A stretch of 64,000 bases of DNA from Hyphomonas adhaerens MHS-3 (lineage in GTDB: Bacteria; Pseudomonadota; Alphaproteobacteria; Caulobacterales; Hyphomonadaceae): NCBI RefSeq assembly GCF_000685235.1, contig NZ_ARYH01000002.1, forward strand, positions 248,001-312,000. Reading direction: 5' to 3'. The translations under genes were made by a program, and so were the position numbers. Below the pieces are notes generated by a model that saw only the letters and a program-made list of their open reading frames with translations, had not been told where the DNA came from and ran no database searches. This document shows, piece after piece, positions 1 through 64,000 of the stretch (the first letter of the stretch is position 1; each line of letters begins with the position of its first letter).

Positions 1-45
1 CGGCAATTCAAATTCATCCCAACGGGCCAAGACAAGGGCGGCATT

Positions 46-2456
<2,411 letters not shown>

Positions 2457-2918
2457 TTATTGGGGATTGCTGCTTTCAGGAGCAGGTGTTTCCGGCTCTG
2501 CTGCAGCATCACCCTCGCTTTCTACTGTGTCTGGGGCCGTTTCCGGCACGGCCACGCTGTCATCCGACAGGCCCGCCTGCCCGGAGAGCAGCGGCGCCGA
2601 CGGATCGAACAGATCTGTTGGAGCACTTGGAGACGGAGCAGAATCTTCCGGAGCCAGTACCCGCTCAATATCCGACCGGTTGTCAGTGCTGCGATTGGCC
2701 AGCGTCGTCAGCGCCAGGCTGGTCGTGAAGAAGATTGCCCCGAAAAGAATTGTCGAACGCACGACAGCGCCGGCGGCACCACGGCCTGACAGCAGGGAAT
2801 TCGAGCCACCACCGCCGCCGCCGATTCCGAGACCGCCGCCTTCAGACTTCTGGACCAGCACCAGCCCGATCATGACCAGGCTGGCGAGGATGTGGATCAC
2901 GAGGATAACGTTCTGCAT
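2457..2918 (-). CDS. secG: Preprotein translocase subunit SecG
   Basis: A small inner-membrane partner of SecYE that aids protein export. The start is set at the ATG giving MQNVILVIHILASL; a longer in-frame reading lacks support. The 153-aa product has a first membrane helix, the conserved VLVQKSEGGGLG motif followed by a Gly-rich stretch, and a second helix (SGRGAAGAVVRSTILFGAIFFTTSLAL). The C-terminal 65 residues are a Pro/Ala/Ser/Glu-rich tail typical of alphaproteobacterial SecG. It lies between tpiA and pyrG, the usual alphaproteobacterial arrangement. Confidence 0.93.
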   Translation of the reverse strand: MQNVILVIHILASLVMIGLVLVQKSEGGGLGIGGGGGGSNSLLSGRGAAGAVVRSTILFGAIFFTTSLALTTLANRSTDNRSDIERVLAPEDSAPSPSAPTDLFDPSAPLLSGQAGLSDDSVAVPETAPDTVESEGDAAAEPETPAPESSNPQ

Positions 2919-3004
2919 GACAAATCCGATACGTTTCGTCCAAGGCGCCCGCATATAGGGAATGCGCGCGCAGGCCAAGTGCTGCCTTCAGTCAGAATGG
3001 TGAA

Positions 3005-3748
3005 TCAGGCTTTTGCGTAAATGGCGAGGAAATCCGTCGCCTTCAAGCTTGCGCCGCCAATCAAACCGCCATTGACGTTTTTAACCGCCAGAAGATCGCC
3101 TGCATTGTCCGGCTTCATGCTGCCGCCATACAGGATTGGAATGAGGTCGGCGGCCGCGCCATAAACATCCGCCAGGCAGCTGCGCAGGGCATTATGCATT
3201 TCATCGACGGCCTCGACCGTGGCGACATTGCCTGTCCCGATTGCCCAGACAGGCTCGTAGGCGATCACGACGCTCTCGGCCGATGCCCCTTCCGGAAGTG
3301 ACTCACGCAGCATGCCGGTGACCACTTCAAGTGCCTTGCCACTGTCCCGCTCTGCGGCCGTTTCGCCGACACAGATGATCGGCGTGATGCCTGCTCGGAG
3401 GGCGGCGGCGGCCTGTGACGCGACAATCTCGCTCGTTTCGTCATGGTCGGCGCGGCGTTCCGAATGGCCTACAATCACATAGGATGCGCCTGCATCAGCC
3501 AGCATTTCTGCAGAAACGTCGCCGGTGTGAGCGCCCTTTTCATTGGTGTGGCAAGTCTCCCCGCCGATATTCAGTGCCGACTCCCGCGCTTGGTCGGCAG
3601 CCTGCATCAAAAGCGTAGCCGGAACGCAGATCAACGCCTCGACATTTTCCTTCGCCGGGGTAACCCCGCCAGCAATCGCAGTGATTTCCACCAGCGAGGC
3701 GCGAAGCCCGTTCATTTTCCAATTCCCGGCAATAAGTGTCCGTGCCAT
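3005..3748 (-). CDS. tpiA: Triosephosphate isomerase
   Basis: Interconverts dihydroxyacetone phosphate and glyceraldehyde 3-phosphate in glycolysis and gluconeogenesis. At 247 aa it has the normal TIM length. Visible signatures are the N-terminal GNWKMNG (catalytic Lys), the catalytic His in IVGHSERR, the catalytic Glu in AYEPVWAIGTG and the phosphate-binding ILYGGSMKPDN. It is transcribed away from the PpiD-like gene, with an 83-bp divergent intergenic region, and leads the tpiA-secG-pyrG run. Confidence 0.97.
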   Translation of the reverse strand: MARTLIAGNWKMNGLRASLVEITAIAGGVTPAKENVEALICVPATLLMQAADQARESALNIGGETCHTNEKGAHTGDVSAEMLADAGASYVIVGHSERRADHDETSEIVASQAAAALRAGITPIICVGETAAERDSGKALEVVTGMLRESLPEGASAESVVIAYEPVWAIGTGNVATVEAVDEMHNALRSCLADVYGAAADLIPILYGGSMKPDNAGDLLAVKNVNGGLIGGASLKATDFLAIYAKA

Positions 3749-3831
3749 CAGCGTTACCTATCTTGATTGACTTTGCCGGGTCGCCTAGCAAGCACTGAGC
3801 CATCCTGCAAATAGTTGAAAGTACAAGCCTC

Positions 3832-5748
3832 ATGCTCGCGCTGATGAAACGCCTGACCCAATCGATTCTAGGCAAGTTCATTGCCATGATCATCATTGCA
3901 GGTATGGCGTTCTGGGGCGTGGACCAGATTTTCAACCAGGTGCGCAACGGTCTTGGCTCCGATCTCATGGCCGCAGGTAAGTCGTCCGTGACGGTCGAAG
4001 GGTTCGATCGCCGGATCGAAGTGATGCTGCGCAACGTCAACCAGCAGAACGACAACCCGATTACCAAGGACCAGGCCGTTGAGCGCGGTATGGTGGATCA
4101 GGTCTTCCAGCTGGAGCAGTCTCAGACCACGATCCTGGGTTTCGCTTCAAAGATCGGTGTCGCGCCGTCCACGGACGCCGTACTGGCGGAGCTCCGGAAG
4201 CAGGACGCCTTCAAGAACCCGCTCACAGGCGAGTTGGATCTGGCGACCTATCAGCGCGTGCTGGCACAGAACCGGTTCTCGCAGGCTGAGTATGAGGACC
4301 AGGTGAAGAGCGACCTGACGCTGCAAGCGCTCCAGGCAGGCACGATCGCAGGTTTGATTTCCCCGGATGTCCTGAAAGCCGTCCAGGCGCGTTATCTGGC
4401 TGAATCCCGTGATGTCGCCTGGTTCATTCTGGACGCTGCAGATGTCCCGAAGCCGGACGCGCCAACTGAAGAAGAGGTTCTTGCATTTTACAATGAGAAC
4501 CTCGATGCACTGAAGCAGCCTGAGCGGCGCGGAATTGATCTGGTGAAAGTGTCCGCAGACGATTTCCTGAGCCAGGTTGAAGTGACCGAGCAGGAAATTG
4601 CAACGATCTACGAAGCCAGCAAGTCGGAGCGCTTTTCCGAGCCTGAACAACGGACCTACGTCGAATTGATGTTCGATTCCCGCGATGCCGCCCGGGATGC
4701 ATTCGGCGCCCTCGCCGGCGGGGCAGACCCCTCCACGCTCCAGGGCGTTGTTTCCCGCGACTCCAAAACATCCTTGGCAGAGGATGTCGACGACCAGCTG
4801 CTGCGTGATGCGATGTTTGGACCGGGCAAGCAAAGCGGTGCCCTTTTCGGCCCCAAGGACATGGGGGATGGCCGCTGGCTTATTGCCCGGCTTGTTTCCG
4901 TCCAGCCGGGCGCCGTCTTTCCTATCGAAGACGTTTCCGAAGAAATCCGCACCGACCTGGCACGCGAACGGGCCACCCTGCTCCTGTATGACAAGCTCGA
5001 GGCGCTTGATCGATCGATCAATGCAGGCTTTGACCTCGGGCAGATCGCCAGCGAACTTGGGGTGCCGGTCATTTCATTCGAACCGGTCGATCAGAACGGT
5101 TATACGGAAGACGGCTTGCCGATGATGGGCCTGCTCGATGCGGGCGACGCTTTCAAGCAGGCGTTCACCATGAACGTGAACGACACGTCGAACCAGTTCA
5201 TCAAGGACGATGTGACCTATGTGATCTCCACCCGCAAGATCGTCCCTCCTTCGACGCCGGACTTTGACGAGGTGAAAGACGATGTGCGGCAGGCCCTGAT
5301 CTTGCGCAACGAAGGTGAAGCTGCCCAAACCATGGTGAAGTCCATCAAGGACCGGATTGAAAGCGGCGCCTCTTCGCTCGAGGCAGAAGCGCGTGCAGCG
5401 AAGGCCGAGCTCGAAACCCCGCCCTCGTCCGTAACCCGCATGAGTGCTGAAGACAGCGGCCTGCCGAATTCGGCGATTGGCGGCATCTTTTCCGGTAAAC
5501 CGGGCGAAGTGTTCACCTATCCGAACCGCACCGGCGACAAGTACATGATCGTCCAGCTTAAAGCCGTGAATGATCCCTCTGCAGCGGACCTCGCAGCCGC
5601 TGACCCGAGAGCCTCGAGCGCGCTCGTCACGTCCCTGGATTCTGATCTTGCAGCGGCAATGCAAACCGAGATGGCTGGCGCTGTGAAGCTCAAGGTGAAT
5701 TCCGGAGCCTATAACGCCTACAAAGCCTCCATCACGACAGACCAATGA
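3832..5748 (+). CDS. PpiD/SurA-type periplasmic folding chaperone (peptidylprolyl isomerase family)
   Basis: A membrane-anchored periplasmic chaperone of the SurA-N/PpiD class that is thought to assist newly exported proteins. The 638-aa protein has one N-terminal membrane helix (GKFIAMIIIAGMAFWGV, about residues 13-30), an N-terminal chaperone region, a middle parvulin-like region and a long C-terminal helical domain. An alternative ATG lies 12 bp downstream. It overlaps trpE by ATGA, so it is translationally linked to trpE-trpG. PpiD-trpE adjacency is common in alphaproteobacteria. Parvulin catalytic residues are not obvious, so enzyme activity is uncertain. Confidence 0.85.
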   Translation: MLALMKRLTQSILGKFIAMIIIAGMAFWGVDQIFNQVRNGLGSDLMAAGKSSVTVEGFDRRIEVMLRNVNQQNDNPITKDQAVERGMVDQVFQLEQSQTTILGFASKIGVAPSTDAVLAELRKQDAFKNPLTGELDLATYQRVLAQNRFSQAEYEDQVKSDLTLQALQAGTIAGLISPDVLKAVQARYLAESRDVAWFILDAADVPKPDAPTEEEVLAFYNENLDALKQPERRGIDLVKVSADDFLSQVEVTEQEIATIYEASKSERFSEPEQRTYVELMFDSRDAARDAFGALAGGADPSTLQGVVSRDSKTSLAEDVDDQLLRDAMFGPGKQSGALFGPKDMGDGRWLIARLVSVQPGAVFPIEDVSEEIRTDLARERATLLLYDKLEALDRSINAGFDLGQIASELGVPVISFEPVDQNGYTEDGLPMMGLLDAGDAFKQAFTMNVNDTSNQFIKDDVTYVISTRKIVPPSTPDFDEVKDDVRQALILRNEGEAAQTMVKSIKDRIESGASSLEAEARAAKAELETPPSSVTRMSAEDSGLPNSAIGGIFSGKPGEVFTYPNRTGDKYMIVQLKAVNDPSAADLAAADPRASSALVTSLDSDLAAAMQTEMAGAVKLKVNSGAYNAYKASITTDQ

Positions 5749-7172
5749 GCCGCGCAAAACTTATCGTTCGCCGGCGGATCGGGGATGTCGAAACACCCGT
5801 AGGGGCCATGTTGAAACTGGGTGTCGATGCACCCGGCAGTTTCCTGTTCGAGTCGATCGCCGGTGGAGAGCGGCTTGGACGATACTCCTTCATCGGTGGC
5901 GCGCCGCAAGTCTGGTTCCGGATTTTGGACGGAGTTCCAGAAACGGCAACGACAGCAGACTTCTCCGACGCCAAACGCATGGACGGCAGCCCTGTCGAGG
6001 CTCTGCGCGCTTTCGTGGAATTCGCCCGGGCAGAGACGGATGAAGACCTGCCGCCTATGGCGTCCGGCGCATTCGGCTATGTCGGCTATGACATGATCCA
6101 ACACGTCGAGCCTGTGGATATCACCAAGCCCGAAGCATTGAATGTGCCCGAAGCGCTTTTGGTCATTCCAAAAGTAGTGATCGTATTTGATCACATCTAT
6201 CAGGAATTGCTTCTGGTCGGCCGGGTCGAGAACGGCAACGAAGACGATATCAACCGCCAGCTGGATGAGGTTGAGAAACAGCTCCAGTCGCTGCCCATGT
6301 TCCCTCCGGCGGACCAGGCAGCAGAACCGGTAGAGCTTACTTCGAATACGAGCCAGGACCGATATTTCGAAATCGTCGACAAATGCCGTGAATACATCAA
6401 GGCAGGCGACATTTTCCAGGTTGTTCCAAGCCAGCGCTTTTCCACGCCGTTCAACAAAAAATCGATCAGCTTCTATCGTGCCCTGCGTCGGCTAAACCCG
6501 TCGGCTTTCATGTTCCACATGAATTTGGGAGATGTGCGGCTGGTTGGGTCCAGTCCGGAAATACTGGTGCGTGTCCGGAACGGCCGGGTTGCCATCCGCC
6601 CCATCGCAGGCACAAGGCCTCGTTCCGGTGATCCGGTGGAGGATGCAAAGCGCGCTGAAAGCCTGCTGAACGATCCAAAGGAAATTGCTGAACACCTGAT
6701 GTTGCTGGATTTGGGCCGCAACGATGTCGGACGTGTCGCCGCCTATGGGAGCGTTCAGGTCACGGAGCAATTTATTGTCGAACGCTACAGCCACGTGATG
6801 CATATCGTCAGCCACGTCGAAGGTGACCTGCGTGAGGGGCTGGACGCGGTGGATGCCCTGTTCGCGGGCTTCCCGGCGGGCACGGTTTCCGGCGCCCCCA
6901 AGATCCGTGCAATGCAGATCATCGACGAGATGGAAACAAATGCGCGCGAAATCTATGGCGGCGCAGTCGGGTATTTCGGCTGGAACGGCGATCTCGATAC
7001 GTGCATCGCGCTGCGTACCGCTGTCCTGAAAGACGGCAAGCTGCACATTCAGGCGGGCGGCGGGGTCGTGCTCGATTCCGATCCGCAATACGAATATGAC
7101 GAGACCCAGCATAAGGCGGGCGCCCTCAAGCGCGCCGCTGAGCTGGCCGCAGCGTACGAGTTCGACCAATGA
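5745..7172 (+). CDS. trpE: Anthranilate synthase component I
   Basis: Makes anthranilate from chorismate with ammonia supplied by TrpG; the first committed step of tryptophan synthesis. The 475-aa protein contains the feedback-inhibition region near the N-terminus (LFESIAGGERLGRYSFIG, with the LLES-like element) and the chorismate-binding C-terminal domain with PIAGTRPR, DLGRNDVGR and GGAVGYFGW. It starts inside the stop of the PpiD-like gene and ends in an ATGA overlap with trpG, so no leader-peptide attenuator can precede it directly. Confidence 0.96.
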   Translation: MSRAKLIVRRRIGDVETPVGAMLKLGVDAPGSFLFESIAGGERLGRYSFIGGAPQVWFRILDGVPETATTADFSDAKRMDGSPVEALRAFVEFARAETDEDLPPMASGAFGYVGYDMIQHVEPVDITKPEALNVPEALLVIPKVVIVFDHIYQELLLVGRVENGNEDDINRQLDEVEKQLQSLPMFPPADQAAEPVELTSNTSQDRYFEIVDKCREYIKAGDIFQVVPSQRFSTPFNKKSISFYRALRRLNPSAFMFHMNLGDVRLVGSSPEILVRVRNGRVAIRPIAGTRPRSGDPVEDAKRAESLLNDPKEIAEHLMLLDLGRNDVGRVAAYGSVQVTEQFIVERYSHVMHIVSHVEGDLREGLDAVDALFAGFPAGTVSGAPKIRAMQIIDEMETNAREIYGGAVGYFGWNGDLDTCIALRTAVLKDGKLHIQAGGGVVLDSDPQYEYDETQHKAGALKRAAELAAAYEFDQ

Positions 7173-7747
7173 GCCGGAAGAAAGTCCTCGTCGTCGACAA
7201 TTATGACAGCTTCACCTGGAATCTCGTCCACTATCTGGAAGAGCTGGGCGCGGACACGACTGTTGTGCGCAATGATGCCATGACGGTTGAAGAAGCGCTC
7301 ACCAGCGGTTTCGATGGCATTCTCCTGTCCCCCGGTCCCTGCACGCCCAACGAGGCAGGCATCTGCGTGGCGCTGATCCAGAAGGCGCCGGAAAACCTGC
7401 CAATCCTTGGCGTTTGCCTCGGTCACCAGTCAATCGGCCAGGCTTTTGGCGGCAAAGTCATCACCGCCCGGGAAATCCGGCACGGCAAACTGTCTGACAT
7501 TCACCAGACGGGCGGCGACCTGTTCGAAGGCCTGCCTGAGACCTACCGCGTGGTGCGGTACCATTCGCTCGCCGTGCGGCCGGAGGACCTGCCGGAAGAT
7601 CTCGTGGCCGATGCCTTCACCGATGATGGTGAGATCATGGCCCTGCATCACAAGTCCCGGCCGGTTTATGGGGTCCAGTTCCACCCTGAAAGCATCCTGA
7701 CGGAACATGGCCATGCCCTGCTGAAGAACTGGCTCGATAAACTCTGA
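7169..7747 (+). CDS. trpG: Anthranilate/aminodeoxychorismate synthase glutaminase subunit
   Basis: A class I glutamine amidotransferase that supplies ammonia to TrpE, and possibly also to PabB. At 192 aa it is a stand-alone subunit. It starts VLVVDNYDSFTWNLVHYL; the oxyanion strand is LLSPGPCTPNEAG, the nucleophile Cys is in GVCLGHQSIG, and the His-x-Glu is in VQFHPESILTEHG. It overlaps trpE by 4 bp. Dual use in folate synthesis is family knowledge, not something seen here. Confidence 0.95.
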   Translation: MSRKKVLVVDNYDSFTWNLVHYLEELGADTTVVRNDAMTVEEALTSGFDGILLSPGPCTPNEAGICVALIQKAPENLPILGVCLGHQSIGQAFGGKVITAREIRHGKLSDIHQTGGDLFEGLPETYRVVRYHSLAVRPEDLPEDLVADAFTDDGEIMALHHKSRPVYGVQFHPESILTEHGHALLKNWLDKL

Positions 7748-7804
7748 TCCTTCTCCCAGTCCGCTATTGAGCGACAGGGGCAAGACCGCTATCGGTTGCG
7801 TCCC

Positions 7805-8839
7805 ATGACCGACGCTTCTCTTTCCAATGCGCTGAAAGCGCTCGCACGCCGCCAGCCCCTCGAAGACGACATGCTGAAAGGCGCGTTCGACACGCTCCTG
7901 TCAGGTGATGCGGCGCCAGAGGAAATTGGCGCGTTCCTGATGGGGCTCGCGGTACGTGGCGAAACAGCGGACGAGCTGACTGCGGGCGCAACCATCATGC
8001 GACAGCACGCCAGAACGGTCGCCACCGACGGTGACCTGCTCGATACATGCGGCACGGGCGGCCTGCCCTGGAAGAGCCTCAACACCTCAACCGCCAGCGC
8101 GATCGTCATTGCAGCGGCCGGTGGCCGCGTCGCCAAACATGGCAATCGTTCGGTGCCCCCGAAAACCGGGTCTGCCGACGTTCTGGAAGCGCTGGGCGTG
8201 AATCTGGAGATCAGCGAAGAAGAGTTCCTCAATTGCCTGGACGGGGCCGGCGTCGCCTTCCTGTTTGCGCGGAGCCACCACAGCGCCATGCGCCATGTCG
8301 CACCGGTGCGTGCCAAGCTTGGCATTCGAACGGTCTTCAATCTGCTCGGTCCGTTGACCAACCCGGCGGGCGCTTGTCATCAGGTCCTTGGCGTATACGC
8401 CCCGGAATGGGTGCGGCCTGTCGCCGAGGCTTTGGGGCGGCTCGGGACGAAGCGCGCCTGGGTCGTGCATGGACTCGATGGAATAGACGAACTCTCCATC
8501 GCCGGCCCGAGCAAGGTTTGCGAGGTCGTGGAAGACGGAACGTTGCGGGAATTCGAGATTCATCCCTCGGACGCCGGATTGGATACGCACCCACTGTCTG
8601 CCCTCGAAAGCGAGGACGTTTCCGGCAACGCATTGGCGATTACGGAGCTCCTGGATGGGCATGAGACTCCCTTCCGGGCAACGGTCCTGCTGAACGCGGC
8701 AGCGGGACTGCATGTTCATGGCAAGGCCGCCAGTCTTAAGGAAGGCGTTGCCATGGCCGCGGAGGCCATCGATTCCGGGAATGCGAAGCAAACGCTTCGA
8801 AAACTTGTCGCACTGTCGCGGGGCGAGCCGCTCGTATGA
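7805..8839 (+). CDS. trpD: Anthranilate phosphoribosyltransferase
   Basis: Joins anthranilate to PRPP in the second dedicated step of tryptophan synthesis. The ATG is preferred over an in-frame TTG 9 bp upstream, giving 344 aa. Motifs include DTCGTGGLPWKSLNTSTA (PRPP-binding GTGG) and KHGNRSVPPKTGSADVLEALG. It follows trpG after about 57 bp and overlaps trpC by ATGA. The GTGG motif carries LPWKS where many family members have GDGLK, a mild divergence. Confidence 0.95.
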   Translation: MTDASLSNALKALARRQPLEDDMLKGAFDTLLSGDAAPEEIGAFLMGLAVRGETADELTAGATIMRQHARTVATDGDLLDTCGTGGLPWKSLNTSTASAIVIAAAGGRVAKHGNRSVPPKTGSADVLEALGVNLEISEEEFLNCLDGAGVAFLFARSHHSAMRHVAPVRAKLGIRTVFNLLGPLTNPAGACHQVLGVYAPEWVRPVAEALGRLGTKRAWVVHGLDGIDELSIAGPSKVCEVVEDGTLREFEIHPSDAGLDTHPLSALESEDVSGNALAITELLDGHETPFRATVLLNAAAGLHVHGKAASLKEGVAMAAEAIDSGNAKQTLRKLVALSRGEPLV

Positions 8840-9639
8840 CAACCGCGCTGGACAGGATCATCGACTACAAGCGGGGCGAAGTTGCCGACCTCAAGCAACA
8901 GTCCAGCTTCGCCGACATGGACGCAAAGGCACGTGCGGCCGCCCCTGCCCGGGGGTTTGCAGCGGCGTTGTCAGCCGTGGCGGACACCGATCAGAACGCC
9001 CTCATCTGTGAATTGAAGCGCAAAAGTCCTTCCGCTGGAGAAATACTCCCGGGCGCAAATCCGGTCGAAATCGCGAAAGAGTACGAATCCGGCGGCGCAG
9101 CCTGCCTGTCCGTATTGACCGACGGACCGAGCTTTGGCGGCAGCCTTGAGGATTTCGAAGCGATCCGGAAGGTCGTCAGCATTCCCATGCTGCGCAAAGA
9201 CTTCATGATCGATCCCATTCAAGTCGCAGAGGCCCGAGCCTGGGGCGCGGATTGCGTACTGGTGATCATGGCCAGCCTTGACGACGGACTGGCAGCAGAC
9301 CTGACCCATTGCGCCATGGACTATGGCATGGATGTCCTGGTCGAGACGCACAATGAAGCCGAACTCGAACGAGCCCTGCGCCTGCCTTCCCCTCTTATTG
9401 GCATAAACAACCGGGACCTGAAACGCATGGTGACCGACCTGTCGACCACCGAACGGTTGGCGCCGCTTGTTCCCGGTGACCGACATCTGGTCGCAGAGAG
9501 CGGTATTTCCACGCCGGACCATATTGCACGTCTCCGGAAATGCGGGGCCAGGCGCTACCTGATCGGAGAGAGTCTGATGAAGCGTGGCGCGCTCAGAGAG
9601 GCGGCTGTGGTGGAGTTGAGAACAACCAACGGCAATTGA
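8836..9639 (+). CDS. trpC: Indole-3-glycerol phosphate synthase
   Basis: Closes the indole ring of the tryptophan pathway. The 267-aa TIM barrel has [13 protein letters not shown] (catalytic Lys), [24 protein letters not shown] (catalytic Lys/Asp region) and GINNRDL. It is mono-functional, with no TrpF domain. It overlaps trpD by 4 bp. In many alphaproteobacteria moaC and moeA follow trpC before lexA; here lexA follows directly. Confidence 0.96.
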
Positions 9640-9664
9640 CCCGAACGGTGAACACATGTAGAAC
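9636..9664 (+). promoter_or_regulatory. lexA promoter with alphaproteobacterial SOS box
   Basis: TTGACC (9636-9641), a 17-bp spacer and TAGAAC (9659-9664) form a plausible sigma-70 promoter. The repeat GAAC-ACATGTA-GAAC at 9650-9664 matches the alphaproteobacterial LexA operator GAAC-N7-GAAC and covers the spacer and -10. Further GAAC copies lie at 9643 and 9671. The site overlaps the trpC stop and sits about 40 bp before the lexA ATG, as expected for autoregulation. Confidence 0.85.
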
Positions 9665-9701
9665 ACATGTGAACAAAGATTCGGATCATAGGCGGCTCAA
9701 C

Positions 9702-10385
9702 ATGTTGACAAGCAAGCAGAAAGAGCTCCTGCTCTTCATCAATGAACGCATCAAGGAGACGGGTGTTTCCCCCTCCTTCGACGAGATGAAAGAAGCGCTC
9801 GATCTCGCGTCAAAATCCGGCATTCACCGCCTGATTACGGCGCTGGAAGAACGCGGCTTCATTCGCCGGCTGGCTCACCGGGCGCGGGCTCTGGAAGTGC
9901 TGAAACTGCCTGAATCTGCGGTGGCAGGATCCTCCCCCCGGGGCCGGAAAGATTTCCGACCGGCGCTCGTCACAGCGGGTCAGCCCGCCGCGGAAGCCTC
10001 TCCCCGTACTGTTCCGCTTATTGGCCGGATTGCCGCTGGCTTACCCATTTCGGCCATCCAGCAGGACAATGGCTATGTGAACGCCCCGGATGGCCTGTCG
10101 GACAGCGAAGAGCATTTTGCGCTCGAGGTTCAGGGCGATTCGATGATCGATGCCGGCATTCTCGAAGGCGACATCGTTATCTGCCGTCGGACGGAGTCTG
10201 CGAGCACCGGCGATATTGTCGTTGCGCTCATTGATGGCGAGGAAGCCACATTGAAGCGCTTGCGCCGTAAAGGCGCGTCTGTTGCGCTTGAAGCCGCCAA
10301 CCCGGCCTATGAAACAAGAATTTTTGGACCGGATCGTGTTGCCGTACAGGGTCGGCTGGTCGCATTGGTGCGCCGCTACGACTGA
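9702..10385 (+). CDS. lexA: SOS repressor LexA
   Basis: Represses DNA-damage genes and cleaves itself when RecA is activated. The ATG at [21 protein letters not shown] is chosen because it begins the conserved winged helix and lies after the SOS box; upstream in-frame codons overlap trpC. The 227-aa protein has the N-terminal DNA-binding domain, a linker of about 50 aa, and a C-terminal S24 peptidase domain with the catalytic Ser in [11 protein letters not shown] and the Lys in GEEATLKRL. The usual Ala-Gly cleavage site fits GRIAAGLP. It overlaps the convergent comEC by 10 bp. Confidence 0.96.
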
Positions 10386-12460
10386 TCGCATGTCCGCCAG
10401 GGCCTGTTTCCGCATTTCGGGGCAGTCACAACATCCAGGCCATGTCGGCCCGATTTTACGGTAATGCCTCCCGCTTGCCGCACGTCAGGCCAGGAGAAGT
10501 CTAGAACTGACTCGTCTAGCCTGAGTTCAACAGAAGCCGCGTCCGGGCTGGCGCCCTGATAGAGGGTCGCTGTTCCTGCTGGGAGTTTCCCTCTGGCGAC
10601 AGAGACCTTGCACGCTGAAGCGCCGCACAGTTTTCCGGTCTCGGTATTGGCGTATCGCAACGGCGGTAGCCCGTCGCCATCGACCAGTTGGTAACGGACG
10701 AGTTCGTCATGCTCATTTCGAAGGAATATGTCGCCGGATGGCGACCAATGCGCAATGACAATGTCAGCTTGAAGCCAGAGTCCTCCGGCCGGAACGATCA
10801 ACATGCTGGCAAGCAGCAAGCGGGCCCGCCCTTTCGCCGCCATGGCGCAGCCAATCGCCAGCGCGCTCAGTAAAAGCGTCGTTACCGGCATGGAGATTGG
10901 TAAGGTGACAGCCGCGTTGGGCAGGCTGGCGGTCCAATGTGCCACAGCCAGAACGGCTTCCAGCGAATAGCCGAACAATCTGAGGCCCAGATCACCGAAC
11001 CCGAAGGGCGTAAGGATCAATGAAAGCGCGGCCAGCGGCGCGCTGACGAACGAGATGATCGGCATCGCCAGAAGATTTGCCATCAGCCCGAAGCCTGCCA
11101 ACCGGTCGAAATGATAAATCGCAAAAGGTGCGGTGGCGGTGCCCGCGATCAGAGACGTGACAAACAATGAGGCCCAAGTGAACGATACAGAGCCAAGGAC
11201 ACGCTCCTGTTCCGCACGCCGGCGCGACCAGGCATCATAGGTGGCAATGAGGGCACCCGAGGCTGCAAACGACATCTGGAAACCGGGGGTCACAACACTT
11301 TCCGGCTGCAACAGGACGACGAGGATCATCGCGATTGCATAGGAACGCAGACTGAGTGCCGCGCGATCGGCAAGCACTGCGCCGAAGACGACCGCAGACA
11401 TGATGAACGCGCGCTGCGTCGACACACTGGCACCGGAAATAACGAGATAAGTCAGGCTGGCCACCAGCGCCGCAACTGCAGCGGGCTTCTGAACGGCAAT
11501 GCGAAGCGCCAGCGGTTCGATAAGGGCGAGCGTGCGCCACACGATCAGGAAAACGAGGCCGCCCACCATCGCCATGTGCAGGCCTGAAATCGCCAACAGG
11601 TGAGACAGTCCCGAGGCACGCAACGCATCCTGGTCAGCGGTATTCATGAAACTCCGGTCGCCCGATATGAGCGCTGCCGCAAAACCGCCGGCGCGTTCGC
11701 CCGCGGCAATGTTTACGTGTTCGGCCAGGCGGCGGCGAAATGCAGACACGTCGAGCCCAAGCTGCTTGCTCCAACCCCGAGGGGCACCGAGTGTTCCACC
11801 CCGGCACCGGCCCATCACATAGCCAACACCTCCCAGCTGTTCGAACCAGGCCTGACGCCGGAAGTCATAGTCACCCGGAAGCGACGGCGAAGGCGGTGGA
11901 CGCAATTGCACATAACACCTAACGAAGCGCCCCGGCGCCACTTGCAGGTTCAGCCTGTGGGTTACGCGAACATATTTCGGTGTGTCGTCAGGACTGACTC
12001 CTGACATCGCATGCACGTTTATGCGTAACCGGGCGCCTTTTGTGCCGGGCTCCACCTCTGTGATCCAGCCTTCCAGCATCATGGGCCGGGTTTGCTCCTT
12101 GACCACGGGTGCAGCCACGTTGGCTGTTCGGATGGCAGCCGCTGTAAACCCTCCGGTCAATCCCAACACAATCAAGAGTGGGAGGCTCACGGGCGACATC
12201 CACCAGATCGCGCGTGCGGCCAGATAGACGGCGCCTGCGGCAATTGTTGCTGCGACACAGGGCCAGACAAGCGGTTCGGCGGACTGCGAGAAGTAGACAA
12301 TCACTCCGGCGCAGAGGGAAAACCCGAGCAGCAAGGGGCGTGAGTCGATTTCCGTGATGGACCAAAGGCTGTCCCACAGTGCTGCAATCGCTGGCCCCAG
12401 CCTCTTGCCTTCAGGACCAACCTTGTGTTTCTGCCAGCCGGGACGCCTCAATTTCTGCAT
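10376..12460 (-). CDS. ComEC/Rec2-family membrane protein, without the metallo-hydrolase domain
   Basis: A putative DNA-uptake channel of the inner membrane. The 694-aa protein has an N-terminal DUF4131-like region with early membrane helices and an OB-like part (about residues 45-260). The Competence domain follows, with [17 protein letters not shown] and [15 protein letters not shown] and at least seven helices (about 265-560). The C-terminal 130 residues are soluble but lack the HxHxDH metallo-beta-lactamase signature of full ComEC. It is convergent with lexA and divergent from gltX. Confidence 0.85.
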
Positions 12461-12481
12461 TTAATGGAGCCCTTACGAGAC

Positions 12482-13942
12482 ATGGACGTCGTCACGCGAT
12501 TTGCCCCCTCTCCTACTGGCATGCTCCATATTGGCGGCGCTCGTACGGCACTTTTCAACTACCTCTTCGCGAAACACAACAACGGGAAGTTTCTTCTCCG
12601 CATCGAGGACACCGATCGCAAACGCTCCACACCGGAAGCGACTGCGGCGATCCTGGAGGGCATGGAGTGGCTCGGGCTAACGCCTGACGCGCCCCCCATG
12701 ATGCAATTTGAACGTGCCGCAAGGCATGCTGAAGTCGCCGAAGAAATGGTCCGGCGCGGAACAGCGTTCCGCTGCTATGCCACTCAGGAAGAACTGCAGG
12801 CTCGGCGTGAACTTGGCGAAGAAAAGCGACAAGCGGCCAAGGCAGACGGTATTTCCGAAGAAGAAAAAGCGTCTCTGCAAGCAGAGGCGCATGCCTTGCT
12901 GGCGCCTTACCGGTCGCCTTGGCGAGACGGCGCACCACCGCCTTCGCCAGATGCGCCTTTTACCGTACGTCTTCGCGCGCCGGATGGCGGTGAACGCGTG
13001 CTCCAAGACGGCGTACAGGGCACGGTTCGTATTCAGGCCAGCGAACTGGACGATCTGATCCTGCTGCGCGCCGACGGAACCCCCACGTACATGCTGGCAG
13101 TGGTGGTGGACGACCATGACATGGGCATCACCCATATCATCCGCGGTGATGACCATTTGCGGAACGCGTTCCGCCAGACGCCGATCTATGAGGCAATGGG
13201 CTGGGACATCCCGCATATGTCGCATGTGCCCATGATCCACGGGCCCGATGGTGCGAAGCTGTCAAAGCGCCACGGAGCGCTGTCCACGCTCGCCTATCGT
13301 GACATGGGCTACCTTCCTGAAGCGATGCGGGCCTACTTGCTGCGAATCGGCTGGAGCCACGGCGATCAGGAAATATTCACCGATGAGGAGGCTGTCGCCG
13401 CCTTTGACATCTCCGGAATCAATCGGGCGCCAGGTCGTCTGGATCTCGACAAACTCGGACAGGTGAACGCACATTTTCTGCGCCTGGCCGACGAAGAGCG
13501 TCTGTTCCAGCTGTTGAAGCCCTACTGGGAGACGGAAGGCTCGATCGGAGAGGCAGAGCCGCGTTTGCGCAAGGCTTTGCCGCATTTGAAGGATCGGGGA
13601 ACGACTTTGCCTGAACTGGCACAGTCTTTTGCATTCCTGCTGGCGAAACGTCCGCTGCAAATGAACAAGAAAGCCCGGAAAGCTGTTTCCGGAGAGGGGC
13701 TTGACCGCTTGCGCAGGTTGCGCGACGTACTGCAGCAGCTGCCAGATTGGACGGCAGAACACATTTCTGTAGCGATATCTACTTATTGCACTGCACAAGG
13801 CCTATCTATGGGGCAGATAGGCCAACCGCTGCGCGCAGCACTCACAGGCGGCCTCCCTGCACCGGATATTGCGCCGGTTCTGGAATGGCTCGGCCGGGAC
13901 GAGGCGCTTGGAAGAATTGAGGATCAACTGGCGCCGGACTGA
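12482..13942 (+). CDS. gltX: Glutamate--tRNA ligase
   Basis: Charges tRNA-Glu in the cytosol, and in bacteria lacking GlnRS also tRNA-Gln. The start is set at [16 protein letters not shown] codons 18 and 57 bp upstream lack supporting homology. The 486-aa class I synthetase has the HIGH-like MLHIGGART and the KMSKS-like KLSKRHGA, followed by the helical anticodon-binding domain. It starts about 20 bp from the divergent comEC start and is followed by gltA. Confidence 0.95.
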
Positions 13943-13986
13943 TGTCCGGGCGCCTGAGAAACAAGAAGGGTTTGAAGGTAAGGCTG

Positions 13987-15291
13987 ATGGAAAACAAGAC
14001 GAAACAAAACGGCATTGCAAAACTGGATGTTGCCGGAAATTCCTACGACCTTCCGGTTTTGTCCGGAACACACGGTCCGGACGTGATCGATATCCGCCGC
14101 GTATATGCAGAGACCAACCACTTCACGTTCGACCCGGGCTTCACGTCGACCGCCAGCTGTGAAAGCCAGATTACGTTTATCGATGGGGACGAAGGCGTTC
14201 TCCTTCACCGCGGTTACCCGATCGGGCAACTCGCCGAACAATCCACCTTCCCGGAAGTTTGCCACCTGATCCTGTACGGTGAACTTCCATCGACGTCCGA
14301 ACTTGAAGTGTTCAACGACACCATCAAGCAGCATACCCTGCTGCACACTCAGATGGACCGCTTCTTCGAAGGTTTCCGCCGCGACAGCCACCCGATGGCC
14401 ATGCTGACGGCAACCGTGGGCGGTCTCGCCTCCTTCTATCCTGGCGCCATGGATAGCGAGGACCCTGCTGAGCGCCGTTTGAACTCGATCCGCCTTTTGG
14501 CCAAGATGCCGACCCTTTGTGCCCGCATCCTGAAGTACAATCTGGGCCAGAAATACGTCGATCCCCGGAACGAGTACTCGTACGCTGAGAACTTCCTGAA
14601 CATGTGCTTCTCGGTTTCGGCCGAAGATTACAAAGTGGACCCGGCTATCGCCAAGGCCATGGACCGCTTCTTCATTCTTCACGCCGATCACGAGCAGAAC
14701 GCATCGACATCGACCGTGCGCCTTGCCGGGTCTTCCGGTGCGCACCCGTTCGCCGCTGTCGCTGCAGGCGTTGCATGCCTCTGGGGCCCGAGCCATGGCG
14801 GCGCGAACGAGGCTTGCCTCAACATGCTGCATCAAATTGGCTCGGTAGATCGGATCCCGGAATACATCGAAAAAGCCAAGGACAAGAATGACCCGTTCCG
14901 TCTGATGGGCTTCGGTCACCGCGTTTACAAGAATTACGACCCCCGCGCCAAAGTGATGCGCGAGTCGGCACACGAAGTGCTCGATCTGCTGGGCCTGAAG
15001 GATACGCCAATCCTGAAAGTCGCGATGGAGCTGGAGCGCATCGCGCTTGAAGATGAATACTTCATCGACAAGAAGCTCTATCCAAATGTCGATTTCTATT
15101 CGGGTATCATTCTCGACGCGATTGGCTTCCCGAAGCAGATGTTCACCGTGCTGTTCTCTCTCGCCCGTACCGTCGGCTGGGTCGCACAGCTGAACGAAAT
15201 GATCGACGATCCGACCCAGCGCATCGGCCGCCCGCGCCAGATCTATACCGGCGCAGCGAAACGGGACTATGTTCCGATCGAAAAACGCTGA
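13987..15291 (+). CDS. gltA: Citrate synthase
   Basis: Condenses acetyl-CoA with oxaloacetate at the entry to the TCA cycle. The ATG ([15 protein letters not shown]) is preferred because it follows an AAGGTAAGG ribosome site and gives the normal 434 aa. Type II hexameric features are visible: the first catalytic His in [19 protein letters not shown], the second in [14 protein letters not shown] and an Asp in [14 protein letters not shown]. It lies directly downstream of gltX, as in other alphaproteobacteria, and ends at a strong terminator. Confidence 0.97.
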
Positions 15292-15315
15292 GGCGCTCTG
15301 ACATGACACTGAAAA

Positions 15316-15348
15316 CGCCACCTGCCGCGAACAGGTGGCGTTTTCTTT
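15316..15348 (+). terminator. Rho-independent terminator of gltA
   Basis: A perfect 9-bp stem CGCCACCTG/CAGGTGGCG with a 7-nt loop, preceded by AAAA and followed by TTTTCTTTT, 25 bp after the gltA stop. Confidence 0.92.
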
Positions 15349-15411
15349 TCTGCGTGTTGAGAAGAATTTCCCCGTTTCCTTCGGCCCCGACTCCTTGCTA
15401 AAGGCTGCCCC

Positions 15412-16080
15412 ATGAAAACCGCTGTCATCGTCTTCCCTGGCTCGAACTGTGATCGTGATGCCCACGATGCGCTCCTCAAGGTGACCGGCAAGGCCCCGGC
15501 CATGGTCTGGCACAAGGACGGAACGATCCCTGAAGGCACTGATTTCGTCATGGTGCCGGGAGGTTTCTCCTACGGGGATTACCTGCGCTGCGGGGCCATG
15601 GCAGGCAATTCACCCATCATCTCGCAGCTGAAAGCCCACGCCGCCCGCGGCGGCTATGTATTGGGCGTCTGCAATGGCTTCCAGATTCTTTGCGAGACCG
15701 GGCTTCTTCCTGGGGCGCTCATGCGAAACGCGTCGTTGCATTTCGTATGCAAACCCCAGTCGCTCACTGTCGAAACGTCGAACACAGCCTTCACAAGTGC
15801 TTACAAAGGGCGCGGCGAAGTGGTCATCCCGATCGCCCACCATGATGGCAACTATTTCGCAGATGATGCCACGCTGGACCGGATTGAGGGCGAAGGCCAC
15901 GTCGCATTCCGCTATGCATCCGGCAGCAACCCAAATGGGTCTGCCCGTGATATCGCCGGCATCCTGAGTGAAAATGGACGCGTGCTGGGTCTTATGCCGC
16001 ATCCCGAGCGAGCAATTGGCGGACATGAAGGCGGTGACGACGGCATCGGCCTTTTCGAAAGCCTGCTGAGTGCGGCTTGA
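15412..16080 (+). CDS. purQ: Phosphoribosylformylglycinamidine synthase, glutaminase subunit
   Basis: Hydrolyses glutamine to feed ammonia to PurL in purine synthesis. The 222-aa class I amidotransferase has [11 protein letters not shown] at the N-terminus, the nucleophile in [13 protein letters not shown] and the His/Glu in [11 protein letters not shown]. It works with PurS and PurL; purL lies 4 kb downstream and no purS is seen in the window. The separation from purL by an adenine deaminase gene and a TonB receptor is unusual. Confidence 0.96.
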
Positions 16081-16207
16081 ACCGGTTGGCATTCAACGGC
16101 TCAAGCGGCTCCTTTACAAATTCCTCTCGACGCTCTCGCATCTGCCCATGATGGTTGAGGCGCTCGTGTAATTCCCCCTATCATCTTCCCTGCTCCGGAG
16201 GACTCGC

Positions 16208-17218
16208 ATGGCTACGAACCACGCCGAATTAATCGCGCGCCTGCCCAAGGCAGAATTGCACTTGCATATTGAGGGCAGCTTTGAGCCCGAGATGATGATG
16301 GAGCTTGCAGAGCGAAACCGGATCGAGATCCCCTTCAAGACGCTTGAAGAGGCGAAGGCGGCATATGATTTCGCGAACCTGCAGGAGTTTCTGGACCTGT
16401 ACTACCAGGGCATGAACGTGCTTCGCACGGAGCAGGATTTTCACGATCTGACATGGGCGTACCTGCTTCGCGCCAAGGCAGATAATGTGCGCCATGTCGA
16501 AATGTTCTACGACCCGCAAGCCCATACTGAACGTGGCGTGGCGTTTGGCACTGTGACGGAGGGCATCCTGTCGGCGCTGGAGCGAGGACAACAGGAACTC
16601 GGCATCACGTCGGAGCTGATCATGAGCTTCCTGAGACATCTGTCCGAAGACGACGGCTTCGCCTTGCTCGACGAATCCAAACCCTGGCATGACAAATTTG
16701 TCGGCGTGGGCCTCGATAGTTCGGAAGTTGGGCACCCGCCTCTCAAATTTGAACGCTTGTTCGCGAAATGCCGCGAACTGGGATTCAAATTGTGTCTTCA
16801 CGCCGGTGAAGAAGGGCCCCCAGCCTATGTCCGGGAAGCGTTGCTGGACATAGGTGCAGACCGAATCGACCACGGCAATCGCGCGATGGAGGATTCCGCT
16901 TTGATCGAAATCCTGCGCGATTCCCAAACCCCCTTGACCAATTGCCCACTCTCAAACCTCGCCCTGTGCGTGATAGATGACCTCAGAGACAGCCCCCTGA
17001 AGGCGCAGCTTGAAGCGGGGCTGCTGGTTACGGTGAACTCCGATGACCCAGCTTATTTCGGCGGTTATATCGGAAAGAACTATGAGGCGATCCAGAAGGC
17101 GCTGGACCTGACGGACGAGCAATTGGTCCAGTTGGCCCGGAACAGCTTCACGGCGTCATTCTTGCCTGACGATGAAAAGGCACGCCTCATCCGGGAAGTT
17201 GATAGCGTCAGATATTGA
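16208..17218 (+). CDS. Adenine deaminase of the adenosine-deaminase superfamily
   Basis: Most likely deaminates adenine to hypoxanthine for purine salvage. The 336-aa TIM barrel binds zinc through HLHIEGSFEPE (HxH), the His in LCLHAGEEGPP and the Asp pair in VNSDDPAYFGGYIG. HIEGSFEP, DPQAHTERGV and NSDDPAYFGGYI follow the adenine-deaminase (Aah1-like) subgroup rather than true adenosine deaminase, which has HLDG. A CCGGAGGACTCGC ribosome site precedes the ATG. Substrate assignment is by motif only. Confidence 0.85.
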   Translation: MATNHAELIARLPKAELHLHIEGSFEPEMMMELAERNRIEIPFKTLEEAKAAYDFANLQEFLDLYYQGMNVLRTEQDFHDLTWAYLLRAKADNVRHVEMFYDPQAHTERGVAFGTVTEGILSALERGQQELGITSELIMSFLRHLSEDDGFALLDESKPWHDKFVGVGLDSSEVGHPPLKFERLFAKCRELGFKLCLHAGEEGPPAYVREALLDIGADRIDHGNRAMEDSALIEILRDSQTPLTNCPLSNLALCVIDDLRDSPLKAQLEAGLLVTVNSDDPAYFGGYIGKNYEAIQKALDLTDEQLVQLARNSFTASFLPDDEKARLIREVDSVRY

Positions 17219-17312
17219 AGGACAAAAAGCCCTTCTAGAGCAGCAGATTTTCCAAATCTGTCCGGCACCCCAAGATAGTTTTTGCAGCTGCTAAGCTCCT
17301 AAATAGGTCATT

Positions 17313-17340
17313 AAAAGTGTGATGGATCCGTCACACTTTT
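17313..17340. terminator. Hairpin terminator between adenine deaminase and TonB receptor
   Basis: A perfect 10-bp inverted repeat AAAAGTGTGA/TCACACTTTT with an 8-nt loop. A/T tracts on both sides suit a bidirectional terminator. It lies 95 bp after the adenine deaminase stop and 110 bp before the TonB receptor start. It could also act in the receptor leader. Confidence 0.65.
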
Positions 17341-17449
17341 TCACTATTGGCCGCCATAGGGGCATTATTTTCCCTATTTACTCTGTTTTTGCGTGTCTGT
17401 CGGCATTAACTGGCCGCGTGAGGTTAAATATCAGACAGGAGCCATAAAT

Positions 17450-19870
17450 ATGACCAATATGAAGTCATTGCTTGTCACGGCATCTACGCTTGCCGTCGCA
17501 GCTACTTTTTTGCCGGCGTCCGCTCAGGAGAGCGATGAAGCTGGTTCCAATGAACTTCGTCAGGGACAGGTCGTTGTAACCGGTACCCGGACCGCCAACC
17601 GGACTGCTCTGGAAACAGCCGTCCCGGTCGACGTATTCCCCGTTGATGAGCTGACAGAAACCGGCCGTGTGGAACTCAACCAGATCCTCAGCACGACTGT
17701 TCCGAGCTTCAACTTCAACCAGACCGCCATCAATGACGGTACGGACATCATCCGCCCGGCCACCCTGCGCGGCCTGTCTCCTGACCAGACGCTGGTTCTG
17801 GTGAACGGCAAGCGCCGCCACTCCTCCTCTCTGGTCAACATCAACGGCTCGGTTGGACGCGGTTCTGCAGCTGTTGACCTTAACTCCATCCCGACCGCCG
17901 CTATTGGCAGCGTTCAGGTTCTGCGTGACGGCGCTTCGGCTCAGTATGGTTCTGACGCTATTGCCGGCGTGATCAACGTCATCCTGCGTGAAGACGATCA
18001 TGGCGGTGGCCTGAATGTCCGCTACGGCGCTAACGTCTCTGATCCGGAAGGCCTGAACCGCAGCGAGATCGACGGTCAAACGACCACGATCGGCGGCTGG
18101 ACCGGCTTTGGCCTCGGCGACAATGGCTTCCTGACGGTGTCGGGCGAGTATTCCCTTCGCCAGGCATCGAACCGTGCCGGTCTCGACCCGCGCCAGCAAT
18201 TCCCGGACGACCCAGCCTATGCCGAAGTCGAACGTAATTTCCCTCGCCTGAACCACCGCTACGGCAACGGCCGCGCAGAGAACGTCAGTTTCTTTGTTAA
18301 CTCCGGCTACACGCTGGACAATGGCGTCGAGCTTTATGCGTTTGGTGGCGTGCAGGATCGCGAAGGCGAAAGCCCCGGCTTCTACCGCCGTGCACAGGAT
18401 TCCCGTAACGTCCCGGAAATCTATCCGGCCGGATTCCTGCCTGTCATCGGTGGTGATGTGACCGACTACTCGCTCGGCGGCGGTTTCCGCGGCGTAGCGG
18501 GCGGTTGGGACTATGATGTCAGCGCTGTTTATGGATCGAACGAGCTTGATTACTCGGTCAACAACTCGCTGAACGCATCGATCGGGCCGACCAGCCAGAC
18601 GTCCTTCAATGCTGGCGCCCTGGCGTTCGACCAGGTGACCGTGAACGCTGACTTCGTGAAGACGTTCGACAATCTCCTGCCGGGTGAAACTTCGTTGGCA
18701 TTCGGGGCGGAATACCGCGACGAGACCTTCGAAATCACGGCTGGTGAACCAGCTTCCTATATTCAGGGTCCACTCCCTGCCGCAGCAGGCAGTCAGGTGT
18801 TCCCGGGCTTTACCCCAGAGTCCGCAGTGGATGAAGGACGTGACGCCGCCAGCATCTACGGCGAAGTCGAATGGGTGCCAAACGACCAGACGCTCATTTC
18901 GGCCGCGGTGCGCTACGAAGACTATTCCGACTTTGGTGATGCTGTGACTGGCAAGATTGCCGGCCGCTATGACTTCACCGATCAGGTTGCCGTCCGCGGT
19001 GCCATCTCGACGGGCTTCCGTGCACCGAGCCTGCAGCAACAATACTTTACGGCTGTATCGACCAACTTCATTGATGGTGTGCCGTTTGAAATCGGTACAT
19101 TCCCGGCAACATCTCCTGCGGCAGTCGCACTTGGTGGCGGCCAACTGGATGCCGAAGAATCGACCAGCTACTCGCTCGGCTTCGTTCTGACGCCAACCAA
19201 CGACTGGTTTGTCACCATCGACGCCTATCAGATCAATATCGATGACCGAATCTTCCTGACCGAAAACCTCGGCGGGCCTGAAGTTGAGGCAGTTCTCGCA
19301 GCCGCTGGCGTCACCGGTGTGCAGCGGGTTCGCTTCTTCCAGAACGGCATCGAGACCGAATCCAAGGGCGTCGATATCGTAACGAAGTACGCGTTCGACT
19401 TCGGCAATTTGGGTACGCTCGACGCTTCCGCTGCGTTCAACTACTCGAAAACGGAAGTCACGCATGTGCCGGACAACACGGTTATCCCCAGCCTGCCACT
19501 GTTCAGCCGTGACAACACACTCACGCTGGAAGAAAGTGCGCCTGAGACGAAATTCATCCTCGCAGGCAACTACACCTACCAGCAGGCTGACTTCGTCCTT
19601 CGTGCAACTCGCTTTGGCGATGTCATCGATCCGTCGAACGTCGCGGCAAATGACTTCACGCTGGATGCCAAATGGATCCTGGATGCGTCTGTGAACTTCA
19701 ATGTCACCGACAAGTTCAGCGTTGGAGTCGGTGCAGACAACCTGCTCGACGAATATCCGACGATGACGCCGGATGACCAGAGCTTCAACGGCATCTTCCC
19801 GTATTCGAGCCGCAGCCCATTTGGCTTCTCGGGTCGCTTCGTTTACGCGCGCGCCAGCTACAACTGGTAA
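17450..19870 (+). CDS. TonB-dependent outer-membrane receptor
   Basis: An active-transport beta-barrel energised by TonB-ExbBD; the ligand is unknown. The start is the ATG after a CAGGAGCC ribosome site, giving 806 aa with a signal peptide cut near PASAQE (about residue 26). A TonB-box-like VVVTGTR comes next, then the plug (LRGLSPDQTLVLVNGKRRHSSS, VQVLRDGASAQYGSDAIAGVINV), then the barrel, ending FVYARASYNW with a terminal aromatic residue. It sits between purine genes and beside an adenine deaminase, so a purine or nucleoside ligand is possible but unproven. Confidence 0.93.
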   Translation: MTNMKSLLVTASTLAVAATFLPASAQESDEAGSNELRQGQVVVTGTRTANRTALETAVPVDVFPVDELTETGRVELNQILSTTVPSFNFNQTAINDGTDIIRPATLRGLSPDQTLVLVNGKRRHSSSLVNINGSVGRGSAAVDLNSIPTAAIGSVQVLRDGASAQYGSDAIAGVINVILREDDHGGGLNVRYGANVSDPEGLNRSEIDGQTTTIGGWTGFGLGDNGFLTVSGEYSLRQASNRAGLDPRQQFPDDPAYAEVERNFPRLNHRYGNGRAENVSFFVNSGYTLDNGVELYAFGGVQDREGESPGFYRRAQDSRNVPEIYPAGFLPVIGGDVTDYSLGGGFRGVAGGWDYDVSAVYGSNELDYSVNNSLNASIGPTSQTSFNAGALAFDQVTVNADFVKTFDNLLPGETSLAFGAEYRDETFEITAGEPASYIQGPLPAAAGSQVFPGFTPESAVDEGRDAASIYGEVEWVPNDQTLISAAVRYEDYSDFGDAVTGKIAGRYDFTDQVAVRGAISTGFRAPSLQQQYFTAVSTNFIDGVPFEIGTFPATSPAAVALGGGQLDAEESTSYSLGFVLTPTNDWFVTIDAYQINIDDRIFLTENLGGPEVEAVLAAAGVTGVQRVRFFQNGIETESKGVDIVTKYAFDFGNLGTLDASAAFNYSKTEVTHVPDNTVIPSLPLFSRDNTLTLEESAPETKFILAGNYTYQQADFVLRATRFGDVIDPSNVAANDFTLDAKWILDASVNFNVTDKFSVGVGADNLLDEYPTMTPDDQSFNGIFPYSSRSPFGFSGRFVYARASYNW

Positions 19871-19879
19871 CTGCCGGAG

Positions 19880-19947
19880 CCCGTCTTCCAGACGGGATGA
19901 GGTAAAAACAGGACGGGCCCGCCTTGGGAAAGGCGGGCCCGTTTTCT
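19880..19947 (+). terminator. Tandem hairpins and terminator after the TonB receptor
   Basis: First a 7-bp stem CCCGTCT/AGACGGG at 19880-19896. Then a perfect 13-bp stem ACGGGCCCGCCTT/AAGGCGGGCCCGT at 19913-19942 with a 4-nt loop, running into TTTTCTT. The second is a very strong intrinsic terminator. Confidence 0.92.
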
Positions 19948-20031
19948 TGATAGCACCTTATCTCGGGGATGCAGGTGCTTAGATGGCAATAGACGCTGGC
20001 GACTCGTGGAATTTGCCGCTAAAGCCCGGCC

Positions 20032-22308
20032 ATGACTGACACTACTGCGATCCTCGACCACCTCACCGCCGAGCAGCATGAAACTGCCGGTCTCGAACAT
20101 GGCATCAAGGCAGACGAGTGGGACCGGCTCATTACGCGCCTCGGCCGCAAGCCCAATCTCGTCGAACTGGGCATCTACTCGGTGATGTGGTCGGAGCACT
20201 GCTCCTACAAATCCTCACGCCGTCACCTGTCCAAATTCCCGACGAAGAATGCCCGCGTCATCCAGGGCCCCGGCGAGAATGCAGGCGTGATCGATATTGG
20301 CGATGGGCAGGCCGCCATTTTCAAAATGGAAAGCCACAACCACCCGTCCTACATCGAACCTTATCAGGGCGCGGCGACAGGTGTCGGCGGGATTCTGCGC
20401 GACGTATTCACGATGGGCGCTCGACCGATAGCGCTGGTCAACGCCCTGCGCTTCGGCTCGCCGGATCACCCCAAAACTCGCAGCCTTGTGGCAGGTGTTG
20501 TCGCGGGCATCGGCGGATACGGCAACTGTGTTGGCGTCCCGACTGTGGCTGGCGAAACGCAATTCGATCCGGGCTATAATGGCAACATCCTTGTCAATGC
20601 GATGGCGGTCGGCCTGGCCGATCAGGACAAGATTTTCTATGCGCGTGGCGCAACGCCCGGAAATCCAATCTTCTATGTCGGCTCCAAAACTGGACGCGAC
20701 GGCATCCATGGCGCCACAATGGCATCAGCGGAGTTCTCTGAAGGTGATGAAGAGAAGCGCCCCACCGTTCAGGTCGGCGACCCGTTCACGGAAAAGCTGT
20801 TGATCGAAGCCTGTCTGGAGTTGATGGCGACCGATGCCATCCAGGCGATCCAGGACATGGGCGCTGCGGGTCTCACCTCCTCCTCCGTCGAGATGGCTGC
20901 CAGCGGCGGCGAGAATGGCGAAGGCATTGGCGTCGTGATGGACCTCGACAAAGTGCCTCAACGCGAAGAGGGCATGACGGCTTACGAAATCATGCTGTCG
21001 GAAAGCCAGGAGCGCATGCTCATGGTGCTCTATCCCGACAAGATCGATGTCGCCAAAGAGATCTTCAACAAATACGACCTCGATGCCGAAGTCATTGGCG
21101 AAACCACAGACAACGGCCATCTCGTACTGAAGCAGTTCGGTCAGGTCGTGTGCGACATCCCGGTTGCGCCGCTCGCCGACGATGCGCCGAACTATGACCG
21201 CCCCTGGAACGAACCGCCAAAACGCGCGCCGCTGGATATCTCGAAATATCCAGAGCCATCCGATTATGGTGACGTCTTGCTCAAGCTGATGTCCTGCCCG
21301 GACATGGCCTCCAAGCGTTGGGTCTGGGAACAGTATGACCGCCACGTGATGGGCGATACGGTCGACTCCTCTCAGTCGGGTGGAGATGCAGCCATCGTGC
21401 GGGTGCACGGTACGAACAAAGCGCTCGCCATCTGTTCCGACTGCAACCCGCACTATGTCGCGGCAGATCCCTACGAAGGCGGCAAGGCCGTTGTCGCCGA
21501 AGCGTATCGCAACCTCTGCGCTGTCGGCGCGTCTCCGATCGCGATCACGGATAATCTCAACTTCGGCAATCCGGAAAAGCCGAATACGATGGGCTATATT
21601 GTCAAGGCAATCGAGGGCATGGCCGAAGCCTGCCGCGAACTCGATTTCCCTGTCGTTTCCGGCAATGTCTCTCTCTACAACGAGACAGATGGCGTCGCCA
21701 TTCCGCCCACTCCCGTTGTCGGTGGTGTGGGATTGATCGACGAACTCTCGGAAACTGCGACGCTTAAAGGCGCCCAACCGGGTGATATGCTGTATGTCAT
21801 CGGGAACACAGAGGGCGTCCTCGGTGCATCACTCTATGCACGGGTTATCCTGGGGCTGCGTGGCGAAGACATGGGGGCGCCGCCTCCTGTTAATCTCGCA
21901 GAAGAAGTGCGTATCGGTGAGTTTGTTCGCAGCCTGATCAAGCGCGGTCTCGTGCACGCCGTTCACGATGTCAGCGACGGCGGCATCGCCTGCGCCGCAA
22001 CGGAAATGGCCCTTGCGTCCGGATGTGGTGTTTCACTGGTCCCGGATCGTGAGCCAGATGTGAAACGTGCTGAGCCCGGCCTGTTCGGCGAAGACCAGGG
22101 ACGCTACCTCATAGCGGCGACAGAAGACCAATGCCGTGAGTGGAAGTCCCATGGTTTCCTTCCTGCAGTGCTTGGAAAATTCGGTGGCGACAGCGTCATA
22201 TTGCGCACGGGTTTGGGGCAGGACGGCGTTGAATTCGCAGTACCTCTCAAAACGCTACGCGATGCGCATGAAGGCTGGTTGCCCGGCTACATGAATTCTG
22301 TAGGCTGA
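20032..22308 (+). CDS. purL: Phosphoribosylformylglycinamidine synthase, large subunit
   Basis: Makes FGAM from FGAR with ATP and ammonia from PurQ. The 758-aa small-type PurL matches the PurS/PurQ/PurL system. Signatures include [54 protein letters not shown] and [17 protein letters not shown]. It is convergent with the M28 peptidase, only 2 bp separating the stops. Confidence 0.97.
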
Positions 22309-22310
22309 TT

Positions 22311-23327
22311 TTATTCGTTCGCCCCGGGCGGCGGCGACGAATCCAGATTGAGTGCGTCAAGCTGCTGGTCCGCAGCAATCGCGGCCATCACCAGCGTGTC
22401 CGCTGAGTGAACAAAAAACTCAACCGGTATTTTGTCATAGTCGTCAGTCGGCTTGTGATAGTCCGGGTAATCTTCAACACCGAAATAGAGAAATGGAATA
22501 CTGGCTTCGAAGAAGGCTGCCTGATCCGACAACATGGTCCAATCGTCATCCCCCTGCTCTGGCCGGTCATGCCCCATGAGCAGGTTTACCGGCGCCTTGG
22601 CGGAAAGTTCTTCAACGAACGGAACAAGACCCGGATAGTGATAGGTGCCGGAGACATAAAGTTCGTTCACATCCGACCGGCTGACCATGTCAAAGTTGAG
22701 GGCCAGGGCGACCCGCTCCATATCGACTTCGCCAGATCGAACCAGGTTGCGGGCACCCAGCGCGCCCTCTTCTTCGCCATCAAACAGCGCGAACAGGATG
22801 TCGTGCTCCGGTTGGTGGTGTGTGAACCAGGTCGCGACAGCGATCAGCGCGGCTGACCCGGACGCATTGTCATCCGCGCCGTTATAGATTTCGCCGTCGA
22901 TAATGCCGAGATGATCGAAATGAGCCGTAATCGCCAGCATCTTTCCTTCGCCGGGTGTCTTCCCCTCAATCACGCCGATCAGGTTTGTCCCCTGAACCGG
23001 CTTGGCATCTTCATCGCCGGCCTCCGGCAGAACGGTGAACGGGTGCTCGTAGGAGTCCCCGATCTTTTTCAGGCGCAGTGTTTCAAACCGTTTTCTCAGG
23101 AACCCCCGCGCGGCTTCGTTGCCCGGGGTACCAATGGCCCGCCCCTGCAGCGCGTCATTTGAAAGGACTTCGGTCAGATGCAGCAACTCTCCTGGCTCGA
23201 CATACTCGCCCTGTGGAAGCGGAATACTCTCTTCGACAGGTGCCTGAGGCGTGTTGAGATACCAGAACAGGCCCAGCACCAGAAATGCCATCAGGCCCGC
23301 TGCGACTGTCCAGATTTGCTTTTTCAT
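22311..23327 (-). CDS. M28-family zinc aminopeptidase, membrane anchored
   Basis: Probably removes N-terminal residues from peptides in the periplasm. The 338-aa protein begins with an uncleaved-looking helix (WTVAAGLMAFLVLGLFWYL). It then shows all the M28 co-catalytic zinc ligands: His and Asp in ITAHFDHLG and NGADDNASG, the catalytic Glu pair in DGEEEGALGARN, Asp in LNFDMVSRSD and the final His in DYHKPTDDY. It interrupts the frequent purL-bolA neighbourhood. Confidence 0.88.
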   Translation of the reverse strand: MKKQIWTVAAGLMAFLVLGLFWYLNTPQAPVEESIPLPQGEYVEPGELLHLTEVLSNDALQGRAIGTPGNEAARGFLRKRFETLRLKKIGDSYEHPFTVLPEAGDEDAKPVQGTNLIGVIEGKTPGEGKMLAITAHFDHLGIIDGEIYNGADDNASGSAALIAVATWFTHHQPEHDILFALFDGEEEGALGARNLVRSGEVDMERVALALNFDMVSRSDVNELYVSGTYHYPGLVPFVEELSAKAPVNLLMGHDRPEQGDDDWTMLSDQAAFFEASIPFLYFGVEDYPDYHKPTDDYDKIPVEFFVHSADTLVMAAIAADQQLDALNLDSSPPPGANE

Positions 23328-23452
23328 GAGGGGCCCTTTTGTCGCCGGGCCGGACGGTAAGAGCAGGCTGGTGGTCGCGCAAGGCTTCCAGTGCCGCGCT
23401 TGACGGACCTGCCTCGGCGGCCCAATTGAGCCCGGTTATTGAGGAGAATCCC

Positions 23453-23683
23453 ATGGGCATGTCGCGCGAAATTCTGATGGAGCACCTGACCGAAGCCTTC
23501 CCTGAAGCGGAGATCGTTCTGACCGACCTCGCCGGCGACAATGACCATTGGCAGGCTGAAATCGTGAGCCCGCAATTTTCCGGCCTGCCGCGCGTGAAAC
23601 AGCACCAGCTGGTCTACGCCGCCCTCAAAGGAAAGATGGGCGGAGAACTGCACGCACTGGCCCTCAAAACGCGAGCGCCCTGA
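23453..23683 (+). CDS. BolA-family protein
   Basis: A small partner of the CGFS monothiol glutaredoxin in Fe-S/iron handling. The start is the ATG 6 bp after GAGGAG, giving 76 aa. The fold signature VKQHQLVYAALKGKMGGELHALALKT carries the conserved His region of the IbaG/BolA group. Its likely partner, the Grx4-type glutaredoxin, lies 2 kb downstream beyond an M2 peptidase gene. It is divergent from the M28 peptidase. Confidence 0.92.
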   Translation: MGMSREILMEHLTEAFPEAEIVLTDLAGDNDHWQAEIVSPQFSGLPRVKQHQLVYAALKGKMGGELHALALKTRAP

Positions 23684-23752
23684 GGCACAGCCACCCGATT
23701 GACCTTAACGGGAGTTCACGGTCTTCTTCGCGCAATCTGGAGGAGATCATCC

Positions 23753-25630
23753 ATGAAAAGCACCACTCTTTCCGCCAGCGTCGTCGCCCTCTGTGCCGCG
23801 TTGGCATCCTGTACAGCTGATCAGACGCCAGCGTTCGAAGAAACGCTCGTGGAAACACCTGATGTCGATGAAACCGCAGCCGAAATCGCAGAAGCCACCG
23901 CTTTTGTGGACCGGGCAGAAGCTGAACTTGCCGCGCTGAGCAAGGTGACTGCGCTCGCTTACTGGGCCAACCAGACGAACATCACTGACGAAACAGATGC
24001 GGCCGCCTCGGAAGCTGGCGCCAAAATGACAAAGCTTTCTGTCTCGCTCGCAAATGAATCGAAGAAATACGATGTCGATATCATGCCATATGATGTCGCC
24101 CGGAAGATCCGCATCCTTCGCAGCGGCATAACGATCCCTGCACCGTCCCGGGCTGGCGCTGCCGAAGAACTCTCGGCTCTCATGACGGACCTCAACTCGA
24201 CCTATGGCAAGGGCAAGTTCGAATACAAAGGCGAGATGATCAATCTGAAAGGCGAGATGATCAATCTGGATGAAGCGTCCACCATCATCGAGACATCCCG
24301 CAATCCGGATGAACTGAAAGCCGTCTGGGAGGGCTGGCGCACGGTCTCGCCGCCCATGAAGGACAAATATGCCAAGATGGTCGCGTTGGCGAATGAGGGC
24401 GCCCAGGAGCTCGGCTATCCGACCTTGGACAAGATGTGGCTGTCAAACTACGACATGCCCCCCGAAGAGATGGAAGCCGAAGTCCAGCGCCTCTGGAGCC
24501 AGGTGGAGCCGCTCTATGAGGATCTCCACTGCTATGCCCGCACAAAGTTGAACGCCACCTATGGCGACGAGGTGCAGCCGAAGACGGGTCCGATCCGCGC
24601 AGACTTGCTGGGCAATATGTGGGCCCAGCAATGGTCTTCCATTTACGACATTGTGAAGCCGGACACGGCGCCGGTCAGCTACGACCTGACCACCCGCCTG
24701 AATGAACGCGGCTACACGCCGGTCAAAATGGTCGAGACCGGCGAAGGCTTCTTCACCTCCCTCGGCTTTGAACCGCTGCCCGAAACATTCTGGGAGCGCT
24801 CAATGATCACCCGGCCTGAAGGCAAGGAGGTGGTCTGTCATGCGTCCGCGTGGGACCTCGACGATGAGGAAGATGTCCGCATCAAGATGTGCACCGAGAT
24901 CAATTCCGAGGATTTCTACACCGTCCACCATGAGCTGGGGCACAATTTCTACCAGCGGGCCTACAAGGATCAGCCTTATCTCTACAAGAATGGCGCGCAT
25001 GACGGCTTTCACGAAGCCATAGGGGACTTTGTCGCCCTGTCGATCACACCGGAATACCTGGAGCAGATCGGCCTCATCTCTGAAGACGAGAAACCCGGTC
25101 CTGATGCCGATACGGCCCTGCTGATGCAGACCGCGCTCGACAAGATTGCCTTCCTGCCCTTCGCGCTGACGGTCGACAGCTGGCGCTGGGATGTGCTGAA
25201 CGGCACGACACCGCCGGAAGACTACAATCAGGCCTGGTGGGACCTGCGCCTGAAAAACCAGGGCATTGTGCCCCCAGCTCCGCGGCCGGCCGACGCGTTC
25301 GATCCTGGCGCCAAGTATCACATCCCGGGCAATACGCCTTACCTGCGTTATTTCCTGTCCTTCGTCATGCAGTTCCAGTTCCACAAGGCCGCCTGTGAGC
25401 AGGCTGGATGGGAAGGTCCGCTGCACCGCTGCTCGATCTACGGAAACGAAGAAGTGGGTGAAAGATTCAATGAGATGCTGGAAGCTGGCATGTCGCGCCC
25501 TTGGCCGGAAACGCTGGAGAAATTCACCGGCACCCGTGAAATGGATGCGAGCGCCATGGTCGAGTATTTCGCGCCACTGACCGAGTATCTGAAAGAACAG
25601 AATGAGGGCCAGTCCTGCGGTTGGGATTAG
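23753..25630 (+). CDS. M2-family (angiotensin-converting-enzyme-like) peptidyl-dipeptidase lipoprotein
   Basis: A zinc dicarboxypeptidase exported as a lipoprotein. The start is the ATG after GGAGGAG, giving 625 aa. The lipobox is ALASC (Cys about residue 20). The metal site is [17 protein letters not shown] (HExxH) with the third ligand Glu in FHEAIGD, as in ACE. The protein is a single M2 domain of usual bacterial size. An exact in-frame 21-bp tandem duplication lies at 24227-24268. It separates bolA from grxD and ends at a hairpin terminator. Confidence 0.9.
24227..24268 (+). repeat. Exact 21-bp tandem duplication inside the M2 peptidase gene
   Basis: Two identical 21-bp copies (24227-24247 and 24248-24268), each encoding KGEMINL, keep the reading frame. 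The identity at synonymous positions points to a recent duplication. Confidence 0.95.
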
Positions 25631-25648
25631 GCTGTACCTGCAAGGGAT

Positions 25649-25676
25649 GGGGCGGCATGCTTGACGCCGCCCCTTT
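25649..25676 (+). terminator. Terminator after the M2 peptidase
   Basis: An 8-bp GC stem GGGGCGGC/GCCGCCCC with a 9-nt loop followed by TTT, 19 bp after the stop codon and 40 bp before the grxD start. Confidence 0.75.
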
Positions 25677-25712
25677 CCCACCACACATCACGGGAAATCC
25701 GGAGATCACACC

Positions 25713-26051
25713 ATGACCGACCAAGCCACGCTCGACGCCATCAAAACGGCCGTAGAAGCCAATGACATTGTCCTCTTCATGAAGGGCACGCCGACATTCC
25801 CGCAGTGCGGCTTCTCCTCTGTCGTGGTGCAGGTGCTCGACTATCTCGGCGCCGAATACGTCGCCACGAACGTATTGGAAAATCAGGCCGTCCGCGAAGG
25901 CATCAAGACCTATTCAGACTGGCCGACCATCCCCCAGCTTTATGTAAAGGGCGAGTTCGTCGGCGGCTGCGACATCATCAAGGAAATGTTCGAGAGCGGC
26001 GAACTGCGCGATTTCCTGAAGGAAAAGGGCATTGAGCTGGAAGACGCCTGA
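25713..26051 (+). CDS. grxD: Monothiol glutaredoxin (Grx4/GrxD type)
   Basis: Binds and delivers [2Fe-2S] clusters together with BolA. The 112-aa single-domain protein has the CGFS active site in [15 protein letters not shown], the glutathione-binding [24 protein letters not shown] and the normal length of the class. Confidence 0.95.
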
Positions 26052-26069
26052 TTTCTCAGGCCAACTTCC

Positions 26070-26474
26070 TCAGGCCAGGAAATATAGCCCGATCAGGATA
26101 AGTACCGGGACAAGGGACATGCCGAACAGGTTGCGTGTGAAGGTGTAAGTTCCGATCCATTTGTCTATTTCCGGATCGCCGCTTTCGGTTGTTGTCGTCA
26201 CCATTTCGACAGTATCGCCCTTGATGACCGTGTCGTCCGACAGGATGTATTTCTGCAGCGAGCCTTCCAGCAGCAACGCGCCGAAATAGAACAGGCCACT
26301 GAAGGCGATACTTGCGAAGGCAATGGCCATGACGATGGGCGCGACTTCAGGCTTGCGGAACTGCCCCATCAGCCAGAGTGACACGACAAGAACGCCAGCG
26401 CCCACGATCAGCGCGGCAACCTGTATGCGCCTGAGGCGCCTGAAATTCGGCTTGGAACCCTGTCTGTCGGCCAT
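26070..26474 (-). CDS. Small membrane protein of unknown function
   Basis: Not recognised. The 134-aa reading from [14 protein letters not shown] has a basic N-terminus and three predicted helices: [41 protein letters not shown] and [17 protein letters not shown] soluble loop of about 40 aa rich in Asp/Thr lies between helices two and three. It is divergent from rimO (53 bp apart) and converges on grxD. A longer in-frame start would run into rimO. Confidence 0.7.
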
Positions 26475-26527
26475 GCGGTGCGTCCTCCCGCTTTCCTGTC
26501 CCCTACTTTCAATATAGCAGAGCGGGT

Positions 26528-27877
26528 ATGGACACGACCACCCGCACCGCTTCGATCCGGCCAACTCAGCCGAAAGTCGGCATCGTTTCACTTGGTTGCC
26601 CGAAAGCCCTTGTGGATTCGGAACGGATCATCACGCGCCTCCGCGCCGAGGGATACCAGATCGCACCGGATTATTCCGGTGCAGACCTCGTCCTTGTGAA
26701 CACCTGCGGCTTTCTTGACAGCGCACGGGACGAAAGCCTCGAAGCGATCGGTGAAGCCATCGAAGCAAACGGCAAGGTCATCGTAACCGGGTGCCTGGGC
26801 GCCGAGCCGGACGTCATCGAAAAGGCGCACCCCAAAGTTCTGGCGGTCACCGGGCCGCACCAATACGAAGCCGTGATGGACGCGGTGCACACGCACCTGA
26901 CCCCACCACACAATCCGCATATGGACCTTGTGCCGGAGTCCGGCCTTCGCCTGACGCCGCGCCACTACGCCTATCTGAAGATCTCCGAAGGCTGTAACAA
27001 TCGTTGCAGCTTCTGCATTATCCCGAAGCTTCGCGGCGATCTCGCGTCCCGGCCGATCCACCACGTGCTGACAGAGGCCGAACAGCTGGTGAAAGCCGGC
27101 GTGAAGGAACTTCTGGTCATCAGTCAGGACACGTCAGCCTATGGCCTCGACGTGCGTTACAAGCCGGAGACCTGGCGCGGCACCGAATACGAAACCCGCT
27201 TCCTAGATCTGGCGAGGGGGCTTGGCAGCCTCGGCGTCTGGACCCGGATGCATTATGTCTATCCATACCCGCACGTGGATGCCGTTATCCCGATGATGGC
27301 CGAAGGGCTGATCACGCCTTATCTCGACATCCCGTTCCAGCATGCCGCAACCAATGTGCTGAAAGCGATGAAGCGTCCGGCGAAGCAGGACCGGGTTTTG
27401 GAGCGCATCCAGCAATGGCGCCGGGACGTGCCGGACCTGGCCATCCGTTCCACCTTTATTGTCGGGTTCCCGGGTGAAACAGAAGAGGATTTCGAAATCC
27501 TGCTCGACTTCATCCGCGAAGCGAAGATCGATCGCGCTGGCTGTTTCCAGTATGAGAACGTTGCCCACGCCGACAGCCGCGCCCTGCCCGACCATGTGCC
27601 GGACACCGTGAAGGAAGAACGCTGGCACCGCTTCATGCAAGTCCAGGCCGAAGTCTCAGCTGCCCGCGCTGAGGCACAGGTCGGCACGGTTCAGGATGTG
27701 ATTGTTGATGGCGCGGATGAAGACCCGGGCATGATGATCGCCCGCACCAAAGCGGACGCACCAGAGGTCGACGCCGTCGTGTACCTGGAGAATGCGAGCC
27801 ACCTGAAACCGGGAGACATTGTCTCGGCAAAGATTACCGGTGCAGACGATTACGACCTCTACGCAACGCCGGCCTGA
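26528..27877 (+). CDS. rimO: Ribosomal protein S12 methylthiotransferase RimO
   Basis: A radical-SAM enzyme that adds a methylthio group to the conserved Asp of S12. The 449-aa protein has the N-terminal UPF0004 domain ([38 protein letters not shown]), the radical-SAM cluster motif CNNRCSFC in [18 protein letters not shown], and a C-terminal TRAM domain. [12 protein letters not shown] is the RimO rather than MiaB form. Its end overlaps the convergent DJ-1 gene by 19 bp. Confidence 0.95.
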
Positions 27878-28563
27878 GCGCGCATCCGCTCACCCGCCTC
27901 ATGAGCTTCGGCCCGGCGAGCGTCCATCAGCTTGGACATGTGGGCGTTGTAGGCTGAAAGTGTTTCCGCCTCAGCCAGTTCCGGACGTCCTCCGGGGAAT
28001 GGCGGGGCTGGCGCATACTCATAACCGAGCGTCAGGGCCTTGGCATAAGCCTCCCCGGCAATCTCAGCCACCATCGTCAGAGCGAAATCGATCCCGGCGG
28101 TGACCCCGCCGCCTGTGAAAGTATTTCCATCGCGTACAACGCGGCCCTCGTCGACGACGGCACCGAACTCGGTCAGCAACTCCCGCCATGCCCAGTGGCA
28201 TGCAGCCCGCTTACCCTGAAGCAGTCCGGCCGCACCAAGAATCAGCGAGCCCGTACAAACCGACGTGACATAGGTCGCGCCCTGCCCGAGGCGGCGAACT
28301 TCTCCGACGAAATTTTTATCCAGAGCGACCTGCGTCGCAGTCAGTCCACCTGGCACACAAAGGAGATCGCATTGCCCGATATCGGAGAGTTTGGACGTAC
28401 GTCCGATGACGAGATTGCCTTCTGCGAGAATGTCGCCGCCATCCCGGCTTGCGATCATGGTCTGCGCACCGGGTAGTCGGCACAAGACCTGGTGTGGTCC
28501 GGTAAAGTCCAGATGCGTCATGTTATCGTAGACGGCAAACACGGTGATGAATGGCTGGCTCAT
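27859..28563 (-). CDS. DJ-1/PfpI-family protein, isonitrile-hydratase-like
   Basis: A 234-aa glutamine-amidotransferase-like protein starting [19 protein letters not shown]. The nucleophile elbow is [26 protein letters not shown], the arrangement seen in cyclohexyl-isocyanide hydratases (conserved Cys and His-Trp). The actual substrate is unknown. It is transcribed away from the GlxA-type regulator across a 66-bp region with nested palindromes, so it is the probable target of that regulator. Confidence 0.82.
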
Positions 28564-28594
28564 GGCTGGTTCCTTGCTGACGCGTCTTGTCTGG

Positions 28595-28625
28595 ACTATG
28601 TCTGCTTTGGCAGAAAGGACATAGT
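28595..28625. promoter_or_regulatory. Nested palindrome in the divergent DJ-1/GlxA intergenic region
   Basis: An outer perfect inverted repeat ACTATGTC/GACATAGT (28595-28602, 28618-28625) encloses an inner one, TCTGC/GCAGA (28601-28605, 28610-28614). It sits centrally between the divergent starts, as expected for a shared operator. The binding protein is not known. Confidence 0.5.
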
Positions 28626-28629
28626 TCCC

Positions 28630-29595
28630 ATGTTTTCCGCCAATGCCCAGCCTCGTGAAATCGGCGTGTTCGTCTTCGACGACTTCCAGCTTCTCGACGC
28701 CGCAGGTCCTATTTCCGTTTTCGAGATGCCCGTCCGCGGAATGTCGCCGCCGCCCTACCACCTGACGGTCTATTCAATGGCGGGCGGCGCGGTCCGTTCG
28801 TCCAGCGGTGTTAGCATGTGCTCGGAAAAACTCCCCGATAACCTGACATTGGACACGCTGGTCGTCTCCGGTGGCGAAGGCACGCGGCAGGCCATGCATG
28901 ACAAGGGTTTCCTCAATGTCATCCGTGACTTGTCCAGCCGCACCCGACGGACAACGTCTGTCTGCTCAGGGGCAGTATTGCTCGCTGCGGCGGGTCTTCT
29001 TGATGGCCGGCGCGCCACCACGCACTGGCGCCGGTGCCCGGACATGGCGCGGCACTTTCCGGAGGTGAATGTCGAAGCAGACCGGATCTTCGTTCAGGAC
29101 GGTAAGTTCTGGACATCTGCAGGCATTACCGCGGGGATCGATCTCGCTTTGGCTCTGGTAGAAGATGACCTGGGCCCAGAGGTCGCGCGCCGGGCCGCTC
29201 GCGAGTTGGTGGTCCATCACCGCAGGCACGGTGGCCAGTCCCAGTTCTCCGTCATGCAGGATGTAAAGCTGCTGTCCGGAAGATTTGACCCCCTCATCGA
29301 CTGGATTCGTGCCCACCTGGCAAGCGACCTCAAAGTCGAGCAAATCGCGGAAAAGGCCGGGATGAGCCCAAGGAATTTTGCGCGGGTTTTCCGGTCCGAA
29401 ACCGGCACGACACCAGCAAGATTCGTGGAAAAGCTGCGGCTGGAATCAGCTCGTCAGCACGTTGAAACAACAGGCTTATCCCTGAATCAAATCGCCCGGA
29501 AAACAGGATTCGGTGACGCCGAGCGAATGCGGATGGCCTTCATACGGGCGTATGGACAACCCCCGATGGTGCTGCGGCGACAAGGGCGAAACTGA
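28630..29595 (+). CDS. GlxA-type AraC-family transcriptional regulator with DJ-1 domain
   Basis: The 321-aa reading starts at MFSANAQPREIGVFVFDDFQLLDAAG. The N-terminal half is a DJ-1/PfpI-like sensor domain (TSVCSGAVLLAAAGLLDGRRATTHW). The C-terminal half is an AraC double helix-turn-helix (VEQIAEKAGMSPRNFARVFRSETGTTPARFVEKLRLE and the second HTH with LNQIARKTGFGDAERMRMAF). It probably controls the adjacent divergent DJ-1 gene. The effector cannot be deduced. Confidence 0.88.
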   Translation: MFSANAQPREIGVFVFDDFQLLDAAGPISVFEMPVRGMSPPPYHLTVYSMAGGAVRSSSGVSMCSEKLPDNLTLDTLVVSGGEGTRQAMHDKGFLNVIRDLSSRTRRTTSVCSGAVLLAAAGLLDGRRATTHWRRCPDMARHFPEVNVEADRIFVQDGKFWTSAGITAGIDLALALVEDDLGPEVARRAARELVVHHRRHGGQSQFSVMQDVKLLSGRFDPLIDWIRAHLASDLKVEQIAEKAGMSPRNFARVFRSETGTTPARFVEKLRLESARQHVETTGLSLNQIARKTGFGDAERMRMAFIRAYGQPPMVLRRQGRN

Positions 29596-29624
29596 CCGGA
29601 TACGATTACGAAAACCACAGTTTT

Positions 29625-29670
29625 TATCGAAATACGACGATTGACATATCGTATTTCGATAATTCATAGT
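29625..29670 (+). promoter_or_regulatory. Promoter bracketed by a 13-bp perfect palindrome, upstream of the GIN-domain genes
   Basis: TATCGAAATACGA (29625-29637) and its exact complement TCGTATTTCGATA (29649-29661) flank a consensus -35 TTGACA (29641-29646). A -10-like CATAGT follows at 29665-29670 with an 18-bp spacer. The ATG lies 25 bp further. A repressor bound here would cover the -35; its identity is unknown. Confidence 0.7.
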
Positions 29671-29694
29671 GCTCTCCATTCGAGGAGACACCTT

Positions 29695-30627
29695 ATGAAA
29701 CGACCAGCCACCTGTTTCGCCGCGCTAATTATCCTGTCTGCGCCAGCCGCGATCGCTGAAACTCAATCCTATCCTGCGGAATCGTTCTCCCAGATCGAAG
29801 CGGTTGGGCCAATTGATGTAATTTATGAGCCTGCGGCCGCTCCATCGATTGTGGTTGAGCAAGCCGAGAACGATTTCAGCGACATCTACCTGGATTTCGA
29901 TGGCGACACGCTGATTGTCTCTCGCAAGAGCATCCGTGACCGGTCGGGCTGGTTCAACAATGTGAACATCAACACGAAGAACGACCGGAAAATTATCAAG
30001 GTCAACGGCAAACGCGTTCCCTACTATATCGTACGCGTGTCAGGCCCGGACCTTGACGGTGTGGTTTCGAAGCGCTCCGCCAAACTGACTGCAAACGGTG
30101 TAGACAGCGCCAGTTTCGACGCGCACGCCTCATCCAGCGGAGATCTGCTTCTCAGTGGGACGGCAAAATCTGCCAAGCTCCATGCGTCCTCCAGTGGAGA
30201 CATTTTTGCCTCGGATTTTCAGGCCCAAACGTTCGACATTCAGGCTTCGTCCAGCGGTGATATCGAAGCAAAATCCAATGGCGATGGCCAAGTGAAAATA
30301 GACGTGTCGTCCAGCGCAGATCTCGATCTGGAATCTCTGGGTGCCGCCGAGTTCCTGATTAAGGCATCTTCCAGCGCCGACATTGAACTATCCGGTCAAT
30401 GCAGCAGCATTGAAATTGAAGCGTCTTCCAGCGCTGATGTGGATGGCAGGGACCTGGCCTGCCGCGACGCCAACGTTGCGGCCTCCAGCAGCGCAGATGT
30501 CAGCGTTTCCGCCTCTGAATCGGTCGAAGCAAGAGCCTCGAGTGGTGGCGATATCTACATCTCCGGCTCTCCTGCGGTCCGGGACATTTCCCGGTCGAGC
30601 GGCGGTGACGTCGATTTCGGAAGCTGA
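29695..30627 (+). CDS. Exported GIN-domain (DUF2807-like) beta-helix protein
   Basis: A 310-aa protein with a signal peptide (MKRPATCFAALIILSAPAAIAE). An N-terminal region like the head of the auto-transporter/adhesin GIN domain (SFSQIEAVGPIDVIYE) is followed by about nine repeats of roughly 18-20 aa centred on ASSSGD, SSSAD or SSGGD, as expected for a beta-solenoid. The start follows GAGGAGACACCTT. It is probably periplasmic or on the envelope surface; function unknown. It is followed 17 bp later by a second gene of the same family. Confidence 0.8.
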   Translation: MKRPATCFAALIILSAPAAIAETQSYPAESFSQIEAVGPIDVIYEPAAAPSIVVEQAENDFSDIYLDFDGDTLIVSRKSIRDRSGWFNNVNINTKNDRKIIKVNGKRVPYYIVRVSGPDLDGVVSKRSAKLTANGVDSASFDAHASSSGDLLLSGTAKSAKLHASSSGDIFASDFQAQTFDIQASSSGDIEAKSNGDGQVKIDVSSSADLDLESLGAAEFLIKASSSADIELSGQCSSIEIEASSSADVDGRDLACRDANVAASSSADVSVSASESVEARASSGGDIYISGSPAVRDISRSSGGDVDFGS

Positions 30628-30644
30628 TCTGAAGGAAAGCAACC

Positions 30645-31274
30645 ATGATACGCCCCTTCATCTTATCCACTGTCTTTGCCGCATCCGCATTCTCTGCACT
30701 GGCGGACACGACCGAGACATACGATTTCTCTGGTTTCAATGAGCTCGACATCGCCGCGGGTGTGGAAGTCAAATATGAAACCGCCAGCACTTACAGCGTT
30801 GTTGCTGATTTCAGCCGCGGGGGGCCGGATGACATGAAGATCCGGCAAGATGGCGACCGGCTGTACATATCAAGGAAGATGACATCTGGCTGGGGCGACA
30901 AAGTTCGCGTCACTGTTCGCATAACCTCTCCAGAACTAAATGAAGTGGAAGCCAGTTCGGGGTCATCGATCCAAGCGCGAGGGATCAATGCGGATGATTT
31001 CACGCTCCGGGTGTCGAGTGGTGCATCAGCGGAATTGTCAGGCAGCTGCAAAGAGCTGGATTTAAAGGTCAGCTCGGGCGGCGATGCCGACGCCAAAAAC
31101 CTGCAATGTCTCTCGCTTTCGGCCTCGGCAAGCAGCGGAGGATCAGCCAGCGCCTATGCAAGCGAAAGCGCCACAGGAAAAACCTCCAGCGGTGGAAGTA
31201 TTGACGTTTGGGGCGATCCGCCAAGCCGGACCGCAAACCATTCTATCAGCGGCGGCAGCACGGACTTCCACTAG
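30645..31274 (+). CDS. Second exported GIN-domain (DUF2807-like) protein
   Basis: A 209-aa paralogue of the preceding gene: signal peptide MIRPFILSTVFAASAFSALA, GIN head TYDFSGFNELDIAAGVEVKYE, then five SSGxS/D repeats (SSGSS, SSGAS, SSGGD, SSGGS, SSGGS). Its repeats are fewer and use SSG instead of SSS. An AAGGAAAG ribosome site precedes the ATG. It is co-transcribed with its neighbour. It overlaps the convergent PPK2 gene by 4 bp. Confidence 0.8.
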   Translation: MIRPFILSTVFAASAFSALADTTETYDFSGFNELDIAAGVEVKYETASTYSVVADFSRGGPDDMKIRQDGDRLYISRKMTSGWGDKVRVTVRITSPELNEVEASSGSSIQARGINADDFTLRVSSGASAELSGSCKELDLKVSSGGDADAKNLQCLSLSASASSGGSASAYASESATGKTSSGGSIDVWGDPPSRTANHSISGGSTDFH

Positions 31275-32098
31275 GAGAAGTCGAAGTCTTCCAGGCGGTA
31301 ATCTGATTTCGGCCAGCTCAGGTCCATTTCCTCCAGAGCGCCGCGGACAAGCCGTGCGATCATGGCACTGCGGCGTGTCCGGCTGTCTGACGGAATGACA
31401 TACCAGGGAGAATGCTTCGTCGAGCAACGCTGAACGGCTATTTCATACGCTGACATGTAGTCTTTCCAGAGCGCCCGGTCATCGAGATCCGCAGGATTGA
31501 ACTTCCAGTATTTATGCTGTTCTTCGAGACGCTCACGCAGGCGGATACCCTGCTCTTCATAACCAATATTGAGCATGCACTTTACGATCGTGACACCATT
31601 TTCGGAGAGATGCTCCTCAAATGCGTTGATCTGCTCGTAGCGCTTTTCAATGTCTTCCGGGCTGGCAAAGCCCCGCACCTTCACGACAAGCACGTCCTCG
31701 TAGTGAGACCGGTCAAATATGCCGACATGTCCCTTCTTCGGAACCGCATTGTGGATACGCCAGAGATAATCACGCGCCAGTTCGTTTGAACTGGGCGCCT
31801 TGAACGCTTTCACCTCCATGCCGAGCGGGGTGGTATCAGCGAAGACGGATTTGATCGTGCCGGACTTTCCTGCCGTATCCATGCCTTGCAAAACGACCAG
31901 GATCGAACGCTTCTTTTCCGCGTAGAGTATGTCCTTCAACTCGTTGATTACGGCCGCGTCCTTTTTCAGGCTGGTTTTCGCGAGGGACTTGTCTTCGAAA
32001 AGGCTGCGGTCGCCGCTATCACGACTGGAGAGGTCAAAGGGCTTCCCCGGCTCCGCGATGAGGTGTTTGCGGACATCGGAAATGCTGGGAATGCTCAT
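31271..32098 (-). CDS. Polyphosphate kinase 2 family protein (PPK2)
   Basis: Transfers phosphate between polyphosphate and nucleotides. The 275-aa single-domain protein has the Walker A GMDTAGKSGTIK, the lid module with DYLWRIHNAVPKKG and the Walker B IFDRSHYEDVLVVKV. Class (NDP- or NMP-preferring) cannot be fixed by eye. It lies downstream of rpsD on the same strand, with a terminator between them, so it may have its own promoter. Confidence 0.9.
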   Translation of the reverse strand: MSIPSISDVRKHLIAEPGKPFDLSSRDSGDRSLFEDKSLAKTSLKKDAAVINELKDILYAEKKRSILVVLQGMDTAGKSGTIKSVFADTTPLGMEVKAFKAPSSNELARDYLWRIHNAVPKKGHVGIFDRSHYEDVLVVKVRGFASPEDIEKRYEQINAFEEHLSENGVTIVKCMLNIGYEEQGIRLRERLEEQHKYWKFNPADLDDRALWKDYMSAYEIAVQRCSTKHSPWYVIPSDSRTRRSAMIARLVRGALEEMDLSWPKSDYRLEDFDFS

Positions 32099-32115
32099 CG
32101 AGTTGAATCTCCAAG

Positions 32116-32146
32116 GAAAAAGGCCGCACCAGTCTGGCGCGGCCTT
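32116..32146 (-). terminator. Terminator of rpsD
   Basis: Read on the minus strand, AAGGCCGC..GCGGCCTT with an inner CCAG/CTGG pairing and one mismatch, followed by a run of T. It lies 28 bp after the rpsD stop. Confidence 0.8.
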
Positions 32147-32173
32147 CTAAGTAGTTCAAGAAATTTGGTTTTC

Positions 32174-32791
32174 TTAGGACGAGTAGAATTCGACCACCTG
32201 AGCCGGTTCCATCTTCACCGGATACGGCACATCAGCCAGTTCCGGGACGCGCGTGAATGTTGCGCTCATCGCTTTCGGGTCGACTTCAACATATTCCGGC
32301 AGATCACGCTCAGGGCTGCCGAGTGCTTCGAGTACCAGAGCCATGTTGCGGGATTTTTCGCGGATCTGGACCACATCACCAGGCTTCAGGCGAACCGAGC
32401 CGATGTTACAGCGACGGCCGTTGAGCATGACGTGTCCATGGTTCACGAACTGCCGGGCCGCGAAGATCGTCGGGACGAACTTGGCGCGGTAGACGATCGC
32501 GTCGAGGCGCGATTCCAGCAAGCCGATCAGGTTCTCAGCTGTGTTGCCTTTGATCCGGGCGGCTTCTTCATAGATGCGAGAAAACTGCTTCTCGGTGAGG
32601 TCACCGTAGTAGCCCTTCAGTTTCTGCTTCGCCATCAGCTGCATGCCGAAGTCGGACGTCTTGTTGCGGCGGTTCTGGCCGTGCTGTCCGGGCTTGTAGT
32701 TGCGCTTGTTGACGGGGGACTTCGGGCGGCCCCAGATGTTCTCACCGACGCGACGGTCGATCTTGTACTTCGCGCTATGGCGACGTGACAT
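32174..32791 (-). CDS. rpsD: 30S ribosomal protein S4
   Basis: Binds 16S rRNA early in 30S assembly. The 205-aa product begins [21 protein letters not shown] and continues [22 protein letters not shown], the alphaproteobacterial form without zinc-binding Cys. The S4 RNA-binding domain ([36 protein letters not shown]) is complete. Confidence 0.97.
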
Positions 32792-32959
32792 GGTAGTACC
32801 TCATTATCGACGCGGGCCGGTGGGCAAGCTCATCCTGCCCACGATTACAACGGCGGCTCCGCACCATCCCGTTATGAAGCGGCGGGTAAAACACCAAACC
32901 AGCCCTTCCGTCAAGCTGTGTACCTGCTACAGCTACTGCAAATGACAAGGGAGGAAATC

Positions 32960-33769
32960 ATGGGTTTACTGGATGGCCGCGTGGCGGTGATCACGGGGGC
33001 TGGAAGCGGTATTGGCCGCGCTGCCGCGGAAGCATTGGCAAAAGAAGGCGCCGCTGTCTTTGCAACAGACATTGACGAAGCGGGATTGCAGGTGACCGCA
33101 AGCAATATAAGCGCTGCCGGCGGCAAGGTCGAAACCCTGATCCAGGATGTCACTGACGAAGCCCTATGGGACAAGGTCATGGACCAGGCAGAAGCAACGC
33201 TCGGCTCCCCTACCATTCTCGTCAACAATGCCGGCATCGCTATCGGCGGAGCCATTCCGGAATTTTCGCTGGACGACTGGAAGACTCAAATGGCCGTGAA
33301 TGTGGACAGCGTGTTTCTCGGAACGCGCGCAGCCATTCGTAAAATGCAAAGCAGCGGGGGGTCGATCGTCAACATCTCATCCGTTGCAGGTTTGCGCGGG
33401 GCGGCGGGGCTAAGCGCTTACTGTGCGTCGAAAGGCGCGGTCCGCCTATTCACCAAGGCCGCCGCCGTAGAGTGCGCACGCGCCGGCTGGCCGATCCGGG
33501 TGAATTCAGTTCATCCGGGTATTATCGACACGCCAATCTGGCAAAAATCGATTGGGCGTCTCAGCGAAGGGATGCCAGTTATTCCCGACGTTCCTGAGGG
33601 TGCGAACGCCTTGGATGCCGATACCCTGGGTGCTCAGGCTTCGCCGATGGGACGCCCCGGCCGCCCCGATGAGGTCGCAGACCTGATCGTGTATCTCGCA
33701 TCGGACAAGTCCAGCTACATAAATGGCCAAGAGCATGTGGTGGACGGTGCGATGACAGCGGGCGGCTGA
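32960..33769 (+). CDS. SDR-family oxidoreductase
   Basis: An NAD(P)-dependent dehydrogenase of 269 aa. The ATG following AGGGAGGAAA is used rather than one 42 bp upstream. Classical motifs are TGAGSGIG (cofactor), NNAGIA, the catalytic Ser in NISSVAG and YCASKGA (Tyr/Lys). The C-terminus NGQEHVVDGAMTAGG is typical of the 3-oxoacyl/hydroxysteroid group. Substrate unknown. It is the last gene before the lipid-synthase cluster, separated from it by 487 bp, so a functional link is only possible. Confidence 0.85.
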   Translation: MGLLDGRVAVITGAGSGIGRAAAEALAKEGAAVFATDIDEAGLQVTASNISAAGGKVETLIQDVTDEALWDKVMDQAEATLGSPTILVNNAGIAIGGAIPEFSLDDWKTQMAVNVDSVFLGTRAAIRKMQSSGGSIVNISSVAGLRGAAGLSAYCASKGAVRLFTKAAAVECARAGWPIRVNSVHPGIIDTPIWQKSIGRLSEGMPVIPDVPEGANALDADTLGAQASPMGRPGRPDEVADLIVYLASDKSSYINGQEHVVDGAMTAGG

Positions 33770-34256
33770 TTTCTTCGAGCTGGCAACTTAAAGGAGCCTG
33801 CAGACGAGAAAAGCCACATCAGTGATGCGTGACAGTCAGCATTCACTGGCGGCGCGGAATCCTCTTTTATGCCGGTACCGCAGAGCAAACAGGAAGACAG
33901 ATTCAGACGGGCTCATCGGATAATTCGGGCGCTGGTCCTGGGCGCCCGAATCACATCCTCCTGTTGCACCGGCCTGTCGACCAAAGTTCAAATTCTGAAC
34001 GAAATTCGATCATTGCAGCCAGGAGGACATGCTTAATCTTCGTGAATCTGTCGTTCTGCCTTCAGGTCTTTCACGCGTGGAATGAAATGCTTTGCTTCCG
34101 AAGGAGCGGGGCGATAAGCCTGAAGTGTAGAGAATACTACAGGTTCAGAAAAAGCACACATCAACGTGCAAGCTTTTCGGACTGTGAAAGACGGGTTTTC
34201 GACAGCGGGCGTATTCCGTTCGTATAGTTTTAAATAGCGCTGCGTAGAATTGTGCA
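33770..34256. other. Intergenic region upstream of the Pfa-type cluster, with hairpin and mini-ORF
   Basis: 487 bp without a convincing gene. It holds a perfect 10-bp stem ATTCGGGCGC/GCGCCCGAAT (33923-33932, 33942-33951) with no T run. Then TCCTCCTG (33956-33963) can pair with CAGGAGGA (34020-34027), an AGGAGG 2 bp before an ATG (34029). That ATG opens an 18-codon frame ending at 34085. A candidate promoter lies at 34199-34228. An open frame at 33829-34227 has no coding character. Confidence 0.5.
34199..34228 (+). promoter_or_regulatory. Candidate promoter of the Pfa-type cluster
   Basis: TCGACA (34199-34204), an 18-bp spacer and TATAGT (34223-34228), five of six matches to each sigma-70 box. 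Transcription would start about 20-45 bp before the possible pfaD-like start codons. Confidence 0.45.
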
Positions 34257-35825
34257 GTGAGATGGCAAGAAGTGTCCTGGATGATGAACGTGTGCTCCAC
34301 GATCATTGAAAACCCGCGCCTCCCGGTGAGCCTGGTGCTTTCCGAGAATGAGGTAAAAGCTGTTGCATCTGCAGAAGGCGCCTCAGGCGACACTGCCACG
34401 CTTCCCCCAATTTATCCGGAATGGCTGGGTGACCGGGCTTTCTCGGCAACCCATGGCGCACGGTTCAATTATGTTGTCGGTGAAATGGCGCGCGGCATCG
34501 CCACGCCACGTATGGTTGTCGAGGCGGTGCGCGCTGGCTGTTTGGGGTTTTATGGTAGCGCCGGTCTTTCTCTCGATGAGATCGAGCGCGGTCTCCGCGA
34601 AATTAAAGCCGGTTTGTCCGATACGCAGATCAGCTGGGGAGCCAACCTGATCCACACACCACAGCAGCCCGGATATGAGGCCGACGTCGTGGATCTGTTC
34701 CTGCGTGAAGGCGTACGGCGGGTATCAGCCTCCGCCTATATGCGCCTGTCTCCGGAAATCGTGCGGTATACGGCTCTCGGGCTCCAACCTGGCCCGAATG
34801 GCGCGATTATTCGGACCAACCACGTATTTGCGAAGGTTTCTCGCGCAGAAGTCGCTGAGCAGTTTCTCGCCCCGGCCCCAGCGGCCATATTGAACGCACT
34901 CGTGGCGTCTGGTGCGATTTCGGCAGAACAGGCCCAAATGGCCGCTCGGGTTCCCGTTGCGGCCGAGATCACTGCAGAAGCAGACTCAGGCGGGCACACA
35001 GACCGGCGAGCGGCCGCGCCGCTGTTTACCTCCATTTGTGCCGCCCGGGACCGCATCGCGTCCAAAACGGGCATTGACCCTGACACGATCCGGATCGGAC
35101 TGGCCGGAGGCATCGCCACACCTCACGCCGTCGCCGCGGCATTCAGCATGGGCGCCGCCTATGTTCTGACCGGATCCATAAATCAGGCGGCTGTTGAATC
35201 CGGTCTCTCCCTGCCCGGCCGCCAGCTGCTTGCAAAAGCTAGCCCTGCGGACGTGGTCATGGCTCCCGCCGCCGACATGTTCGAGCAAGGGGTGGAGGTG
35301 CAGGTGCTAAAACGCGGGACTCTGTTTGCCATGCGCGGAAAGAAACTGTTCCAGTTTTACCGCTCCGGCGCCGCCTTCGAGACGCTTGATCCAAAGGACC
35401 AGGCCTGGGTGGAAGATGTCCTGGGCGAGCCGTTCGAAGCCGCCTGGGAGTCGACACGGGACTATATTCGGACGGTCAATCCCAAAGAGGCCGCCCGTGC
35501 AGAGGCGGACGGCAACAAGCGGTTCGCCCTGGTCGCGAGACGTTACCTTTTCTCAGGTGCCCAGCTGGCGCGCGAAGGTGATCCTGATCGTCTCGCCGAC
35601 TACCAGATATGGTGCGGCCCCGCACAGGGCGCGTTTAACGAATGGGTTGCAGGAACTTTTCTGGAAGACATTTCCAATCGTACGGTCCGTCAGATTGCAT
35701 GGAACCTCATGGAAGGCGCTGCGCGTATCACCCGCGCAGCCCAGCTTCGGGCTGTTGGCGCCGCGGTTCCACCCACGGCATTCAATTTTACCCCACAACA
35801 ATTCGCTGAATCGGAGGCTGCGTGA
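34257..35825 (+). CDS. PfaD-like trans-acting enoyl reductase (FMN, 2-nitropropane-dioxygenase fold)
   Basis: Reduces the enoyl intermediates of the Pfa-type synthase in trans. The 522-aa protein has the PfaD-specific barrel: FNYVVGEMARGIATPRMVVEA, GCLGFYGSAGLSL, EADSGGHTDRRAAAPL (FMN/active-site region) and GLAGGIATPHAVAAAFSMGAAYVLTGSINQA. The frame opens with GTG; ATG codons at 34281 and 34284 are equally plausible starts. Its stop overlaps the next gene as TGATG. The order (pfaD first) differs from the classic pfaABCD order in gammaproteobacteria. Family assignment is firm, product unknown. Confidence 0.9.
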   Translation: MRWQEVSWMMNVCSTIIENPRLPVSLVLSENEVKAVASAEGASGDTATLPPIYPEWLGDRAFSATHGARFNYVVGEMARGIATPRMVVEAVRAGCLGFYGSAGLSLDEIERGLREIKAGLSDTQISWGANLIHTPQQPGYEADVVDLFLREGVRRVSASAYMRLSPEIVRYTALGLQPGPNGAIIRTNHVFAKVSRAEVAEQFLAPAPAAILNALVASGAISAEQAQMAARVPVAAEITAEADSGGHTDRRAAAPLFTSICAARDRIASKTGIDPDTIRIGLAGGIATPHAVAAAFSMGAAYVLTGSINQAAVESGLSLPGRQLLAKASPADVVMAPAADMFEQGVEVQVLKRGTLFAMRGKKLFQFYRSGAAFETLDPKDQAWVEDVLGEPFEAAWESTRDYIRTVNPKEAARAEADGNKRFALVARRYLFSGAQLAREGDPDRLADYQIWCGPAQGAFNEWVAGTFLEDISNRTVRQIAWNLMEGAARITRAAQLRAVGAAVPPTAFNFTPQQFAESEAA

Positions 35826-38800
35826 TGGCCAAACAGACCGCTGCGCCTGTCGCTATCGTCGGCCTGGGCGCCGTATTTCCCGGACGTGGCGATGTAACGG
35901 GTTTCTGGCGGGACCTGTTCGAGGGCCGGGACCTGATCAGCGACGTGCCGCCCAGTCATTGGCTGGTAGAAGACTATTATGATGAAGATCCGAAAGCCAA
36001 AGACCGGACCTATGGCCGGCGTGGCGGTTTCATCAATCCCCTCGCATTTGACCCACTTTATTTTGGCATTCCCCCCAAAGCCATGGAGGGCACCGACACG
36101 GCGCAGCTTCTGGCGCTGATCGCAGCGCAAATGACTCTGGAAGACATCGAGCGCGACTCCGGCGGAATGATCGACAAGTCCCGCACGAGCATCATTCTCG
36201 GCGTTGCGTCCGCTACTGAAATGACCGCTCACATGGCGGGCCGCCTTCAACGCCCGGCATGGGTAAATGCGATGCGCCAGGCCGGACTGCCGGAAAGCCA
36301 GGTTCAGGATATCGCGCGCCGGATCGAAGATCATTACGTCGATTGGCAGGAAGCCACCTTTCCCGGCCTGCTCGGGAATGTAATTGCCGGGCGTATTGCA
36401 AACCGTTTCGATCTGACCGGCAGCAATTACGTGACAGATGCGGCTTGCGCCTCCAGCCTTTCGGCCTTGCAGATCGCACTCCATGAATTGCGTTCTGGTG
36501 ACAGCGACACAGTCCTGACGGGAGGTGTCGATGCGCTGAATGATATCTTGATGTACATGTGCTTCTCCAAGACCCCGGCCCTATCGGTTTCTGGAGACTG
36601 CCGTCCGTTTTCGACCCGCGCAGACGGCACTATGCTGGGTGAAGGTGTCGGCATGCTTGCCTTACGGCGGCTAGACGACGCCGAGCGCGATGGAAACAAG
36701 ATCTACGCGACGATCAGAGGGCTAGGTGGCGCCTCTGATGGCAAAGGAACGGCGATCTACAGCCCGGTTCCCCATGGACAAGCCCGCGCCTTAACGCGAG
36801 CATATGAGCAAGCCGGTTACGATCCGTCCACGGTGGACCTTGTTGAAGCCCACGGCACCGGCACGAAAGCTGGCGACAAAGCCGAAATCGAAGGCCTTCA
36901 TATGGTCTTTGGCGAATATGCAAGCGAAGCTCCCTGGTGCGCGGTCGGGTCAATCAAAGCCCAGATCGGCCACACCAAAGCGGCCGCAGGTTCCGCGAGC
37001 CTGATTAAGGCCGCCCAGGCCCTTAGCCGCAAAGTTCTGCCGCCAACGATAAAAGTAGAAGAGCCGGCAGACGCCATCAAGAATAGCCCCGTGTTCTACC
37101 TCAATACTGAAGCTCGGCCCTGGATCTCACCCAAAAAACGTCCCCGCCGGGCCGCAGTCAGTTCCTTCGGCTTTGGAGGCAGCAATTTCCACGTCACGCT
37201 GGAGGAATACACCGGCCCGAATGCCGTAAAACCCTGGCGATGCCTTCCTGCGGAATTGTTTCTCTTTTCCGCCGATACGCCAGCGGCGCTCGCAACCCAA
37301 ATTGAACCTTTTCAAACAAGTCTTTCGGAAGATGAATTCGCGTATCGTGCCTCGCAAACCCACGACTCGTTTGATGTGACCGCGCCGATCCGCGCCGCAA
37401 TCGTTGCCCAATCACCGGAAGAACTCGCAGCAAAGGCGACGAGCGTCATTGAAGCCCTGCAGCGTGGTGAAGTAGCCAACCGGCCCATGAAAATGGGTTG
37501 CCACGTTTCTTTGGATCCGCCCACGGATGGAAAAGTTGCGTTCATGTTTTCCGGGCAAGGCAGTCAGTATGTCGGTATGGGAGCAGACCTCGCTATGGTC
37601 TTCCCCGATGCAAGAGCTGCTTGGGACGAAAGCGCTGGTCACAAGCGAGCGGGCGAACTGAAGCTTCACAAACTCGCATTTCCGCCTGCCGCATTTGATC
37701 AAGTCGAACACGGTGACCAGACCGACCGCCTGAAAGCCATGGAGCATGCCCAGCCCGCAATCGCAGCCGTCGCATTGTCACATCTCGCTTTGCTGGCCCG
37801 GGCTGGGGTGCAGGGTGACATGGCCGCCGGCCACAGTTTCGGAGAAATCATGGCCCTCCATTATGGGGGATCGATGAACACCACCGGCGCGTTGTCGGCG
37901 GCAGTCGATCGCGGCGCCCTGATGGCCGAAGCCGCCCAGTCCAGCTCAGGCTCCATGATGGCCGTTCAGGCAGCGTCGGAAGAGATCGGGCATATCATCT
38001 CCCGCTTCAGTCCGGATCTCGTGCTAGCCAATGACAATGGGCCAAGCCAAGTTGTGCTTTCAGGGCCGACTCAGACAGTGAACAGCGCCGTAGAAGCTTG
38101 TACACAGGAAGGGTTAAAAGCGCGGCTACTGCCTGTGGCGACCGCCTTCCATTCAAAGATCGTTGCGTCTGCGGTCGATCCGTTCGAAGCCGCCCTCAAA
38201 AAATTGCGCCTGCGCAAGCCGACCCTCCCGGTGTATGCCAACGCAACGGCAGAACCCTACACTTGCACTGGCACACAAATGCCGGAGGAAGTTGCCCGTC
38301 AGCTCGCCTCACCGGTGCGATTCAGGGAACTCGTCGAACGTATGTATGCGGATGGGGCCCGAATTTTCGTGGAAGTTGGACCCGGCTCTGTGGTGACAGG
38401 ACTGGTCGACGATGTACTCGGCTCAAAACCACATAAATCCTTTGCGCTCGACAATAAGCGAGCAAACGGAGTGACTCAATTCCTGTCGACACTTGGGGCG
38501 CTCGCTGTCTCTGGCGTCCCTGTCGATTTCGCGACTCTGCTCGAAGATTTGCCAGCTGCCCTCCCTCGGAAAGCCCCACCGAAGCATGCAGTCATGATTT
38601 CGGGAGGTAATTACGGTAAGCCTTATCCCCCACCGGAGGGCGCTGCGGGTAAGGCGCCCCCAAACCCCGAACGACCCATACCTGCCACGACCAATTCCGC
38701 CGGGCCTCAGCCCCCAGCTGCAGCCAGCACTCACAGTTCCAATCCTGCCACTCCCTCATCTACCTCCAGTCCTCAGGAAACAGTCATGCCGGATTCATCC

Positions 38801-39799
38801 TATTCGTCGTTCCCTTCCATGCCGTCCTATGAACCGTCCGGATCAAATGGTGAGACTCCAGCCGAACGCGTCCTGATGGAAGTTTCCCGGCGTCATTCCG
38901 ATTTTCTGAATATGGCTTCGTCGGCACATACCGCATACTTGAATACCGTATCGCAAGTCATGGGCGGCGCACTTGCATACCAAGCAGAACCTGCCAGAGC
39001 ATTGCCCAATCCTGCACCTGCTCAGCCCCCCGCCATATCACCGACGGCCCGTCCTTCTGAACCGGTTGTGGCGGACGCGCCTGCTGCAAAGGCACCTACA
39101 CCTGCACGCCCATCAGCGCCTGCTGTAGGAAAGCCCGCACAAACCAGGCAGACACCTTCAGCATCATCCTCGCCGACAATGGCACCGGCACCTGCAAACC
39201 CAGTTGCAGAAAAACCCGCTCCCGCCAGAAAACCATCAAGTACGGATGCGATCGCGCTCGTTCGCGGTATTATTGCAGACAAGACTGGTTATCCGGAAGA
39301 CATGCTGGACCCGGACATGGATCTGGAAGGCGAACTCGGCGTCGACTCAATCAAGCAAGTCGAAATCCTGTCGACCATTCGGGAACAACTTCCAGAGTTG
39401 CCGGAGATCGATCCGGAACGCCTCGTGGAACTGCGCACAATCGCGGCGATTGCAGAAATGGTTTCAGGATCCAGCACCGCGCCGCAACCCGTCCGGACGG
39501 AACCGACTGAACCTGTTGCAGCGACCTCCGCCTCTCTAACGGAAGACGCCACCTCTGCCCCAGTCAATGGCAAGATCACCCCCGATATCGTTCGCACCCT
39601 GATTGCTGACAAGACCGGCTATCCGAGCGACATGTTGGAGGATGACATGGATCTGGAAGGCGAACTCGGGGTCGACTCGATCAAACAAGTCGAAATCCTG
39701 TCCGCGCTCCGCGATCAACACCCCGATCTGCCGGAAGTCGATCCTGAAGTATTGGTAGAACTCCGCACGATCAGGGCAATTGCTGATTTTTTTGCCTGA
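35825..39799 (+). CDS. PfaA-like PUFA/secondary-lipid synthase: KS-AT-ACP-ACP
   Basis: An iterative polyketide-type acyl-chain synthase, 1324 aa from the TGATG start. The ketosynthase (about 1-455) has Cys208 in DAACASS and the two His in EAHGTGT and GHTKAAAG. The malonyl-CoA acyltransferase (about 560-880) has the GQGSQY entry and Ser671 in GHSFGE. A Pro/Ala/Ser-rich linker (about 930-1140) follows. Two near-identical ACPs carry phosphopantetheine Ser1175 and Ser1285, each in GELGVDSIKQVEIL. Classical PfaA continues into a KR; here the frame stops after ADFFA, at a T7 run, and the KR is in the -1 frame. Confidence 0.92.
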   Translation: MAKQTAAPVAIVGLGAVFPGRGDVTGFWRDLFEGRDLISDVPPSHWLVEDYYDEDPKAKDRTYGRRGGFINPLAFDPLYFGIPPKAMEGTDTAQLLALIAAQMTLEDIERDSGGMIDKSRTSIILGVASATEMTAHMAGRLQRPAWVNAMRQAGLPESQVQDIARRIEDHYVDWQEATFPGLLGNVIAGRIANRFDLTGSNYVTDAACASSLSALQIALHELRSGDSDTVLTGGVDALNDILMYMCFSKTPALSVSGDCRPFSTRADGTMLGEGVGMLALRRLDDAERDGNKIYATIRGLGGASDGKGTAIYSPVPHGQARALTRAYEQAGYDPSTVDLVEAHGTGTKAGDKAEIEGLHMVFGEYASEAPWCAVGSIKAQIGHTKAAAGSASLIKAAQALSRKVLPPTIKVEEPADAIKNSPVFYLNTEARPWISPKKRPRRAAVSSFGFGGSNFHVTLEEYTGPNAVKPWRCLPAELFLFSADTPAALATQIEPFQTSLSEDEFAYRASQTHDSFDVTAPIRAAIVAQSPEELAAKATSVIEALQRGEVANRPMKMGCHVSLDPPTDGKVAFMFSGQGSQYVGMGADLAMVFPDARAAWDESAGHKRAGELKLHKLAFPPAAFDQVEHGDQTDRLKAMEHAQPAIAAVALSHLALLARAGVQGDMAAGHSFGEIMALHYGGSMNTTGALSAAVDRGALMAEAAQSSSGSMMAVQAASEEIGHIISRFSPDLVLANDNGPSQVVLSGPTQTVNSAVEACTQEGLKARLLPVATAFHSKIVASAVDPFEAALKKLRLRKPTLPVYANATAEPYTCTGTQMPEEVARQLASPVRFRELVERMYADGARIFVEVGPGSVVTGLVDDVLGSKPHKSFALDNKRANGVTQFLSTLGALAVSGVPVDFATLLEDLPAALPRKAPPKHAVMISGGNYGKPYPPPEGAAGKAPPNPERPIPATTNSAGPQPPAAASTHSSNPATPSSTSSPQETVMPDSSYSSFPSMPSYEPSGSNGETPAERVLMEVSRRHSDFLNMASSAHTAYLNTVSQVMGGALAYQAEPARALPNPAPAQPPAISPTARPSEPVVADAPAAKAPTPARPSAPAVGKPAQTRQTPSASSSPTMAPAPANPVAEKPAPARKPSSTDAIALVRGIIADKTGYPEDMLDPDMDLEGELGVDSIKQVEILSTIREQLPELPEIDPERLVELRTIAAIAEMVSGSSTAPQPVRTEPTEPVAATSASLTEDATSAPVNGKITPDIVRTLIADKTGYPSDMLEDDMDLEGELGVDSIKQVEILSALRDQHPDLPEVDPEVLVELRTIRAIADFFA

Positions 39800-39831
39800 G
39801 GGGCGGCGCGCCTGAACTGGCGGTCCGTCCC
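39787..39831 (+). other. Candidate -1 ribosomal frameshift signal joining ACP and KR
   Basis: T TTT TTT at 39787-39793 is in the correct phase of the KS-AT-ACP frame for simultaneous -1 slippage. The zero-frame stop TGA follows at 39797-39799. A hairpin GGGGCGG (39800-39806)/CCGTCCC (39825-39831), 7 pairs including one G-U, starts 6 nt after the heptamer, an effective spacing. The -1 frame is open from 39787 straight into the KR. A homopolymer sequencing error or a true mutation would look the same. Confidence 0.55.
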
Positions 39832-39870
39832 GGCGCAGCAGACGCAGGGAATGTTCCTTATCAGAATGCC

Positions 39871-41247
39871 GTGCGGGCACTCAATTCTGTGCGCATTGCT
39901 TCGTATGACGGAACCACATCCCTGGAGCATTTGGGCGAAATTGAAATCACCAACGCTGCTCCGGACTACGCCGAAGCAATACGGCAAGCGATTGAAGCAT
40001 TCGGCGGCAACGCCCGGATTGTCTCCGCGCCGCACAGCGCAGGCTTGTGCCTGCTCACGGAGGGTCTGACTGAGGGCCTCCTTGCCAATCGGCACCATAT
40101 GGCGCTCCAGGCGATCCTGTCTGCCGATGGAAATATGCGCGTTATCGCACTCGACTGTGCATCGGCGCCAGCATTATCGGATATCGGCGGTATTTCCGGT
40201 CTGTGCCGTTCATTCCGGATCGAACGCCCGGGGACACGATTGACTTCTTTGTCTATATACGCGCCCGCAGATGTTGATGAAACCGCTTCACGGGTCGCTC
40301 GTTCCCTGGACCTGCCTGACAGTGATTACATGCTTCATACTGATGAAATCCGGCAGGACGTTCTGGGAGATGGCCTTCTTCCTCCGCCAGCCCATGAAGG
40401 CGCCAGCACATCACCTGTCTGGTTGATCTCAGGGGGCGGTCGAGGCGTAACGGCCAATTGTGCAGTTGAGCTCGCCAATCGAACTGGAGGAAGCTTCATC
40501 CTCCTGGGCCGCTCCGACATGACTGAATGGCCTGACTGGTTGGAGCCGGAAACGGATCTCAAAGCACTCCGGAGCGCTCTGGCAAAAAATTCGACCCGTC
40601 CCGGGACGCCGAAGAAGCCAGTGGAAATCGATCGCTTTGCACGCAAGCTTCTGGCGGGTGCAGAAATTGCCTCTACGATAAAATCTATAGAAACAGCCGG
40701 CGCGTACGCCCGCTATGTTCAGGCAGACATTGGAGATCGAGCAAGTCTTCGCTCGACGCTGGCCACACTCGTAAAGGAAGTGGGCGCTGTCACAGGTCTG
40801 GTTCACGGAGCTGGCGTTCTGTCAGACGGACTTGTCAGTACGCTCGATCTGCAAAGCTTCGAGACTGTTTTTGCCCCCAAAGTCATGGGATTGGAAATCA
40901 TTCTGTCTTGTCTCGACAAACGGTCTCTCAGCCACATCGCGCTTTTTTCATCAGCTTCCGCCGTATTCGGCAATGAGGGACAGGCGAATTATGCGGCGGC
41001 CAATGCTTGGCTGAATAATGTCGCAATCCAACTCGCAACCAGTATGCCTGACACACAAGTGAAGTCATTCTGCTGGGGACCCTGGCATGGCGGAATGGTC
41101 GATGATGCTCTGGCTCGTATGTTCACGGAACGCGGAATAGGTCTAATCACCAGGCAAGAGGGCGCCCGCATCTTTGCAGATCAGCTCCTGAATTCACCTC
41201 ATGATCAAGTGCGTTTCGTTGTCGGCGACGAATGGGGCGATCAATGA
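39871..41247 (+). CDS. PfaA-type ketoreductase (KR) domain protein
   Basis: Reduces the beta-keto group of the growing chain with NADPH. It is 458 aa from a GTG with no ribosome site; the frame is open without any ATG from 39787. Residues 1-170 form the pseudo-KR half. The catalytic half has the nucleotide motif SGGGRGVTANCAVELA, LLGRSDMTEWPDWLEPE typical of PUFA-synthase KR, GAGVLSDGLVSTLD, and the Ser/Tyr/Asn set in FSSASAVFGNEGQANYAAANAW. If frameshifted, ORF fusion yields one 1807-aa KS-AT-ACP2-KR protein, the usual PfaA layout. It overlaps the next gene by ATGA. Confidence 0.88.
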   Translation: MRALNSVRIASYDGTTSLEHLGEIEITNAAPDYAEAIRQAIEAFGGNARIVSAPHSAGLCLLTEGLTEGLLANRHHMALQAILSADGNMRVIALDCASAPALSDIGGISGLCRSFRIERPGTRLTSLSIYAPADVDETASRVARSLDLPDSDYMLHTDEIRQDVLGDGLLPPPAHEGASTSPVWLISGGGRGVTANCAVELANRTGGSFILLGRSDMTEWPDWLEPETDLKALRSALAKNSTRPGTPKKPVEIDRFARKLLAGAEIASTIKSIETAGAYARYVQADIGDRASLRSTLATLVKEVGAVTGLVHGAGVLSDGLVSTLDLQSFETVFAPKVMGLEIILSCLDKRSLSHIALFSSASAVFGNEGQANYAAANAWLNNVAIQLATSMPDTQVKSFCWGPWHGGMVDDALARMFTERGIGLITRQEGARIFADQLLNSPHDQVRFVVGDEWGDQ

Positions 41248-44200
41248 GCCATCTCGAACCTGTCGCGATTATTGGACAGGGGTGTGTTCTGCCGGGTGCG
41301 AATTCTCCGGATGAACTCTCCAAAATCGTGATGGAGCAGAAAGTCGTTTACGGCCCAGTGCCCTCGGCAGAACTGGGATTATCTGGAATTTCTTCAAACT
41401 CACATTCGTTTGTATCAGGACGCGTCAAAGGGTTTGAGCGTATTTACGATCCTGACCGCTTCCGGCTGAAGTCCGTTCGCGCCGAGGAATTAGATCCCAC
41501 CTGTAGCTGGTCACTGAATGCTGCACTTGATGCGTGGAAGGATGCATCCAGCCCAAAAGTGAAGCGGTCGGCTATCGGGGTATTTGTTGCAAACCTGTCC
41601 TACCCATCCGCCGGACATGTAGAATTTGCCACAAAGACATGGCGGGGTGAAAAACCACCGCCTGCGCATTTGGTATTTAACTCCGCCCTTCCGTCACGTC
41701 TGATAGCTGAAGCATTGCGCTCAAGCGGGCCCTGCCTGTCGCTCGATGCGGCGTGCGCCTCTTCGCTATACGGAATCGATATTGCCTGCCGAAAACTGCA
41801 GGCAGGACAGATCGATTGCGCCGTCGTCGCTGGCGTAAATGCGGCTGACAATCTGATCCTCCACATCGGATTTGAGGCCCTGAATGCGCTAAGCCCGACA
41901 GGAAGGTCCCGGCCGTTTGTGCAAGGCGCCGATGGCCTGGTGCCATCTGAGGGTGCCGCCGCGTTGGTCCTGAAAAGGCTCAGCGATGTGGAACCGGGCG
42001 AAAAGGTCTACGGCATCATTCGTGGTAGCGGGCTCTCGAATGATGGGCGGCGCAAAGGCTTGCTTGCTCCCGCGGCCGACGGGCAAGCTGATGCCATGCA
42101 GCTGGCACTGGAGAGCGGCGCCATTGATCCCCTCACCATCCAATATCTGGAATGTCATGCGACCGGCACATCCGTTGGTGATGGCGTGGAAGTCTCGTCG
42201 ATCCGGTCTGTGTATGCGGACCTTGAAAACTTGCCTGTAGGGTCGCTCAAAGCGAACACCGGACATCTGATCACAGTCGCCGGCCTCGCAAGTGTTTTAA
42301 AACTTACCGGCGCCATGGCACAGGAAACTCTGCCCCCGACACCGGTAGATGGTGAAATTCTGAAGCAACTCCAGAATTCTAATCTGAACGTTCAGTCCTC
42401 ACAGGCCTCGTGGAAGACTGAAAGCGGACCAAGACGCGCCGCGATCAGCAATTTCGGGTTCGGCGGCAACAATGCTCACCTCATCCTGGAGCAGCACCAG
42501 CCTTCCGCACGACCAGGGCGAAATAAAGCCTTCAAACAGCGCCCTGCCCCGGATGTCGTCATCTGCGCAGCAACGCTCATGGCCGGCACCGATCGCACAA
42601 CCGAAGCGGTTCTGCGACGGGTCATGAACCAGCCGATCAATGCTGCGGGCAAACTGAAAGAAATCGGCGCGAACGCCGCAAATGCGAGGACACCTCCCTT
42701 AGACCTGACACAGGCCGAACCACATCAATTAGCAATCCTGTCGACCGTCAGTGAAGCGCTGAACCGTGTGTCGCCGGTTGAGAGCAGTCAGACGGGTGTC
42801 TTTGCGGGCATGGCCTGCGCCGCGGACTCCGCACGCTGGGCGCTCAGAGAGAGAGTCTCTTCCGACACAACTCGATCGCCTGACGATATCGCTCCGAAAC
42901 TTGATGCGGCGATGGTGCTCGGCGCTATGGCCAACATGACAGCGAACAGGATCACGTTCGGCCGGGACATCAGGGGGATGGGATATTCCGTCTCGGCGGG
43001 GTCAGCGAGCGGGCCTGCCGCTCTGGATCTCGCGATTGATGCACTCGTCTCTGGCCGACTGTCGATGGCGATTGTCGCCGCGGCCGACTTCGCGACGGAG
43101 CCTGTCCGCGCGAAAGCACTGCAGACTCTCAATGGGATAGACAATCCGGGCGACGCGGCTGCCGCGCTTGTTCTCAAGCGCCGTGAGGATGCCGAAGCCG
43201 CAGGTGATCCGATACTCGCGTCGCTCAAGTCCATTGAGTGGAAGAACTCGAAAGCCCACCAAGAGGAAGATCTGTTCGCATCAATCTACGGCAAAGCGCC
43301 GGATGCAGACGCCTTGGTTCGGATTGCCCTCGATCTGCTTCTGAACGCCCACAGCCACAAGCCGACCCCAGTGGGCGCTGTCCCGACCCTCTCGTCTCCT
43401 CAGAAAAAAATCCGGATATCCGTTCCAACGGGCCTCACAAACACCGGCGCAGTTGTTTCGCTTGCGCCTGCACCGCCATTGGTGGTGCCAGATCCTTTAA
43501 GACCGACGCCGTCCCTGTACCACGCAGCAGCTGGCAGCCCGCAAAAACTGGCGGAGAAGCTGCAGGCAAGGCATGAAGGTGGCCGAGGTAAATGCCGGAT
43601 AGCCATCGTTGCCCCAGACCAAAGCCAGATGGACACGCTGCGGGAAGCTGCAGCGCGACAGCTTTCAAAAGGCCACTCACCGGAAGGGAACGGAATCTAT
43701 TTCGGTGAAGGCAAGCCGGAGGGGGAGCTTGCCTTCCTGTTCACCGGATCAGCCGCCGTTTATCCGCGAATGGCAAGACGCCTTCTTATGGCGTTTCCGG
43801 ACATCCGGAAGAAACTGGCAAAGCTCTCTCGTGCAGAAGACATTGCTGCGCTTCTGTCTCGTGCGAGCCTTTCCGAATTTGAACAATTGTGCGCAGGCAC
43901 TCTCGTTAGCCAAGCGCACGCCGCCCTGTGGCTGGACATCCTCAAGGTAAAACCTGACGCAGCCATCGGCCTCTCACTCGGCGAGTCCAATGCCCTGTTT
44001 TCCTTTGGATACTGGGAAGACCCCGGTGCACTGCTTGATGAGATTTCCGATGCCGCGATGTACGAGCGTCATATCGGCGGTGAATTCGAAACGGCCAAAC
44101 AGGCCTGGGGACCCAACGTCCCCTCCGACTGGACCAATTGGCGGCTGCAGGCGCCGGTCAGCAAAGTAAAGGCTGCCCTTCCGCGATACCCAGGTGTCGA

Positions 44201-47200
44201 GATCACCATCATTTATTCCGATGAAGACTGCATGATCGGCGGGCCTGCGGAGTCTTGCCGCCAGCTGTGCGAAGAATTTGGCAAACGCGCTGGTGTGAAA
44301 ATGAACCAGCACCTGATTGTGCACGCTAAGGCCATGCAGCCGTTTGCCGACACGTGGCGTCGTTTACACACACGGGAAGTACATTCTGGGTCGGGTGTGC
44401 GGTTGTACGCCAACGCCATTCATGGCGCCTATGAGCCTGAGACGGATGTTGTCGCGGACATGCTGACGCGGCAAGCCGTCGATACGGTGGATTTCCCCAG
44501 GACGATACGTCAGGCTTGGGCGGATGGTGTGCGGACCTTCCTGGAACTCGGCCCGCGGGACACGCTAACGGCCAGCCTTTCCAAGACATTGAAAGATAAG
44601 CCTTTCAAGGCCATTGCGACGGACAGGATCGAAATGTCGGACCTTGGCCAGATCGCCCATGCTGCGGCGTTTCTTTATGCCGACGGCCGGGAAATCGATC
44701 TGACCCCGCTCCTTGAAACGCTCACTGCGGCAAAGAAAAACGAGGCCGCCCCCGCCGGCCAATGGAACGCAAAACGACCGGTGCCTTACCCCATGCCAAA
44801 AATCGTCAAAGCCCCAGCACGCCCTGTCCATGGCGGACTACCCCCTGCGCCCAAGCTGCGCATGCCGGACTATGCCATGACCATACCGTGCCAGCAGACG
44901 ACCAAACCGAGCCTTCCGCCGGAACCTGTTCCGGGAAAATGTGCCGAACCTCCGCAAAAAGTGGTCCGCGGCACCACCGCTCTGCGTCCGCGCACACCGA
45001 CCGGCCCAAAGCGCGACCGCCTGGCTGTCGAAGCGTCGACGCGAGGCAAGATGTCCGAGTTCTTCGGTCCGGCCTTCAAGGCCCAGGACGCGTTCAGCCG
45101 TCAGGTGCGCCTGCCGGCACCCCCGCTTTTGCTGGTCGACCGGATAACCGGCATTGATGCGGCCCCGGCCGAAGAAGCGGGCGGCGTGATCTGGACTGAA
45201 ACGGACCTGACGAACCACAAGGACTTCACGCATGACGGCCGCATACGTCCCGGCCCGCTAATCGAATGCGGCCAGGCCGACCTCACGCTGATTGGCTGGA
45301 TGGGCGCCGATTTTCGAAACAGGGATGAGCGAGTCTATCGCCTGCTGGGTTGCGAAATCACGTTCCACGAAGGCGGCTTGCCAAGCAGCGACGACACGCT
45401 GAACTTCCAGATTGAAATTACCGGGCATGCCGAATTGGGCGGTGTACGAATGTTCTTCTTCCAGTACGACTGCCGCACGGAAGACCGACTGGCGTTCTCC
45501 GTTCGCAATGGGCAGGCAGGCTTCTTCACCGACGAAGAGTTGGCCAACAGCAAAGGCGTCATCTGGGATGCCGCGAAGAATGCCCCGCCGACACCGGACC
45601 CTGTCGTCTTCGAATCCCAACGCGTCAGCGCCAAGCGGAGGTTTTCCGAGGATGACGTGAACGCCTTCCGGAAAGGCGATGCATTCGCCTGCTTCGGAGA
45701 GGGCTTTGAACTCTGCGCTGCCCATTCCAATCCACCACATATTCCGGATGGAAAGCTGGCGCTATTTGAAGATGTCATCGCATTTGACCCGCAAGGCGGA
45801 CCATGGAAGCGCGGTTATCTCAAAGCTCGCGCAGCCACCCCCGCCTCCACCTGGTTTTATGACGGGCACTTCCACAACGACCCCTGCATGCCCGGCACAT
45901 TGATGGCGGAGGCGGCGGTTCAGGCTCTGGAATTTTATGCGGCCGCCGTCGGCCTGACGGTCGAAAGGGATGGGTATGTCTTCGAACCTGTTCCGGAACA
46001 CACTGCGAAGTTCGTATGTCGTGGACAAGTCATCCCGGATAAGGACCATGAAGTGACCTATGAGGTCTTCATTGATGAAATCATCGATGGAGAGACCCCG
46101 GAAATCTACGCCTCCCTGCTTGCCCGATCTGACGGGCACAAAGTCTTTCACTGCCCGCGCTTTGGCATCCGCCTGCGCCGAAACTGGCCTGCACCACGCG
46201 TCGATGCCCATCCGCTGCGGATCGGCCCGGAGCGCGAAAGCCGCGGCGACCAGGCGGCGCTGCTCGATTGCGCAAATGGGGCCCCTTCCGCTGCGTTTGG
46301 CGACATGTACCGGCCATATGACGATCAGGGCAATGTCCCACGCCTGCCGCAACCGCCCTATCACTTCATCTCCCGCGTCACCTCCGTCACAACCCGTCCT
46401 GCGGAGGAAACGCTTGGCGCAACGATGACGGCCGAATACGACATCCCCTCCGATGCCTGGTATTTCGATGACAATCTGAATGGCACCATGCCGTTTGCCA
46501 TTCTCTGCGAGATCGCCCTGCAACCATGTGGATGGCTCGCAAGCCATTCCGGTTTTGCACTCGTGGGCACGCTCCGGTTCCGGAACCTTGAAGGTGACGG
46601 GTTCCTTCACATGGAAGTGGACCGGAACGACGGTATGCTGAAGGTCCGGAGCACGCTGACGAGCATCTCCAAGGTCGGGCCGATGACGCTCGTCTCGTTC
46701 GATGTCGAGGTTATCACCGGTGATGGCAGAAAAGTGCTGGACCTCAAGACACAGTTCGGCTTCTTCCCGCCCTCTTCTCTGGTTCGCCAGGCTGGCTTGC
46801 CGGCAAAGCCCCACTTCAGTGAGGCTTTCGACCTGCGCCCGACCGCAATGCAGATCGACATTCAGGCGCCGCACGCCTCCCGCAGAATGCAGATGATTGA
46901 CGAAATCGACTTCTGTGATCCGGATGGCGGTGAGGCTGGCCTTGGCTTGATCCGCGCACAACAGCATGTGGATCCATATGCATGGTATTTCAAGGCGCAC
47001 TTCTATCAGGATCCGGTCCAGCCTGGTTCCCTCGGTCTGGACGCCATGGTCCAGGCACTGACACAGCTTGTCTGGAAAAAGGGCCTGCACAAGGGCACGA
47101 AGCGCCCGCACCTGACCACGCTCGCGCCAAACGCGCCCATGAAGTGGAGCTATCGCGGACAGGTTACGCCTGAGCGGAAAACCGTGACGAGTGTCATGGA

Positions 47201-47324
47201 GATCCTGAGTATCGAGGACCGTGGCGAAGACCTGCTTATAACCGCAAGAGGCAGTCTGTGGCGGGACGGTCTTCGCGTTTATGAAGTTGGCCCCATGAGC
47301 GTGTCGCTCAAAGATCTCGGCTAA
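41244..47324 (+). CDS. Giant Pfa synthase subunit: KS-CLF-AT-DH-DH
   Basis: A 2026-aa multidomain enzyme that elongates and dehydrates the chain. An active KS (about 5-420) has Cys171 in DAACASSL and HATGTS. A chain-length-factor-like KS (about 430-700) has SVSAGSASG in place of the Cys motif. A PfaB-type acyltransferase (about 830-1160) has Ser911 in GLSLGES. After a Pro-rich linker come four hotdog units forming two FabA-like dehydratases: GRIRPGPLIECGQADL, GHFHNDPCMPGTL (His1542), FDDNLNGTMPFAIL and KAHFYQDPVQPGSL (His1919). PfaB is normally a separate protein; here it is embedded between CLF and DH. The ATG overlaps the KR stop; another ATG lies 12 bp upstream. Confidence 0.92.
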   Translation: MSHLEPVAIIGQGCVLPGANSPDELSKIVMEQKVVYGPVPSAELGLSGISSNSHSFVSGRVKGFERIYDPDRFRLKSVRAEELDPTCSWSLNAALDAWKDASSPKVKRSAIGVFVANLSYPSAGHVEFATKTWRGEKPPPAHLVFNSALPSRLIAEALRSSGPCLSLDAACASSLYGIDIACRKLQAGQIDCAVVAGVNAADNLILHIGFEALNALSPTGRSRPFVQGADGLVPSEGAAALVLKRLSDVEPGEKVYGIIRGSGLSNDGRRKGLLAPAADGQADAMQLALESGAIDPLTIQYLECHATGTSVGDGVEVSSIRSVYADLENLPVGSLKANTGHLITVAGLASVLKLTGAMAQETLPPTPVDGEILKQLQNSNLNVQSSQASWKTESGPRRAAISNFGFGGNNAHLILEQHQPSARPGRNKAFKQRPAPDVVICAATLMAGTDRTTEAVLRRVMNQPINAAGKLKEIGANAANARTPPLDLTQAEPHQLAILSTVSEALNRVSPVESSQTGVFAGMACAADSARWALRERVSSDTTRSPDDIAPKLDAAMVLGAMANMTANRITFGRDIRGMGYSVSAGSASGPAALDLAIDALVSGRLSMAIVAAADFATEPVRAKALQTLNGIDNPGDAAAALVLKRREDAEAAGDPILASLKSIEWKNSKAHQEEDLFASIYGKAPDADALVRIALDLLLNAHSHKPTPVGAVPTLSSPQKKIRISVPTGLTNTGAVVSLAPAPPLVVPDPLRPTPSLYHAAAGSPQKLAEKLQARHEGGRGKCRIAIVAPDQSQMDTLREAAARQLSKGHSPEGNGIYFGEGKPEGELAFLFTGSAAVYPRMARRLLMAFPDIRKKLAKLSRAEDIAALLSRASLSEFEQLCAGTLVSQAHAALWLDILKVKPDAAIGLSLGESNALFSFGYWEDPGALLDEISDAAMYERHIGGEFETAKQAWGPNVPSDWTNWRLQAPVSKVKAALPRYPGVEITIIYSDEDCMIGGPAESCRQLCEEFGKRAGVKMNQHLIVHAKAMQPFADTWRRLHTREVHSGSGVRLYANAIHGAYEPETDVVADMLTRQAVDTVDFPRTIRQAWADGVRTFLELGPRDTLTASLSKTLKDKPFKAIATDRIEMSDLGQIAHAAAFLYADGREIDLTPLLETLTAAKKNEAAPAGQWNAKRPVPYPMPKIVKAPARPVHGGLPPAPKLRMPDYAMTIPCQQTTKPSLPPEPVPGKCAEPPQKVVRGTTALRPRTPTGPKRDRLAVEASTRGKMSEFFGPAFKAQDAFSRQVRLPAPPLLLVDRITGIDAAPAEEAGGVIWTETDLTNHKDFTHDGRIRPGPLIECGQADLTLIGWMGADFRNRDERVYRLLGCEITFHEGGLPSSDDTLNFQIEITGHAELGGVRMFFFQYDCRTEDRLAFSVRNGQAGFFTDEELANSKGVIWDAAKNAPPTPDPVVFESQRVSAKRRFSEDDVNAFRKGDAFACFGEGFELCAAHSNPPHIPDGKLALFEDVIAFDPQGGPWKRGYLKARAATPASTWFYDGHFHNDPCMPGTLMAEAAVQALEFYAAAVGLTVERDGYVFEPVPEHTAKFVCRGQVIPDKDHEVTYEVFIDEIIDGETPEIYASLLARSDGHKVFHCPRFGIRLRRNWPAPRVDAHPLRIGPERESRGDQAALLDCANGAPSAAFGDMYRPYDDQGNVPRLPQPPYHFISRVTSVTTRPAEETLGATMTAEYDIPSDAWYFDDNLNGTMPFAILCEIALQPCGWLASHSGFALVGTLRFRNLEGDGFLHMEVDRNDGMLKVRSTLTSISKVGPMTLVSFDVEVITGDGRKVLDLKTQFGFFPPSSLVRQAGLPAKPHFSEAFDLRPTAMQIDIQAPHASRRMQMIDEIDFCDPDGGEAGLGLIRAQQHVDPYAWYFKAHFYQDPVQPGSLGLDAMVQALTQLVWKKGLHKGTKRPHLTTLAPNAPMKWSYRGQVTPERKTVTSVMEILSIEDRGEDLLITARGSLWRDGLRVYEVGPMSVSLKDLG

Positions 47325-47998
47325 ACTGCCAGAGCCCTGCTCAGAACAAGCTGGCCCACCTGACGGGTCTCGACAGACAGGACCAACGCATCATGTTCCA
47401 TGGTGAACTGATCCGAGTGGCCCGCGATATAGGTCGCCGGAAGCTTGATCCGAGGTGCACCGCCTTTTAGGCCTGTGCCACCCGCCTTGAGGATAGCCTC
47501 CTTAGCGGTCCAGCATCGGAAGAAGGGTTCCAGCCCCGGACGTTCAGCCAAGGCAACGCGAATAGTGGAGGCCTCTTCGGGCCGGGCCAGCATCTTCAGC
47601 ATCGGCTCCCAACTGACAGGCCGTATGAGTTCCAGATCCACGCCGACAGGTCCGGTGCGGGACAGGGAAAGCGCATTCCATCCTTCGCTGTCCGAAAAGC
47701 TGATTTCGACATTCGGGAAACCTGGCAGGCTGGGTTTACCCAAATTATCATGGGCAATCTCCACGCGGTCAGGTGCGCATCCGAGCAACTCGGAAAGCAG
47801 GTGGCGCCGCTCCGCCAGACTGGCCGAGAGCATGTTTTGTTTAACTGGTGAGACAAGGCGCGCGACGCGGGCCGTCTCCGCCTCTGACAGAACGCCCGGG
47901 TCTATCGCCCGCTGAACGGATTTCCAAAACCACGTCCCTTCAGCCCCACGCTGTGGCGGTCCGCCCCCTCCAATGGAATGCACAGTCTCAAGCATCAA
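47321..47998 (-). CDS. Sfp-type 4'-phosphopantetheinyl transferase (PfaE-like)
   Basis: Loads the phosphopantetheine arm from CoA onto the ACP serines, turning the synthase on. The 225-aa protein has the magnesium-binding GVDLELI and the CWTAKEAILKAGGTGLKGG motif (WxxKEAxxK), plus an upstream GKPSLPG. It is on the opposite strand and overlaps the synthase stop by 4 bp, so it needs its own promoter in the 48.0-kb gap. The second in-frame Met is 3 bp downstream of the start. Confidence 0.9.
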   Translation of the reverse strand: MMLETVHSIGGGGPPQRGAEGTWFWKSVQRAIDPGVLSEAETARVARLVSPVKQNMLSASLAERRHLLSELLGCAPDRVEIAHDNLGKPSLPGFPNVEISFSDSEGWNALSLSRTGPVGVDLELIRPVSWEPMLKMLARPEEASTIRVALAERPGLEPFFRCWTAKEAILKAGGTGLKGGAPRIKLPATYIAGHSDQFTMEHDALVLSVETRQVGQLVLSRALAV

Positions 47999-48190
47999 TC
48001 CGATTTGTAGGCCGCCCCACCTCCAAATGCCAGACAGAACAGCGAACGACGAAAACCGGCAGAACAGAGAATTTTCTATGCGAAGAAAAATCGCTCAACG
48101 CGACTTTGGCTAGCGATAACCGGCAATACTGATTGCGTCGCAAAGCTGCCGGTTGGAATCACGCGTGGAGATTGCCTGCTCTGGCCCGCA

Positions 48191-48466
48191 TCATCGATCT
48201 GGACTTTGATAAGAGGCATTCCAGCGGAGCAGATGGTCGTCCTTTGGGTGTGCCTCAACAGCGCCCAGAGTCTGCAGGTCACCAAGCAGCCGGAACATCA
48301 GATCGCCAAGCGGATTGCTGGTCCAGAAAAGATCCTTCCGGCCACCGAAAGCAAACGCCGGTGCATCCGGCTGTGGCGGTTGCATCAAGCCCAGTGAGAT
48401 GGCGAGGTGCCAAGCGGCGACGTCGATGTCCGTCCACTCTGACAACTGCTTAGCAAGATACGACAT
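48191..48466 (-). CDS. Small protein of unknown function
   Basis: Not recognised. The ATG (MSYLAKQLSEWTDIDVAAWHL) follows a GGGGGAAGGG ribosome site; the 91-aa product has no signal peptide or membrane helix. It overlaps the preceding gene by 17 bp and is the last gene of a minus-strand run of small genes from about 52.3 kb. Confidence 0.6.
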   Translation of the reverse strand: MSYLAKQLSEWTDIDVAAWHLAISLGLMQPPQPDAPAFAFGGRKDLFWTSNPLGDLMFRLLGDLQTLGAVEAHPKDDHLLRWNASYQSPDR

Positions 48467-48761
48467 GCCCTTCCCCCACGGTTCGTGCGCCTTCCCTGAT
48501 GGTGAATGAACTGTCCGGGACAAGACCGGAATAATCGACCCCGTCATAGAGCAGCTGGACGCTCACCCGCAAATCGACGACAAAATCCACCGGATCGGCG
48601 CACTCGACAAACTGCACGCCCAGGTAATCCTGGTTCACTTCTTCGTCCGATACCAAGTGCGGGCGGTATTCGCCACCAGAGAAGTCCGGCAAGGCTATCC
48701 GGCCACCCTGGCTCGGAGGGTAGAATCGGACGCACAAGCGCAGGACGCGGGCGTCAGTCAC
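48450..48761 (-). CDS. Stand-alone EF-Tu domain-III-like small protein
   Basis: A 103-aa protein read from a GTG that overlaps the stop of the gene before it (GTGACTGA). Its plan matches the last beta-barrel of EF-Tu: VRFYPPSQGGRIALPDFSGGEYRPHL near the N-terminus and SSFTIREGARTVGEGHVV at the C-terminus, where EF-Tu has FTLREGGRTVGAG. No GTPase domain is present. Function unknown; a decoy or immunity role is inferred from its small-gene neighbours. Confidence 0.65.
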   Translation of the reverse strand: MTDARVLRLCVRFYPPSQGGRIALPDFSGGEYRPHLVSDEEVNQDYLGVQFVECADPVDFVVDLRVSVQLLYDGVDYSGLVPDSSFTIREGARTVGEGHVVSC

Positions 48762-49168
48762 AATCGATCTCCACCATCCAGACGAACTCAAGATCCGAAC
48801 CGCTTTTCATGGGCTCCGAATAGGTCGTCACGCGCACTTTTCGCCCTACCGCATAGGCTCCCATGTCGGATTTTTCGTTGGCCACGCAGCTGTATGTGTA
48901 GTGACCGCCTTTTGTGAGCCGGAGCGTGAACGGAACGCCCCTCATTGTGCATGCCCTCAAACTGAAGGCTTTCGATTTCGCCCTCATAAATGACTGTAGG
49001 CATACGGCCGGTCTTCAGATTCCCCCACCATTCGTCACTTCCAAAGAGCCCATAGACGCCCTTGAGACCGAACCCCGGCCGGGCATCGTCAAGAGTCAGC
49101 GCCTGCGCGTCAGTAACTTGCGCGGGATCTTGCGCGAGTGTGACGGCGAGATCATAGATTTTTTTCAT
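48754..49168 (-). pseudogene. Small gene of unknown function with an apparent frameshift
   Basis: Two overlapping frames make one sensible protein of about 137 aa. The first (from 49168, MKKIYDLAVTLAQDPAQ) reads well up to LQFEGMHNEG near 48940. The second continues VPFTLRLTKGGHYTYSCVANEKSDMG down to 48754. Removing one G from the GGGG run at 48938-48941 joins them as GMHNEGVPFTLRLTKG. So there is a one-base insertion, real or a sequencing error. Family not recognised. Confidence 0.6.
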
Positions 49169-49171
49169 TCC

Positions 49172-49444
49172 TCAGTCCCCAACAAAGATAATCGCGCTGC
49201 CCTCGTCTCTGCATGCCTCAAGTACGGCCAACAGATCCGTTTTCACTTTCAGTTCGGCAATTTTAGAAATCAGAACAGAAAGCTGCGAATCCACGATAAG
49301 ATCTCCATACGGATCCACGAAACCTCCGGTGCGTTGCCGGAACCTGTCAAAGGCCGGTTGAAGGGCACCATAGGCTTTGTCATCGATCTGAAACAAAAGC
49401 TGTCCCATGCGGCCGTCTTTATACTCGTGAACATCCAGTGCCAT
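49172..49444 (-). CDS. Small protein of unknown function
   Basis: 90 aa from MALDVHEYKDGRMGQLLFQID, an ATG preferred over one 12 bp upstream. It contains AYGALQPAFDRFRQRTGGFVDPYGD and ends AIIFVGD. Soluble, no recognised domain. It lies 3 bp before the next gene of the run and just downstream of the DUF6678-like gene, with tight spacing that implies one transcript. Confidence 0.6.
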   Translation of the reverse strand: MALDVHEYKDGRMGQLLFQIDDKAYGALQPAFDRFRQRTGGFVDPYGDLIVDSQLSVLISKIAELKVKTDLLAVLEACRDEGSAIIFVGD

Positions 49445-49452
49445 CGCTGCCC

Positions 49453-49839
49453 TCAACCCCAGTCATAGCCGTGAATGAGGATGCCTTCGTCGGCCTCCGT
49501 GACTGGCCATTTCCCAAACGAATTGATGTGCTGGATCAGCTCCGAATTCGTGGCACGAAAATTAGAAACGCCCACAAATTCGATATGCGAGAATGGCACA
49601 CAAGTAACACCGCCGCATTCGCCGAAATGATCTTCAAACTCAAAATCCGGCCCGGGCGTAGGCACGCTGAGTACAGTAGGATGACTGATCAGTTTGATCC
49701 CCACTACAGCGCACCCGCCTGGCAAATCGTGCAAGGCAGAAAACAGCTTCCGCCACTTGGCGTTGCTCATGTAAGCAGTCTTTGCCTGCGCTATCTTGCG
49801 TGCTGTACGGCGGTCTTGCTCTCGCGGTTTCCTGCTCAT
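49453..49839 (-). CDS. DUF6678-like small protein
   Basis: 128 aa with a basic N-terminus (MSRKPREQDRRTARKIAQAK) leading to YMSNAKWRKLFSALHDLPG, the opening pattern I associate with the DUF6678 family. A hydrophobic/acidic middle and FGKWPVTEADEGILIHGYDW at the end also fit. Proteins of this kind are found among small immunity-like genes. It overlaps the preceding gene by ATGA. The match is by eye only. Confidence 0.6.
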   Translation of the reverse strand: MSRKPREQDRRTARKIAQAKTAYMSNAKWRKLFSALHDLPGGCAVVGIKLISHPTVLSVPTPGPDFEFEDHFGECGGVTCVPFSHIEFVGVSNFRATNSELIQHINSFGKWPVTEADEGILIHGYDWG

Positions 49840-50267
49840 GACGGACCTACCGCTAAATTCGGAAAAGGATTGTCGATACCGGACTGGTGCCAGATCGAAT
49901 TGGCTGCACGGGCAAGCGCATCTGTGTACTTCTTTTTCAGGCGTAATATTTCTTCCGCCGAAAAAGCGTGTCCATTTCGCTCAATCACCGCTCCGCAAGA
50001 CAAATACAGATAGAGTGCCACGAGTTCCGCAAGCTCGGCGTCATCCGATATAACGGCAAATTTCAGCGGCTGTTCCGGTGCGGCGTATATTTCCACGCTA
50101 GGCGTATCACGCTCGCGGTCGCGAATGTAAAGCTCGCGCCAGTCCCGGTTCCACACGTTGATAGCGTCACCTTCAGTGTCCACGTTGCGGCCCGGACCAT
50201 AAATAAGGTCGACAAATACCCGAAAGTCAGGGCGAGGTTTATCGACGGTGACAACCAACTCTGTCAT
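49836..50267 (-). CDS. Protein of unknown function
   Basis: 143 aa, soluble, not recognised. It opens MTELVVTVDKPRPDFRVFVDLIYGPGRNVD, has a helical segment DDAELAELVALYLYLSCGAVI and a Lys-rich region EEILRLKKKYTDALARAAN. It overlaps the DUF6678-like gene by 4 bp, so the two are translationally coupled. Confidence 0.65.
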   Translation of the reverse strand: MTELVVTVDKPRPDFRVFVDLIYGPGRNVDTEGDAINVWNRDWRELYIRDRERDTPSVEIYAAPEQPLKFAVISDDAELAELVALYLYLSCGAVIERNGHAFSAEEILRLKKKYTDALARAANSIWHQSGIDNPFPNLAVGPS

Positions 50268-50358
50268 CAGGCATCTCTATCGATCAAAAAAACACTGGGC
50301 CTCGTGTCAGCGCGCTGCGTGCACAATTGCGCAAAACATGCGTCACTCGTTCTGTGCA

Positions 50359-50991
50359 TCACCTGAATTCCCAGCGGTAATCGATCTGGGTGATCTCATA
50401 GGTGTCACCAGAGGGCTCCGTATTCAACAACACATAATCATGGCGGCTTGGGTCCATCAGGCTGAACACGGTGTAGTTGGCATCCACGGCCTCAATATCT
50501 ATCCGGTCCCAGCTAGAAACCGTATCGGAGAGATGAAACGGCAGAACCATGTTGGGATCGGGTGGGACGTCGCAGTCGCCCCCATCCCATGCAAAGGTCG
50601 CCGGAAACATGAAACGTCTGTCGATATCACTGGCGGGCACCGAAGGCTCAAACCCTGTCGTGTAGCCCGCACATTCATGTTGTTCCGCGTATACGAAGAA
50701 GAAAGTTGGCGCCATCATGTCCGCCACCGCAGCACCGCGTCTCAGGCGTTCTGAGAAGGTATTGATGAAGGCTAGCCGGTCATACATACCGGGGTCGTCA
50801 AAATCGTCCGGTGACAGTTCTGCGAAGGACGGGTCAGATTTTGCGCTGTCTTGCACCACCGCCGCTTCTTCTATTGTTCCAGGTTGCACCGTCGCCGCCT
50901 CTTCCATTGCTTCCGGCGGTTCAGCCTTTGCACAGCTGGCAAGGCAAACACCAAATGCACCAATCGCAGCAAGCATCCAAAATCTCGACAT
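50359..50991 (-). CDS. Putative lipoprotein of unknown function
   Basis: 210 aa from MSRFWMLAAIGAFGVCLASCAKAEPPEA: a lipoprotein signal peptide with lipobox LASC, then an acidic Ala/Glu/Val-rich linker and a globular C-terminal domain with four Cys outside the lipobox (HECAG, GGDCDVPP and neighbours). No family recognised. It lies 10 bp downstream of a membrane-protein gene on the same strand. Confidence 0.7.
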   Translation of the reverse strand: MSRFWMLAAIGAFGVCLASCAKAEPPEAMEEAATVQPGTIEEAAVVQDSAKSDPSFAELSPDDFDDPGMYDRLAFINTFSERLRRGAAVADMMAPTFFFVYAEQHECAGYTTGFEPSVPASDIDRRFMFPATFAWDGGDCDVPPDPNMVLPFHLSDTVSSWDRIDIEAVDANYTVFSLMDPSRHDYVLLNTEPSGDTYEITQIDYRWEFR

Positions 50992-51001
50992 GGGCTGCTC
51001 C

Positions 51002-51472
51002 TCAAGCACGCTTATGATTGTAAAACACTGACTGATGCCACGCGACCAACGAGGCGGGAACAGAGATCAATCCGTATTGCCAGGATATGTCGGCCCAGCC
51101 ATTCTGGAACTCGAAGAAATAGAACTCCACCCAGATGGCAACCGCCTGAACAGCAATCAGAAACAACAGCAAAGACGAGATGAGCCCCAGCCTCAATACT
51201 CTGACAATTGCGAGCAAAACTGCTCCGCCAATCAGGGCGACAACCAGCGCCACCACAAAGCTGAGGACCGCGATATAGGCGAGCTCCAGACCGAACGACC
51301 TCGCAGCGACGGCGACAAGCGCGGCATGCGCCAGTGCAGCGAAGGCGGCCGTCGCCACAGCCGCTGGCCAAAGGCGCCGGAACAAGGATGACGTTGAGTG
51401 TACTTCAGTCGTATTGACCGCTCTATTGTGAAGTTGTGTTTTTGAGTCCTTCAAATTCCGTTCGTCCTTCAA
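51002..51472 (-). CDS. Four-helix membrane protein of unknown function
   Basis: 156 aa: a polar N-terminal 30 residues, then four helices (AAVATAAFAALAHAALVAVAA, YIAVLSFVVALVVALIGGAVLLAIV, LISSLLLFLIAVQAVAIWVEF and a shorter last one near ISVPASLVAW). Not recognised. Upstream of, and probably co-transcribed with, the lipoprotein gene. Confidence 0.65.
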   Translation of the reverse strand: MKDERNLKDSKTQLHNRAVNTTEVHSTSSLFRRLWPAAVATAAFAALAHAALVAVAARSFGLELAYIAVLSFVVALVVALIGGAVLLAIVRVLRLGLISSLLLFLIAVQAVAIWVEFYFFEFQNGWADISWQYGLISVPASLVAWHQSVFYNHKRA

Positions 51473-51495
51473 AAATGTCGGTTAGCGCAATGGCT

Positions 51496-51882
51496 TTACG
51501 CCGACCCTTGATCGTCCTCTAATTCACCGAGAAACGCTGCCGTCATTTCGCGCAGAGCTGTATCGTCATAAGTTTTTTCAAGCGCGCGCATAGCACTTAC
51601 TATTGCGGCTGGTGTGGGAGCTACATCGCCACAATGCTCATAGGCCTGCGCGATGAAGTTCGCCATTTCCATGAAGTCCACGCGAAAAAACCAAATGACT
51701 GGCAGCGACTCATCCGTATTCACGGACAGCGAAATGGAGCTGTCATTGTCCATGCCGCAATCGGCAAAAATGCGATCACCGAACTCCGGATGCAAAACCC
51801 GAAATCCATAGTCAGTCTGCACCGCTTCAACCCCGCATCGCTTTAAACAAGCGACAGCGTGCTCGGGCGACGCGGTGTCCAT
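51496..51882 (-). CDS. Protein of unknown function
   Basis: 128 aa from the ATG that follows AAGGATAAT; a start 48 bp upstream is also open. Sequence MDTASPEHAVACLKRCGVEAVQTDYGFRVLHPEFGDRIF.. suggests a small alpha/beta protein that ends in an acidic helix (FLGELEDDQGSA). Not recognised. Soluble and acidic like many immunity proteins, which is the only hint of its role. Confidence 0.6.
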   Translation of the reverse strand: MDTASPEHAVACLKRCGVEAVQTDYGFRVLHPEFGDRIFADCGMDNDSSISLSVNTDESLPVIWFFRVDFMEMANFIAQAYEHCGDVAPTPAAIVSAMRALEKTYDDTALREMTAAFLGELEDDQGSA

Positions 51883-52018
51883 ATTATCCTTCACGCTCGG
51901 TCCCCAAGAAAAGTAATGTGGCTGTGACAAATGCTTTGAAGCTCAATGACTCTCCCCCTCTTCCATCACCCAAGCCGGTGATCTGACACCTTGCCGCTCT
52001 ATCGAATTCGGCGTTGCG

Positions 52019-52345
52019 TTACGTGTCTTCTTTAAGTGCGACGATCAGATCGAAATCCGTCACGAACTGATCAATAAATTGTTTCATCTCCGAAGGCGTC
52101 TCGTCTTCCAGTCCGCAATGCATGGACTGTATGACATTCGCTGCCCCCTCATCCGCTGTCTCAAGGCACAGGTAATTTCCTGCTGCATCTTCAAATATTC
52201 CAATCCCGCTCGCCGGATTGATATAGGCCCAATCCTGCTCGTTCACCCTGGGCAAGGCCAGGTTATAGATATGGTCCGCCAGAACGCCGTTAGGGGTATA
52301 GTCACTCCAAGAGGCTTCCGGACGTATATCAAAATGCCTGAACAT
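52019..52345 (-). CDS. Protein of unknown function
   Basis: 108 aa, acidic, soluble. The centre reads WAYINPASGIGIFEDAAGNYLCLETADEGAANVIQSMH, reminiscent of, but not convincingly, SUKH-type immunity proteins. It is divergent from the plus-strand gene at 52.47 kb and is the first gene of the minus-strand run. Confidence 0.6.
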   Translation of the reverse strand: MFRHFDIRPEASWSDYTPNGVLADHIYNLALPRVNEQDWAYINPASGIGIFEDAAGNYLCLETADEGAANVIQSMHCGLEDETPSEMKQFIDQFVTDFDLIVALKEDT

Positions 52346-52469
52346 GCATCCCTCCCTCGGGCAAACATACCCGCTTGAAAGGTAACAAATTATGGCGATC
52401 TGCGCCTTTATCTCGTCAACTTGTCCGGACTAGTTTAACGCCGAAGTCAGGAAAGCGATTCAAGACACC

Positions 52470-52781
52470 ATGAAGACGGAAGACGCATTCGCATTGTTCG
52501 AACACGAGTATGACGCCGATGATGGCCTCTTCACGAAATTCCGGATGAGCGACGATGTGGAGACTGAGCGGCTCGAACACTTCCTGAAGGCACTGACCGT
52601 CCTCTCTGAACACTATGAAGGACAAACGCATGTCGAGAAGCAGATGGCCCATCGGGTGATGTCGTTCCGCGACACGCTGTCGGCCAGCGCGAGCCACTGG
52701 AAAGTCAGCCGCCCGGAAGGCCTCACAATACAGATGACCACAAAACTCATCATTGCTTTCAGCCATGTGTTTGCCGGGTGA
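52470..52781 (+). CDS. Small helical protein of unknown function
   Basis: 103 aa, MKTEDAFALFEHEYDADDGLFTKFRMSDDVETERLEHFLKAL.., predicted mostly helical, acidic, without signal peptide. Its stop overlaps the next gene (GTGA), so the two are probably translated together. Not recognised. Confidence 0.6.
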   Translation: MKTEDAFALFEHEYDADDGLFTKFRMSDDVETERLEHFLKALTVLSEHYEGQTHVEKQMAHRVMSFRDTLSASASHWKVSRPEGLTIQMTTKLIIAFSHVFAG

Positions 52782-52783
52782 TC

Positions 52784-53191
52784 ATGTCAAAATCGAGCAA
52801 ACTGATCACGCACTTTGAGGACTGTGCCTATCTCAAATCCTATTATGGTATGTCGCGAGATATCTATGTTTACCAAGACCATGTGGAGATCATCTTCAGG
52901 ATCATTCTCAACGATCATGTCAGCTTTAGCTTTAAGCGTGTAGGCGCACATGATGATGCCGTTATTGCTAGCCTTAGAAAATATGTTGAACGCTCGACTT
53001 ATCTGGAAGCCGGTCTGCCATACAGCTCCAAAGCCGTCATGAATTCGGCAATCAAAGGCTTTATTGGAGATGTCTTGAATGATGCCGTCCCCATGCCGGA
53101 CAAGACTTATGTATTTGCGGGCGACAAAGCACGTCTGAAACTTTTCCTGGAAGACGAAGACTGCGCCTTCATTTGGGAGGATGAAGAGTGA
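52784..53191 (+). CDS. Protein of unknown function
   Basis: 135 aa from MSKSSKLITHFEDCAYLKSYYGMSRDIYVYQDHVEIIFRII; a GTG 6 bp upstream overlaps the previous stop. Beta-rich N-terminus, acidic C-terminus (LEDEDCAFIWEDEE). The stretch is visibly more A/T-rich than the housekeeping genes. Not recognised. About 195 bp after it hold no convincing gene. Confidence 0.6.
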   Translation: MSKSSKLITHFEDCAYLKSYYGMSRDIYVYQDHVEIIFRIILNDHVSFSFKRVGAHDDAVIASLRKYVERSTYLEAGLPYSSKAVMNSAIKGFIGDVLNDAVPMPDKTYVFAGDKARLKLFLEDEDCAFIWEDEE

Positions 53192-53386
53192 TTGCACGCA
53201 TGAGTACTTCATCAAGGATGTGTTGAGGGCCATGTACCGCTGTTATGTGAGGCCAAAGGGGATCAAAAATCAGCAGATATCTGCACCGGTCTGGCAGAAC
53301 GGATCGCCTTGGCATTGGGCTGGCAGATCATCAGCGATGAGGCATAACTCGGTTTTTTTTCAGCAAAGTTGATTGGATAATTTTGA

Positions 53387-53884
53387 ATGGTGATGAAGCA
53401 CAATAACCGGATGGGTGAACGACAGATACTGTATTGGCGCCCCTCAATCCCCTTCATCACCCTTATCGGCGTAATGGCGGCCGTGACCGCCTGCTCTGAA
53501 CCGACATCTCCGACCCATCAGGAAACTGACAGCTCGCCTTCGGCTGAGCCGGTGTTCACGACACCAACCGTCGAGCTTCCATTAGCAACTGGCGAGCCCG
53601 TTCTTTTCGGAATCAAATCCTGCAAGGTGTACAAATCTGCCTCCTCCGGCGGCGCGCCGGAAACCTGGACGCTCCTGTTTGAGCCCGCACCCTATCCCTT
53701 GCCACAACAATGCATCAGAGAGCGTCTCGAATTTGACGGCGAATTTATCCAGATCGAAATTGGCACCCAGGCATTGGGCGCAGGCGGATGCTGCACGACC
53801 TATGCGGCTTACCGCAGCCGCGACGGTGAGAACTGGGAGGTCCGCCCGGCGACTTCGATCACCGAGTGGCAGGTATTGGAATAA
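53387..53884 (+). CDS. Putative lipoprotein of unknown function
   Basis: 165 aa with an N-terminal hydrophobic segment ending in a lipobox (FITLIGVMAAVTACSEP), preceded by an unusually long basic leader of about 20 aa; in-frame ATG codons at 53393 and 53411 could shorten it. The mature part has a C-terminal cluster GAGGCCTTYAAYRSRDGENWEV. Not recognised. Confidence 0.6.
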   Translation: MVMKHNNRMGERQILYWRPSIPFITLIGVMAAVTACSEPTSPTHQETDSSPSAEPVFTTPTVELPLATGEPVLFGIKSCKVYKSASSGGAPETWTLLFEPAPYPLPQQCIRERLEFDGEFIQIEIGTQALGAGGCCTTYAAYRSRDGENWEVRPATSITEWQVLE

Positions 53885-53895
53885 CGAGGCGGACA

Positions 53896-54102
53896 ATGTC
53901 TGATAAAATAAAAGTCGTGCATGAGGGTCGGGGTGGCCATGTCGAATACCAAAACGTTCGGTACACAATCGATCATGTGGGCGAAGGCTGTTTCTGCATT
54001 CATTTTCCGGATGGGAAGAAGCACAAAGATCTGAAGATCCACCAGCGCGCATTGACCGCTTATGCCGAAAGTCATGACCCGAAATGGTATGTGGGCAGCT
54101 GA
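53896..54102 (+). CDS. Very small protein of unknown function
   Basis: 68 aa, MSDKIKVVHEGRGGHVEYQNVRYTIDHVG.., a compact beta-rich sequence after a GAGGCGGACA ribosome site and 11 bp downstream of the lipoprotein stop. Not recognised; coding status is likely from spacing and amino-acid balance only. Confidence 0.5.
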   Translation: MSDKIKVVHEGRGGHVEYQNVRYTIDHVGEGCFCIHFPDGKKHKDLKIHQRALTAYAESHDPKWYVGS

Positions 54103-54259
54103 AAGTTACGGTGTCTACTCTCAAGAATTATTGGGGCAACACCGTCACGCTTAAGGCCGCTTCTACCACGTCTTCACGGTTCGCACTCTCAAGAAATCTG
54201 GATCGATTCTCATCTCTGAACGTGATGATGAAGCCTCACCGAACAAAGGTCACCCTCAA

Positions 54260-54721
54260 ATGATAACAGGTAGCAGCGACATAGCGCGTCTTTTCTCACT
54301 CTTTCACGACGGCGGAATTAAGCAATACGAACTGAAGCAGGACAAGCTCATTCTTGAAGTTGCCATCTTGTATCTGGCTCAAAGGATTTCTCCGGAATTA
54401 AAGGGATTTCATGTCGAACTCGAAATTTCCGGCCCGATCAAATTCGTGACCTGGCCAGACCATGAGACAAACGAGTCGAGAACGCTGACGGATCTGGAAT
54501 TTATTATGTCCACTGATCTGCAAATCCTCGAAGCAAAAGATGATGATGGCACTGTGAAAGTCACATGTGCGCAACATGCCTTTCCGTCAGACTTTATCGG
54601 AGGCGACCTCTTTGTCCGGACACAAAGCGCAAACGTTTGGGATGCAAACCACACCTGCTATTCCATCGAATTTTTGGACAATCTTTGCAAGTCGTACTGG
54701 GAAGAATGGAGCCGTCGATAG
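54260..54721 (+). CDS. Protein of unknown function
   Basis: 153 aa, acidic, soluble: MITGSSDIARLFSLFHDGGIKQYELKQDKLILEVAILYLAQRI.., with a C-terminal CYSIEFLDNLCKSYWEEWSRR. The pattern of alternating strands resembles small immunity proteins but no family is recognised. It is convergent with the 339-aa gene, 19 bp apart. Confidence 0.6.
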   Translation: MITGSSDIARLFSLFHDGGIKQYELKQDKLILEVAILYLAQRISPELKGFHVELEISGPIKFVTWPDHETNESRTLTDLEFIMSTDLQILEAKDDDGTVKVTCAQHAFPSDFIGGDLFVRTQSANVWDANHTCYSIEFLDNLCKSYWEEWSRR

Positions 54722-54740
54722 AATACTTTGAGGTCAACAT

Positions 54741-55760
54741 TCAAACTCCGTCATGCCCCGGCCTCTTCTGCCATGCCCGCAGAAGTTTTTCCCGCTCAGG
54801 CACGTCAAACAGTTCCGGCGCGCCGAGCCCCCAGACTGTTTCAAGCATGGCACTGCCGGCAGCAGCCCACGGCCCGATCAGCCAGCGTTCTTCTTCGTCT
54901 TCCTCAAAAGCCGCATCACCATCAATTCGCTCGGCCGCATCCGAGACAGCGCGATGAGCAAGCGACAGTCCGTGGCCGACAGGTGATTTCTGATTATTCG
55001 CCGCTGTCACGACCCCGCGCATGTCCCGGTCCGGTGTACCGTCCTTTTCCGCCACCAATGCCTGCCAGCGATGCCAACCTTGAGAGGTGAGTTCTGCTGC
55101 GTCCGGGTGACGATGACTCGCGAGTCTTTCAGCACCTCCGCGATCAAGGCCGCCTGCAAAACGCAGAACCTGTTCCACCTGCTCCCCATACGGACCGAAC
55201 AGATTATGCGTCGGCATCTCCCGGACGATCTTTACCGAAACGCATCGCGTATAATTTCCACGATGATCCTGCGGCTCCAGCCTGTCCAGAACCTGCGCCA
55301 GCCAAAGCCGGCCCGGCCACCGAGCGACCGTCACATCCCGTAGGCTGTGATTCACAATGATCCATGGCGGTTCGCTGGACGGGTTCGACACCACCATCCC
55401 CTCTCTGGCATCCGCAAACCGGCCAAGCTTGTCATCTGAAAGATAGATGAAACCTGTCTCAAGCGCTTTCATGCGGTAGGCCCGCCAAGCAACGTCTTTG
55501 CCGGGAAAGTATTCGGCCACCCCCGGCATGCACCGATCAAGGTGGTCGATATCCAGAATGCTGCCGTCCGGAAGGCCGATCTCCACAATCCCTGCGAACT
55601 CACCGCTCCAGTTGGACACTTCAATCGTCCAGCCATTGCTGGCGCGGTATAGAACATCGCCCTTGATGCGCTCTTGCGGATCGTAATCAGGTACAAGCGT
55701 TATATCGCCTGTCTCGATCTGTTTCAGAACACCTAAAACATCATCTTCCGATATGCTCAT
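54741..55760 (-). CDS. Larger protein of unknown function, two or more domains
   Basis: 339 aa, soluble. The N-terminal 100 residues (VLKQIETGDITLVPDYDPQ, NGWTIEVSNWSGEF, GLPDGSILDIDHLDR) have the shape of DUF7693-like domains, a weak resemblance. The middle has WIIVNHSLRDVTVARWPGRLWLAQVLD. The C-terminus is acidic (DGDAAFEEDEEERW). Its ATG overlaps the stop of the LprI-like gene by 4 bp. No catalytic motif seen. Confidence 0.6.
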   Translation of the reverse strand: MSISEDDVLGVLKQIETGDITLVPDYDPQERIKGDVLYRASNGWTIEVSNWSGEFAGIVEIGLPDGSILDIDHLDRCMPGVAEYFPGKDVAWRAYRMKALETGFIYLSDDKLGRFADAREGMVVSNPSSEPPWIIVNHSLRDVTVARWPGRLWLAQVLDRLEPQDHRGNYTRCVSVKIVREMPTHNLFGPYGEQVEQVLRFAGGLDRGGAERLASHRHPDAAELTSQGWHRWQALVAEKDGTPDRDMRGVVTAANNQKSPVGHGLSLAHRAVSDAAERIDGDAAFEEDEEERWLIGPWAAAGSAMLETVWGLGAPELFDVPEREKLLRAWQKRPGHDGV

Positions 55761-56494
55761 TCATCCGTACTTTTATTATCTGGACACTGAAAAAGCTCGA
55801 ACTCGTCGATCAGGATCGTTGATCCATCAACTGTTTCATACGATTCGCCGATCAGGTTGCCCTGACCACCTGACTTGATCCGCAAAAAACCGGTATCCCA
55901 ACCAAATGGCGTAATTTCAACGACTCCGTTGTAACCCAGCAGAATATCTGCCGGGGGCATTTGGCTCGGATCCGCAGGAAAGCCGCCTTCTGGTGCCGTA
56001 TCTGCAAAGACACCGTCGCTATTGACGAAAAAATGGAAAACGAAACCGCTGGAAGAACAGCTCTCATACCAGGCGCCATGCAGCCAGCTGAGATCATCGT
56101 CCGTCACAGTGTCCGCCGTCACGTCATAAAGCGACTGTAATTGCGCGGTCCGCGCCTCGGTCAGCTCTGTGAGGCAGTTCAGCTCATCCTCATGGCGGGA
56201 GGTGCCGCCACTCATCAGACGATAAACGGCGGCACAATGCGCATCCTGATAACTTGTCCAGGCCGCCTGCCCCAGCTCCAGGCTTTCACTGATGTCCGCG
56301 GACTCGACCATGAAATCCTCGAACCCGTTGTTCTCGATTTTGATCTCGATAGCTTCAAGCGTTTGTTCCATTTGCGCGTCGGCCGCTTCAAACGCTTCCT
56401 GCGCCACGCACATGTCTTCCGGAAAGTCGCAAGCGGTTTCCGCGTAACTGCTCAGCGCGAACATGGACAATGCCGCAACCAATACAAATCTCAT
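55757..56494 (-). CDS. Exported LprI-like (DUF1311-type) protein with a C-terminal extra domain
   Basis: 245 aa from the ATG that starts a signal peptide (MRFVLVAALSMFALSSYAETA). The next 100 residues show the LprI/lysozyme-inhibitor pattern: Cys pairs, MEQTLEAI, LELGQAAWTSYQDAHCAAVYRLMSGGT and CLTELTEARTAQL. A further domain of about 100 residues (LHGAWYESCSSSGFVFHFF..) is not recognised. Probably periplasmic. Coupled to the 339-aa gene downstream. Confidence 0.72.
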   Translation of the reverse strand: MRFVLVAALSMFALSSYAETACDFPEDMCVAQEAFEAADAQMEQTLEAIEIKIENNGFEDFMVESADISESLELGQAAWTSYQDAHCAAVYRLMSGGTSRHEDELNCLTELTEARTAQLQSLYDVTADTVTDDDLSWLHGAWYESCSSSGFVFHFFVNSDGVFADTAPEGGFPADPSQMPPADILLGYNGVVEITPFGWDTGFLRIKSGGQGNLIGESYETVDGSTILIDEFELFQCPDNKSTDE

Positions 56495-56565
56495 GAAAAT
56501 AGTCCCCTGATAAAATGCTCGATAAGCTCGATCCGGCTCATCACGACGTAAAACAATGGCTTTTC

Positions 56566-57012
56566 CTAGGTCGGATTTGGTTCGTCTTGCAGCGGGCACC
56601 ACCGCTCGGCATCGAACCAGCCAGCCCCCACATGATCATCGGTAAACCGCGCGATGGCATGCGAGCAGATCTCGGGACCATTCCATTCCCGCAGGGATAG
56701 TCTTTGCGCTGCGATCAGGCGTTCCTGTTCTGCCGCGTCGGCAATGTCGCGTCTTATATTGCGGATCTGCGGCGCTCGGGTTTCGAACCATTCGCGCTTT
56801 TCCTCAAACCAGGCCAGGCATTCCGCGACCTGCTCCCGTGTAAGTGCAAAAAGCTCATAGGTGCGGATCTCTTCCCCAGCATCGCTCTTGAGGCAGAACC
56901 AGACATAACTGCCGTCCCAATGCGCGAGCCCGGACACCGGACCGTCATACCAATCCCGCCAGCAGATCAGGCTGATCTCATTGCCGTCCACGAATTTCGC
57001 TGCGGTGTCCAT
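56566..57012 (-). CDS. Protein of unknown function
   Basis: 148 aa, soluble: MDTAAKFVDGNEISLICWRDWYDGPVSGLAHWDGSYVWFCLKSD, rich in Trp, followed by helices (REQVAECLAWFEEKREWFE) and ending CPLQDEPNPT. Not recognised; the Trp-rich start suggests a small beta domain. Separated from the upstream zinc-ribbon gene by 1 bp. Confidence 0.65.
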   Translation of the reverse strand: MDTAAKFVDGNEISLICWRDWYDGPVSGLAHWDGSYVWFCLKSDAGEEIRTYELFALTREQVAECLAWFEEKREWFETRAPQIRNIRRDIADAAEQERLIAAQRLSLREWNGPEICSHAIARFTDDHVGAGWFDAERWCPLQDEPNPT

Positions 57013-57013
57013 T

Positions 57014-57601
57014 TCACGCCAGTCTTTTTCTCAAACGCTTCACGACCGGCTCCCGCGCCTGCTTTGTCAGAAAGACGTGAGGAATTTTCATCAGGAACGG
57101 CCAATAGATAAAATCGTCCGCCCTTCGGTGCGACGCGCAGATATAGTCTATCAGCTCCGCGCTGCTTGCACGATCAAACGCCCACAAATTCTGATTTCTA
57201 TACTCTATTTGAAAATAGGCTTCCTTTGGCCAGTCCAGAGTGTGCTTGCTACGTTTGCCACATGACTCGCAGACGAGGGTGCCTCGCCAGTCGCTTAAGG
57301 GGCGGAACTGATGTTCGGAATGCGCCCAATCGTCGATTCGATATCCGCGCGGAAGATCGCTTATCAACGGGAAGGCATTGCCCACAAGCTTATGGTAAAA
57401 GATCGCTGAATGATAATACTGCCCATTCGGATCTGCCTGCTTCAGGCAATCGAAGTGCTTCGATTTTTCAAACCAATGAAGATCATCGTTGGATTTTATC
57501 CGGACGCGCTCCGCGAATTCGAAAACGGCTTCACTTGCACATTCGGGACACGTGACAGCCACACGGTGCGGCATAACGCTATGATAGGAATATGAACTCA
57601 C
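57014..57601 (-). CDS. Zinc-ribbon protein of unknown function
   Basis: 195 aa with two Cys pairs, CPEC near residue 18 and CESCGKRS near residue 113, likely binding one zinc. Aromatic-rich between them (HSAIFYHKLVGNAFPL), basic C-terminus (VVKRLRKRLA). An internal Met at residue 10 is another possible start. First gene of a four-gene minus-strand run ending at 54.7 kb; next to the tRNA genes. Confidence 0.65.
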   Translation of the reverse strand: MSSYSYHSVMPHRVAVTCPECASEAVFEFAERVRIKSNDDLHWFEKSKHFDCLKQADPNGQYYHSAIFYHKLVGNAFPLISDLPRGYRIDDWAHSEHQFRPLSDWRGTLVCESCGKRSKHTLDWPKEAYFQIEYRNQNLWAFDRASSAELIDYICASHRRADDFIYWPFLMKIPHVFLTKQAREPVVKRLRKRLA

Positions 57602-57749
57602 CTGTACTTGCCCCCGTTCCCATCCAGCTGATCCGAGTAAATTAAGCCCGGATTGCCTGAGACGTGCTTACACGGCTTTAAGATGCAAGACTGGCGGGCG
57701 GGTTTACAGACCGAATTCGCAGCGGAAAGCCATAATGCCTTGAACAGGA

Positions 57750-57825
57750 TGGTCGGCGGGAACGGGCCCGAACCGCTGACCCTCTCGGTGTAAACGCGAT
57801 GCTCTACCAACTGGGCTAACCACTG
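57750..57825 (-). pseudogene. Decayed tRNA-Val(TAC)
   Basis: A 76-nt cloverleaf with anticodon TAC in a TTTACAC loop, GTTGG in the D loop, TTCGGGC T loop and encoded CCA. Pairing is broken: acceptor 2-71 (A/C) and 7-66 (T/C), D stem 12-23 (C/A), anticodon stem 29-41 (G/A), with a T-G at 4-69. The acceptor CAGTGGT does not match the CCCGCCG 3' strand. Probably a relic rather than a working tRNA. Confidence 0.6.
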
Positions 57826-57894
57826 GATCACGGCGCTTCTGAATGCTGTCGGACGAAAGGGGAGCGCGCGGCGTGTGCTTCACATTTGGCGGCG

Positions 57895-57984
57895 TGGCGG
57901 AGAGGAAGGGATTCGAACCCTCGATACGCGTTAACGTATACGCCCTTAGCAGGGGCGCGCCTTCAGCCACTCGGCCACCTCTCC
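57895..57984 (-). tRNA. tRNA-Ser(GCT)
   Basis: 90 nt including encoded CCA. Acceptor GGAGAGG/CCTCTCC with discriminator G, anticodon stem CGCCC/GGGCG around CTGCTAA (anticodon GCT), long class II variable arm (TATACGTTAACGCGTAT) and a perfect T arm GGG-TTCGAAT-CCC. All stems pair. Confidence 0.97.
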
Positions 57985-58165
57985 AGCGCGGACTGTCGGT
58001 CTATTGAATGGTTCGCCCAACCGCAAGCCCCCATCGTCTTATCGGCTGCGGTTGTTGGGAAATTGCCCATTTCCCGCAGCGGGCAAATGCCTTTGGCTGT
58101 ATCCGGCGACCCGTCCTGTGGTAGTTACTTATTTCCGCATCGCACAAGCTGGCTAGGCAGGACAG

Positions 58166-59107
58166 ATGACCGAATATTTCAAACCCGTCCCGTTCCCCCT
58201 TTGGCAGGAAGACAAGCAGGCCTTCGCTGACGCACTCGGCCGGTCGTTCCGTGAAACCGGTTTTGCCGTCATTTCCGAACACCCGGTTTCCCAGTCGGTC
58301 ATCGATGCGAACCTGCAAGCGACCAAAGACTTCTTCGCTCTGCCAGAAGAAACCAAATTGAAATATGACGGCCGCGCCGGCGGGGGCCAACGCGGGTATA
58401 CAGCTTTTGGAACCGAGAACGCCAAGGGCAAAGCCGAAGCAGACCTCAAGGAGTTCTGGCACACCGGCCGCGCGCTGCCTGCCAACTCCCCCTACCGATC
58501 GACCATGGCGGACACGCCATCTGTTCCGGAAGTCCCGGACTTCGATTCTGCAACACGTGGATTGTATGATGCGCTTGATATGTTCGGCCGTCAGCTGCTG
58601 CGGGCCGTGGCACTTCATCTGAAGCTGGAAGAGTCCTGGTTCGATGACAAGGTCGATGTCGGCAATTCGATACTTCGCCTTCTCCACTATCCCCCTCAGA
58701 CAAACCCTCCGCCGGAAGGCTCCGTGCGGGCCGGCGCCCACGAGGACATCAATGTCATCACACTTCTGTTGGGCGCCGAAGAAGCCGGGCTGGAAGTGAA
58801 GCACCGCTCCGGCAAATGGCTCGCCGTGAGCCCGCCGCCCAACGCACTCGTGATCAATTGCGGGGACATGCTCCAAAGGCTCACGGCCGGCGTATTACCT
58901 TCCACAACACACCGGGTCGTAAACCCCTCCCCGGAACGCTCCAGGTTTCCGCGTTACTCGACCCCCTTCTTCCTGCACTTCAACCAGGATGTGATGATCG
59001 AGGCATTGCCGGACTGTGTCGCGGAAGGCGGCAAAGCCGAGCCACCGATTACCGCGCAGGACTACCTCATGGAACGTCTCCGCGAAATCGGACTCGTCAA
59101 AGCGTAG
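58166..59107 (+). CDS. 2-oxoglutarate/Fe(II)-dependent oxygenase, isopenicillin-N-synthase-like
   Basis: 313 aa. The N-terminal DIOX-N region (FRETGFAVISEHPVSQSVIDA) precedes the catalytic jelly roll with His and Asp in AHEDINVITLL, the distal His in THRVVNP and the 2-oxoglutarate Arg in RYSTPFFLHFN. Normal family length. Substrate unknown; these enzymes hydroxylate or desaturate small molecules. An AGGCAGGACAG ribosome site precedes the ATG. It follows tRNA-Ser on the other strand and has no obvious operon partner. Confidence 0.88.
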   Translation: MTEYFKPVPFPLWQEDKQAFADALGRSFRETGFAVISEHPVSQSVIDANLQATKDFFALPEETKLKYDGRAGGGQRGYTAFGTENAKGKAEADLKEFWHTGRALPANSPYRSTMADTPSVPEVPDFDSATRGLYDALDMFGRQLLRAVALHLKLEESWFDDKVDVGNSILRLLHYPPQTNPPPEGSVRAGAHEDINVITLLLGAEEAGLEVKHRSGKWLAVSPPPNALVINCGDMLQRLTAGVLPSTTHRVVNPSPERSRFPRYSTPFFLHFNQDVMIEALPDCVAEGGKAEPPITAQDYLMERLREIGLVKA

Positions 59108-59248
59108 GCCTCTCTTCCAACGCCAAACATCTCATCGCGCGCTTCAGGCCAGCTTACGTTTCACCAAGTGGCACCGATCAACGAAACCACTTTGATACGT
59201 ACCGGGCTGAAAATACGTAGATTGTCCTGGACCGCCTGAAGCGCAGAA

Positions 59249-60019
59249 TCAGATCAAACCGGCGAGCGGAGAACTTGGATCGGCGTACATTTTCTTCGGC
59301 ATGCGTCCAGCGAGATAGGCTTCGCGACCGGCAAAGACCGCATGCTTCATGGCCGACGCCATCAGGACCGGATCCTTGGCAGCAGCAATGGCTGTATTCA
59401 TCAGCACACCATCACAACCGAGTTCCATGGCGATGGCCGCGTCAGACGCTGTGCCGACGCCGGCATCGACGATCACAGGCACACGGCTCTGCTCCACAAT
59501 CAGGCGGATATTGACCGGGTTCATGATGCCCAGCCCGGAACCGATCAGCGAACCGAGCGGCATGATCGCGCAGCACCCCGCCTCTTCCAGCATTTTCGCG
59601 TAAACCGGGTCGTCGGAGCAGTACACCATCACTTCAAACCCATCCGCGAGAAGCGCTTCGGCCGCTTTCAGCGTCTCGGGCATGTTCGGGTATAGCGTTT
59701 TCTGATCCGCCAGGACTTCCAGTTTCACCAGATTCCAACCGCCTGCTTCGCGGGCGAGCCGCAACGTGCGCACAGCTTCATCCGCCGTGAAGCAGCCCGC
59801 CGTATTCGGCAGGTAAGTGAATTCATCCGGCTTAACAAAATCGGTCAGGCGCTCTTCATCCGGATTGGACAAATTCACGCGCCGCAAGGCGACTGTCACA
59901 ATCTCTGCACCGGCTGCGCGCGCAGCATCAGCATTCTGCTGGTAAGAGGCATATTTCCCGGTGCCCACGATAAGACGCGAACCATAGGATTTTCCGGCAA
60001 TTATGAGAGGATCTTTCAA
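59249..60019 (-). CDS. thiG: Thiazole synthase
   Basis: Builds the thiazole phosphate of thiamine from deoxyxylulose phosphate, dehydroglycine and ThiS thiocarboxylate. The 256-aa TIM barrel has [12 protein letters not shown], the Schiff-base Lys in [10 protein letters not shown], and the phosphate-binding [29 protein letters not shown]. It lies 48 bp after thiS. Confidence 0.96.
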
Positions 60020-60067
60020 GGGACAGTTCCAATTCTACAGATAGGCAATTCGTATAGGATGGGCCTG

Positions 60068-60280
60068 TCAGCCGCCACCGACAAACTGCACCAGTTCGAT
60101 ACGATCTCCGTCTTCAATCGTGGTCGTGGCGTGCTCGGATTTCGGAACAATTTCAAGGTTTCGCTCAATCGCGACACCGCGCGGGTCGCGCCCGGCATCC
60201 GCCGAAAGCATTGTGACCAGCATCGCCACCGTCGTGCCCGCCTCAATTTCGCGGGTTTCACCGTTCAGCATTATCTTCAT
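60068..60280 (-). CDS. thiS: Sulfur carrier protein ThiS
   Basis: A ubiquitin-fold sulfur carrier for thiazole formation. 70 aa from [15 protein letters not shown], ending VQFVGGG with the C-terminal Gly-Gly that becomes the thiocarboxylate. An ATG 9 bp upstream is the alternative start. Together with thiG it forms a two-gene unit; there is no room upstream (65 bp to the aroQ start) for a TPP riboswitch. Confidence 0.93.
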
Positions 60281-60345
60281 CCGCTGCAACTCCGTGCGTC
60301 AGCAGGCCTTGCCTTGCCCGGCGTTACAGCGCAAGACAACACCCA

Positions 60346-60780
60346 ATGGTGAAGCCGATATATGTCCTCGGGGGCCCCAACCTCAACCTGCTCGGCACGC
60401 GGGAACCGGATATTTATGGCCGGGACACGCTTGAGGACATTCACGATCGTCTGAAAGCGAAATCCGGCGATACGCCTGTAGAGGCACGCCAAACCAATTC
60501 CGAAGGCGAATTGGTGACCTGGATACAGGAAGCCTCCCGCGAGGCTTCCGCGGTCATCCTCAATGCCGGCGCCTACACGCACACATCGATAGCGCTTCAC
60601 GACGCGCTGCGGGCCTGTCAGGTGCCGGTGGTGGAAGTACACTTGTCGAACCCCGCTGCACGCGAGGATTTTCGGCAAGTGAATTATGTCGCGCCTGCTG
60701 TGAACGCATCGATTGCGGGCCTCGGCGCCTATGGTTATGAGCTTGCCCTGATGGCCGCGCTAAAGCTGTCAGGAACATAA
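60346..60780 (+). CDS. aroQ: 3-dehydroquinate dehydratase, type II
   Basis: Third step of the shikimate pathway. 144 aa, starting with [21 protein letters not shown] (active-site Tyr and Asn), then [19 protein letters not shown]-type sequence and [15 protein letters not shown] (catalytic His). It leads an operon with accB (16 bp apart) and accC, a common proteobacterial grouping. Confidence 0.96.
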
Positions 60781-60796
60781 GGGACGGATAGAATCC

Positions 60797-61270
60797 ATGA
60801 GCACTGGCAAGAACAAGCTGGATACCGGTCTTGTCCGGGAACTCGCCGCCATCCTTCGCGAGGCGGACCTTGGTGAGATTGAAGTTGAACATGAGGGTCT
60901 GCGGATCCGCGTCAACAAGCCGACACCACCCGTCGTGCAAGCTGCAGTCGCTGCGCCTGCACCGGTCGCAGCAGCTACGGCACCTGCTGCAGCCCAACCT
61001 GCGGCTGCCCCGGCTGAAACTGTTTCTGAAACGCCCGATAATGCGATCAAATCGCCCATGGTCGGCACCGCCTACCTTTCTCCGGAACCCGGCGCCAAAG
61101 CATTCATTTCAGTTGGCGACAAAGTTAAAAAGGGCGACACGCTCATGCTGGTCGAGGCCATGAAGACCTTCAATCCTGTCGAAGCGGATCGGGCTGGCAC
61201 GGTGAAGGCAATTTATGTCACCGACTCCCAGCCTGTCGAATTTGGCGAGCCGCTCATTCTGATCGAATAG
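60797..61270 (+). CDS. accB: Biotin carboxyl carrier protein of acetyl-CoA carboxylase
   Basis: Carries biotin between AccC and the carboxyltransferase to make malonyl-CoA. 157 aa: an N-terminal helical region, an Ala/Pro-rich linker ([22 protein letters not shown]) and the C-terminal biotinyl domain with the modified Lys in VEAMKTFNP. Two bases before accC. The malonyl-CoA made here is also the extender the Pfa-type synthase would use. Confidence 0.96.
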
Positions 61271-61271
61271 C

Positions 61272-62663
61272 ATGACAGAACAACGCACCATCCAGAAGGT
61301 TCTCATCGCGAATCGCGGTGAGATTGCGCTTCGCATCCACCGCGCCTGTAAAGAAATGGGCCTGGCCACGGTTGTCGTGCACTCCGAAGCGGACCGCGAC
61401 GCCATGGCTGTCCGCCTGGCCGACGAGAGCGTCTGCATTGGACCAGCCCCCTCTTCGCAGAGCTATCTGAAGAAGTCCCAAATTCTGGCCGCCGCGGAAA
61501 TCACCGGCGCTGATGCGATCCATCCTGGGTACGGATTCCTCTCTGAGAACGCCCAGTTTGCCGAGATGGTAGAGGCACATGGCCTCGCCTTTATCGGACC
61601 TACGGCTGAGCATATCCGGATAATGGGTGACAAGATCGCCGCCAAACAGGCCATGATTGATGCTGGCGTACCTTGTGTGCCCGGCTCAGACGGTGCGATC
61701 ACATCAATTGCCGAGGCGAAGAAATCTGCCAAGAAGATCGGCTTCCCGGTTCTTGTGAAAGCCTCCGCCGGCGGCGGTGGTCGCGGCATGAAGCTGGCGA
61801 AAACCGAAGCCGATCTCGAAAATGCTGTCCGGACAGCCAAAACAGAGGCCAAGGCAGCCTTTGGTGATGACGCGGTCTATCTGGAAAAATACCTTCAGGG
61901 CCCACGTCACATCGAAGTGCAAGTGATCGCTGATACGCATGGCAACGTCGCTCATCTCTGGGAACGCGACTGTTCCCTGCAGCGCCGCAACCAGAAAGTT
62001 TTCGAAGAAGCCCCATCGCCCGAACTGACCCAGGCGCAGCGCGAAGAGATCGGCATGATCTGCGCGAAAGCCATGGAAAAGCTCGGCTATCGCGGCGCAG
62101 GTACGATTGAATTCCTCTACGAAGATGGCCGGTTCTATTTCATCGAAATGAACACACGCCTGCAAGTGGAGCATCCGGTGACCGAAATGATCACCGGGAT
62201 CGACCTCGTTCGCGAGCAGATCCGTATCGCCGAGGGCAAGAAACTGTCGTTCCGCCAGGAAGACGTCCTGCTTGTCGGCCACGCGATTGAGTGCCGGATC
62301 AACGCCGAACACCCCGAAACCTTTGTGCCTTCACCGGGCCTCATCACGGATTTCCATGCGCCGGGCGGGCCGGATGTCCGCCTCGATAGTGCGGTCTATG
62401 CCGGGTATCGCATCCCACCGCATTACGACTCGCTCATTGGAAAGCTGATCGTCCACGGCCGCACCCGGCGGGAATGCCTGATGCGGCTGCGTCGCGCCCT
62501 GTCCGAAATGGTCGTTGGCGGCGTTCACACCACGCTGGATCTACACCGGCGCCTGGTTGAAAACGAAGACGTCCAGAACGGTAACTACAACATCCACTGG
62601 CTGGAGAAGTTTCTCGCCGACAACAAGATCGTTGAAGAAGACAGTCCTGAGAAAAAGGCCTGA
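61272..62663 (+). CDS. accC: Biotin carboxylase subunit of acetyl-CoA carboxylase
   Basis: Carboxylates the biotin of AccB with ATP and bicarbonate. 463 aa: the N-terminal domain starts [20 protein letters not shown]-grasp glycine loop [24 protein letters not shown], the catalytic [16 protein letters not shown] and the C-terminal VGGVHTT element. Standard length. Confidence 0.97.
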
Positions 62664-62716
62664 CGCGACACACAAGTCCAATGGACACAGGCCCGGCAGC
62701 TTCTCCATATAGGGGC

Positions 62717-63385
62717 ATGTCTGCACGGTTCGGCACAAATGACCTTCTCGCCTGCTATCGCCGGGGCGTCTTCCCCATGGGCGACGCCCGCGATGATCCG
62801 AATCTGTTTCTGGTGGACCCTGACATGCGGGGCATCCTGCCGCTGGACGGGTTTCATATACCGAAACGACTCAAGCGGCGTGTGAAACAGGAGCCCTATC
62901 GCGTGACCGCTGATACGGCTTTTTCACGTGTCATGGAAATGTGCGCCGAGAGCTCAGACGGCCGTGAAACGACCTGGATCAACTCCACCATCCTGAACCT
63001 CTACAGCGCCCTTCACCGTGAAGGATACGCGCATTCAATCGAATGCTGGGACGATTCCGGAAAACTGGTGGGCGGGCTTTATGGTGTCGCGCTTGGCGGA
63101 GCCTTTTTCGGCGAAAGCATGTTTTCCCGCGCAACCGATGCCTCAAAGATTGCGCTCGTGCATCTTGTTGCGAGGTTGATCGAGGGGGGCTTCACCCTGC
63201 TGGATGCGCAGTTCCATAACCCGCATCTGGAACAATTCGGTCTGGTCGAAATTCCACGCGCTGACTTCAAGCGCCGGCTAAAGATGGCCCTGGAAATCAG
63301 AGCAGACTTTTACTGCGGGCGGTCCGGATCATCCGGCAACTTCACCGGTTCAGGAGCCGTGCAGCGAATCACCCAGATGTCATAG
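62717..63385 (+). CDS. aat: Leucyl/phenylalanyl-tRNA--protein transferase
   Basis: Adds Leu or Phe to proteins with N-terminal Arg/Lys, marking them for ClpAPS decay. The ATG at MSARFGTNDLLACYRRGVFPMGD is preferred to one 36 bp upstream since it begins the conserved domain. 222 aa, with TTWINSTILNLYSALHREGYAHSIECW, GGLYGVALGGAFFGESMFS and LDAQFHNPHLEQFG. Its last 76 bp overlap the convergent DUF2155 gene, giving a Gly/Ser-rich tail. Confidence 0.93.
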   Translation: MSARFGTNDLLACYRRGVFPMGDARDDPNLFLVDPDMRGILPLDGFHIPKRLKRRVKQEPYRVTADTAFSRVMEMCAESSDGRETTWINSTILNLYSALHREGYAHSIECWDDSGKLVGGLYGVALGGAFFGESMFSRATDASKIALVHLVARLIEGGFTLLDAQFHNPHLEQFGLVEIPRADFKRRLKMALEIRADFYCGRSGSSGNFTGSGAVQRITQMS

Positions 63386-63777
63386 ACCGGGTGCTCCAAC
63401 GCGCTGAGGCCCGGTGAAGATGCGAACATCCAACCAGAGAACAATTCCGGATTTTCCTCACTCACCGTCTCCACGGCGTTGGCATCGATTGCCGCATCCA
63501 TGGTTTCCACAGCGACTGGTTGCGTGGAGAAAACCTTGAGAAATGCCGCGCTCTCCGGCGCTTCTTCCGGAGGTGTCTGGTAGCAGACCTCCAGTTCCAC
63601 TTTCAGAGAGCCGAAGACAACGGGTTGCCCGACAACGACTTCAATATCGGTAGACCGTCCGGTGATTTTGTCGAGCGCACGCAGCGTTGCCTTGTCTTTC
63701 TGGACATAGGTTGCGGCGTGTGCCGCTCCCACCAGTCCTGCGACGACAGCAACCGCGGCAAGTGCTCGAAACATCAC
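63310..63777 (-). CDS. DUF2155 domain-containing exported protein
   Basis: 155 aa with a signal peptide (MMFRALAAVAVVAGLVGAAHA). The DUF2155 core reads VQKDKATLRALDKITGRSTDIEVVVGQPVVFGSLKVELEVCYQTPPEEAPESAAFLKVF.. and ELFSGWMFASSPGLSALEHPVYDIWVIRC. Function unknown. It overlaps the preceding mlaD by ATGA, a common alphaproteobacterial pairing. The two conserved Cys could form a disulfide. Confidence 0.9.
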   Translation of the reverse strand: MMFRALAAVAVVAGLVGAAHAATYVQKDKATLRALDKITGRSTDIEVVVGQPVVFGSLKVELEVCYQTPPEEAPESAAFLKVFSTQPVAVETMDAAIDANAVETVSEENPELFSGWMFASSPGLSALEHPVYDIWVIRCTAPEPVKLPDDPDRPQ

Positions 63778-64000
63778 TGATCTCCATCCAGAGGATAAGC
63801 CTCATCCGCAGCAGGTGCAGGTTCCGAGGCAGCCCCGGATTCCCCGCCGCCATTTCCGCCGCCTGAGGCAAATGATGCAAACAGGGTCAACAGATCCACG
63901 CTGCCGCGGGTATATTGGATTTCGCCTGAGCCATCCTGCGGAATATTGTCAAAGCTGCCACCGGGCTCCAGAGCCACATAGGCACCGCCCAGCAGCCCAT
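63774..64000 (-). CDS. mlaD: MlaD-type lipid-transport protein, C-terminal part only
   Basis: Cut by the window edge. The visible 75 residues read GLLGGAYVALEPGGSFDNIPQDGSGEIQYTRGSVDLLTLFASF, the conserved end of the MCE domain and the C-terminal helix of MlaD, followed by a Gly/Ala/Pro-rich tail. MlaD is the periplasmic substrate-binding part of the Mla phospholipid transporter. The neighbouring DUF2155 gene supports the call. Confidence 0.8.
   Translation of the reverse strand, partial: GLLGGAYVALEPGGSFDNIPQDGSGEIQYTRGSVDLLTLFASFASGGGNGGGESGAASEPAPAADEAYPLDGDQ

Follow-up and report, generated by a model that had tools for sequence, protein, structure and literature searches.

The window analysed here, a 64,000-nt stretch of the Hyphomonas adhaerens MHS-3 genome, carries on its forward strand a gene set of PfaA-type layout. 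pfaD (34257–35825), encoding an enoyl reductase, scored 528.8 bits against TIGR02814 (cut-off 449.25), and its stop codon shares one base with the pfaA ATG. The zero frame of pfaA (35825–39799) encodes KS, AT and two PP-binding (ACP) stretches recognized by Pfam and ends at a TGA, and the KR domain (Pfam KR, 3.7e-32) is encoded in the −1 frame at 39787–41247. Against TIGR02813 (PfaA; cut-off 1010.1), the zero frame scored 976 bits, its best stretch covering profile positions 7–916, and the KR frame 241.5 bits over positions 1997–2266, so neither part reaches the cut-off alone; the two cover different parts of the profile, and their scores, if summing is permitted, would exceed it. The pfaC-like gene that follows (41244–47324) encodes KS, KS-like and AT-like (below cut-off) domains and a FabA-like DH in two stretches; its ATG at 41244 overlaps the KR stop as ATGA, and an ATG at 41232 is also in frame. 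Convergent with it on the reverse strand lies a 4′-phosphopantetheinyl transferase gene (47321–47998), which matched PF01648 at 39.2 bits (cut-off 25) and NF042922 at 3.3e-18, below the cut-off of the latter. In its KS-AT-ACP-ACP-KR order, the upstream pfaD and the adjoining pfaC-like and transferase genes, the locus resembles those of the PfaA of PUFA/secondary lipid synthases (TIGR02813), from which it differs in its two-frame encoding and in the KR-less form that is expected.

At the seam, the reading frame 35822–39799 ends GCT GAT TTT TTT GCC TGA, in which the heptamer TTTTTTT (39787–39793, forward strand) is phased T|TTT|TTT, the slippery phase for a −1 shift, and the TGA (39797–39799) lies one codon past it. 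The KR frame is closed by a TGA (39784–39786) immediately 5′ of the heptamer and then stays open for 486 codons. Its earliest possible start past the slip, GTG 39871, has no Shine-Dalgarno pairing (0.2 kcal/mol). A hairpin, the presumed stimulator, has its base at 39800, six bases past the heptamer and directly after the stop; it spans 39800–39831 and folds at −24.2 kcal/mol (z = −3.2), with 3 of 200 shuffles folding equally well. The first-pass annotation had placed heptamer and stop correctly to the base, had recognized the open −1 frame and a GTG devoid of a ribosome site, and had described the 7-bp outer stem of the hairpin, to which folding adds an inner 4-bp stem. As it also proposed, translation from ATG 35825 would give a long form of 1807 aa, the frames joining after two Phe codons, and a shorter KR-less form, here 1324 aa; these lengths follow from the coordinates by arithmetic, and the slippage itself is a prediction.

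A comparison of homologues showed that relatives retain the T run in the same phase, a stop one codon further on, and the hairpin. The survey comprised the 54 Hyphomonadaceae genomes with a readable seam (L055, L081 and L087, with a contig cut or partial, and G014 being set aside), and in every one of them a T7 or T6C heptamer is followed, after one codon, by TGA, TAG or TAA; the −1 route into the KR is kept in 53. One Hyphomonas (G003; L064, L107) has kept the heptamer and stop and has lost the 3′ base of the hairpin and the −1 route. For L076 the region used stops short of the KR, and in L123, on a contig of equal length, the −1 frame is open. Across 53 junctions counted individually (L057, also in slippery phase, was left out), the heptamer is T7 in 36 and T TTT TTC in 17, a variant that the first-pass annotation had not anticipated, whereas in the rest of these frames TTT encodes only 383 of 1499 Phe residues. 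GAT directly precedes the heptamer in 52 junctions, and the stop occupies the same codon in all 53 (TGA 20, TAG 18, TAA 15). On a tree with a length of 18.98 substitutions per site (omitting L057, L064, L076, L085, L088 and identical proteins; a KR tree of the same sampling also omits eight outgroup rows, L173–L179 and L185), the stop type switched at least 10 times, never to sense in this sample. As a result of the stop, 31 of 51 sequences have an NTA codon in the −1 frame (TTA in one of them), whereas in the rest of that frame NTA makes up 6.5% of ATN, CTN and GTN codons; here and below, the counts of 51 (start codons, Shine-Dalgarno pairing and codon usage) were made without L057, L064 and L076. 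The pfaC start, the position of which on the KR stop is likewise an addition to the earlier description, lies at most 5 nt from that stop (L076, L085 and L088 not compared).

Homopolymer runs are error-prone, and a single genome would by itself look like a sequencing error or a decaying pseudogene. The same break, however, recurs in 54 genomes and two gammaproteobacterial MAGs, with T6C variants, three stops and a KR whose dN is below its dS; this conservation of the seam in our view rules out error and decay, to which we leave practically no probability. The rival raised at first pass, a T8 misread as T7 or a fixed mutation, is disfavoured on the same ground of conservation in 54 genomes with all three stops.

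The dN < dS found in 8 of 8 pairs (0.102 and 0.583 for the window versus G018) demonstrated from coding patterns that the KR is retained as a protein. A rival reading has two proteins, the KR being made alone by termination-reinitiation or from an internal start in the manner of split pfaA1/pfaA2, and a split pfaA has indeed been described for Types D (Psychroflexus) and H (Agrobacterium vitis, Saccharopolyspora) (PMC3098273). Compared by description, these share with the present locus the split pfaA and a fused pfaBC, and in Type D the KR stands apart from KS-AT-ACP as it does here; they are described as two genes (PMC3098273), whereas the present seam has a frameshift signal and no conserved KR start. 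Possible starts do exist: besides GTG 39871, L033, the nearest relative, offers an ATG in frame at codon 25 past the slip (−5.7 kcal/mol pairing), five loci have one at codon 18 without pairing, and in-frame ATGs lie 18–32 codons past the slip in some relatives. In 35 of 51 sequences the KR frame also extends 5′ of the heptamer, where it stays open for up to 439 nt. Yet no start was common to the family loci compared, and within 25 nt of the stop an ATG was found in 0 of 51 sequences and any start codon in 3 of 51. In 16 of 51, the frame is closed immediately before the heptamer. Codons 4–40 past the slip, moreover, appear constrained (dN 0.05, dS 0.22 for the window versus L033, at few sites), and an in-phase slippery heptamer is not predicted by separate synthesis. 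A free KR made by reinitiation was rejected on the start-codon counts, and separate synthesis as a whole is considered improbable.

The hairpin was examined in 47 distinct seams (L057 and L064 left out), and in all 47 a stem begins at the first base after the stop, 6 nt past the heptamer, with a mean of −24.4 kcal/mol versus −10.3 (sd 3.9) for 1800 random 42-nt windows from the same genes. Within the 35-nt hairpin class, aligned without the 32-nt hairpins (10 distinct ones, including that of the window), 80.3% of cells are paired versus 72.0% in shuffles and 51–61% when the structure is slid, and 10 of 14 stem pairs have changed on both sides. Further pair types do not rise above shuffles (62 of 500 reach the number), RNAalifold alone retains only the outer 6 bp, and protein constraint has a part in the conservation of the outer stem, where an invariant RP is encoded in the −1 frame; alignment A1, also used as a search query, contains L120 twice. 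An upstream Shine-Dalgarno-like duplex averaged −3.0 versus −2.0 (sd 2.4) kcal/mol in 51 sequences and is at most a weak candidate stimulator. Since the heptamer, its phase, the spacing and the stop are kept family-wide with three stop types in use, selection on them, and on the covarying stem, is well shown as far as sequence comparison goes.

Programmed transcriptional slippage, in which RNA polymerase would stutter on the T run and add a U to give a fused mRNA frame, agrees with the T7 run of 36 of 53 junctions, where one extra U also leads into the KR frame. It would nevertheless work without an X_XXY_YYZ phase, without a stop next to the run and without a covarying hairpin downstream, and that hairpin is still untranscribed while the polymerase sits on the T run. 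In E. coli genes, UUUUUUU is rarer than expected in each of the three frames, and transcriptional slippage is one reason suggested for this in PMC4066793. The runs cited for transcriptional slippage in PMC3711429, however, exceed 8 T, compared with T7 or T6C only at these seams, and by that figure the T6 then C of 17 of 53 junctions and of both Granulosicoccus copies is too short. As the main route it was rejected on the T6C seams, phase, stop and hairpin, and we judge it very unlikely.

The signal exceeds what chance would give. The 3.67-Mb genome contains TTTTTTTNNNTGA at two places, and the second T7GCCTGA (L001) was rejected as a frameshift signal, its T run belonging to a terminator-like stem. 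When GTDB r220 genome contigs were scanned for a 24-base pattern of the signal, 71 matches were obtained, 42 at this synthase (stems −14.2 to −29.3 kcal/mol) and 29 elsewhere (−1.8 to −11.8 kcal/mol, with −1 frames of 2–185 codons). A covariance model, which matches 39787–39831 in the window, had one match in each of 55 of 105 Hyphomonadaceae genomes, tracking KR presence: 55 of the 57 with the KR matched, the other two being cut at contig ends, and none of the 48 without it.

Beyond the family, most KR relatives lie inside long fused frames. Two Granulosicoccus MAGs carry the same element, which the first-pass annotation had not covered, and both copies read T6 then C. Other slippery runs were found at seams, namely A10 in G764 and G820 and CCCAAAG in G730. 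Among their kin a KR match was obtained in 6 of 74 genomes for G764, 1 of 48 for G730 and 1 of 1 for G820 (G803 was cut at a contig end; the G894, G947 and G974 seams were judged by long open frames only), and the same seam was seen only in G764, G730 and G820 themselves, which therefore remain leads. In plasmid records, KR relatives appeared in 12, none covering 80% of the query; of three inspected, the Azospirillum record has one long frame, the Streptantibioticus record is split and supplies the KR with an AGGAAG and an ATG of its own, as separate synthesis would predict, and the Persicobacter record is ambiguous. It is a tentative and rather doubtful suggestion that PUFA-type synthases repeatedly place the KR under frameshift control, and that this arose on at least two occasions, using other slippery runs (A10, CCCAAAG); the slip would then set the ratio of KR-plus to KR-minus subunits and, by way of the overlap between KR stop and pfaC start, the PfaC dose, as a translational dial on lipid.

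Programmed −1 ribosomal frameshifting, giving PfaA with and without the KR, with PfaC linked to the long form, is favoured because the in-phase heptamer, stop, covarying hairpin and KR in the −1 frame are kept family-wide; we assign it a probability of about 0.88, and the first-pass reading is thereby supported by the comparison of relatives. Ribosomes on pfaA would arrive at U_UUU_UUU, their P and A sites both occupied by tRNA-Phe, and be held by the hairpin, and some would back up one base, both tRNAs re-pairing with UUU, and translate through the hairpin into the KR; unshifted ribosomes would read one further codon and stop. Slippage would thus set the ratio of KS-AT-ACP-ACP to KS-AT-ACP-ACP-KR. 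With the pfaC start lying on the KR stop, it would be chiefly the shifted ribosomes that reach it, tying PfaC output to long PfaA. The KR-less form would most likely supply extra KS-AT-ACP subunits in mixed dimers, and the slip may further serve dosage control of the KR and PfaC. We infer that it is the ribosome that slips, how often it does so and what purpose the KR-less form serves.

Bacterial programmed frameshifting is found mostly in mobile elements (PMC3711429). Motifs of the type H_HH.U_UU.Y are listed among the most efficient in E. coli, and stimulators are stated generally to begin 5–8 nt downstream (PMC4066793), a range that includes the 6-nt spacing. As in dnaX and IS911-type transposases, there is an in-phase X_XXY_YYZ, a hairpin a few bases downstream and two products per start (PMC3711429, PMC4066793). 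In contrast to these, the host gene is a PUFA-type megasynthase to which the shift adds a catalytic KR domain, the heptamer is U_UUU_UUY rather than A_AAA_AAG, no clear upstream Shine-Dalgarno stimulator was seen, and the next gene begins on the shifted-frame stop. Our literature search found no report of programmed frameshifting for a fatty-acid or polyketide megasynthase, just as the first-pass annotation knew of none in a PUFA synthase; the locus would thus be a fresh case of a known recoding mechanism, in an enzyme type for which no earlier report was found. If this reading is correct, frame-by-frame annotation would split the enzyme and miss its full form across the Hyphomonadaceae, and the genes moved to another host could yield little complete enzyme. 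It would further mean that the proportions of domains in a megasynthase can be determined at the level of translation, and the link between frame choice and lipids would become directly testable.

The window's home is a 3.67-Mb genome (G000:C2:248001-312000), the relatives of which were Hyphomonas (the window's own genus) and Henriciella. The PUFA-type lipid synthase operon in it comprises pfaD, pfaA and a pfaC-like gene, with a PPTase gene on the opposite strand. The zero frame of pfaA, encoding KS-AT-ACP-ACP, was shown to end in ...GCT GAT TTT TTT GCC TGA, and the KR occupies the -1 frame, which is open at 39787-41247; these re-readings bore out the sequence details from which the first-pass annotation had proposed a programmed -1 frameshift.

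Within the genus, a strong KR match was detected in 29 of 31 genomes, in open frames of 243-619 codons, while the remaining two (G001 and G021) gave weak dehydrogenase matches only. Across the family Hyphomonadaceae, KR was found at E <= 1e-30 in 57 of 105 genomes, and the longest KR frame did not exceed 619 codons. Fetching 55 of the 56 further KR genomes (G014 was left out) provided, together with the window, 57 loci (two being parts of G045), of which 54 had a readable seam, one per genome. KR in the -1 frame was directly visible in 51; the L076 region ends short of KR, and its counterpart record L123 shows the open -1 frame; L057 has an additional break upstream of the second ACP, with the element intact and the -1 frame open. 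The -1 route into KR was thus retained in 53 of the 54 seams, by which a sequencing artefact was ruled out. In the one exception, L064 (G003), the heptamer and stop are kept, and a deletion takes the hairpin's 3' base and shifts KR to another frame. This locus (L064/L107, Hyphomonas sp. L-53-1-40) represents a natural broken copy, its -1 route being shut after 15 codons. Separately, three records titled Acidobacteria or Candidatus Sulfopaludibacter (L095, L103 and L104) carry a Hyphomonas-type pfaA and match genomes of the window's genus (G010, G070 and G023); their titles look mislabelled.

The heptamer was kept in all 53 junctions counted (L057 excluded), as T7 in 36 and T6C in 17, preceded by GAT in 52 and GGT in one, and followed one codon later by a stop in every case (TGA 20, TAG 18, TAA 15). 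Of the 1499 other Phe codons in these frames, 383 were TTT. A quick KR tree (first 45 residues removed; 51 rows including two from Granulosicoccus; 18.98 substitutions per site in total) requires 10 or more changes of stop type and four or more of the last heptamer base. In all 47 distinct junctions (52 rows), folding predicts a stem from the base immediately 3' of the stop, six bases past the heptamer. The stems average -24.4 kcal/mol, compared with a mean of -10.3 (sd 3.9) in 1800 windows drawn at random from these genes; 46 of the 47 fell below the 5% quantile of that background. Outer-stem pairs 1-6 were standard in 46 or 47 of the 47, and pair 7 in 37. Both components, whose conservation in homologues had been suggested as a check, were found to be conserved.

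Covariation was assessed in the gapless 35-nt class (39 rows, 37 distinct, two from Granulosicoccus). Relative to shuffles, which ignore relatedness, paired cells in the named stem amounted to 80.3% vs 72.0% (51-61% in slid controls), changes on both sides occurred in 10 of 14 pairs (reached by 4 of 500 shuffles), and doubly changed cells numbered 65 vs 27.2; further pair types in this class were not numerous enough to stand out from shuffles (62 of 500 reach the count). RNAalifold alone, applied to all rows, retained only the outer 6 bp, and the Henriciella hairpins are predicted to fold with the inner stem in a different register. A covariance model trained on the 39 rows matched 55 of the 105 family genomes once each (E <= 0.01), many of these matches being expected by construction, given the training rows. 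Those independent of training were 11 genomes with a 32-nt version (window included, E 1.5e-5), plus G003, G030 and G035. All 55 fall within the 57 KR genomes, the contigs of the other two (G014 and G071) beginning inside or just before KR, and the 48 family genomes without KR gave no match.

The seam heptamer, U_UUU_UUY, belongs to the H_HH.U_UU.Y motif class, which according to PMC4066793 ranks with the most efficient in E. coli, stimulators generally beginning 5-8 nt downstream. Since both heptamer codons are Phe, one tRNA could re-pair in both ribosomal sites. Slippage during transcription of the run, as another route to KR, is unlikely given the T6C version and the structure lying downstream. 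Translation of KR from its own start would accord with the KR frame being open further upstream in 35 of 51 loci and with in-frame ATGs 18-32 codons past the slip in some relatives, that of L033 with fair pairing (-5.7 kcal/mol). This too is unlikely, however, as within 25 nt of the stop an ATG occurs in 0 of 51 and any start codon in 3, and the KR frame is shut directly before the heptamer in the other 16. The KR reading itself showed dN < dS in 8 of 8 pairs. For the window vs L033 the values were 0.102 and 0.583, and reading this DNA in either of the alternative frames gave dN above dS. The KR alignment retains Ser, Tyr and Asn at the positions taken to be catalytic.

Clusters of Types D and H are already known to have pfaA split into two genes (PMC3098273), and one split pfaA is mentioned in a survey from 2026 on hybrid PUFA-synthase clusters (PMC13291983), in the searched portion of which 'frameshift' is absent. 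The main text of the GeneTack survey (PMC3711429) has no mention of Hyphomonas, ketoacyl or ketoreductase, and the terms sought are likewise absent from the searched portion of a 2016 review (PMC5009743). The annotation had known of no programmed frameshift in a PUFA synthase, and our full-text literature search, which covered main texts and few subscription papers, likewise showed no report among the papers listed. Judged by its sequence, the seam is a standard predicted -1 frameshift signal, in a gene class for which no such report was found.

Beyond the family, three KR relatives from the order search and four from the class search all lie in open frames of 1512-2762 codons. The phylum search gave matches in 25 of 398 genomes; the 22 matches outside the family comprise 17 in frames of 906-2951 codons, two (G725 and G803) cut by contig ends, and three (G730, G764 and G820 C16) split in -1. 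In G764 (L189:4700-4725), a ten-A run followed by C and TAA occupies the ACP/KR seam of a PfaA-like gene, possibly an independent frameshift seen in one genome only. The second synthase of G820 (L188:5560-5700) has a ten-A run at this seam with the zero-frame stop about a dozen codons past it, again in one genome only. In G730 (L187 reverse complement, about 4585-4610), a slippery-phase C CCA AAG precedes the zero-frame TAG by 15 nt, with a long frame overlap; no other KR match was found among 48 genomes searched in its order. In the split pfaA of a Persicobacter psychrovividus plasmid (L206:6335-6520), the KR frame (-1) lacks an ATG close to the stop and offers only a GTG 11 nt downstream, reinitiation and recoding being candidate readings.

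A signal-pattern scan of named genomes identified this element in two MAGs from Granulosicoccus, class Gammaproteobacteria (L120:520-567; L097 6142-6189, minus strand), consisting of T TTT TTC GGC TAG, a 35-nt stem and a -1 KR frame of 517-518 codons followed by pfaC. In the KR tree these rows were nested in the Hyphomonadaceae group beside L078 (support 94/79), and with a thinned outgroup the element-bearing rows formed one group (88/52). This modestly supported topology suggests a single origin and transfer between classes.

Retaining the zero-frame stop places an NTA codon in the -1 frame at this position in 31 of the 51 sequences (TTA in one). Among the ATN, CTN and GTN codons in the rest of the KR frame, the share is 6.5%. 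This excess points to selection for zero-frame termination, and thus the KR-less PfaA form is probably not a by-product. It may enter mixed dimers that contain fewer KR domains, or provide added KS-AT-ACP capacity. Furthermore, pfaC starts no more than 5 nt from the KR stop in 50 of the 51 loci (ATGA in 33; the start in the 51st, L057, was read by eye as ATGA). Ribosomes ending at the zero-frame stop would never reach this start, so that frameshifting likely also sets PfaC output.
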